NCBI GenBank assembly: GCA_036376135.1
Contig: DASVAW010000155.1
Location: 1-36,403 of the forward strand
Origin: Candidatus Polarisedimenticolaceae bacterium
GTDB lineage: Bacteria; Acidobacteriota; Polarisedimenticolia; Polarisedimenticolales; DASRJG01
DNA length: 36,403 nucleotides
Direction: 5' to 3'
The stretch's first letter is position 1; the number at the start of each line of letters is the position of its first letter. Made by a program: the position numbers and the translations under genes. This document shows positions 1 through 36,403 of this stretch, one piece after another. Below the pieces are notes generated by a model. That model saw nothing but the letters and a program-made list of their open reading frames with translations, was not told the DNA's origin and did not search any database.

Positions 1-77
1 GCGAACGCGATCCCCTTTTCTCGATCGCGGGTCAAGTCCCCCGGGTATTCCCCGATGCGTTCTTCGACGTCGCTCAT
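1..77 (-). CDS. N-terminal fragment of an unidentified protein, cut by the window edge
   Basis: An ATG at 77-75 on the minus strand opens a frame that stays open to the left edge (25 full codons, beginning MSDVEERIGEYPG). It is preceded by a good Shine-Dalgarno sequence, AGGTGA, a few bases upstream. The visible peptide is acidic, has no signal peptide, and is too short to assign to a family. It lies about 100 bp downstream of the TlpA-like gene on the same strand, so the two could be co-transcribed. The frame and RBS are seen directly; the function is unknown. Confidence 0.6.
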   Translation of the reverse strand, partial: MSDVEERIGEYPGDLTRDREKGIAF

Positions 78-177
78 CCCGTCACCTGCAAAATCCCACT
101 CGGCGCGTGCCGAGAACTCGACACGAGGCGCACACACCAAACGCCGCTGACGAATCGCCGCGCGAGTCGGGACCCGG

Positions 178-1755
178 CTACTCCCTCACCGCCCCCGCCA
201 CCGCCTTCTCCAACGCCTTCCCCTCTTCGTTGACCGCGGTGACCCGCCCGTCGGCTGCGACGACGACACTGAAGGGAATCTCCTTCACGCCGAACGCGCG
301 GACGATCTCGGACTCCCACCCCTCGCCGTCGCGGATGTGGCGTCCCGGCGCCTTCTCGTGGGCGATCCACGCGCGAAGCGCGTCGGCCTCGAGCTCGTCG
401 CCGCGATCGAGGTTCACGCCCAGCACCACGACCTTCTCGCCGTGTTTCGTCTCGATCTTCCGCAGCGTGTCCATCTGCTCGACGCAGGGCTTGCACCACG
501 TCGCCCAGAAGTCCACGACGACGACCTTCCCCGCGAGCTCCGCGTTCGAAAGCGTCGCCCCGTCGAGGGCCGCCGCCTTGAACTCGGGAAGCCCGCCGAC
601 CCGCAGCGCGAGAACGCCCAACGACGCCCGCAGCGCCTGCGGGTCGCGATACGCGTTGAGGATCTCCGCCGCGCGCTGCGGCTGCCCGGCCGCCCACTCC
701 GTCCGCACGAGCCCCTCCGCCGCCACGAGAGCCAGCGGCGAGTCGGGGAACTTTTCGGCGATCTCGCCGAGCGACGTCCGGATCGACGCAAGCGCCTCGG
801 GAGTCGGAACTCCCTTCTTGTCGCGCTCGCCGTATCGCGCGAGCGCCGAGCACACGAGCGCCCCGGGGCGCAGCTCCGACTCCGGGAACTTCTCCAAGGT
901 GACCTTCGCGACCGCGCCGAGCCGCTTCGCCACGACCTCCGGAACCGAGGTCCAGCGCATCGCGGGACCGCTTCCGTAGATCGTCATCAGGCGCCCGAGC
1001 GCCTCGCGGAGATCGGGGGCGTCGGGACGCTGCGCGACGTAGGCCTCGAGGAGCGCCGCGGTCGAGCGCTCGATCGCGCGGTTCCACAGGCGCGTGAGGC
1101 GCGGGCCGAACGCCGGGGCGGAGGCCTCCACGACGGCCCGCTGGCGCTCGCGCCCGGCGACGAGCTGGGCGACGTTCGGTGGTGCCGTCCCCGCGATGAA
1201 GGCGTCCCATCCGCCCCACGCCCGCTCGACCTCGAGGAGCCTGGGCACCATGTCCTGGAGCCAGAGGAACTCCTCGTTCTTCTTCATTCCGGTCCACGCT
1301 TCGGACCGCTCGACCCGCTGCAGGTCGGTGAACCCCCGGACGACGGCGTTCCGGATCTCCTCGAGCGCGACCTTCTTGTCCTCGCGCTGCGCCGCGACGA
1401 GCGCGACCGAGACGAACGGCTCGGCGTTGCCGCGGAAGATCGCGATCTGGCCCCGGAAGGCGTTCTCCGCCTGGAGGAGCTCGCCCTTCTTCTGGTGCTC
1501 CCGCCCCTTCTCCCCCAGCGCGACGAAGCGCTCCACGTCCCGGCGGGAGAGTCCGAAAAAGAAGCTCGGGTCGGGAAGCTGGTCGCGGTACTCGGCGAGG
1601 AGTCGATCGCTGGCGTCACCCTGACCCAGGGTGAAGGCGCCGGGTCCCCCGGAGGACCCGCACCCGGCGGGGCTTCACCCCGCTTCCGCCGGATGGGAGA
1701 TCGCGAACGACGCGAGGAAAAGCAGGGCGAGCGCGGAACGAACGGGCAGGGTCAT
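178..1755 (-). CDS. exported TlpA-family thioredoxin-like protein with an in-frame TGA at codon 27
   Basis: The C-terminal domain is a TlpA/ResA-like thioredoxin fold. It shows FWATWCKPC (WCKPC encoded at 484-498), a following VVVLGVNLD strand and a cis-Pro loop KEIPF. This family reduces or exchanges disulfides outside the cytoplasm, for example in cytochrome c maturation. About 300 residues of helical, TPR-like sequence precede it. The best start is ATG 1755, with GGAGGGG upstream and a clear signal peptide, MTLPVRSALALLFLASFA. The frame then meets TGA at 1677-1675 (codon 27) and continues in the same frame with normal codon bias into the rest of the protein. The next possible restart is GTG 1536, which would lose the signal peptide and about 45 residues. 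The TGA may be a sequencing error, a real nonsense mutation or a recoded codon. A recoded Sec is less convincing here than in the gene at 26983. The family call is firm; the state of the gene is open. Confidence 0.75.
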
Positions 1756-1794
1756 GGTCCCCTCCACGAAGAGTGCCGCGAGTCTACACCCGCG

Positions 1795-1839
1795 CTTGAC
1801 CCCGGTTCCTTGACCCTTCGCACGGCCGGGGGATACGGT
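1795..1839 (+). promoter_or_regulatory. candidate promoter and direct repeat upstream of the acyl-CoA carboxylase operon
   Basis: TTGACC (1810-1815), an 18-nt spacer and TACGGT (1834-1839) resemble a sigma70 promoter just upstream of the carboxyltransferase start at 1859. The octamer CTTGACCC occurs twice in tandem, at 1795-1802 and 1809-1816, a 14-bp period. The second copy contains the -35, so a regulator could bind here. The region is shared with the divergent TlpA-like gene. This rests on motif matching only. Confidence 0.4.
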
Positions 1840-1858
1840 CCGGGCCGGGGAGATCCCG

Positions 1859-3403
1859 ATGTCCGACATGGAAGCCCACCTGCAGCGCCTTCGCGAGAAG
1901 AAGGCGACCTCCCACGGCTCGACGAAGGACGCGGCGGTCCAGCACGGCAAGGGGCGCGCGACGGCCCGGGAACGGGTCGCGATGTTGTGTGATCCCGGGA
2001 CCTTCGAGGAGATCGACACCCTCGTCACCCCGAGGTACGAGAGTTACCTCGGAGGCAAGGGGTCGCGGCCCGGCGACGGCGTCGTCACCGGCTTCGGGCT
2101 CGTCCACGGGCGCCACGTCTGCGTCGCGGCGCAGGACGCGACCGTCATGGGGGGCTCGCTCGGCGAGATGCACGCCGCCAAGATCGTCAAGGCGATGAAG
2201 ATGGCCCTCCAGTACGGCTGCCCGTTCGTCGCGCTCAACGACTCCGGGGGCGCGCGCATCCAGGAGGGGGTGGACAGCCTCGCGGGGTACGCGAAGATCT
2301 TCGACGCAAACTGCGAAGCGTCGGGGGTGATCCCGCAGATCTCCGCGATCCTGGGACCGTGCGCGGGGGGGGCCGTCTACTCCCCCGCCCTCACCGACTT
2401 CGTCTTCATGACCGACAACTCGTACATGTACATCACCGGCCCCGACGTCGTGCGCGCGGTGATGCAGGAGGAGGTCAGCCACGACGACCTCGGCGGCGGG
2501 ATGGTGCACGCGACGCAGAGCGGGGTGAGCCATTTCCTCGCGACCGACGACCGCGAGTGCCTGGCCTCCGTGCGCGAGCTGCTCAGCTACCTCCCCGCCA
2601 ACCACCGCGACGACCCGCCGTACGTCAAGCCGATCGACGACCCCGACCGGCGGTGCCCCGAGCTCGAGCAGATCGTCCCCGTCGATCCGCAGAAACCGTA
2701 CGACGTCCGGGAGGTGATCGCGAGCCTCGTGGACGACGGGCGTTTCCTCGAGGTCCACGCGTTGTGGGCGCAGAACATCGTCGTCGGCTTCGCGAGGCTC
2801 AACGGCTGGGTCGTCGGGCTCGTCGCGAACCAGCCGAAGGTCCTCGCCGGATGCATCGACATCAAGGCGTCGATCAAGGCGGCCCGGTTCATCCGGACGT
2901 GCGACGCCTTCAACGTCCCCGTCGTCACCCTGCAGGACGTCCCCGGGTTCCTGCCGGGGAAGGACCAGGAATACGGCGGGATCATCCGGAACGGCGCGCG
3001 GATGATCTTCGCCTACAGCGAGGCGACGGTCCCCAAGCTCATGGTGATCCTCCGCAAGAGCTACGGCGGGGCGTATTGCGTCATGAGCAGCAAGGGGCTG
3101 CGCGGCGATCTCCTCTACGCGTGGCCCAACGCCGAGATCGCGGTGATGGGGGCGGAGGGGGCCGTCAACATCCTGTTCCGCTCCGAGCTGAACGACGCGC
3201 CCGACCCCGACGCGCGGCGCCGGGAGCTCGTCGAGGACTACGAGCGGCGATTCAACCACCCCTACGTCGCCGCCGCGCGCGGCCTCATCGACGACGTGAT
3301 CGAGCCGCGCGACACGCGCAAGGTCCTCGTGCGCGCCCTCGAGCTGACGCTGTCCAAGCGGGAGGGTCACGTCTCCCGGAAACACGGCATCTCGCCGATG
3401 TGA
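1859..3403 (+). CDS. acyl-CoA carboxylase carboxyltransferase (beta) subunit, propionyl-CoA carboxylase-like
   Basis: A 514-residue protein of the usual length for PccB-type biotin-dependent carboxyltransferases, which move CO2 from carboxybiotin to an acyl-CoA. Both crotonase-fold halves are present. The N-terminal half has the oxyanion-hole stretches SGGARIQEGVDSLAGY and GPCAGGAVYSPALTDF. The C-terminal half has DVPGFLPGKDQEYGGIIRNG and RKSYGGAYCVMSSK. The DVPGFLPG/EYGGIIRNGA pattern is typical of propionyl-CoA carboxylase and methylmalonyl-CoA transcarboxylase subunits, more than of AccA/AccD. Start ATG 1859 has GGGGAG upstream. It is the first gene of a three-gene operon with a biotin carboxylase 8 bp downstream and then a biotin carrier. 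Substrate choice (propionyl, acetyl or another acyl-CoA) cannot be settled by eye. It looks intact, in contrast to its partner. Confidence 0.92.
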   Translation: MSDMEAHLQRLREKKATSHGSTKDAAVQHGKGRATARERVAMLCDPGTFEEIDTLVTPRYESYLGGKGSRPGDGVVTGFGLVHGRHVCVAAQDATVMGGSLGEMHAAKIVKAMKMALQYGCPFVALNDSGGARIQEGVDSLAGYAKIFDANCEASGVIPQISAILGPCAGGAVYSPALTDFVFMTDNSYMYITGPDVVRAVMQEEVSHDDLGGGMVHATQSGVSHFLATDDRECLASVRELLSYLPANHRDDPPYVKPIDDPDRRCPELEQIVPVDPQKPYDVREVIASLVDDGRFLEVHALWAQNIVVGFARLNGWVVGLVANQPKVLAGCIDIKASIKAARFIRTCDAFNVPVVTLQDVPGFLPGKDQEYGGIIRNGARMIFAYSEATVPKLMVILRKSYGGAYCVMSSKGLRGDLLYAWPNAEIAVMGAEGAVNILFRSELNDAPDPDARRRELVEDYERRFNHPYVAAARGLIDDVIEPRDTRKVLVRALELTLSKREGHVSRKHGISPM

Positions 3404-3411
3404 GGGGTGCC

Positions 3412-4893
3412 TTGTTCCGACGCATCCTGATCGCCAATCGGGGGGACATCGCGGCGCGCATCGGGTCGACCTGCCGCGATCTCGGCATCGAGACCGTCGC
3501 GGTGTACGAGGAGGAGGACCGCGGGTCCCTCCACGTGCGCCTCGCCGACCGCTGCGTCGCCCTGCGCTCCCCGCGCGGCTTCTTCGACGTCGAGGAGGTC
3601 CTGCGCCTCGCGCGCGAGTCGGAGGCCGACGCGATCCACCCGGGGTACGGGTTCCTCGCCGAGAACGCGGAGTTCGTCGAGGCCTGCGAGGCGGCGGGGA
3701 TCGCGTTCGTCGGCCCGCCGGCCGACGTCGTGCGCGCCGTGCACGACCGGCCGGGGGCGCTCGCCCGCGCCCGGGCGGCGGGACATGCGACCCTCGAGGC
3801 GTCCCCGATCGCGTCGGGGCCCGACGCGAGCGCTGCGCTGCGTCGCGAGGCCGCGCGGATCGGATGGCCCGTCGCCGTGAAGTCGGTCGCGGGCGGGCGC
3901 GGGCGCGGCGAGCGGCTCGCGCGGGGACCGGAGACCTTCGAGGAGGCGTTTCGACGCGCCAGCGCGGAGGCGCGGAAGATCTACGGCGACGACCGGATGT
4001 ACGTCGAGCGCGCGGCGGTTCCCGCGCACATTCTCGGGGTGCAGGTGCTCTCCGACGAAGCCGGCGCGACGATCCAGCTCGGCGAGCGCGAGGGCTCGGT
4101 CATCTTCGGGAACCAGAAGATCCTCGAGGAAACGCCGGCGCCGTGCCTGGACGACGACGCGCGCGCGGAGCTCCACGCCGAGGCGATCGCGATCGCCGAG
4201 CTGTTCGGGCTTCGCGGCGCCTCGACGGTCGAGTTCCTCCGTCACGCCGACGGCTCGACGTGGTTCACCGAGATCAAGCCGCGCATCCAGATGCCCCATC
4301 CCGTCACCGAGCTCGTGACCCACGTCGACCTCGTGCGCGAGCAGATCCGCGTCGCGGCGGGGCTTCCCCTCTCCGACGCCACCCGACGCGCGGTGCCGCA
4401 CGGCCACGCGATCCAGTGCCGGGTGAACGCCGAGGACCCTCGCGCCCGCTTCCGGCCGACCCCCGGACGGCTGCGCACCGTCCGGATGCCTTCGGGGCCG
4501 GGGGTCCGGGTGGACACCTACGTCTACGCCGGGTGCGACGTCCCGGCGCGGTACGACTCGGTCGTCGCCAAGATCGCGGTCTGGGGATCCGATCGCGAGC
4601 ACGCGATCGGACGCCTGCGCCGCGCGCTGCGCCACGTCGAGATCGTGGGGACGCCGACGAACCTCCCGCTCCTGCAGCGGATCGCCTGGGACGACGCGTT
4701 CCACGAGGGGCGCTACGACACCGAGCTGCTCGCCGGACCGGTCGACGCGCTCGCGCGCCCCGGGGAAGGGCTGCGCGGGCTCGCGGCGGCGGCCGCCTTC
4801 GCGTGGTCGCGGCGCAACGAGGCGTTCGATCCCGTCGTTCCCGACCGGATGCGCTCGGGGTGGAATCGCTCCCGCCGCGCGAAGGAGGTCTGA
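3412..4893 (+). CDS. divergent biotin carboxylase subunit with degraded active site
   Basis: A 493-residue protein colinear with biotin carboxylases (AccC/PccA N-terminal part, ATP-grasp fold): start FRRILIANRGDIAARI, HPGYGFLAENAEF, PHGHAIQCRVNAEDP. The start is TTG 3412 with AGGGG upstream. No ATG fits, and the ANRG motif begins at residue 8 as in the family. Against E. coli AccC the usual catalytic positions differ: K116 to R113, H209 to I207, E211 to G209, the CSMQRRHQK loop to GSVIFGNQK (H236 to N234), N290 to K289, V295 to M294, and the bicarbonate-activating E296 to P295. K159, K238, E276, E288, R292 and R338 equivalents are kept. The fold is clear, but ordinary biotin carboxylation looks doubtful. 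It could be a pseudoenzyme or a subfamily with altered chemistry. The RBS of the carrier gene lies in its last codons. Confidence 0.85.
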   Translation: MFRRILIANRGDIAARIGSTCRDLGIETVAVYEEEDRGSLHVRLADRCVALRSPRGFFDVEEVLRLARESEADAIHPGYGFLAENAEFVEACEAAGIAFVGPPADVVRAVHDRPGALARARAAGHATLEASPIASGPDASAALRREAARIGWPVAVKSVAGGRGRGERLARGPETFEEAFRRASAEARKIYGDDRMYVERAAVPAHILGVQVLSDEAGATIQLGEREGSVIFGNQKILEETPAPCLDDDARAELHAEAIAIAELFGLRGASTVEFLRHADGSTWFTEIKPRIQMPHPVTELVTHVDLVREQIRVAAGLPLSDATRRAVPHGHAIQCRVNAEDPRARFRPTPGRLRTVRMPSGPGVRVDTYVYAGCDVPARYDSVVAKIAVWGSDREHAIGRLRRALRHVEIVGTPTNLPLLQRIAWDDAFHEGRYDTELLAGPVDALARPGEGLRGLAAAAAFAWSRRNEAFDPVVPDRMRSGWNRSRRAKEV

Positions 4894-4898
4894 GCGCG

Positions 4899-5396
4899 AT
4901 GGGCAAGGTCACCGTGAGGCTCGACGGGCAGGTCTTCGAGGTCGAGCTTCCCGCGCACCCGCCCTCCGGCCCGACCCAGACGCTCGTCGTCGACGGCGAG
5001 CCGGTCGAGGTCACGGTCCCCGAGGTCGGGGCGGCCTTCGACCAGCTCGAGTGGATGATCGTGGACGGGCGCCCGCTCGAGCTCGTCTTCGAGAAGGACC
5101 TCCGCTGGGTGCGCTGCGGGAACGCGATGTACCCGCTGGAGATCCGCGACGCCGAGGCGACGGTCACGCGACCGACCAGCGGCGACGGGCGGGTCAAGGC
5201 CCCGATCCCGGGGCAGATCGTCCGCGTCTTCGTCGAGCCGGGTCAGGTCGTCGAGCCGGGCCAACCGCTCGTCGTTCTCGAGGCGATGAAGATGGAGAAC
5301 GAGATCCTCGCCCCGCGCAGCGGGGCCGTGGCCGCCCTCAACGTCTCCCCGGGGCAGGGGGTCGCGCTCGGGGAGCTCCTCCTGGAGATCGAGTAG
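4899..5396 (+). CDS. biotin carboxyl carrier protein of acyl-CoA carboxylase
   Basis: A 165-residue carrier that shuttles carboxybiotin between the two catalytic subunits. The C-terminal biotinyl domain begins near GDGRVKAPIPGQIVRVFV and carries the biotinylation motif EAMKMEN, with the target lysine at residue 131. The closing strand is GELLLEIE. The N-terminal 85 residues match no domain I recognise and may serve for subunit assembly. A near-perfect GAAGGAGGTC (4881-4890) precedes ATG 4899, only 5 bp after the biotin carboxylase stop, so the three genes are surely one operon. The lysine motif is intact, so the carrier should be biotinylated. Its stop lies 3 bp from the convergent stop of the cytochrome gene. 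Confidence 0.92.
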   Translation: MGKVTVRLDGQVFEVELPAHPPSGPTQTLVVDGEPVEVTVPEVGAAFDQLEWMIVDGRPLELVFEKDLRWVRCGNAMYPLEIRDAEATVTRPTSGDGRVKAPIPGQIVRVFVEPGQVVEPGQPLVVLEAMKMENEILAPRSGAVAALNVSPGQGVALGELLLEIE

Positions 5397-5399
5397 GGG

Positions 5400-8300
5400 T
5401 CAAGGACACGCCGCCACGACGCGCGTGCCTCCCCAGATCCCCGGTCCGCACGCGTTCCGGCCGCGCACCAGGTACCAGGTCCCCACGCCCGCGCTCGAAT
5501 CGCTCCAGGGTCCGTCCGGCAGGAGCGTCGCGGCGCACCCGGCGCGCGCGAAGCTCCGATCGGCGCGAAGCTCCGTCAGGCGTCCCGAAGCGACGTCGAT
5601 CCGGGTCCCGGAGCCCGTCGACGGCGCGACCGGAGGCCACGACAGCGAGATCGCTCCCGCCCCCTCCTTGCGAAGGCTCAACGGGAGGAGTTCGGGAGGG
5701 ACGGCGAAGGCCGTCGCGTCGTCCGGCGCGCAGTCGGCGAGGTTCGCGGCGCCGTCGCCGTCGCGATCGGCGGGGGTGCTCGCCGCGTTCGTCGGATCGC
5801 TGCGGGCATCGATCTCGTCGCCGTCGAACGCCCCGTCCCCGTCGCGGTCGAGTGCGATACGGGTCCCGGTCCCTGGAGGAACGGCGAGGTAGGTCAGCTC
5901 CTGGCCCGGCGAGGCCGCGAGCGCGCGCAGCTGCATGTCCCCCAGCGGCGGTTCGTTCGCGCGGTCGGAGCGGAAGCGGCCGTCCGGCATGCGCACCCAG
6001 CTGCGCGCCCGGCCCTGCATCACCCCCCGGACGACGACGTCGCATTCGGGGCGGGGCGCGGTCACCGCCGCGCTCGCGAGCAGCAGGTCGATCCGGCGGT
6101 CCGCGGTCGCGGCGTTGGCGGCGGATCGCGTCACCTGCTGCCCGACGACCGGCGCGAGATCCGATTCGAACGCGAGCACGAACTCGGCGACGTCGCGGCG
6201 CTGCGTCTCCCCGCCGGGGAACTGGAAGACCCGTGCGCCCAGGAACCGCGTGAGCGTGTCCACCGAGCCGTCGAACGAGAACCCGAAACCGCGGATCTGG
6301 TCCCCCTTCGGACCGTTGTCCCCCCCGGTGAACATCGGGTCGGGGGGGCGCCCGAACATGCCGACCTTCGTGTACGCCGCGCGCAGCGTCGGGATCTTGA
6401 ACAGCTGCGGGAAACCGTCGAAGCTCGAGAACCCGTCGGTGCCGTATTGACCCTTCGACGGATCGATGCGGTGGCAGTTCGCGCACGGACCGGCCCCCGA
6501 GGTGCGCACCGAGTGGAAGACGTCGCGGCCGCGGGCCTGGGCGGCATTGAGCGTGTTGTCGAGATTGCGGATCGGGCTCGGCGGCGCGGTGAGTCGCAGG
6601 GCGAAGTCCGCGAGCGAGTCCATCGCGGCGGGATCGGGCGCCCCCCCGCGACCGAGCAGGGAGTCGAAGGCGCCCGAGAACTTCAGGAACGCGGCACGCG
6701 TGTCGGAGGGATCCCCGTCCCCCGCCGCGCTCCGGTCGCCGCGCCAGTGCAGCGGACCATGCCCCGGCATCGAGCGGAGCGTCTGCGTCGTCATCGGCCC
6801 CTTCATCGGGTGGAAGTCCGGAGCCTGGATTCCCGTCGGGAAGCGGAAGGGATTGGAGTTCGGGGCGGTCGGCGCGTCGGGATCGCCGAGGTCCCACGCG
6901 AGGTCGTCGACGTCGCCGAAGACGTGGCAGCTCGCGCACGAGGCGTCCCCCTGACCCGAGCTCGCGAAGGCGTCGTAGAAGACCCGGCGCCCGCGGACTA
7001 CGTCCGGGGACTCGGGGGTCGGGAGCGCGACCCGCGAGAGCACGCGGCGATCGGAAAGGCGCACGGTCGAGACGACGTTGTCGAAGCGCGACGCGACGTA
7101 CAACCGCCCGCGGGGTTCGTCGAGCGCGAGCCCCGACGGACCGCCGGCGACCTGGATCGCCTCCGACAGGAACGGCTCCCACGATCCCGCCTCGAAGGCG
7201 GCGGTGGGAATCACCTGCACCTTCGACGACGAGTACGCGGTCACGTACATCGTCGCCCCGTCGGCGGAAACCGCGATGCCCATCGGCTGCGCGAGGCTGC
7301 GCCGCCGCGCCCGGGGCGGGGCGGGCATCGTTCCGGGATCGAGGTGGGGATTCAGCGTGCGAGGCCGCGCGCCGGCGTCGTCGAGGATCGTGATGCGATT
7401 GTCCACCGGACGACCGCGCAACGAGCCCCCGGCGAGCACGCCGCGCCCCTCGAACCGGACGTCGTTGCGGGCCTCCGTGTTCGAGACGTACACGCGCCCG
7501 CTGACGGGATTCACCGCCAGGCCGAAGAGGACCGTCCCGACGCCGCTCCAGGAGCGGATCTCCCTCGGCGGCGTCGCGTTGGCGTCGATGGCGAAGACGT
7601 CGCGATCCGGGAGGGAGAAACGCACGACGTCGTTCCAGCTTCTGCCCGAGCCGTCGCGCCACGCCGTGCCGTCGTGCCGGACGATCAAGGACGCAGGAGG
7701 CGCCGGCACTCCCTCGGCGTTGGCGACCGGCCCCGGCATCGCGCCGTCGGGAATCGCGGCCTCGGGGATGGCCGTCGTGCGATTCCCCGAGCGGAAGACC
7801 GCGGCGTACACCGTGGCGCCGTCCGGAGCGACCGCGAGCGCGCGCGGCGTGTCGCCGAACAGCGTGACGATCGCGATCGGGTCCCCTCCCGCCCCCGTCC
7901 CGAGGCTCAGCGCGTCGAAGACCCACACATCGGCGCGACCGACTCCCGGGGTGAACGGCTGCGGCGAGAGACGGTGGTTCTGCCCCCGGTGCGCGGAGGT
8001 CACGAAGGCGCGGCGCCGACCCGGTCCGGCGAACACGACGTCCGCGGGCTCGTCGCCGACCCAGAGGGTCCGAACCACGCGCGGCGGCGCGCTCGCCACG
8101 TCCACGACGCTGACGCTGTCGGAGAGATGGTTGACGACCCAGACCTCACCCGGAGTCCTCGCGGCGACCGCGACCGGCTCGAGGCCGACGGGGACCGAGG
8201 CCGACCAGCGCAGCCCCTCCGCGACGACGTCGAAGATCTCGAGGCGATGGTCGGGGGTGTTGACGGCGAACAACCGCATCCCGTCGGCGGAAAGCGCGAG

Positions 8301-8402
8301 CGGCCGCACCGGACCGGACTCGAAGAGCGGCCCGGCCCCCTGCGCCGCCACCCCCCTGGAGGCGGCCAACACGATGAGCCCGGCAACGAGGTGACGAAGC
8401 AT
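5400..8402 (-). CDS. secreted beta-propeller / di-haem cytochrome c (MauG-like) protein
   Basis: A 1000-residue exported protein. A signal peptide (MLRHLVAGLIVLAAS, cleavage after AAQ) is followed by about 450 residues of YVTN/NHL-like propeller repeats (PLALSADGMRLFAVNT, GIAVSADGATMYVTAY, GLALDEPRGRLYVASR). Two c-type haem motifs follow, CASCH at residues 489-493 and CANCH at 640-644, about 150 apart as in the bacterial cytochrome c peroxidase/MauG family. Next comes an EF-hand-like calcium segment with two DRDGDGA motifs near residue 860-890, and a C-terminal module ending GTWYLVRGRNACGPGIWG. It should be a periplasmic or extracellular redox protein; the partner is unknown. No dedicated cytochrome maturation genes lie nearby. 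The TlpA-like gene is 4 kb away and need not be linked. The domains are visible; the reaction is inferred from family only. Confidence 0.85.
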   Translation of the reverse strand: MLRHLVAGLIVLAASRGVAAQGAGPLFESGPVRPLALSADGMRLFAVNTPDHRLEIFDVVAEGLRWSASVPVGLEPVAVAARTPGEVWVVNHLSDSVSVVDVASAPPRVVRTLWVGDEPADVVFAGPGRRRAFVTSAHRGQNHRLSPQPFTPGVGRADVWVFDALSLGTGAGGDPIAIVTLFGDTPRALAVAPDGATVYAAVFRSGNRTTAIPEAAIPDGAMPGPVANAEGVPAPPASLIVRHDGTAWRDGSGRSWNDVVRFSLPDRDVFAIDANATPPREIRSWSGVGTVLFGLAVNPVSGRVYVSNTEARNDVRFEGRGVLAGGSLRGRPVDNRITILDDAGARPRTLNPHLDPGTMPAPPRARRRSLAQPMGIAVSADGATMYVTAYSSSKVQVIPTAAFEAGSWEPFLSEAIQVAGGPSGLALDEPRGRLYVASRFDNVVSTVRLSDRRVLSRVALPTPESPDVVRGRRVFYDAFASSGQGDASCASCHVFGDVDDLAWDLGDPDAPTAPNSNPFRFPTGIQAPDFHPMKGPMTTQTLRSMPGHGPLHWRGDRSAAGDGDPSDTRAAFLKFSGAFDSLLGRGGAPDPAAMDSLADFALRLTAPPSPIRNLDNTLNAAQARGRDVFHSVRTSGAGPCANCHRIDPSKGQYGTDGFSSFDGFPQLFKIPTLRAAYTKVGMFGRPPDPMFTGGDNGPKGDQIRGFGFSFDGSVDTLTRFLGARVFQFPGGETQRRDVAEFVLAFESDLAPVVGQQVTRSAANAATADRRIDLLLASAAVTAPRPECDVVVRGVMQGRARSWVRMPDGRFRSDRANEPPLGDMQLRALAASPGQELTYLAVPPGTGTRIALDRDGDGAFDGDEIDARSDPTNAASTPADRDGDGAANLADCAPDDATAFAVPPELLPLSLRKEGAGAISLSWPPVAPSTGSGTRIDVASGRLTELRADRSFARAGCAATLLPDGPWSDSSAGVGTWYLVRGRNACGPGIWGGTRVVAACP

Positions 8403-8561
8403 CGGAGGCCCCCCGGACGCCGACGCTCATACGGCGATCCCGATCCCGGCGACCAGTCTTTTCTGCCGGATGTGCCGATCCAGCAACGAGACGTGTCACA
8501 ACAACAATCCCGCACACTCCGCGACGACTCCGTTTACGATCCGCACGAAGGAGGTGGCCCC

Positions 8562-9119
8562 ATGCCGTTCGGAAGTCTGTGGCTCCCCGTCGTCGTCTCC
8601 GCGGTGGCCGTGTTCCTCGCGAGCTCGGTCGTGCACATGGTTCTCAAGTACCACAAGGCCGACTACAGGCCGTTCGCCAACGAAGCGGAGGTCGGCGAGG
8701 CGATCCGGAAGGGGAATCCCGGCCCGGGGTTGTACGTGATCCCGCATTGCGCCGACATGAGCGAGATGAAGGACCCCGCGGTGATCGCGAAGTACGAGAA
8801 GGGGCCGGTGGGGCTCCTCGCGGTGCTGCCGACGGGCGTCCCCAACATGGGGAAGCTCCTCGGGCTCTGGTTCGGCTTCTGCCTGCTGCTGAGCTTCGTG
8901 ATCGGCTACGTCGCCCGTCACACGCTCAGCGTCGGTTCGGACGGCATGTCCGTCATGCGCGTGACCGGGGCGATCGCCTTCATCGGATACGGGATGTCGT
9001 CGATCATCGACTCGATCTGGCACGGGGTTCCCTGGTCGAACACCGGCCGGGCGCTGATCGACGCGGCGATCTACGCGGTCGTCACGGGGCTTGCGTTCCG
9101 GCTGCTCTGGCCGTCCTAG
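8562..9119 (+). CDS. conserved-looking four-helix membrane protein of unknown function
   Basis: A 185-residue protein beginning MPFGSLWLPVVVSAVAVFLAS, with an excellent RBS (AAGGAGGTGG, 8548-8557). One membrane segment lies near residues 7-27. A soluble stretch of about 75 residues follows, containing YRPFANEAEV, GLYVIPHC and the segment around KYEKGPVG. Three more membrane segments lie near 100-120, 132-152 and 163-182. I do not recognise a family with a known function. The fixed topology and the Pro/His/Cys stretch before the second helix suggest a conserved protein, not a chance frame. It is divergent from the cytochrome gene, and its last 38 bp overlap the convergent metallohydrolase gene. 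Composition matches the neighbours. Confidence 0.8.
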   Translation: MPFGSLWLPVVVSAVAVFLASSVVHMVLKYHKADYRPFANEAEVGEAIRKGNPGPGLYVIPHCADMSEMKDPAVIAKYEKGPVGLLAVLPTGVPNMGKLLGLWFGFCLLLSFVIGYVARHTLSVGSDGMSVMRVTGAIAFIGYGMSSIIDSIWHGVPWSNTGRALIDAAIYAVVTGLAFRLLWPS

Positions 9120-9987
9120 GCAGCTCGAGCGCCATCAGGTCCTCGCCGAAGATCACCTCGCCCGGGTAGGTCTTGCGGATCTCGGCGAGGACCGCCTCGC
9201 GGTCGAACGCCGCGTCCCCCGGGACGTAGTGGCTGAGGACGAGCGTCTTCACCCCGGCGTCCGACGCGATCTTCCCGACGTCGCGGTACCTCGTGTGGCT
9301 GTTGAGGACGTGTTCGACGAGCGGGTGCCCCTTCGGTTTCCCCAGCGCCGCCACGATCCCGTCGTCGTCCAGGATCAGCACCTCGTGCACGAGGACCTCC
9401 GCGCCCTTCGCGAGGCGCACGAGATTCTCCGAAGGCGCGGTGTCCCCGGAGATCACGACGCTCCACCCTTCGCCGTCGAAGCGGTACGCGAACGCCTCCC
9501 GGATCGGCGGGTGCGCGACGCGCGCCGCGGTCACGGTCACCCGATCGTCCTTCAGGACGACCCCTTCGCCGCGCAGCTCGTGGACCTCGACCAGATCGCG
9601 CAGGTCGGCCCGTCCCTCGTCCACGATGCGCGTCTCGACGTCGAAGGCGTTCGCCTTCAGCCCCGCCTTCACCGCGTGCCCGAGCGGTCGCGGGCCGTGA
9701 ATCGTCACCTTCGTTTCGAGCCCCGCCGCCCAGGCGAGCAGCGGCAGGGTGACGAGATCCGCCGCGTGATCCGAGTGGTGATGGGTCAGGAAGAGGTGGC
9801 GCAGGCTCGTGAAGGGAAGTCCCGCGAGGCGCATCTGGCGCCCGACGCCGTTCCCGGCGTCCACGACGTAGATCCGGTCGCCGACCACGATCGCCTGCGA
9901 CGGCGCCGCGCGGAGTTTCTTGGGGGTCGGGCCGCCTGCGGTGCCGAGGAGAACGAGGGAGGCGGCGAGGGCGAGGCTCGGGAGCAC
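9082..9987 (-). CDS. exported metallo-beta-lactamase-fold hydrolase (RNase Z/arylsulfatase-like)
   Basis: A 301-residue protein with the metal-binding motif THHHSDHAADL (residues 68-77), a later SGDTAPSENL with the bridging Asp, a VHEV strand and the final metal ligand in VLSHYVPGD. This layout is that of the RNase Z-like/arylsulfatase branch of the metallo-beta-lactamase superfamily. The N-terminus MLPSLALAASLVLLGTAGG reads as a signal peptide, so it is a periplasmic hydrolase of unknown substrate, not the tRNA-processing enzyme. Start GTG 9987 has AAGGAGTGACGC upstream and lies 3 bp after the kdpE stop, so it is probably the last gene of the kdp run. The 3' end overlaps the convergent membrane-protein gene by 38 bp. 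Confidence 0.85.
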   Translation of the reverse strand: MLPSLALAASLVLLGTAGGPTPKKLRAAPSQAIVVGDRIYVVDAGNGVGRQMRLAGLPFTSLRHLFLTHHHSDHAADLVTLPLLAWAAGLETKVTIHGPRPLGHAVKAGLKANAFDVETRIVDEGRADLRDLVEVHELRGEGVVLKDDRVTVTAARVAHPPIREAFAYRFDGEGWSVVISGDTAPSENLVRLAKGAEVLVHEVLILDDDGIVAALGKPKGHPLVEHVLNSHTRYRDVGKIASDAGVKTLVLSHYVPGDAAFDREAVLAEIRKTYPGEVIFGEDLMALELPRTARAAGTQAP

Positions 9988-9990
9988 GCG

Positions 9991-10686
9991 TCACTCCTTC
10001 AGCCGGTAACCCACCCCCGGCTCGGTCACCAGATACCGCGGCCGGGCGGGCTCGGCCTCCAGTTTGTGCCGCAGGCCGTGCATCTGGACGCGCAGGTAAT
10101 GGGGGCTCCCCACCGCGCCGGGTCCCCAGACCTCGGTGAGGAGCTGGCGTTGCGTGACGACCTTCCCGGCGTGGCGCACGAGCAGCGCCAGCAGCTTGAA
10201 CTCGGTCGGCGTCAGGTGGACGTCCTTCCCCTCCACGCAGACCCTGTGCGCGGCGAGGTCGACCTCGAGATCCCCCGTGCGGAAGACCGCGCCGGGCGCG
10301 TTGCCCGCGACCCGCGCGGCGTGGCGCAGGGCCACCCGCAGGCGCGCCAGCAGCTCCTCGACACCGAACGGTTTCGTGAGGTAGTCGTCCGCCCCGGCAT
10401 CCAGCGCGGCGACCTTGTCCCGCTCGAGCCCCCGGGCCGACAGGACGACGATCGGCACCGGAGACCACTCGCGGATCCGCTTCGTGACCTCGAGGCCGTC
10501 GAGGTCGGGAAGGCCGAGGTCCAGCAGGATGATCTCGGGAGCGCGCGTCGCCGCCAGCACCAGGCCGTCTTCTCCGTTCTCGGCTTCCAGGAGGCGGTAC
10601 CCGTGCGCCGGAAGGGCCGCCCGCAGAAAGCGGCGGATCTGAGGGTCGTCCTCGACCAGGAGCACCGTGGATTCCGGCGCGGTCAC
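9991..10686 (-). CDS. kdpE: KdpE, response regulator of the potassium-uptake operon
   Basis: A 231-residue OmpR/PhoB-type regulator. The receiver domain has the acidic pair at residues 12-14 (VEDD), the phospho-acceptor Asp56 in LLDLGLPDLDG, Thr/Ser in VVLSARG and Lys in LTKPFG. The C-terminal winged helix contains LTPTEFKLLALLV and the recognition stretch YLRVQMHGLRHKLE, which closely resembles KdpE of other bacteria. It begins with GTG 10686, overlapping the kdpD stop as GTGA, so translation is coupled to the sensor. When phosphorylated by KdpD it should activate the kdp promoter under K+ limitation or osmotic stress. Identification by motifs and context is strong. Confidence 0.95.
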   Translation of the reverse strand: MTAPESTVLLVEDDPQIRRFLRAALPAHGYRLLEAENGEDGLVLAATRAPEIILLDLGLPDLDGLEVTKRIREWSPVPIVVLSARGLERDKVAALDAGADDYLTKPFGVEELLARLRVALRHAARVAGNAPGAVFRTGDLEVDLAAHRVCVEGKDVHLTPTEFKLLALLVRHAGKVVTQRQLLTEVWGPGAVGSPHYLRVQMHGLRHKLEAEPARPRYLVTEPGVGYRLKE

Positions 10687-13370
10687 GGGGCGGTCTCCGC
10701 GGCCGGGGGCTCTCCCGTGAGGGGGAGGGTGAAGCGGAACGCGGCACCGCCGCCGGGCCGATTCTCCGCCCAGATCCGACCGCCGTGGGCCTCGACGATC
10801 GCACGGGCGAGCGCCAGGCCGAGTCCGACCCCCTGCCGCGCCGGGGCGTTCTCGCCCCGGAAGAACTTCTCGAAGATGCGGGATTCCTCGCCTTCCGGGA
10901 TACCCGGCCCGCGATCGAGGACCTCGACGGTCACCTGGTCCGCCCCCGCGGAGGCGCCGAGCTCGATCGTCGTCCCCGGAGGGGTGTAGCGGAGGGCGTT
11001 CTCGACGAGGTTCACGAGCACCCGCTCGACGAGGACGTCGTCGAGGGGAACGAGCGGGAGGTCGTCGGGGAGACGCAGGACCACCTCGCGCTCCCGGAGC
11101 TGTCGCTCGAGGTCGTGCAACGCGGCGCCGACCACCTCCTCGAGCGGCTGCCATTCCCGCCGCAGCGCGACCCGGCTCCCCTGAAGCCGCCCCATGTCGA
11201 GGAGGTTGTTCGCGAGGCGCCCCATCCGGTCGGCCTCTTCGTGGATGGTCAGGACGAGCTCGCGGCTCGAGGCGGCGTCGAGCCGGTCGCTGCTGAAGGC
11301 GAGGCTCGACGCGGCGCCGGAGATCGCCGCGAGCGGCGTGCGCAAGTCGTGCGAGACGGCGGCGAGGAGTGCGTTTCGCAGGCTCTCCCCCTCGGCGGCG
11401 AGACGGTTCCGGTGCGCCTCGCGTGCGAGCAAGGCACGCTCGAGGGCGAGCGCCGCCTGGTTCGCGAAGGCGTCGAGCAGGTGGCGCTGGTCGGTCGTGA
11501 ACGGCGGACGGCCCGCCCCGGCGTGCACGCCGAGGACGCCGACGACGCCCCGGCTCCCGGTCAGCGGGAGGTAGAGCCCTTCCGCCCCGGAGAGGGTGTC
11601 GGTTCCCTTCCCCGCGGGGGCGCCGTGCCCGCCGACCCAGGAGGCCACCGCGACCTCCTTCGCGTCCCTCGCAAACGACGGCGGCGCCTCGCCGCGCACC
11701 TCGAGCATGCCGCGGTCTCCGGGGAGGAAGACGGCGGTCGCCGCGTCGAAGACCTCCTCCACGTGACGGCGCACCGCCCCGATCATCGTGTCGAGGCTCC
11801 GCGTCCCCGCCAGCTCGCGGCTGAGCGCGTAGAGGGCCCCCGTGCGACGCTCGCGCGCCCGCGCGACGTCCGCCTGGAGCTTCACCCGCGCCGTGAGGGT
11901 GCTGAGGATCGCCGCGACCGCCGCCATCACCGCGAAGGTGACCACGTATTGCGCGTCGGCGACGGCGAACGTGAAGTGGGGAGGGATGAAGAAGAAGTCG
12001 AACGCCGCCACGCCGAGGACCGAGGCGAGCAGGGAAGGACCGCGCCCCCACCGTGTCGCCACGACGACGACGCCGAGCAGGTAGACCATCACGAGGTTCG
12101 ACCGCTCGAGCCAGGGGAACCCCGCAGCCGCGACCGCGGTGCAGCCGCCGGTCGTCGCGACCGCCCGGGCGTAGCCGCTCCAGTCCACCGGGGCCGGCAC
12201 GGCCGAGGACCTCGTGGGGGCGCCGCGCTCGTCGCCGTGCACGATGAACACGTCGATGTCTCCGCTCGCGCGGGCGAGGCGCGTGACGAACGAGCCCGAC
12301 CAGAGCTCGCGCCACCGCCAGAAGCGCGCGGGTTTCCCCACCACGATCTTCGAGACGTTGCGCGCGCGGGCGAAGGCGACGATCTCCTCGACGGCGTCGT
12401 GGGCGGTGAGCGTCACGGTCTCGCCGCCCAGCTCCTCGGCGAGGCGCAGCGCATGGTCGGCGTAGGCCTGGTCCTCCTTCGACAACGCCGCGTGCCGCGG
12501 CTGCTCGACGAAGAGCACCGTCCACGACGCGCGAAGCCGGCGGGCGAGCCTGCGTCCCGCGCGGACGAGGCGCGCGGCGGAGGGGCTCGGGCTGATGCAA
12601 ACCAGCAGCTTCTCGGCGATCGGCCACGTCCGCTCGGCCCCTTCGGCCCGCCGGTAGACCTGCATCTGCGCGTCGACGCGATCCGCCGTGCAGCGAAGCG
12701 CCAGCTCCCGGAGCGCGATCAGGTTTCCTTTCCGGAAGAAGTTCGCGACCGCGCGCTCGGCCTGTTCCGGGACGTAGACCTTGCCGTCCCGCAACCGACC
12801 GAGGAGCTCGTCGGGGGGGAGGTCGATCAGCTCGACCTCGTCCGCGGACTCGACGATCGAGTCGGGGACCGTTTCGCGGACGGCGACCCCCGTCACCTGC
12901 GCCACGAGGTCGTTGAGGCTCTCGAGGTGCTGGACGTTGAGCGTCGTGTAGACGTCGATGCCCGCCGCGAGGAGCTCCTCGACGTCCTGGAACCGACGCT
13001 GGTGTCGGGAGCCCGGGGCGTTGGTGTGCGCGAGCTCGTCGACGAGGATCAGCCCGGGCTTGCGCGCCAGGGCGCCGTCGAGGTCGAACTCCCTGAGGAT
13101 GCGGTCGCGATACGGGACCCGGTGCGGCGGAATCTCGGGAAGGCCGACGAGCAGCGCGTCGGTCTCGGCGCGACCGTGGGTCTCGACGTAGCCGACGACG
13201 ACGTCGATCCCCTCCTCGAGCCGCTCGTGTGCCGCCTGGAGCATCGCGTAGGTCTTCCCGACACCCGCGACGGCACCGAAGAAGACCTTGAGGCGGCCGC
13301 GCCCCGCCGACCCTTCCTCCTGCTGCACGCGAGCGAGGAGCGCTTCCGGGTCAGGTCTCCCGTCGGCCAT
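10683..13370 (-). CDS. kdpD: KdpD, sensor histidine kinase for potassium/turgor
   Basis: An 895-residue protein of full KdpD length. The N-terminal KdpD domain has Walker A GAVAGVGKT (residues 32-40) and the family stretch DELAHTNAPGSRHQRRFQDV. A universal-stress-like domain follows (LLVCISPSPSAARLV). Next are a four-helix DUF4118 membrane region (AFDFFFIPPHFTFAVAD marks it), a GAF-like region, and a HisKA/HATPase_c kinase with phospho-acceptor His674 in VSHDLRTPLAA. N, G1 and G2 boxes are present (VLVNLVENALRYTP, DRGPGIPEG, GVGLGLALA). It reads K+ supply and phosphorylates KdpE. The RBS GGAGG stands 6 nt before ATG 13370, and the gene follows kdpB by 24 bp. Nothing is missing. Confidence 0.96.
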   Translation of the reverse strand: MADGRPDPEALLARVQQEEGSAGRGRLKVFFGAVAGVGKTYAMLQAAHERLEEGIDVVVGYVETHGRAETDALLVGLPEIPPHRVPYRDRILREFDLDGALARKPGLILVDELAHTNAPGSRHQRRFQDVEELLAAGIDVYTTLNVQHLESLNDLVAQVTGVAVRETVPDSIVESADEVELIDLPPDELLGRLRDGKVYVPEQAERAVANFFRKGNLIALRELALRCTADRVDAQMQVYRRAEGAERTWPIAEKLLVCISPSPSAARLVRAGRRLARRLRASWTVLFVEQPRHAALSKEDQAYADHALRLAEELGGETVTLTAHDAVEEIVAFARARNVSKIVVGKPARFWRWRELWSGSFVTRLARASGDIDVFIVHGDERGAPTRSSAVPAPVDWSGYARAVATTGGCTAVAAAGFPWLERSNLVMVYLLGVVVVATRWGRGPSLLASVLGVAAFDFFFIPPHFTFAVADAQYVVTFAVMAAVAAILSTLTARVKLQADVARARERRTGALYALSRELAGTRSLDTMIGAVRRHVEEVFDAATAVFLPGDRGMLEVRGEAPPSFARDAKEVAVASWVGGHGAPAGKGTDTLSGAEGLYLPLTGSRGVVGVLGVHAGAGRPPFTTDQRHLLDAFANQAALALERALLAREAHRNRLAAEGESLRNALLAAVSHDLRTPLAAISGAASSLAFSSDRLDAASSRELVLTIHEEADRMGRLANNLLDMGRLQGSRVALRREWQPLEEVVGAALHDLERQLREREVVLRLPDDLPLVPLDDVLVERVLVNLVENALRYTPPGTTIELGASAGADQVTVEVLDRGPGIPEGEESRIFEKFFRGENAPARQGVGLGLALARAIVEAHGGRIWAENRPGGGAAFRFTLPLTGEPPAAETAP

Positions 13371-13394
13371 GGCTTGCCTCCAGCCCGGATTGTT

Positions 13395-15392
13395 TCACGC
13401 CAATCCGACCGCGACGAGGACGAGGTCGATCGCCTTGATGCCGACGAACGGCAATACGACCCCGCCCAGGCCGTAGACGAGCATGTTGCGGCGCAGGACG
13501 GCGGCGGACCCCAGCGGCCTGTAGGCCACGCCCTTCAACGCCAGCGGAATGAGCGCGATGATGATCAGCGCGTTGAAGATCACCGCCGACAGGATCGCCG
13601 ACTCGGGCGTCGCGAGCCGCATGACGTTCAGGACGCCGAGCTGGGGAAACGCCAGGAGGAACATCGCGGGGAGGATCGCGAAGTACTTCGCGACGTCGTT
13701 GGCGATCGAGAAGGTCGTCAGCGCCCCGCGGGTCATGAGCAGCTGCTTGCCGATCTCGACGATCTCGATGAGCTTCGTCGGATTGGAATCGAGGTCGACC
13801 ATGTTCCCCGCTTCCTTTGCGGCGGTGGTCCCCGTGTTCATCGCCACGCCGACGTCGGCCTGGGCGAGCGCCGGGGCGTCGTTGGTTCCGTCCCCGGTCA
13901 TCGCGACGAGTTTTCCCGCGGCCTGCTCCTTCCGGATCAGCCGCATCTTGTCCTCGGGCGTGGCCTCCGCGAGGAAGTCGTCGACCCCCGCCTCCTCCGC
14001 GATCGTCGCCGCGGTGAGCGGGTTGTCCCCGGTGATCATGACGGTCTTGATCCCCATCGCCCGCAGGGCCGCGAAGCGCTGGCGTATCCCCCCCTTCACG
14101 ACGTCCTTCAGGTAGACGACCCCGAGCGCGCGACCGCGCTCGGCCACGACGAGCGGGGTGCCTCCCCCGCGCGCGATGCGATCCACGATCGCCTCGAGGT
14201 CGTGCGGCGCCGACCCGCCGCTCTCCTTCACGTACCTCGCCACCGCGTCCGACGCCCCCTTGCGGATCTCCCTCCCGTCGAGGTCGATGCCCGACATGCG
14301 CGTTTGCGCCGAGAAGGGGACGAATCCCGCCGACTTGTCGGCCAACTCGCGCCCGCGAATCCCGTACCGCTCCTTGGCGAGGACGACGATCGAGCGCCCT
14401 TCCGGGGTCTCGTCCGCCAGGGAGGCCAGCTGCGCCGCATCCGCGAGCTCGCCTTCGCTCACTCCGGTCACCGGGATGAGCTCCACGGCCTGACGGTTCC
14501 CCAGCGTGATCGTGCCGGTCTTGTCGAGCAGGAGCGTGTCCACGTCCCCCGCGGCCTCGACGGCGCGCCCGGACATCGCGAGGACGTTGTGCTGGACGAG
14601 CCGGTCCATCCCCGCGATCCCGATCGCCGAGATGAGGGCCCCGATCGTCGTGGGGATGAGACACACGAGCAGCGCGATCAGGACCGGGATGGGGATCTCG
14701 GTGCCGGCGTACGCGGCGAGCGGCCGGAGCGTCACGACGACGATCAGGAACACGAGGGCCAGGACCGCGAGCAGGATGTTCAGGGCGAGCTCGTTGGGCG
14801 TCTTCTGCCGCTCGGCCCCCTCGACGAGGGCGATCATCCGGTCGAGGAAGGAGTGACCGGGGTCGGAGGTCACGCGAACCTGGATCCAGTCCGACAGGAC
14901 GCGGGTCCCGCCGGTCACGGCCGACCGGTCTCCGCCCGCCTCGCGGATGACCGGGGCCGACTCCCCGGTGATCGCCGACTCGTCCACCGACGCCACGCCC
15001 TGCACGATCTCGCCGTCCGATGGGATGATCTCCCCCGCGCGCACGAGGACGCGGTCGCCCTTGCGCAAACTCGCCGCGGGGACCGCCTCCGTCCGCTCCC
15101 CGGACGTCAGCCGGTGCGCCATCGTTTCGGTCCGCGTCCTGCGCAGGGTGTCCGCCTGTGCCTTGCCGCGCCCTTCCGCCATCGCCTCGGCGAAGTTCGC
15201 GAAGAGCACCGTGAACCAAAGCCAGCAGGCGACCTGTCCGGTGAACAACGACGGTTCCCGGAAGAACTCCACCGTCGTCAGCAGGCTGCCGACCTCGACG
15301 ATGCACATCACCGGGTTCTTGACCTGCCTGCGGGGATCGAGCTTCCGGAACGACTCCCGGATCGCCGGCACCAGGATGACGGGGTCCCACAT
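13395..15392 (-). CDS. kdpB: KdpB, catalytic P-type ATPase subunit of the K+ pump
   Basis: A 665-residue P-type ATPase. It shows the phosphorylation motif DKTGT (Asp290), the TGES-type actuator loop [27 protein letters not shown], and the hinge [24 protein letters not shown]. The beginning, [20 protein letters not shown], is typical of KdpB. It hydrolyses ATP to drive K+ through KdpA. I chose ATG 15392 over longer frames because AAGGAG lies 7 nt upstream and homologues begin at this motif. It follows kdpC by 14 bp and precedes kdpD by 24 bp. Its position after kdpC departs from the usual A-B-C order. The sequence looks intact. Confidence 0.96.
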
Positions 15393-15406
15393 CGCACTCT
15401 CCTTGG

Positions 15407-15967
15407 TTACCTGTCGAGCGTCCGGTCCAGGTCGAGATTCAGCTCCAGCACGTTGACGCGCGGCCTCCCCAGGAACCCGAGCGTCGGGCCTTCGGTGTGG
15501 GCCCGGACGATCTCGCGCACGCGGTCGGGGGTCGTGCCCCGGGCCGCGGCGACGCGGGGGACCTGGAGCTCGATCGCCGCGGGGGAAAGATGCGGATCGA
15601 GTCCCGAGCCGCTCGCGGTGACGAGCTCCGCGGGAACGGGGACGGGGACGGACCCGAACGCCTCGAGGCGGCCCCGGACGGCGGCGAGATGCTCCGGATT
15701 CGACGCAGCGTAGTTCGTGCCTCCGGCGGAGGCGGCGTCGTAGTCGACGGCGGAGGGGCGCGGGTGGAAGTACTGGGGCCGGGTGAACCCCTGCGCGATC
15801 AGCCGGGAGCCGACGACGGTGCCGTCGTCGCGCAGGATCAGGCTGCCTTCCGCCTGCGCGGGGAACAGCACCCGGCCCACGGCCCACACGACGAGGGGAT
15901 ACCCGCCCCCCAAAAGAACCAGAGTGATCAGGGTGAATCGAAGGCCGAGCCCGAGCTCCCGCAGCAT
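15407..15967 (-). CDS. kdpC: KdpC, potassium-transporting ATPase subunit C
   Basis: A 186-residue protein with one N-terminal membrane helix ([23 protein letters not shown]) and a periplasmic domain. Family stretches include [20 protein letters not shown], a GTNYAASNP-type loop, [20 protein letters not shown] and [13 protein letters not shown]. KdpC stabilises the KdpFABC complex. GAGGGAGG precedes ATG 15967, 10 bp after the kdpA stop. It sits between kdpA and kdpB instead of after kdpB. The product itself looks ordinary. Confidence 0.95.
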
Positions 15968-15977
15968 GTCGCCTCCC

Positions 15978-17642
15978 TCACATGGCCAGGTGCTCGGCGA
16001 TCGGGCCGAGTACGGCGACCGGCAGGAACATCAGCAGTCCCAGGACGACGATCACCGCCCCGAGCGTGGCGCCGAAGGTCACGCTGTCGGCCCGGAGCGA
16101 GCCCGCGGTCTCGGGGGCGGCGGGCTTCGCCGCGAGGGAAGCCGCGAGCGCGAGGGGTGCGAGGATCGGGATGTAGCGCGACAGCAGCATCACGAGACCC
16201 GTCGAGAGGTTCCAGAACGGCGTGTCGTCGCCGAGCCCTTCGAAGCCGGAGCCGTTGTTCGCGGTCGCCGACGAGAACTCGTACAACATCTCGGAGAAAC
16301 CGTGCGGTCCCGGATTCTCGAGCCAACCCAGCGTCGCCCCGGGGTCGGCGGTTGTCGCCCAGACCCAGCAGGCGACCGCGGTCCCGACCAGGATCGCGAA
16401 CGGATGCCAGAGCAGCGCCACGCTCGCGAGCTTCATCTCCTTCGCCTCGACCTTCTTGCCGAGGAGCTCGGGGGTGCGGCCGATCATCATCCCCGCGACG
16501 AACGCTGCGACGACGATGAAGATCAGCATGTTGACGAACCCGACGCCGACTCCACCGAAGACGCAGTTCAGCCACATCCCGAGCATCGGCAACAGCCCGC
16601 CCAGCGGCGTCATGGAGTCGTGCATCGTGTTGACGGAGCCGTTGGAGGTCGCGGTCGTGGTCACCGCCCACAGGGCCGAAGAAGCGACCCCGATCCGTAC
16701 TTCCTTCCCCTCCATCGAGCCGCCCGCCTCGAGCGCGATCCCGGCGGCGGTCATCGGCAGGTAGAGGGCCAGCATCGTCGCGAACACCATCACCGCGAAG
16801 CGTCGGCGCCCGAGCATCCGGCCCAGCGTCCAGACCATGGCCATGGGCAGGACCGCGATCGCCCACAGTTCGACGAGGTTCGTGAGCGGCGTCGGGTTCT
16901 CGAACGGGTGGGCCGAGTTCGGCCCGAAGTATCCCCCGCCGTTGGTCCCCAGCTGCTTGATCGCCACGACCGCAGCGGTGACACCGCGGGCGATCGACTG
17001 CGTGTCCCCTTCGACCGTCGTCGCCTGCGCCGCCCCCTGGAACGTCGCCGGGGTCCCCTGGGAGATCAGGAAGATCGCGACGGGAACGGCCAGCGGCAGG
17101 AGCACTCGTACGGCGGCCCGTGTGACGTCCACGTAGAAGTTGCCGAGGTGCGTGAGGCGGCTCCCGGCGAGCCCCCGGATGACCGCGATGCACGCCGCGA
17201 TGCCGGTCGCCGCGCTCGCGAACTGGAGGAAGGTGACGACGAACATCTGCGAGAAGTACGACAGCCCCGTCTCCCCGCTGTAGTGCTGCAGGTTCGTGTT
17301 CGTCGTGAAGCTCGATGCGGTGTTGAATGCGAGCGTCGGCTCCATCCCCCCGATTCCGTCGGGGTTCAGCGGCAGCAGATGCTGGAACGTGACGATCGCG
17401 AACGCGACGACGCCCATGACGAGGTTGGAGACCAGCAGCGAGCACGCGTAGGCTTTCCAGTCCTGCTGCGCGTCCGGGTCGACGCCGGTGGCACGGAGCA
17501 CGAACCGTTCGATCGGGACCATCACGGGATCCAGCCGGGTCCGCTCCCCCGTGAACACCCTGAACATGTACCGACCCAGGAGAGGGCTCGTCGCGATCGT
17601 GAGGGCGATCGTGACGGCGACGGCGAGGTATTCGACTCCCAT
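15978..17642 (-). CDS. kdpA: KdpA, potassium-channel-like subunit of the K+ pump
   Basis: A 554-residue multi-spanning protein with the four pseudo-repeats of KdpA and its selectivity-filter stretches: NTASSFTTNTNLQHYSGE, GTNGGGYFGPNSAHPFENP, TTATSNGSVN and SATANNGSGFEGL. It selects and passes K+ into the KdpB pump. ATG 17642 is preferred because GAGG (17651-17648) stands 5 nt upstream. GTG 17648 would add two residues and leave no room for an RBS. The RBS overlaps the kdpF stop, so A and F are translationally linked. Length agrees with E. coli KdpA (557). Confidence 0.95.
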   Translation of the reverse strand: MGVEYLAVAVTIALTIATSPLLGRYMFRVFTGERTRLDPVMVPIERFVLRATGVDPDAQQDWKAYACSLLVSNLVMGVVAFAIVTFQHLLPLNPDGIGGMEPTLAFNTASSFTTNTNLQHYSGETGLSYFSQMFVVTFLQFASAATGIAACIAVIRGLAGSRLTHLGNFYVDVTRAAVRVLLPLAVPVAIFLISQGTPATFQGAAQATTVEGDTQSIARGVTAAVVAIKQLGTNGGGYFGPNSAHPFENPTPLTNLVELWAIAVLPMAMVWTLGRMLGRRRFAVMVFATMLALYLPMTAAGIALEAGGSMEGKEVRIGVASSALWAVTTTATSNGSVNTMHDSMTPLGGLLPMLGMWLNCVFGGVGVGFVNMLIFIVVAAFVAGMMIGRTPELLGKKVEAKEMKLASVALLWHPFAILVGTAVACWVWATTADPGATLGWLENPGPHGFSEMLYEFSSATANNGSGFEGLGDDTPFWNLSTGLVMLLSRYIPILAPLALAASLAAKPAAPETAGSLRADSVTFGATLGAVIVVLGLLMFLPVAVLGPIAEHLAM

Positions 17643-17649
17643 CCGCACC

Positions 17650-17730
17650 TCAGAACCGTTCCGGGCGCAGCATCGCGTAGAGCAGGTACGCGAACGCCAG
17701 GATGCTCAGGATCAACGCGACGATCGCCAT
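17650..17730 (-). CDS. kdpF: KdpF, 26-residue single-helix subunit of the K+ pump
   Basis: A tiny frame from ATG 17730 to TGA 17652-17650. It encodes one membrane helix, with AFAYLLYAMLRPERF at its end. This matches the usual KdpF pattern of about 29 residues ending in Y-L-x-Y-A-L-x-x-x-E-x-F. KdpF stabilises the KdpABC complex in the membrane. GAGGAAGG lies 8 nt upstream of the start, and the stop overlaps the kdpA RBS. It is easily missed by length filters, but position, RBS and sequence all agree. Confidence 0.92.
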   Translation of the reverse strand: MAIVALILSILAFAYLLYAMLRPERF

Positions 17731-18058
17731 GGTTCCGCCTTCCTCACCAGGCGCCCTGCGCGCCGTCGAATCGGCAGACCGCGCCGACGAAGACCGTGTC
17801 CTGGTGGTCGCGGCGCTCGCCGTCTGGGAGAGCGCCGCGATCGGCTCGAAGCCCGCGGTCCGGAGGCACGCGCGAGAGAAGCGGCTGTCGTCCTTCGCGT
17901 GGCGGGACGCCGAGCTTCACGTTTTCGAGGGGTTCGGCAGAAGCATCCGCGGCGGCGAGTCCGATCGCCGCTTCCGGGCTCCGTCCCGCGTGGTTCCTCA
18001 CGCGGAGAGGTGTATCGCCGCGCGCGTCAGGATGGGATCAGGACTCGGGCCTCGGCCG
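17731..18058. other. 328-bp gap upstream of kdpF, expected to hold the kdp promoter
   Basis: Apart from the weak frame at 17744-18001 I see no convincing gene. The base composition is less biased at third positions than in neighbouring genes. No clear -35/-10 pair or KdpE box stands out by eye, although the kdp promoter should lie here or just inside the weak frame. No tRNA or strong terminator hairpin was seen. Confidence 0.4.
17744..18001 (-). CDS. doubtful 85-residue frame just upstream of kdpF
   Basis: GTG 18001 opens a frame ending in TGA 17746-17744, 13 bp before the kdpF start and directly before its RBS, which is an operon-like spacing. The product is hydrophilic, Arg-rich and without a recognisable motif (VFVGAVCRFDGAQGAW at its end). 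About a quarter of its codons end in A or T, clearly more than in surrounding genes. There is no RBS before the start. It may be a chance frame, a decayed gene or a leader region of the kdp transcript. It is listed because it is the only frame in the gap. Confidence 0.2.
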   Translation of the reverse strand: MRNHAGRSPEAAIGLAAADASAEPLENVKLGVPPREGRQPLLSRVPPDRGLRADRGALPDGERRDHQDTVFVGAVCRFDGAQGAW

Positions 18059-18544
18059 TTAGGAACGCGTACGGACTGCCCGGCGCCGCACGCCCGGCTC
18101 GTTCAGCGTGGGCATCACCGGATCGATCGGCTCGAGGAACGGGAACCGGTGAAAGTCCGTGTCCCGCGTGTAGATGCGACGGATGCCGTGTTCTCTCATG
18201 AGGATCGCGGTGTGCGTGTCGTGGAGGATGTTCCCCGACAGGTGCGGGACCTCCTCGAAGACTCTCGCCGCGACCTCGGCATGACGCTGCGTAGGCCCCA
18301 GTACCGTGAGACCCGGAGAACCGAGCAAGGACCGGACGAACCGGAACGAGGCCGGAGCGGTCCACGGCTTCCGGAATACACGCGGGTGGGTCGTGATCCT
18401 GAGGAACTCGTACACGACCCCCCAGGTCAGGAACCAGGCATCGGCGCCGGCGTGCCACTCTCCCAGCCGCCGGCGACACGTCTCGTGGAAGGGAGAGCTC
18501 GCATCCGCGGCGTGGACCAGCACGTTGGTGTCGACGACGAACAT
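18059..18544 (-). CDS. VapC-type PIN-domain ribonuclease toxin
   Basis: A 161-residue PIN-domain protein. The acidic metal-binding residues are in place: Asp5 in FVVDTN, Glu46 in VVYEFLR, Asp109 in ILHDTHTA, and Asp128/Asp130 in YTRDTDFHRF. VapC toxins cut tRNA or rRNA to halt translation and are neutralised by their paired antitoxin. ATG 18544 overlaps the antitoxin stop as ATGA, so the two are translated together. The length is slightly above the 130-145 typical of VapC because of an Arg-rich tail. The active site looks intact. Target RNA unknown. Confidence 0.9.
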   Translation of the reverse strand: MFVVDTNVLVHAADASSPFHETCRRRLGEWHAGADAWFLTWGVVYEFLRITTHPRVFRKPWTAPASFRFVRSLLGSPGLTVLGPTQRHAEVAARVFEEVPHLSGNILHDTHTAILMREHGIRRIYTRDTDFHRFPFLEPIDPVMPTLNEPGVRRRAVRTRS

Positions 18545-18771
18545 CAGCGTTCGTCCATCGCGTTGTAGAGGGCCTCCCGATTGTCGATGTCCACCAGCGC
18601 GCCGCCGCTTCGGAACGTCGGGAGCTCCGGCAGTGCCACCGGCTCCCGACGGGTCCGTAGCAGCTGGCGCAGAGCAGTCTCGACGAGCTCGGACATGGTC
18701 TTGCCCTGCCGGGCGGCCTCCTGTTTGAGCTGCGTCATGACCTGGTCGTCGATGTTGAGCGTCGTCTTCAT
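18544..18771 (-). CDS. VapB-type ribbon-helix-helix antitoxin
   Basis: About 75 residues beginning MKTTLNIDDQVMTQLKQ, with a ribbon (TTLNID) followed by two helices (VMTQLKQEAA, TMSELVETALRQLL), the RHH/VapB DNA-binding layout. The C-terminal tail (LPTFRSGGALVDIDN) should wrap the toxin. ATG 18771 is preferred over the in-frame ATG 18783. Homologues start at MKTTLNI, and an inverted repeat plus a -10-like TATGGT sit immediately upstream of it. The stop overlaps the VapC start. The pair begins only about 13-25 bp after the aminotransferase stop on the same strand, so read-through is possible. Confidence 0.88.
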   Translation of the reverse strand: MKTTLNIDDQVMTQLKQEAARQGKTMSELVETALRQLLRTRREPVALPELPTFRSGGALVDIDNREALYNAMDER

Positions 18772-18784
18772 ATGGATAACCATA
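18771..18784 (-). promoter_or_regulatory. inverted repeat and -10-like box at the vapB start, candidate operator
   Basis: On the minus strand TATGG-TTAT-CCATA is a perfect 5-bp inverted repeat with a 4-nt spacer, touching the vapB ATG. TATGGT within it lies 7 nt before the start and resembles a -10 box. An RHH antitoxin bound here would block transcription of its own operon, the usual VapBC autoregulation. This is inferred from position and symmetry. Confidence 0.45.
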
Positions 18785-18796
18785 CGCCACGAACGG

Positions 18797-19891
18797 TTAG
18801 CCGTCCAGCAGCCCCGTCAAGGCCTCCCCCATCCTCTCCAACCCCTCCGCGAACCCCTCCGGATCACCGCAGAGTCCGATCCGAATCCGATCCGGGCACC
18901 CGAAAAAGCGCCCCGGAACGACCGTCGTTTCGTACCGGTCGCGCAGGAGGGTTTCGAGCTCGTCGCCGTCCCCGCGAAGCACGCGCGGGAACGAGGTCGT
19001 CCCGTACGGGAGCAGCTCCACCTCGAGCGCCTCCCGGTGCGATTCGACGAACCCGTTCCAGAGGGCGCGATTTGCGTCGAGGATCCGCCGCGCCCTCGCC
19101 CCGAGGGCCTCGAGCTTTCCGAGCGCGACGACCGCCAGCCGCTCCGCGGGATGCGCGTCGTTGACGCCGAAGAGGTCCTTCATCCTCCACATCCGTCCCG
19201 CGAGCTCGCTCGAGGCGACGATCCACCCCGCGCGCAGCCCCGAGATCCCGTAGACCTTGGTGAGGCTCGAGGTCACCACGAAGGCGTCGCCGAGCGTCGC
19301 GGCCGAAGGCGGCGCCCGCTCGAATGCGGCGTCGAGGTAGACCTCGTCGACGAGGACCTTCGCGCCGACCTTGTCCGCCTGGGCCCCGATCGCCCGCAGC
19401 GTCGCCGCATCGGTGGCGACCGACGACGGGTTGTGGAGGTTCGACAGCAGCACCAGACGCGTCGTCGGACGCATCGTGCGCGTGAAATCGTCCGCGTCGA
19501 TCCGGAAGCCGCGCTCCGCGCGTCGCGACACGAACCGCACGCGGGCGCCCAGGTGCAGGGCGAGGGTCACCATGGGCTCGTAGGCGGGGAACTCGCACAA
19601 CACGTCGTCGCCGGGCTCGAGGATCGTCGCCATCGCGAGATGGTTCGCCCCGGAGGTCCCGGCCGCCGTGACGACGCGATCGGGGCCGACGCCGTATCGC
19701 GCCGCGATCGCCTCGGTCAACCGCGGGTACCCGTACCCGGGCGGCGGCTCGAGCGCGAGGTCGCTCCACGACGCGCCGAGCTCGTCGAGCGCGATCGGGC
19801 CGATTCCGCTCACCGCCAGGGTGAAGCGCCCCCTCTGGCGCGTCTTCGCCCAGTTCATGTAGTCGGACCGTTTCGGACGACCCTGATTCAC
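18797..19891 (-). CDS. PLP-dependent class I/II aminotransferase
   Basis: A 364-residue fold-type I aminotransferase. Landmarks are AAGTSGANHLAMATIL (phosphate-binding start), LLSNLHNPSSV (the Asn-Pro motif), VLVDEVYLDA (Asp/Tyr to the PLP ring), the Schiff-base lysine K212 in SSLTKVYGISGLRAGW, and a C-terminal RIGLCG with the carboxylate-binding Arg. It transfers amino groups between an amino acid and a keto acid; the substrate is not readable. GTG 19891 is the start: GGAGGT lies 5 nt upstream inside the permease gene, and the codon overlaps the permease stop as GTGA. The link to an amino-acid permease and a symporter suggests use of an imported amino acid. Confidence 0.92.
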   Translation of the reverse strand: MNQGRPKRSDYMNWAKTRQRGRFTLAVSGIGPIALDELGASWSDLALEPPPGYGYPRLTEAIAARYGVGPDRVVTAAGTSGANHLAMATILEPGDDVLCEFPAYEPMVTLALHLGARVRFVSRRAERGFRIDADDFTRTMRPTTRLVLLSNLHNPSSVATDAATLRAIGAQADKVGAKVLVDEVYLDAAFERAPPSAATLGDAFVVTSSLTKVYGISGLRAGWIVASSELAGRMWRMKDLFGVNDAHPAERLAVVALGKLEALGARARRILDANRALWNGFVESHREALEVELLPYGTTSFPRVLRGDGDELETLLRDRYETTVVPGRFFGCPDRIRIGLCGDPEGFAEGLERMGEALTGLLDG

Positions 19892-21156
19892 GCCGACCTC
19901 CGCCGCCAGAACAGGTACACCGGCATCCCCGCCGCGACCAGCGTCCAGCCGAGGAGCGAGCGGCCGGGATGCTCCACGAACGTGCTCGTCACGACGGCGA
20001 GCGACACCGCGATGAAGAACGACGTCGTCCACGGATGCCCCCCGCCCTTTCCCCGGAAGGCGAACAACGTCCCCGCCGTCGCGGCGAGGAACGCGAAGTC
20101 CACGGTCACCACCCAGCTGAGGATCTCGTCGTAGCTCCCGGAGAGGGCGGTGGCGATCGCGAGCCCCCCCTGCAGCGCGATCGCCAGGTGCGGGACTCCC
20201 GTGCGCGGATGGAGGCGACCGAATCGCTCGAAGAAGAGGCCGTCCCGCGCCATCGCGAAGTAGGCGCGGGGGCAGGCGAGCATCCCCTGCGCCAGGAACC
20301 CGAAGGTCGAGACGGCGATCGCGCCGGCGATCAGCCGCTCCCCCGAGCCGCCCAGGGCGAGCCGCATCACCTCCGAGGCCGGGGCCTCGGTCCGCGCGAG
20401 CCCCGCCACCCCCAGCGCGCGAAGGCACGCCGCGCTGACCGCGACGTAGAGGAGGACGACGCCCCCGGTCCCGAGCACGAGCGCGCGGGGGAGCGTGCGC
20501 GCGGCGTCGCGGATGTCCCCCGAGGCGAGGGTCGCGGTCGCCCACCCCCCGTAGGCGAACAGCACGGCGATCATCGCGGCGAAGAAGGCGCGCAGTCCAG
20601 GCTCCGCCGCGACGCTTTTCGCCTCGGGAGGGGCCTCGGGCGCGAGCCACAGGCCGCACGCCACGAGCGCGAGGATCGACCCGATCTTCAGGACCATCAG
20701 CAGGCTCTGCGTCGTCCCGCCCGCCCGCGTCCCCGCGAGGTTGATCGCGGTGAGCGCGGCGAGCGCCGCGGCCGCGGTCGCGCCTTCGCTCCAGCGCGGC
20801 TCGAAGAGCACGTGGGCGTACCGCGCGAAGGTGATCGCCACCGCCGCGAGCCCGCCGGTCTGGACGACGAGCAGGTTCGACCAGCCGTACGCGAAGCCGA
20901 TCGACGGGTGGATCCCGTCGCGCAGGTAGGCGTATTGCCCGCCCACCCCCGGCCGCATCGCGGCGAGCTCCGCCCAGACGAACCCCGCGGCGAGGGCGAC
21001 CGCGCCGCCGAGCAGCCACGCGCCGATCACGGCCCATGCCGACGGCGCCTCCCGGGCGACGACGTGGGGGTTCATGAAGATCCCGGAGCCGACGATGCCC
21101 CCCATCACGAGCATCGTCGTGTCGAAGAGGCCGAGGCCCCGCGGGCGGCTCGTCAC
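19888..21156 (-). CDS. APC-family amino-acid permease
   Basis: A 422-residue protein with about 12 membrane helices. The N-terminus MLVMGGIVGSGIFMNP carries the GSGIF motif of the APC superfamily, where the substrate carboxylate binds. AYGGWATATLASGDIRDAARTLPRAL is the typical helix 6 to loop region. It probably imports or exchanges an amino acid across the inner membrane. GTG 21156 has GGAG upstream and lies 3 bp after the symporter stop. It is translationally coupled to the aminotransferase downstream. Specificity is unknown. Confidence 0.9.
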   Translation of the reverse strand: MTSRPRGLGLFDTTMLVMGGIVGSGIFMNPHVVAREAPSAWAVIGAWLLGGAVALAAGFVWAELAAMRPGVGGQYAYLRDGIHPSIGFAYGWSNLLVVQTGGLAAVAITFARYAHVLFEPRWSEGATAAAALAALTAINLAGTRAGGTTQSLLMVLKIGSILALVACGLWLAPEAPPEAKSVAAEPGLRAFFAAMIAVLFAYGGWATATLASGDIRDAARTLPRALVLGTGGVVLLYVAVSAACLRALGVAGLARTEAPASEVMRLALGGSGERLIAGAIAVSTFGFLAQGMLACPRAYFAMARDGLFFERFGRLHPRTGVPHLAIALQGGLAIATALSGSYDEILSWVVTVDFAFLAATAGTLFAFRGKGGGHPWTTSFFIAVSLAVVTSTFVEHPGRSLLGWTLVAAGMPVYLFWRRRSA

Positions 21157-21159
21157 CTC

Positions 21160-22632
21160 CTACTCCGCGAGCATCCGTTCGAACCGGGCGAGGCGCTCGG
21201 CGTCGGGAGGCCTCGTGAACGACCCGATCGCGAGCACGACCACGACGTTGAGGGCGAGCGCGACGAGTCCCGCGTGGAGTCCGAACGGAAGCCGCCACGC
21301 CAGAAGCTGCGCGGCCGCCGAGAAGCAGACGCCCGCCGCCAGGCCCGCGCTCACCCCGGCGAGCGTCGCCCGTTTCCAGAACATGCCGAGGTACACCGCC
21401 GGCGCCAGCTGGGCGACCCCCGAATACCCGATCAGCAGGAGGTCGACGAGCATCGTGGGCGCGCGCCAGGCGAGGACCATCGCCGCGAGCGCGACGGGAA
21501 ACACGAGGAAACGGGCGACCCAGGCGGTGCGGCGATCGTCGAGACCGGGAGCGATCCCCTTCTGCCCGCCGTGGCGGGCGAGAAGGTTCGCCGAGGAGAG
21601 GATGAGGGCGGAGGCGGTCGAGATCGCGGCCGCGAGCCCGCCCGCTCCGACGAGACCGGCGATCCACTGCGGGAACCGGTCCACGAGCACGCGCAGCATC
21701 GCGTGGTCGGGATGCGCGATCGAAGCGGCGAACGCGGGGTCCTCCGCCGCCTTCGCGGCGCACGCGAGGCCGACGAGCACGATCGGGAGGGTCGCCAGCT
21801 GGTACAGCGGCAACACGCCGGCGTTGCGGCGCACGACGCGCTCGCTCTTCGCGCCGTAGGTCGTCGCGAAGATGTGAGGCCACATCCACGCACCGATCGC
21901 GGAGAGGAGCACCGTCGAGACGTACCAGCCGGTTCCGAGCCCTCCGGAGTCGGGGAACCCCAGGTGCTGCGGCTTCAGCCGCTCGAGCGCCGCCATGGCG
22001 GGCTCGACCCCGCCGAACAGGCGTTCGGGGATGAGCGCGCCGACCGACACCATCGCGACGAGCATGATCACGGCCTGCATCAGGTTGGTCCAGCCGATGC
22101 CGCGAAGTCCCGAGAACGAGACGAACGCCACGAGCGCGACGACGGCGACCGCGATCGCGACCTTGCGCGACATCGCCCCCCCCGAGGCGAGCTCGACGAT
22201 GATTCCCGAGCCGATGAGCTGCACCAGCAGGTACGGGATCGACGCGGCCACTCCGACGAGGGCCACGAGGTTGCCGAACACGCGCGATCCGAAGCGGTCC
22301 TCGAGGTAGTCGGGCTGGGTCACGTACCCGCCGCGGCGGCCGAGCCTCTGGATCCTCGGCCCCACGAAGAAGTAGAGCGCGTAGGCGATCGACATGTACG
22401 CCATGCCGTAGACCACGCTGACGCCCTTCGCGTACGCCCACCCGGCCATGCCGAGGAACGCGAAGGCGCTGTAGATCTCCGCCGCCGCGAGCGTGTAGAA
22501 GAGGACGGTCCCGAACGAGCGGTCGCCGACGAAGAACTCCTCGAGACCGAACTTCCGGTTCAGCCCCGCGAGCACGCCGACCGCGGTCGTGACGACGAGC
22601 CAGCCGAGGATGATCGCGAGCGCCGGGGTCAC
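21160..22632 (-). CDS. SSS-family sodium:solute symporter
   Basis: A 490-residue protein with about 13 membrane helices. It contains family stretches: FFVGDRSFGTVLFYTLAAAE near the N-terminus, GYVTQPDYLEDRFGSRV, and AAAISTASALILSSANLLARH (the core Na+-site helix, with Ser/Thr). It imports a solute with Na+. GTG 22632 overlaps the stop of the upstream DUF3311 gene as GTGA, with GGAG 7 nt upstream. Such DUF3311-symporter pairs are common. The downstream amino-acid permease and aminotransferase suggest an organic acid or amino-acid substrate, but that is inference. Confidence 0.92.
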   Translation of the reverse strand: MTPALAIILGWLVVTTAVGVLAGLNRKFGLEEFFVGDRSFGTVLFYTLAAAEIYSAFAFLGMAGWAYAKGVSVVYGMAYMSIAYALYFFVGPRIQRLGRRGGYVTQPDYLEDRFGSRVFGNLVALVGVAASIPYLLVQLIGSGIIVELASGGAMSRKVAIAVAVVALVAFVSFSGLRGIGWTNLMQAVIMLVAMVSVGALIPERLFGGVEPAMAALERLKPQHLGFPDSGGLGTGWYVSTVLLSAIGAWMWPHIFATTYGAKSERVVRRNAGVLPLYQLATLPIVLVGLACAAKAAEDPAFAASIAHPDHAMLRVLVDRFPQWIAGLVGAGGLAAAISTASALILSSANLLARHGGQKGIAPGLDDRRTAWVARFLVFPVALAAMVLAWRAPTMLVDLLLIGYSGVAQLAPAVYLGMFWKRATLAGVSAGLAAGVCFSAAAQLLAWRLPFGLHAGLVALALNVVVVLAIGSFTRPPDAERLARFERMLAE

Positions 22633-22838
22633 CGGTCGCTCCGGTCCACGATGCGCAGGGCGAGGGTCATCCAGAACGCCGTCATCGCGACCGAAAGGGA
22701 GTTCCAGAAGACGAGGAAGGGAAGCCCGAGCACCCGCGTCGGGACCGACGCGGCCCACGTCGTGACGGGCGGCAGGAACGAGACGACGACCGGCACGAGG
22801 CAGAGCAGCGCGCGTCGTTCCCCCCGGGTCAGCTTCAT
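22629..22838 (-). CDS. small two-helix DUF3311-like partner of the symporter
   Basis: A 69-residue protein from ATG 22838, MKLTRGERRALLCLVPVVVS. One membrane helix lies near residues 10-28, a Pro-rich turn follows (FLPPVTTWAAS), and a second helix contains LPFLVFWNSLSVAMTAFWMTLAL. Size, topology and position directly upstream of an SSS symporter match DUF3311 proteins, thought to be accessory to these transporters. It has no Shine-Dalgarno, but GATACT lies 6 nt before the ATG, so the mRNA may be leaderless. The stop overlaps the symporter start. Confidence 0.82.
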   Translation of the reverse strand: MKLTRGERRALLCLVPVVVSFLPPVTTWAASVPTRVLGLPFLVFWNSLSVAMTAFWMTLALRIVDRSDR

Positions 22839-22878
22839 CGGCGGAGTATCGCACCGACCGACGCGATACCATCGCGCC
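22839..22878. promoter_or_regulatory. compact divergent promoter region
   Basis: Only 40 bp separate two divergent starts. Toward the symporter operon, GATACT (22850-22845, minus strand) lies 6 nt before ATG 22838. Toward the lipoprotein, GATACC (22865-22870) lies 8 nt before GTG 22879. Neither gene has a Shine-Dalgarno sequence. The two hexamers are nearly symmetric around the centre. The two promoters would overlap and probably compete. Confidence 0.45.
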
Positions 22879-23520
22879 GTGAGATCGTCGCTGCCGCTGC
22901 TCGCGCTCGTGCTGGCCGGATGCGCCGCCCGCCCCCCCGACACCGTCCCGCGCACCGTCGCCTACCGCTGCGCCGACAACACCGGGTTCCAGGCCGCCTT
23001 CGCCGCCCGAGGGACGAGCGTCACGGTCGGGAGCGCCGTCCTGCCGCACGTCCGTACCGCCTCCGGCACGAAGTACTCCGACGGGACGACGACCTTCTGG
23101 TCGAAGGGCGGCCAGGCCACCCTCGCGACACCCGACGGCGTCGCGCTCACGTGCCGGGTGGTCGCCGATCCGGCGTCGCTGCCCGGGACGCGATGGCAGC
23201 TCCTGCGGATCGAGTCGGGGGACGACTCGGTCCTCGCCCCGGCCGATCCGGCCCGCTACACCCTCGAGTTCGGTCTCGGGGGAGAGCTCTCCGGCCGGGC
23301 CGACTGCAATCGGATCCACGGCCGCTGGAGCGCGGACGGGTCCTCGATGACGCTCGGCCCGTTCGCGGCGACGCGCGCGGCGTGCCCACCGGAATCGATC
23401 TCGGACCGCTGGGTCCGGTCCCTCGAGGCGACGGCGACCTGGATGCAGGTCGAGGGAGGCGGTCTCGCTCTCTCGATGAAGGCGGACGGCGGCATCGTCC
23501 GGTTGGAGCGCCTTCCGTAA
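22879..23520 (+). CDS. lipoprotein with MliC (lysozyme inhibitor) and META domains
   Basis: A 213-residue protein. A short lipoprotein signal ends in the lipobox LVLAGC (Cys near residue 14). Residues about 27-92 resemble MliC/PliC inhibitors of c-type lysozyme: paired cysteines in AYRCADNTGFQ and ALTCRV, with SGTKYSDGTTTFWSKG as the central motif. Residues about 100-213 form a META/HslJ domain (GTRWQLLRI, RADCNRIHGRW, MTLGPFAATRAACP). Such proteins sit in the outer membrane and help survive envelope attack. GTG 22879 is chosen because it opens the lipoprotein signal. It has a -10-like box, but no RBS, upstream. MliC-META fusions occur in other proteobacterial-type lipoproteins as far as I recall. 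Confidence 0.85.
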   Translation: MRSSLPLLALVLAGCAARPPDTVPRTVAYRCADNTGFQAAFAARGTSVTVGSAVLPHVRTASGTKYSDGTTTFWSKGGQATLATPDGVALTCRVVADPASLPGTRWQLLRIESGDDSVLAPADPARYTLEFGLGGELSGRADCNRIHGRWSADGSSMTLGPFAATRAACPPESISDRWVRSLEATATWMQVEGGGLALSMKADGGIVRLERLP

Positions 23521-23638
23521 CTCCTCCCTGACGCACCCCGTCGGTCTTGCTGTAGCGGCATTGTCCGCGAGGCGCCCGCGGGGATGGGACGCATCCTCGA
23601 GCTCCGGCACTGAATCGGGATCGAACCTCGCTATTGCC

Positions 23639-23668
23639 TTGACAGTGCGTCGATTGTGGCCGTATCAA
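23639..23668 (+). promoter_or_regulatory. candidate sigma70 promoter for the FAAL-reductase/selenoprotein genes
   Basis: A perfect TTGACA (23639-23644) is separated by 18 nt from TATCAA (23663-23668). Transcription would start near 23675, leaving about 25 nt of leader before ATG 23700 and only a few bases before ATG 23682. It is the best -35 match seen in the window. The rest of the 160-bp gap (23521-23681) holds only a weak 5-bp hairpin. Confidence 0.5.
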
Positions 23669-23699
23669 AGCGGTTCCCCCGATGCGAGGTTCAAGCCCG

Positions 23700-26600
23700 A
23701 TGCCGGCTCTCAAGACGCTCGTCGACGCCCTCGAGCGCGGCGCGACCGATCGCCCGGACCAGACGCTGTACCGTTTCCTCGACGTGGACGGCCGGGAGCG
23801 CGACCACTACACCTACCTCGCCTTCCACGAACGCACGCGCCACCTTGCCGAGCACCTCCGTCGCGAGGCGAAGCTGCGGCGCGGCGACCGGGTCCTGCTG
23901 GTCTACCCGCCCGGGCTCGAGGTGATCGTCGCCTTCTTCGCCTGCTCGCGGATCGGGGTGATCCCCGTGCCGGTCTACCCCCCGACTCCGATGAACTTCG
24001 AGGCGGGGATGGCGAAACTCGCCTTCATCGCCGAGGACTCGGGGGCCAAGGGGGCTCTGACCACGCGCGGGTTCTACCGCTCGTACCGGCTCCTGCTCGC
24101 CAAGCGCAGGCTCTCCGCGCCGTGGCGCCGCGCGCCGGGGCTTCCCGACCTCGATTGGTGGACGACCGACGACGTCCGCGGGGTGGCGTCGAGCGCGTAC
24201 GTGGACGATCCGGACCGCGTCCTCTTCCTTCAGTACACGTCGGGCTCCACCAGCGACCCGAAGGGCGTCGTCGTGACCCACGAGAACGTCCTCCACAACG
24301 GGTTCGCCACCCTCGACCACGCACCCACGTGCGTGTCGTGGCTCCCGCAGTACCACGACATGGGGCTGATCGGGTACTACCTCTACCCGCTCATCACCGG
24401 CGGGACGACGCACGGGTTTTCGCCGCTGGACTTCCTCAAGAGGCCCGCGTTGTGGCTGCAGACGATCTCGAGCGTCCGGGCGACGTACACGTCGGCGCCG
24501 AACTTCGGGTTCGAGTATTGCCTGCGCGAGGACAAGGTCTCCGAAGAGGAGCTGCGCGACCTGGATCTCTCGTCGCTGCGGGTCCTCATGAACGCCGCCG
24601 AGCCGGTGCGCGCGGAGACCTACACCCGTTTCTTCGAGCGCTTCGCGCCGCACGGCCTGCGCCCCGAGGCGCACGTCGTCGCCTACGGGCTCGCCGAGAA
24701 CACCCTCTGCGTCACCCACCACGGGAAACACATCCTCACCGTCAACAAGCGCGAGCTCCAGCAGCGCAACCTCCACCTCGAGAACGCCCAGGCCCGGAAC
24801 AACAACCAGAGCCGCATCGTCAGCTGCGGCAAGCCGCTCGACGGCGTGCACGTCCGGATCGTGGACCCCGAGTCCCGCCGCGTGAAGGGCGAGCGGAGGA
24901 TCGGCGAGATCTGGATCGCGGGGAAGAGCACGTCCGAGGGGTACTGGAAACGGCCGGAGCTGAGCGAGGAGATCTTCGGCGGGACCCTTCCGGAGGAGAC
25001 CGAGAAGCGGCGGTACCTGCGCACCGGCGACCTCGGGTTCTTCCACGAAGGGGAGCTCTACGTCTGCGGACGCATCAAGGACCTGATCATCATCCGCGGG
25101 GTCAACTACTACCCGCAGGACATCGAGTCGATCGTCGAGGCGACCTCGCCGCGCATCCGTACGGGCGGCGTCGCGGCGTTCGACGTCGACGAGGACGGCG
25201 AGGCGCTGGTCGTGCTCGTCGAGGTGAGGAAGCCCACCGACCTCCCCGACGCCGCGGCGATCGCGCGCGCGATCCGGACGCAGTACTACGTGGAGCCGCA
25301 CACGATCGCGTTCGTCCCTCCCCGCGGGATCTCGAGGACGACCTCCGGCAAGATCGCGCGCAGCCTGACCCGCCGTCGCTGGCTCGACGGGCAGATCGAG
25401 GTGATCGCGCGGCACGTGAGCGCACGGGAGACCGAGCCCGCGGGCGACCTCTCCGGCCTGCGGGAGCGGTTCCAGTACATCGTCGAGCTGTACAACCTGA
25501 CGGGGCGCGAGGAGTTCTCGTTCGCCGAGATCGGGATCGACTCGCTCACCATGGTGCGCCTCATCGAGGACATCAAGGTCCTGCTCGAAGAGCACGGCGC
25601 GGGGGAGCTCGTCCGCCACGTCGACGTGAAGCTGCTGCAGCGGCTGACGGTCGCGGAGTTCTTCTCGCTGCTCGACCAGTTCGAGAAGGCGGCCGACGAG
25701 CCCATCGCCGCCCTGCGCTACGTCCTGAAGAAGGTGCAGGAGGAGCACGAGAGCTACGAGCGGGACTGCATGCGGTCGGACGCCGAGCTGGAGTCCCTCT
25801 CGCGGATCGCGACCCCTTCCGGGTCCGGCGCGGTCACCGACGTGCTGCTCACCGGCGCGACCGGCTTCTTCGGGCCGTTCCTGCTCTCGGGACTGCTCCG
25901 CCTCACGCCGTACACCTACCACGTGCTGACGCGGGCGACCGACCCGATCCACGCCCTCGACCGGATCCGCGCCTCGTTCCGCCGCGCCAGGATCTGGACG
26001 CCGGAGCTCGACCGCGCCCTCGAGGATCGCGTGCACGTCGTCTGCGGCGACATCGCGCGCCACAACCTGGGCCTGAAGTCCGAGCAGTGGAAGGCGCTCT
26101 CGACGCGCGTGCAGGCGATCTGCCACAACGCCGCGCTCGTCAACTACGTGCTGAGCTACGACGCGCTGCGGCCGCACAACGTCGACGGGACCCGCGAGCT
26201 GCTGCGCTTCGCGTGCTCCGGCGCGCCCAAGGCGTTCCACCTCGTCTCGAGCACGTTCATCTTCGGATGGACGGTGAAGGACCTCCTGCTCGAGACGGAC
26301 CGGAACGCCGAGATGGCCAACCTCGACTTCGGCTACGCGCAGAGCAAGTGGGTCGCCGAACAGCTCGTCCACGCCGCAGGCCGCGACGGGCTCGACGTGC
26401 GCGTCTATCGCCCCTCGCTCATCTCGGCCTCGACCGGGGGAGCGGGGAGCCGCGACGACATCGCCGTTCGCCTGCTGGCGTTCATGATCGATCACGGCGT
26501 CGCGGTCAACGCGCGCAACCAGGTGAGCTTCCTCCCGGCGGACGTCGCGGCGGACAACATCGCGGCGATCTTCGCCCGCCCCGGCTCGTGGGGAAAAACC

Positions 26601-26966
26601 TTCCACGTCACCGTGGACGACTACTACACGATGCCCGACGTGACGCGCACGATCACCCGGGACTACGGTCACGCCTTCGCGTATTACGACATCCCGGCCT
26701 TCGTCGCGGAGATGAACCGGCGCGCCACCCGGGAGGACCCGATCTATCCGCTGCTCGACTTCTTCAACCGCTCCCACCCGAAGATCGCCGCGATGCAGCA
26801 CAAGCGTTACGACAACCGGGAGTACCGCGAGGCGCGGGGGCTTGCCGCGGGGAGTCGCCCCGACCCGACGCTCACGGAGACGGTGTCCTATCTGATGACT
26901 TCGCTCGAGCACGAAGGCATGCTCCGGTCGCGGGCGCCGCGGAACGCCACGGGGTCGGGGGGCTGA
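23700..26966 (+). CDS. fatty acyl-AMP ligase - carrier protein - thioester reductase (tri-domain)
   Basis: A protein of about 1088 residues with three parts. (1) A fatty acyl-AMP ligase: YTSGSTSDPKGVVVTH from residue 179, WLPQYHDMGLIG, AYGLAENTL, the FAAL-type IVSCGKP, RTGDLGF, GRIKDLIIIRG. (2) A carrier domain with the phosphopantetheine serine at residue 615 in EIGIDSLTMVRL. (3) An NAD(P)H thioester reductase: LLTGATGFFGPFLL (Rossmann start near 717) and the Tyr879/Lys883 pair in YAQSKWVAE. It should activate a fatty acid as acyl-AMP, load it on its own carrier and release it reductively as an aldehyde or alcohol. ATG 23700 is preferred over ATG 23682 because of GAGG upstream and promoter spacing. 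The selenoprotein gene starts 16 bp after its stop. The fatty-acid chain and final product are unknown. Confidence 0.9.
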   Translation: MPALKTLVDALERGATDRPDQTLYRFLDVDGRERDHYTYLAFHERTRHLAEHLRREAKLRRGDRVLLVYPPGLEVIVAFFACSRIGVIPVPVYPPTPMNFEAGMAKLAFIAEDSGAKGALTTRGFYRSYRLLLAKRRLSAPWRRAPGLPDLDWWTTDDVRGVASSAYVDDPDRVLFLQYTSGSTSDPKGVVVTHENVLHNGFATLDHAPTCVSWLPQYHDMGLIGYYLYPLITGGTTHGFSPLDFLKRPALWLQTISSVRATYTSAPNFGFEYCLREDKVSEEELRDLDLSSLRVLMNAAEPVRAETYTRFFERFAPHGLRPEAHVVAYGLAENTLCVTHHGKHILTVNKRELQQRNLHLENAQARNNNQSRIVSCGKPLDGVHVRIVDPESRRVKGERRIGEIWIAGKSTSEGYWKRPELSEEIFGGTLPEETEKRRYLRTGDLGFFHEGELYVCGRIKDLIIIRGVNYYPQDIESIVEATSPRIRTGGVAAFDVDEDGEALVVLVEVRKPTDLPDAAAIARAIRTQYYVEPHTIAFVPPRGISRTTSGKIARSLTRRRWLDGQIEVIARHVSARETEPAGDLSGLRERFQYIVELYNLTGREEFSFAEIGIDSLTMVRLIEDIKVLLEEHGAGELVRHVDVKLLQRLTVAEFFSLLDQFEKAADEPIAALRYVLKKVQEEHESYERDCMRSDAELESLSRIATPSGSGAVTDVLLTGATGFFGPFLLSGLLRLTPYTYHVLTRATDPIHALDRIRASFRRARIWTPELDRALEDRVHVVCGDIARHNLGLKSEQWKALSTRVQAICHNAALVNYVLSYDALRPHNVDGTRELLRFACSGAPKAFHLVSSTFIFGWTVKDLLLETDRNAEMANLDFGYAQSKWVAEQLVHAAGRDGLDVRVYRPSLISASTGGAGSRDDIAVRLLAFMIDHGVAVNARNQVSFLPADVAADNIAAIFARPGSWGKTFHVTVDDYYTMPDVTRTITRDYGHAFAYYDIPAFVAEMNRRATREDPIYPLLDFFNRSHPKIAAMQHKRYDNREYREARGLAAGSRPDPTLTETVSYLMTSLEHEGMLRSRAPRNATGSGG

Positions 26967-26970
26967 CGCC

Positions 26971-26976
26971 TATACT
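26971..26976 (+). promoter_or_regulatory. TATACT box 6 nt before the selenoprotein start
   Basis: TATACT (one mismatch to TATAAT) lies between the FAAL-reductase stop and GTG 26983, with 6 nt before the start codon. This is the spacing expected for a leaderless transcript. It could give the selenoprotein its own promoter in addition to read-through from upstream. GGGGA next to the GTG is too close to act as a normal RBS. Confidence 0.4.
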
Positions 26977-26982
26977 CGGGGA

Positions 26983-27735
26983 GTGGCGCGCGTCGACGAC
27001 CTCCCGCTCCCCTACCGCCTGTTCGTGCGCACCTACCCGTGGCGGCGCGTCGATCCGGTCCCGTGGGCCGCGCTCTCGAAGCCGCTCGCGTCCTGCCGCG
27101 TCGCCGTCGTCTCCAGCGCCGGCTTCGTCGCGCCGGGACAGGCTCCCTTCGACGACGGCGTGCGCGGCGGCGACTGGAGCTTCCGCGAGATTCCCGCGGA
27201 AACGGACGTCCGCACGCTCGTTTCGCGCCACCGCTCGGAAGCGTGGGACCGTTCGGGGATCGCCCGCGACGCCAACCTCGCGTTCCCGATCGACCGCATG
27301 CGCGAGCTCGCGGCCGAAGGACGCATCGGTTCGATCGCCTCGCGCCACCTGTCGTTCATGGGATCGATCACGGCGCCCGGACGCCTGATTCGCGAGAGTG
27401 CCCCGAAGGGCGCTGCCCTTCTGGTCGCAGACCGGGTCGACGTCGCGCTGCTCGTCCCCGTCTGACCGACCTGCAATCAGACCGTGGGTCTGATCGCCGC
27501 CGAGATCGAGCGCCGCGGAATCGTCACCGTCGCGATCCAGCTCCTGCGGGAGATCGCGGAGAAGGTCCGCCCGCCGCGCGCGTTGTGCGTGCCGTTCGAC
27601 CACGGTTATCCCCTCGGCGCTCCAGGCGACCCGGCGGGGCAACGCGCCGTCCTCGACGCGGCGCTCCGCCTCGCCGAGACGGGCGCGCCGCCTCCGCCGG
27701 TGCTGCGCGACCTCGACTCCCGACAAGCCCGATAA
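26983..27735 (+). CDS. GrdB-family selenoprotein (glycine/sarcosine/betaine reductase B-like), TGA read as Sec161
   Basis: Two frames that would be called separately (26983-27465 and a second one starting around 27484) are one 250-residue gene interrupted by TGA at 27463-27465. Around the TGA the sequence reads LLVPV-U-PTCNQTVGLIAAE, a U161-x-x-C164 redox motif. It agrees with my memory of GrdB/PrdB-like 'selenoprotein B' relatives, where Sec or Cys occupies this site. Downstream, VPFDHGYPLGAPGDPAGQ is another family-like motif. A stem-loop begins 10 nt after the TGA, as a bacterial SECIS should. The protein is much shorter than clostridial GrdB (about 430 residues), so it is a stand-alone relative found in non-fermenters, of unknown substrate, not a glycine reductase subunit proper. 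Start GTG 26983. It follows the FAAL-reductase by 16 bp. Confidence 0.88.
27463..27494 (+). promoter_or_regulatory. in-frame TGA and candidate bacterial SECIS stem-loop
   Basis: TGA at 27463-27465 is followed by ATCAGACC (27476-27483), loop GTG (27484-27486) and GGTCTGAT (27487-27494), a perfect 8-bp stem. The loop starts 18 nt after the TGA, within the roughly 16-37 nt known for bacterial SECIS elements, and its first base is G, as the SelB-binding loop requires. The stem lies inside the coding sequence, as in all bacterial selenoprotein genes. The pairing is seen directly; SelB binding is inferred. Confidence 0.8.
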
Positions 27736-27764
27736 ACCCGAGCGCGGCCGCCCGTGGCCGGTAT

Positions 27765-27785
27765 CCTCCACATCAGGAGTGGAGG
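27765..27785. repeat. 7-bp inverted repeat upstream of the MopE-repeat gene
   Basis: CCTCCAC (27765-27771) and GTGGAGG (27779-27785) form a perfect stem with a 7-nt loop in the 170-bp gap between the selenoprotein and the next gene. There is no T-run behind it, so a simple intrinsic terminator is unlikely. An operator or a weak GC-type terminator is possible. Confidence 0.35.
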
Positions 27786-27905
27786 TTCGCGCGCGACCTT
27801 ACGCGCGCCGGCGCCGCAGGGCCTCGAGACATCACTCCCCCCCTCGGCGCCGGGTCCCGGGCTGAAGTCCGGCACGGGCCATCCGGAGTGATGGGGAGAG
27901 CGGTC

Positions 27906-29312
27906 ATGAATGTCGCACGATTCGTCTTCGGAGCCGCGGCGGCCCTCCTCGCCACGGCGGTTGCGGGGGCCCCGCCCGGCTCACGGGACATCCAGAACCC
28001 CACGAACGCCGCGGGAGGCTCCTCGTACTACCGTGATGCCGATCGCGACGGAACCCTGAACGTCTTCGACTGCAACGACGACGACGGCCGCGTCCATCCC
28101 GGCGCGACCGAGACCTTCGACGGCGTGGACGAGGACTGCAACGGCGCGATCGACGACGGCTTCGACACCACGATCGACTTCGCGATGCGACAGATCGATC
28201 GCGCGCTCCCGGGCTGGATCGCGCTCGACAGCGCCCCGCGCGTCGCCTGGACCGGGGCGGCGTTCGTCGTCGTCTGGGCCGACCGGGACGATCTCCTCCG
28301 GCTCGTGCGGATCTCACCCGAGGGGACGCTCCTCGATCCGGAGCCGCTGGTGCTGCGTGCCGGCGTCCGCTCCCCCGACGTCGCGTGGAGCGGAACGCGC
28401 CTGGGCATCGTGTACGAAGACCGCTCGACGGACGTCACCGACGTGCGCCTGATGACGCTCGACGTCCACGCCTCGCTGCTCCTCGATACGCTCGTTTACG
28501 CCGGCGGCGCCGAGCCGCGAATCGCCTGGGGTCAGCAGCAGTTCGGCGTCGTCTGGCGGCGCGCGAGCTGCTTCGGCGACTGCGTCGGTTACCGCACGTT
28601 CGACCGCGAGGGCCGGCCGGTCGACCCGATCGAGATGCTCCCGAACAGCGCCGGCTGCGCCGACATCGCGTGGAGCGGAAGCGGCACCATTCCGAGCACG
28701 ATCGAGTGGAACGTCGTTCCCGGACGGTTCGGGATCGTCTACGAGGCCTATTTCGGATTCGCCGCGACCGGCGACGTGTTGCTCGTCACCCGCGATCCGT
28801 CGGCGCACCTTCCGGGAGGCCTTGCGCGCGTGAACACGCACGACAACGTCCCGGCGCCGGGGGGCGCGATGCCGTCGATCTCCGGGAACCCGTCGGGGTT
28901 CGCCGTGAGCTGGCACGTCTTCGAGAACGACGTCAACGGCGCCCACCTCCGCTTCTTCGGGGTGCTCGACCTCGAAGGGATCCTCGAGTTCCCGCCCGAC
29001 GCGGATGCGGCGTTCTTCTCCGACGTGGTGTGGAGCGGCTCCGAGTTCATCGTGGTGAACGAGAACACCGGCGTCGGGCCGCTCGGCGGCACCGACGTGC
29101 ACTTCCGCCGCATCGACTCGAGCGGAAACGCGCACCCCCCGGGGAACTGGGGACCCTGGTCCGAGCTCAACCTCAGCGCCGGCACGGGGGGCGCGATCTC
29201 GACCAGGCCGTCGATCGCGAACGCCGGCCCCGGCCTCGGCGTGGTCTGGGTCGAGCAGGAGGGCACGGAGAGCTACGGACACGTCCGCTTCGCGACCGTG
29301 GTGCACCGCTGA
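27906..29312 (+). CDS. secreted MopE-repeat (metal-binding) protein with beta-propeller-like repeats
   Basis: A 468-residue protein. The signal peptide is VARFVFGAAAALLATAVAGA. Residues about 42-87 form a MopE-type motif: RDADRDGTLNVFDCNDDD, then HPGATETFDGVDEDCNG, rich in Asp and with two Cys. This motif was named after copper/tryptophan-binding MopE and is common in secreted proteins of Acidobacteriota and Myxococcota. The rest carries repeats of the form RVAWTGAAFVVVWADRD / DVAWSGTRLGIVYEDRS / RIAWGQQQFGVVWRR / VVWSGSEFIVVNE, spaced about 45-60 residues apart, like blades of a propeller. ATG 27906 has GGGGAGAG 5 nt upstream, better than ATG 27891. Its role is probably extracellular and possibly metal-dependent; no partner is evident. 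Confidence 0.83.
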   Translation: MNVARFVFGAAAALLATAVAGAPPGSRDIQNPTNAAGGSSYYRDADRDGTLNVFDCNDDDGRVHPGATETFDGVDEDCNGAIDDGFDTTIDFAMRQIDRALPGWIALDSAPRVAWTGAAFVVVWADRDDLLRLVRISPEGTLLDPEPLVLRAGVRSPDVAWSGTRLGIVYEDRSTDVTDVRLMTLDVHASLLLDTLVYAGGAEPRIAWGQQQFGVVWRRASCFGDCVGYRTFDREGRPVDPIEMLPNSAGCADIAWSGSGTIPSTIEWNVVPGRFGIVYEAYFGFAATGDVLLVTRDPSAHLPGGLARVNTHDNVPAPGGAMPSISGNPSGFAVSWHVFENDVNGAHLRFFGVLDLEGILEFPPDADAAFFSDVVWSGSEFIVVNENTGVGPLGGTDVHFRRIDSSGNAHPPGNWGPWSELNLSAGTGGAISTRPSIANAGPGLGVVWVEQEGTESYGHVRFATVVHR

Positions 29313-29316
29313 ACGC

Positions 29317-29346
29317 GCGCTGGTGGGCCCCGCGGCTCACCAGCGC
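29317..29346. terminator. strong GC-rich hairpin between convergent genes
   Basis: GCGCTGGTG (29317-29325) pairs perfectly with CACCAGCGC (29338-29346). The inner bases extend the stem by a G-T and three G-C pairs around a CCGC loop, giving 13 bp. It lies between two convergent stops, and its 3' arm covers the stop and last codons of the minus-strand gene. There is no T-run on either strand, so termination efficiency is uncertain, but the position suits a bidirectional terminator. Confidence 0.55.
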
Positions 29347-30164
29347 CGATCCCCTCGCAGCCCCGCCAGGCGCATCACTTCCCGCGCGATCTCCTCGACC
29401 GCCAGGTAGGACGCGTCGATCGAGCTCCAGCCCCGCTCCTCCATGAGCGTGTTGGCCCAGAGCACCTCGCGGGCCAGCTCGCGGCGGTCGAGGTACCCAT
29501 CGAGGCGCGCTCCCCCGAGGTGGCTCGCGCGCGACTCGCGCACGGTGAGCAGGCGGTCGACGTTGACCCTCAGCCCGACGACACGCGAGGGATCGAGGGC
29601 GAGCAGTTTCGCCGGAGGCTCGATGCCGGGAATCAGCGGGACGTTGGCGGCGCGGACGCCGGCGTAGGCCAGATAGAAGCAGGTGGAGCTCTTGGAGGCC
29701 CGGGAGACGCCGACGAGGACGACGTCCGCTTTCGACAACTCGTGGGAGCGCAGACCGTCGTCGTGGTGGAGGGTGAAGTCGATCGCCTCCATCCGATCGA
29801 TGCGGTCGCGATCGAGGGCGTAGAGCAACCCGGGCGTGCCGCGCCGCGCCCCCTGGAATCGCTCCGCGAGCGCGGTGAAACACGGCCCCAGGATGTCGAC
29901 GGTGGGCACGAGCCGGCGGCCCGTGGCGCGGCGCATCGCGCGCCGCGTCTCCTCCTCGACCAGCGTGTAGAAGACCACCGCGTGCGCCTTCGCGGCTTCC
30001 TGGACGACGCGAACGACGTCCTTTTCCGTGCGGACGCCGCTGCGGCGGGTGACCCGGTAGGCCCGGCCCTCGAACTGCACGGCGGCGGCCTTGAGCACCT
30101 GCGCGGCGGTGTCCCCGCGTCCGTCGGACACGATGAACACACGCGGCGTGCGCGCTCGCGCCAT
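29337..30164 (-). CDS. kinase-pyrophosphorylase regulator of PEP synthase / pyruvate phosphate dikinase (DUF299)
   Basis: A 275-residue DUF299 protein. This family switches pyruvate-phosphate dikinase or PEP synthase on and off by ADP-dependent phosphorylation and phosphate-dependent dephosphorylation. Landmarks are FIVSDGRGDTA at the N-terminus, FYTLVEEETRR, IDFTLHHDDGLR, and the nucleotide loop GVSRASKSST near residue 152, followed by FYLAYAGVRAANVPLIPG. The C-terminus has a typical YLAVEEIAREVM helix. Which of the two dikinase types it acts on cannot be told, and the target gene is not in the window. No RBS is visible before ATG 30164. The Kazal-like gene ends 31 bp upstream on the same strand. 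Confidence 0.92.
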   Translation of the reverse strand: MARARTPRVFIVSDGRGDTAAQVLKAAAVQFEGRAYRVTRRSGVRTEKDVVRVVQEAAKAHAVVFYTLVEEETRRAMRRATGRRLVPTVDILGPCFTALAERFQGARRGTPGLLYALDRDRIDRMEAIDFTLHHDDGLRSHELSKADVVLVGVSRASKSSTCFYLAYAGVRAANVPLIPGIEPPAKLLALDPSRVVGLRVNVDRLLTVRESRASHLGGARLDGYLDRRELAREVLWANTLMEERGWSSIDASYLAVEEIAREVMRLAGLRGDRRW

Positions 30165-30195
30165 GCCGGCAGCCCGAGGGCCCTTGCGGGACGCG

Positions 30196-30408
30196 CTAGA
30201 TGTCGCCGGTCGGGACGCAGTTCTTGGCGTGCTGGCAGTTGGCGACGCACTGGTTCGGGTAGGTCTTCCCGTTGTCGCAGACGACCGGGGCGTAGATCTG
30301 CGGACACAGGCAACGCGCCGCCTCGGCCTCGGTGAACAGGCTCGACACCCCGAACAGGAGCGCGAACACGAAGGCGGCGGCGACGGAGATCCGGAACAGC
30401 TTCTTCAT
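30196..30408 (-). CDS. secreted Kazal-like cysteine-rich peptide
   Basis: A 70-residue protein with a clear signal peptide (KKLFRISVAAAFVFALLFG, cleavage near AEA). A mature part of about 40 residues follows with six cysteines: ARCLCPQIYAPVVCDNGKTY, then NQCVANCQHAKNC. The spacing and the core PVVCDNGKTYPNQCVANC match Kazal-type serine-protease inhibitors (VCG-x-DG-x-TY-x-N-C). It might inhibit a protease outside the cell, but many bacterial members have no tested function. GGAGGG stands about 7 nt before ATG 30408. It is AT-richer than its neighbours near the start. Confidence 0.88.
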   Translation of the reverse strand: MKKLFRISVAAAFVFALLFGVSSLFTEAEAARCLCPQIYAPVVCDNGKTYPNQCVANCQHAKNCVPTGDI

Positions 30409-30457
30409 CTTGGAACCCTCCTGGTCCGGCGATTGTACGGTCCAACGGCGCCGCGCA

Positions 30458-31072
30458 TCAGGCCTTTCTTTCGTACTTCCAATTCCTGTGCCGGCCCTCG
30501 GCGAGCCAGGCGAGCGTCGTCTCGAGCCTCCTGCGACGGGTCTCGTCCCGCTTCGCTTCGGTGATCCACTCGATGTACTCCCGTCGATGGCTCGGCGAAA
30601 ACCCCTCGAACGTCGCGCGCGCCTTCGCGTCCTTCGCGAGGGCGGCCGTGAGGTCCGGCGGGACGACGACGCGGACCGCCCGCTTGGGGGAGGCGCGCCG
30701 GGGCTCCTTGACGCCCTCGTCGTTCAGCCGCCTTGCCTCTTTCACGTAGGCGACGAGCACCTTCTTCGCGGGGAGGTCGGCGAGCGAGGTGACCCGGACC
30801 CCCATCGGGCTCGAGCGAGGCCCGCGGGCGAAGAGGCGGTCGAAGTCCTCCATCAACCTGGATTTCCAGAATCCGAAGGTGACGTGGTGCTTGAACGCCG
30901 CCATTCCCCCGAGCATTCCCCTGTATTCGAAGCTCGGGACGCCCCACTTGATCCTCTCCTCGATCGCGGGGCATCCGGCGTGGAACGCGGCGCGGATCCT
31001 CTCCAGGATCGGCCGGGCGAACTCCGGCGCCTTGGCGATGTAGGCGTCGATCTCGGGGGTGCGCGTACCCAT
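30458..31072 (-). CDS. YdeI/OmpD-associated family protein with DUF1801 domain
   Basis: A 204-residue cytoplasmic protein. The first 110 residues form a DUF1801 domain, with IKWGVPSFEYRG and KHHVTFGFWK as landmarks. The C-terminal part has the YdeI-type ending SPSHRREYIEWITEAKRDETRRRR. Such proteins are widespread and linked loosely to stress or bacteriocin resistance, without a known enzymatic activity. GGAGG is 8 nt before ATG 31072, and the SOUL gene ends 18 bp upstream, so the two probably form one unit. Confidence 0.88.
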   Translation of the reverse strand: MGTRTPEIDAYIAKAPEFARPILERIRAAFHAGCPAIEERIKWGVPSFEYRGMLGGMAAFKHHVTFGFWKSRLMEDFDRLFARGPRSSPMGVRVTSLADLPAKKVLVAYVKEARRLNDEGVKEPRRASPKRAVRVVVPPDLTAALAKDAKARATFEGFSPSHRREYIEWITEAKRDETRRRRLETTLAWLAEGRHRNWKYERKA

Positions 31073-31090
31073 CGGGGGTCCTCCGGGCGC

Positions 31091-31666
31091 CTAGTTTGCC
31101 TCCTCCGGGGCCACCTCGAGCAAGACCTCGTTCCGCCGGAGGAACCACGGGACGAACGGCGCGTTGTACCGCGCCCAGATCGGCTCGCCGGCGGCACGGA
31201 GCCCCTCGCGTTCGAGGGCGACGCGCAAGGCCGCCTCGTGCTCGCGGAATCGCGCCTCGCTCCACGACCCGGAATACCGGATCGCGGCGACCCGACGCGA
31301 CGGGACCTCGCGCATCCGGATCCGCGCGTCCGCCGGAGCGGGGAGCGTGTCGAGGGTCGATCCGGCGGGCATCACGAACCCCACGACCGTCCGCCCCTCC
31401 TTCGCGCTCTGGGTGACCGGCGCCGTCATCGCGATCGATTCGGAGCGGGCGTTCCCCCGGTCGATGTACCGGAAGAGCACGCGGAACCCCGCGTTCCCCG
31501 CCTTCTCGAACGCCCCGTCCACCTCGGTCTCGGCGATCACGTATGGGTCGTAGAGGCGGACCTCGAAATCCTCGTACGCCTTGACGACCTCGAAGCTGGG
31601 TTCCTCGGTGGCCATCACGGTCCCCCACGCCGCCATCAACGCCAGACCCAGAACGCCCGCGCGCAT
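31091..31666 (-). CDS. exported SOUL-family haem-binding protein
   Basis: A 191-residue protein. The signal peptide is MRAGVLGLALMAAWGTVMA. A SOUL/HBP domain follows, with EDFEVRLYDPYVIAETEV at its start, IAMTAPVTQ in the middle (the most conserved family motif) and YNAPFVPWFLRRNEV at the end. SOUL proteins bind haem or other porphyrins; bacterial roles are mostly unknown. ATG 31666 has no Shine-Dalgarno. It is divergent from the DUF418 gene, and the YdeI-like gene follows it. Confidence 0.9.
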   Translation of the reverse strand: MRAGVLGLALMAAWGTVMATEEPSFEVVKAYEDFEVRLYDPYVIAETEVDGAFEKAGNAGFRVLFRYIDRGNARSESIAMTAPVTQSAKEGRTVVGFVMPAGSTLDTLPAPADARIRMREVPSRRVAAIRYSGSWSEARFREHEAALRVALEREGLRAAGEPIWARYNAPFVPWFLRRNEVLLEVAPEEAN

Positions 31667-31716
31667 GGATGGAGTGTGGCGGGGTGATCCGGGCTCCGCA
31701 AGGGGCGCCCGTCGTC

Positions 31717-31722
31717 GATAAT
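31717..31722 (+). promoter_or_regulatory. GATAAT box 6 nt before the DUF418 start
   Basis: GATAAT differs from TATAAT at one base and is followed by TCGCCG and then GTG 31729. No Shine-Dalgarno is present. Position and spacing suggest a leaderless transcript and support GTG 31729 as the start over the longer frame from 31669. Confidence 0.45.
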
Positions 31723-31728
31723 TCGCCG

Positions 31729-32952
31729 GTGCCCCACCCCTCGCGCCCGCTCGGCCCCGTCAGCGAAGCACGCCGGCTCCACCACGTCGACGCGCTGCGC
31801 GGCTTCGCGCTCCTCGGCGTGATCGTCGGCAACGTCGTGTCGCTCGGATACGAGCAGGTTCCCCCCGCGGTCCTTTCCGCGCTTCCGACCGCGCCGGTCG
31901 ACGCCGTCGTCCTCCCCGCGGTGCAATTCCTCGTCGAGTGGAAGTTCTACACGCTGTTCTCGTTCCTCTTCGGCCTCGGCTTCGCGCTGCAGCTCACGCG
32001 CGCCGAGGAGGCGGGGACGAACGTCCTCCCCGCTTACTCCCGTCGGCTGGGGATTCTCCTCGTCATCGGCGCGCTGCACGCCTGCCTGCTCTGGTACGGC
32101 GACGTCCTGCACGTCTACGCGACGCTCGGGTTCGTGATGATCCTCTTCCGCCGCGCCGGGCCTCGGACGCTCCTGGTGACGGGTCTGCTGCTCGGGATCG
32201 TGCTTCCCGGCGTCGTGACGACCAAGCACGAGCTGGGTCGCCGACCCGCACTCGTCCCGGCGACGGTCGTCGACGCGAAGACCGAGCGCCTACACGCGCT
32301 GACCGCGGGCCCCGCGCCGTACCGCGCCCTCGTCGCCGAGAACGTCGCGCGGAGCGCGGGGTTCTGGCGCTCGCGATTCGCGCGGGAGTTCCTCCCCTCG
32401 GTGCTCGGGAAGTTCCTGCTCGGCTACTGGGTCGGCCGGAGGCGTTTCCTGGAGGATCTCCCCCGCTACCGCCGGGGGTTCGCGCGCCTGCTCGCCGCCG
32501 GGCTCGCGCTCGGAGTTCCCTGCACGGCGTATTGGCTCGCGTCGCGCAGCATGAGCCCCGGCTCCGCGGGGGCGGCCTTCGGGAACCTCGCCCGGCACGT
32601 GGGGATCGCCGGACTCGCCGCCGCGTACCTCTCCGCGCTCCTGCTCCTGCTCGTACGTCCCGCCTGGAGCGCGCGACTGTCCTGGCTCGAGCCGGTGGGA
32701 AAGCTCGCGCTGACGAACTACCTCGCCCACAGCATCGCGATGGCGTTCCTCTTCTACGGCTTCGGGCTCGGTCTGCTCGGCCGGATGGGGCCCGCCGGGT
32801 GCCTCCTCTTCGCGCTGGCGCTCTACGCGGCCCTCGCGGCGTCGAGCCGCGCGTGGCTGGAGCGGTTCCGGTTCGGGCCGGCGGAGTGGATCTGGCGCTC
32901 CCTGACCTATCGCAGGTTCCAGCCGATGCGGCGGACGACTCGATCCGCATAG
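31729..32952 (+). CDS. DUF418 multi-helix membrane protein (YeiB-like)
   Basis: A protein of 407 residues with about 9-10 membrane helices. HHVDALRGFALLGVIVGN is the N-terminal signature of the DUF418/heparan N-acetyltransferase-like group. FYTLFSFLFGLGFALQL, GDVLHVYATLGFVMI, VGKLALTNYLAHS and a C-terminal FGPAEWIWRSLTYRRFQPM complete the DUF418 pattern. Relatives may acylate extracellular substrates, but no activity is proven. GTG 31729 is chosen because the family starts close to its R-x-x-x-D-x-L-R-G motif and a -10-like box sits 6 nt upstream. The frame is open back to ATG 31669, which would add 20 unlikely residues. Confidence 0.85.
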   Translation: MPHPSRPLGPVSEARRLHHVDALRGFALLGVIVGNVVSLGYEQVPPAVLSALPTAPVDAVVLPAVQFLVEWKFYTLFSFLFGLGFALQLTRAEEAGTNVLPAYSRRLGILLVIGALHACLLWYGDVLHVYATLGFVMILFRRAGPRTLLVTGLLLGIVLPGVVTTKHELGRRPALVPATVVDAKTERLHALTAGPAPYRALVAENVARSAGFWRSRFAREFLPSVLGKFLLGYWVGRRRFLEDLPRYRRGFARLLAAGLALGVPCTAYWLASRSMSPGSAGAAFGNLARHVGIAGLAAAYLSALLLLLVRPAWSARLSWLEPVGKLALTNYLAHSIAMAFLFYGFGLGLLGRMGPAGCLLFALALYAALAASSRAWLERFRFGPAEWIWRSLTYRRFQPMRRTTRSA

Positions 32953-32979
32953 CCGGCGGTGCCCGCCCGCCCCGGGGAG

Positions 32980-34332
32980 CTAACCCGCCTTCGTCTTGAA
33001 GTCCTTCCCCAGCCAGCCGCGCGCGAGGATCAGCAGAACCGTCGAGGAGAGGGCGATGCAGCCGTGGATCGTCCACATCGTTCCCGAGTCCTGCGGGAGG
33101 CCGGTCGCGGGGTCGGGGCAGTAGGTCGCGAGGAACCACCCGGAGTAGAGCGACACGATCACCTTGGTGAGGAACCACGGGAGCTGCGCGACTCCCATGT
33201 ACGCGCCCGTCCGCCCCTCGGGGGCGATCTCGGCGGCGTATTGGAGGAACCGCGGCTGCCAGGTCGCCTCGCCGATCGACATGAGCACGATGAACGTGAA
33301 GAGCCCCCAGACCGAAGGCCCCGGCGACAGCAGGAACGTCGGCAGGGCCATGACGGCGGTGCCCACGATCATCATCGTGTAGACCTTCATCCGGACGGTG
33401 ACCGCGGCGACGACCGGGCACAGGACGAAGATGAGGAGCGAGTTCAGGTTCGTCGCCGCCTCGAACTTCTCGCCGACCCAGCTCCCCTGGAAGGCGCGAT
33501 TCACGTACAGCGGGAGCGTCAGCCAGGCGTGGACGAGCAGGGTCTGCACGGGAATCAGGCAGAAGATGAAGAACGCGAACTTCGCGTCGGCGAGCGGGTG
33601 GTTCCGGAGCCAGTGTCCGACCCCTTGCCACCCCGGCCGCTCCTTCGGTGCCGCGCCAGCCGACACGGTCGCCCGCTCGATCTCGCGGCGACTCATCAGG
33701 ATCGCGAGCAGGACCAGTCCCACGGCGGAGACCGAGGTGAAGAAGACGTACGCCCCCTGGATTCCCCAGCGTTCGCGGATCGGGGACATGAAGGACGGGA
33801 GCCATCCCCCGAGGTTCATGACCCCGTAGAGCATCGCGTACCCCATGTTCGCCGACTCGGGGGTCGTGAACTCCCGCACCGCCTTGTAGGCGGCGGGCTG
33901 GTAGATCCCGTACCCGAGAACGACGACGAGGATCCCCGCGAGCGCCACGAGGTTCATCGGGGAACCCAAAGAGCCGCCGGGAAGGCCGAGCACCGGCGCC
34001 GCGGCGAGGATCGCGCGCCCGACGACCATCAGGGCGATCGCGGCGATCAGGGAGTTGCGCACGCCCCAGCGGTCGGCGCGCCCCCCGAAGAACACCATCG
34101 ACAGCGTGATCCCCCAACCCAGAACCCCGACCATGCGAAGCGCGTTCGGGTCGTCGAGGCCGACGTACTCGCCGAAGTACATCCCCAGGTAGATGAGGAT
34201 GCCGAAGTAGACGAACCCCTCGATCCCGTAGTTGAGGTTGAGCCCCATCACCGCCCGTGGGGAGCGCACGAGGTCCACGAACGGCTGGACGATCTCGCGC
34301 AGGGGGTTTCGGGGGGGCTGGAGCTCGCTCAC
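32980..34332 (-). CDS. MFS/POT-like transporter
   Basis: A 450-residue membrane protein with about 12 helices. The loop 2-3 motif GGRADRWGVRNSLI is the MFS signature, and GYGIYQPAAYKAVREF with ANMGYAMLYGVMNLGGWL recalls the proton-dependent oligopeptide (POT) branch. A central loop near residues 205-225 divides two six-helix halves. It probably moves a small solute with protons; the substrate is unknown. GTG 34332 has no strong RBS, but TAGGAT lies 8 nt upstream. It converges on the DUF418 gene (27 bp gap) and is divergent from the spermidine-synthase-like gene (68 bp). Confidence 0.87.
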   Translation of the reverse strand: MSELQPPRNPLREIVQPFVDLVRSPRAVMGLNLNYGIEGFVYFGILIYLGMYFGEYVGLDDPNALRMVGVLGWGITLSMVFFGGRADRWGVRNSLIAAIALMVVGRAILAAAPVLGLPGGSLGSPMNLVALAGILVVVLGYGIYQPAAYKAVREFTTPESANMGYAMLYGVMNLGGWLPSFMSPIRERWGIQGAYVFFTSVSAVGLVLLAILMSRREIERATVSAGAAPKERPGWQGVGHWLRNHPLADAKFAFFIFCLIPVQTLLVHAWLTLPLYVNRAFQGSWVGEKFEAATNLNSLLIFVLCPVVAAVTVRMKVYTMMIVGTAVMALPTFLLSPGPSVWGLFTFIVLMSIGEATWQPRFLQYAAEIAPEGRTGAYMGVAQLPWFLTKVIVSLYSGWFLATYCPDPATGLPQDSGTMWTIHGCIALSSTVLLILARGWLGKDFKTKAG

Positions 34333-34400
34333 GGCGACCCATCCTAGCCTGCGGCTCCACGAACGGGTTCGGTGTACATTCCGGCCGGGGGGCTCCCTTC

Positions 34401-36403
34401 ATGTCCCGATCCGCAGTGCGACCGGGCGCCGGCACGGTCCTGGTCGTCTTCTTTCTCTCGGGCGCGTGTGCGCTGGTTTACGAGACCGTGTGGCAGAAGA
34501 TGCTCTGCCTGGTCTTCGGGATCACGACTTACGCGACCGCCACGATCCTCGCCGCCTTCATGGGCGGGCTCGCCCTCGGGAGCTTCCTGTTCGGCCGCCG
34601 CGCCGACGCGGTCGACCGCCCGCTGCGCGCCTACGCCCTGCTCGAGGCCGGGATCGGGCTGTTCGCGCTCCTCTTCCCGGCGATCGTCGCCGGCCTGATG
34701 GCGCTGTTCGCCGGGATCGCGCGCACGTTCGAGCCGGCTCCCTTCGTGCTCGCCCTGATCCGGCTCGTCCTGTGCGTCGGGGTACTCGCGATCCCGGCGG
34801 TGCTGATGGGCGGCACGCTCCCGTTCATGGCCCGTTTCTACGTCCGAAGCCTGAACCAGGTCGGCAAGGGCGCCGGGGCGCTTTACGGCCTCAACACCCT
34901 GGGCGGCGTGGCCGGGTGCTTTCTCGCCGGATTCGTCTTGATGCCCGGGATCGGCACGCGCGCGACCCTCTGGGGAGCCGCCGCGGTCAACCTGGTCCTC
35001 GCGGCGATCGCGTGGTGGATCGACCGGGGCGCGCCGGAGGAGGCGGGGCCCCCGGCGGTCGTGCCCGAGCCTCCCGTCGCCGAGGGCGACGCCAGGCTGC
35101 GCCTGCTCTTCGCCGGGGCCGCGGTGTCGGGCTTCTGCGCCCTGGCGTACGAGGTCCTCTGGACGCGGACCATCTCCTTCTTCCTCCCCTCGTCGCTGTA
35201 CGCCTTCCCGACGATGCTGACGAGCTTCCTGCTCGGCTCGGGGGTGGGGAGCCTCCTGTACGCGCGGTTCTTCGACCGCTGGCGCCGGCCGGTCGTGCTG
35301 CTCGGGGTCCTCCAGATCCTGATCGGAGCGTCGGCGTTCCTGACGCTGTTCCAGTTCTCGAAGCTCTCCCGCCTCAGTGCGGTGTTGTCGTCGCTCGTGG
35401 GCGCGGGCCAGGGGCCGTCGGGAACGGGGTTCGCGTCGTCGTTCCTCGTGATGTTCGTGCCGTGCGTGCTGATGGGGATCGCCTTTCCCGCGATCGCGAA
35501 GGCGTTCACCGGCAGCGTCGCGCGCCTGGGGCGCAGCATCGGCTCCCTGTACGCGATGAACACCCTCGGCTGCGTGTTCGGCTCCGTCCTCGCCGGATTC
35601 CTGATCATCCCCGCGATGGGCGTCGTGCGCGGGGTCACGCTGATCGCGGCGATGAACACGGTGTTGGGGCTGCTGTTCCTCTTCTCGGAGATGCGCAGCC
35701 GGCGGGCGCGCGCGTTCGCCGCCGCGCTGGCGGTCGCGCTCCTCGCGACGGGCGGCGTCCTCGCGGCGTCGTGGAAGGTCCCGCCCGCGCTGTACGGCAG
35801 GAAGTTCTCCCGCCTGTACACCGACGGCGACACGATCGCCTACTACGGCGAATCGGTGGACGGGACGATCACCGTCACCGAGATGGGGCACCACCCCTAC
35901 GACGGGGTCCGCTACCGCGACATCGAGGTGGACGGCGTCTCGGTGGCGGGGGATCCGCCGGTGCTGCGGACGACGCAGAAGATCCAGGGACACATCCCGC
36001 TGATGCTCTTCAAGGCCTCGACGGGACGCGACGCCGAACGGGCGTTCATCCTGGGGCTGGGATCGGGGGAGGCGTCGAGCTGCATCGCGCTGCACGGGGT
36101 GAAGGCGGTCGACTGCGGGGAGCTCGTGGCGGCGGAGGTCGGCGCGAACCACCTCTTCCACCACGTGAACCGCCGGATCCTCGAGAACCCGAAGTTCAAC
36201 CTGATCCTCAACGACGCGCGCAACCACCTGCTCACCACCACGCGCACGTACGACATCATCCAGAGCGACTCGGTGCACCCGGTCGTCGCGTTCAACACCT
36301 ATACGAAGGAGTACTACGAGCTCTGCCGGAGCCGGCTGTCGGAGCGGGGGGTCTTCTCGACCTGGATCCCGATCTACCACTTCACCGAAGACGACATGAA
36401 GAC
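34401..36403 (+). CDS. membrane-fused spermidine-synthase-like protein, 3' end cut by the window
   Basis: At least 667 residues, open to the right edge. The N-terminal two thirds hold 12-14 membrane helices in two similar halves: FFLSGACALVYETVWQKM and later AVSGFCALAYEVLWTRT begin them, and LYGLNTLGGVAGCFLAGF / LYAMNTLGCVFGSVLAGF close them. The C-terminal part begins a spermidine-synthase-like Rossmann domain (ERAFILGLGSGEASSC as SAM-like site, then AVDCGELVAAEV, NDARNHLLTT). Such fused proteins are common in Acidobacteriota and Deltaproteobacteria; whether they make polyamines is unknown. In the visible part the acidic residue after the glycine motif is in DCGELV, a change from the usual V-(D/E)-(I/L)-(D/E). 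ATG 34401 follows GGGGGG at 8 nt. Confidence 0.85.
   Translation, partial: MSRSAVRPGAGTVLVVFFLSGACALVYETVWQKMLCLVFGITTYATATILAAFMGGLALGSFLFGRRADAVDRPLRAYALLEAGIGLFALLFPAIVAGLMALFAGIARTFEPAPFVLALIRLVLCVGVLAIPAVLMGGTLPFMARFYVRSLNQVGKGAGALYGLNTLGGVAGCFLAGFVLMPGIGTRATLWGAAAVNLVLAAIAWWIDRGAPEEAGPPAVVPEPPVAEGDARLRLLFAGAAVSGFCALAYEVLWTRTISFFLPSSLYAFPTMLTSFLLGSGVGSLLYARFFDRWRRPVVLLGVLQILIGASAFLTLFQFSKLSRLSAVLSSLVGAGQGPSGTGFASSFLVMFVPCVLMGIAFPAIAKAFTGSVARLGRSIGSLYAMNTLGCVFGSVLAGFLIIPAMGVVRGVTLIAAMNTVLGLLFLFSEMRSRRARAFAAALAVALLATGGVLAASWKVPPALYGRKFSRLYTDGDTIAYYGESVDGTITVTEMGHHPYDGVRYRDIEVDGVSVAGDPPVLRTTQKIQGHIPLMLFKASTGRDAERAFILGLGSGEASSCIALHGVKAVDCGELVAAEVGANHLFHHVNRRILENPKFNLILNDARNHLLTTTRTYDIIQSDSVHPVVAFNTYTKEYYELCRSRLSERGVFSTWIPIYHFTEDDMK

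Follow-up and report, generated by a model that had tools for sequence, protein, structure and literature searches.

Does the TGA triplet at positions 27463-27465 of this contig end a broken gene, or does it specify selenocysteine (Sec) within an intact one? The window, i.e. the whole stretch of 36,403 nucleotides that was analysed, contains on its forward strand one frame extending from a GTG start at 26983 to a TAA stop at 27733-27735. With the TGA read as Sec, this frame (26983-27735) specifies 250 residues, and the translation around the codon is LLVPV-U-PTCNQTVGLIAA, in which Sec is residue 161 and opens a UxxC motif (U161-P-T-C164). Mechanical ORF finding broke the gene into 26983-27465 and 27484-27735, just as a preliminary description had expected of an automatic annotator. 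That description had noted coding sequence in the same frame on both sides of the TGA as well as a SECIS-like hairpin behind it, and had proposed a GrdB-family selenoprotein of 250 residues. In the G+C-rich DNA of the window, where long chance ORFs are found everywhere, an open frame is weak evidence.

The hairpin is located at 27476-27494 on the forward strand and consists of an 8-bp stem (27476-27483 and 27487-27494, ATCAGACC/GGTCTGAT) with a GTG loop; the stem starts 10 nt and the loop 18 nt after the TGA. Published criteria for bacterial SECIS elements comprise a loop of 3-9 nt at a distance of 16-37 nt from the UGA, a stem of 4-16 bp, a G within the first two loop positions, and a minimum free energy of at most -7.5 (PMC13188914). 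With a distance of 18 nt, a GUG loop of 3 nt, 8 bp, and -13.6 kcal/mol over 43 nt, the hairpin lies within all of these limits. Fold energy was dropped as stand-alone evidence, since 17 of 200 shuffled sequences folded equally well (z of -1.5, not significant), and a search of the window against Rfam returned nothing at gathering thresholds. As the fold energy was ordinary and open frames arise easily in G+C-rich DNA, both were tested by comparison.

A single scan of GTDB genomes yielded 80 loci with homologues. In the column of residue 161, TGA was found at 80 of 81 aligned places and TGT, specifying Cys, at the remaining one. The records of the TGA-containing homologues are named as Acidobacteria, Verrucomicrobia, Desulfobacterales/Deltaproteobacteria, Myxococcales, Nitrospirae, Planctomycetota, Chloroflexi, and others. 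Several of the rows nearest to the present gene bear the name Acidobacteriota, which makes its organism probably an acidobacterium. Within the close subfamily, defined by about 49% identity or more, TGA was present at every place read; this subfamily was detected in 24 of the 247 genomes sampled from the phylum and occurs in many other phyla as well. When the set was widened to include distant homologues from the same phylum, the column contained Sec 118 times, Cys 12 times, Ser six times, and Asp and Glu twice each, plus one gap. The expectation that Sec or Cys should align at this residue was thereby confirmed, Cys being found in a few distant homologues also. The second residue of the motif, Cys164, showed no variation across an alignment of 29 rows, and exceptions outside this alignment are rare (Ser in L046).

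Some of the homologues deserve separate mention. In some distant homologues of the same phylum (among L123-L141), the Sec column is occupied by Ser, Asp, or Glu, which suggests loss of the redox residue in these branches, so that part of the wider family may work without one at this position. At L028:1437-2159, TGA stands at the Cys of UxxC too, and a third TGA follows further downstream; this sequence may be that of a UxxU variant containing errors, or the gene may be decaying. Two copies of PrdB-like selenoprotein genes per contig are present in L088 and L097, less than 1 kb apart in the latter.

The region downstream of the TGA was compared as RNA. Among 85 distinct sequences, pairing holds at nearly all cells of the stem. 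Covariation was evaluated by counting parsimony changes on a protein tree made without the SECIS region, with positions numbered from the U of UGA; the hypergeometric test applied weighs all branches equally, and the resulting P values are approximate. Coincident changes numbered 12 for pair 15-31 (P 1e-9), 11 for pair 19-27 (P 5e-9), nine for pair 21-24 (P 9e-7), and four for pair 18-28 (P 1e-4), and these four rank at the top among all pairs of the aligned region, pairs of near neighbours (7-9, 34-35) aside. Among the covarying positions are wobble bases of codons for Asn/His, Thr/Ala/Ser, Val, and Gly/Ser/Cys. Since the protein stays the same there, it is the RNA that appears to be under selection at these bases. 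The analysis thus provides a clean comparative description of a SECIS element in a coding region, and together with the published criteria it bears out the hairpin proposed earlier.

The apex of the element may differ slightly from the predicted fold. Pair 21-24, which is either C-G or G-C depending on the lineage, encloses a GU dinucleotide. The pair 21-25 of the minimum-energy fold was rejected, because it is paired in only 40% of the sequences and shows one co-change; 21-24 was preferred for the same reason. These data favour a GU loop closed by pair 27483-27486 rather than a GTG loop of three nucleotides. In the E. coli element, G23 and U24 of the apical loop are fixed bases, and G23 is a binding site of SelB (review PMC8659212).

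A Sec codon should be accompanied by the machinery to decode it. The genome to which the window belongs (4.38 Mb, 97.6% complete) harbors a tRNA-Sec with anticodon TCA (71.9 bits), SelB on the same contig (C167) as this tRNA, SelA (507 bits), and SelD (L018:1369-2307), the latter being itself a Sec-type gene with an in-frame TGA (CAG-TGA-ASK). All four of selA, selB, selC (tRNA-Sec), and selD, whose presence had been predicted, were therefore found. Of the 247 genomes of the phylum, 45 contain TGA-type homologues, and tRNA-Sec was detected at a strict threshold in 43 of these versus 108 of the 202 others (Fisher P 9e-9). Of the two exceptions, one has a tRNA-Sec at 50.5 bits, and the other is a genome of 81% completeness. 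UGA 27463 would be translated through by the normal bacterial Sec pathway, in which SelB with Sec-tRNA(UCA) would recognise the in-frame SECIS hairpin and insert Sec161, a course of events favoured by the comparative genomics.

A mutated or misread Cys or Trp codon could in principle produce the same picture, and the window is a contig of 36 kb from a draft genome of 179 contigs, in which a pseudogene or an assembly error might be encountered. Against such an origin, TGA occupies the same codon at 80 places in independent genome records, and a covarying hairpin is found 3' of this conserved TGA. The conservation at the homologous column refutes the pseudogene or assembly error, to which we assign practically no probability. 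TGA conservation at 80 of 81 homologous places and tree-based covariation of base pairs place the Sec reading far above chance; on the same evidence the flanking of the TGA by coding sequence in one frame and the selenoprotein of 250 residues held up as first described.

The family assignment of the preliminary description stood, with refinements. Membership in Pfam GRDB (PF07355) was found at 37.5 bits with a gathering cut-off of 22, but the closest curated model is PrdB (TIGR04483, E 3e-35, residues 27-230), and the protein falls below the curated cut-offs for both types. For PrdB, 121.8 bits were obtained versus a cut-off of 300, and the GrdB-type models TIGR01917, TIGR01918, NF040794, and NF040795 gave 40.3 to 54.9 bits versus cut-offs of 65 to 800. 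Sec at a C-terminal UxxC is shared with selenoprotein B of glycine, sarcosine, and betaine reductases (PF07355), but the protein, with 250 residues, matches only the C-terminal half of profiles of 431-435 residues, and the GrdB motif is UxxCxxC (PMC13188914) rather than UxxC. With PrdB of D-proline reductase it has Sec in UxxC in common; unlike this enzyme, it is specified by a genome in which no pyruvoyl subunit was detected. PrdA (TIGR04480) was not found in this 97.6%-complete draft by a search in which no control genome gave a signal either, and the 247 genomes of the phylum were therefore screened for the pyruvoyl-subunit family, PF09338. It is absent from the 97.6%-complete draft itself and from 246 of the 247 genomes, being present only in G132, where it adjoins a GrdB-like hit. 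D-proline reductase is established to require a pyruvoyl subunit (Kabisch 1999, as cited in PMC1088965). The protein thus most likely works without one, and as the partner was not found, the substrate chemistry of GrdB and PrdB is not transferable to it.

An identity as PrdB of D-proline reductase, or as GrdB of glycine, betaine, or sarcosine reductase, would agree with the top curated match, with the Pfam score, and with the literature, which files such sequences as PrdB. In view of the curated scores and the missing PrdA and PF09338, it is nonetheless highly improbable. That 26983-27735 is a Sec-encoding gene with a stand-alone PrdB-like identity is, as judged from the sequence comparisons, close to certain.

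Genes of this kind have been encountered before. Selenoproteins named PrdB and containing UxxC were reported as abundant, with 42 Sec genes from the Sargasso Sea metagenome in 2005 (PMC1088965) and with 235 Sec genes from the GOS metagenome in 2008, where the table lists UxxC and Pfam07355 (PMC2398784), and in both marine data sets Sec genes outnumber Cys forms. The present protein resembles these 'proline reductase PrdB' sequences in UxxC and Pfam07355; the likeness is one of description rather than of alignment, and from it we infer that the subfamily is the same. The present gene adds one more member to the Sec 'PrdB' kind already described. The name proline reductase ought not to be transferred to its product, and a widespread selenoprotein family carries the name of an enzyme that its members almost certainly are not.

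A confident AlphaFold model of the protein (pLDDT 95.1) revealed an alpha/beta fold in which Cys164 opens a helix comprising residues 164-177. The start of a helix is the usual site of a redox-active pair. Searches of the PDB by sequence, with the single sequence and with a profile, gave no believable relative, and a fold search of the PDB with Foldseek gave nothing at E of 0.001 or below. VIA fold matches (Z up to 9.1, microcystinase C) were set aside, since this value is near the range that alpha/beta folds commonly reach. The product would be a stand-alone PrdB-like alpha/beta protein devoid of a pyruvoyl subunit, and Sec161 and Cys164 at the helix start would most likely act as a thiol-type (selenenylsulfide) reductase of a small oxidised substrate. 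A role as Sec/Cys reductase, deduced from the motif alone, and not as D-proline or glycine reductase, appears probable.

The gene has no neighbour that recurs at most loci, the largest neighbour cluster being ABC ATPases in 11 of 80. In 8 of 100 loci, drawn from several phyla (L031, L036, L059, L066, L079, L086, L090, and L104), ArsS or the glycosyltransferases TIGR04282/TIGR04283, families to which NCBI gives the arsenosugar label, were found within about 6 kb of the gene; a rough estimate gives about 0.3 such loci by chance (about 9 kb per genome of some 4.5 Mb). These genes abut the selenoprotein gene or are near it in L059, L066, L079, L090, and L104, and in L066 the end of the selenoprotein match and the frame of the glycosyltransferase overlap. 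Co-occurrence extends beyond the effect of tRNA-Sec: among tRNA-Sec-positive genomes, TIGR04283 is present in 16 of 23 with the close subfamily versus 44 of 129 others (P 0.0016) and ArsS in 12 of 23 versus 20 of 129 (P 0.0003), P values that ignore relatedness and are optimistic for these related genomes.

A narrower form of the reductase role could be derived from these data, in which the PrdB-like selenoprotein would serve arsenic or arsenosugar metabolism, e.g. by reducing pentavalent organoarsenicals. Such a neighbour is missing from 92 of the 100 loci, no match to ArsS, TIGR04282, or TIGR04283 was obtained in the window, and ArsS above the cut-off is missing from 12 of the 24 genomes that contain the close subfamily. 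In the genome studied here, ArsS is located on a separate contig (C146), and TIGR04283 was detected only below the cut-off. Involvement of the protein in arsenic metabolism is rather unlikely, and it is with similar reserve that stand-alone PrdB-like selenoproteins may be regarded as an enzyme family of their own that acts together with the arsenosugar pathway of ArsS. If this were true, it would define a selenium-dependent step in organoarsenic metabolism. No literature on an arsenosugar link to a PrdB-like selenoprotein was found in the collection of papers searched, and the lead appears to be new. The absent pyruvoyl partner and the recurring arsenosugar neighbours provide a testable direction for the function of the PrdB-like family.

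In the window itself, the selenoprotein gene is preceded by a frame for an AMP-binding/NAD_binding_4 protein of 1094 residues (23682-26966), of the carboxylic acid or thioester reductase type, which ends 16 nt upstream. A consensus scan for sigma-70 sites found none; TATACT at 26971-26976 on the forward strand, 6 nt upstream of the GTG, is a candidate -10 element, from which the transcript would possibly be leaderless. The frame after the selenoprotein gene contains a MopE-type metal-binding motif, and a protein with a DUF418 domain is encoded at 31669-32952.
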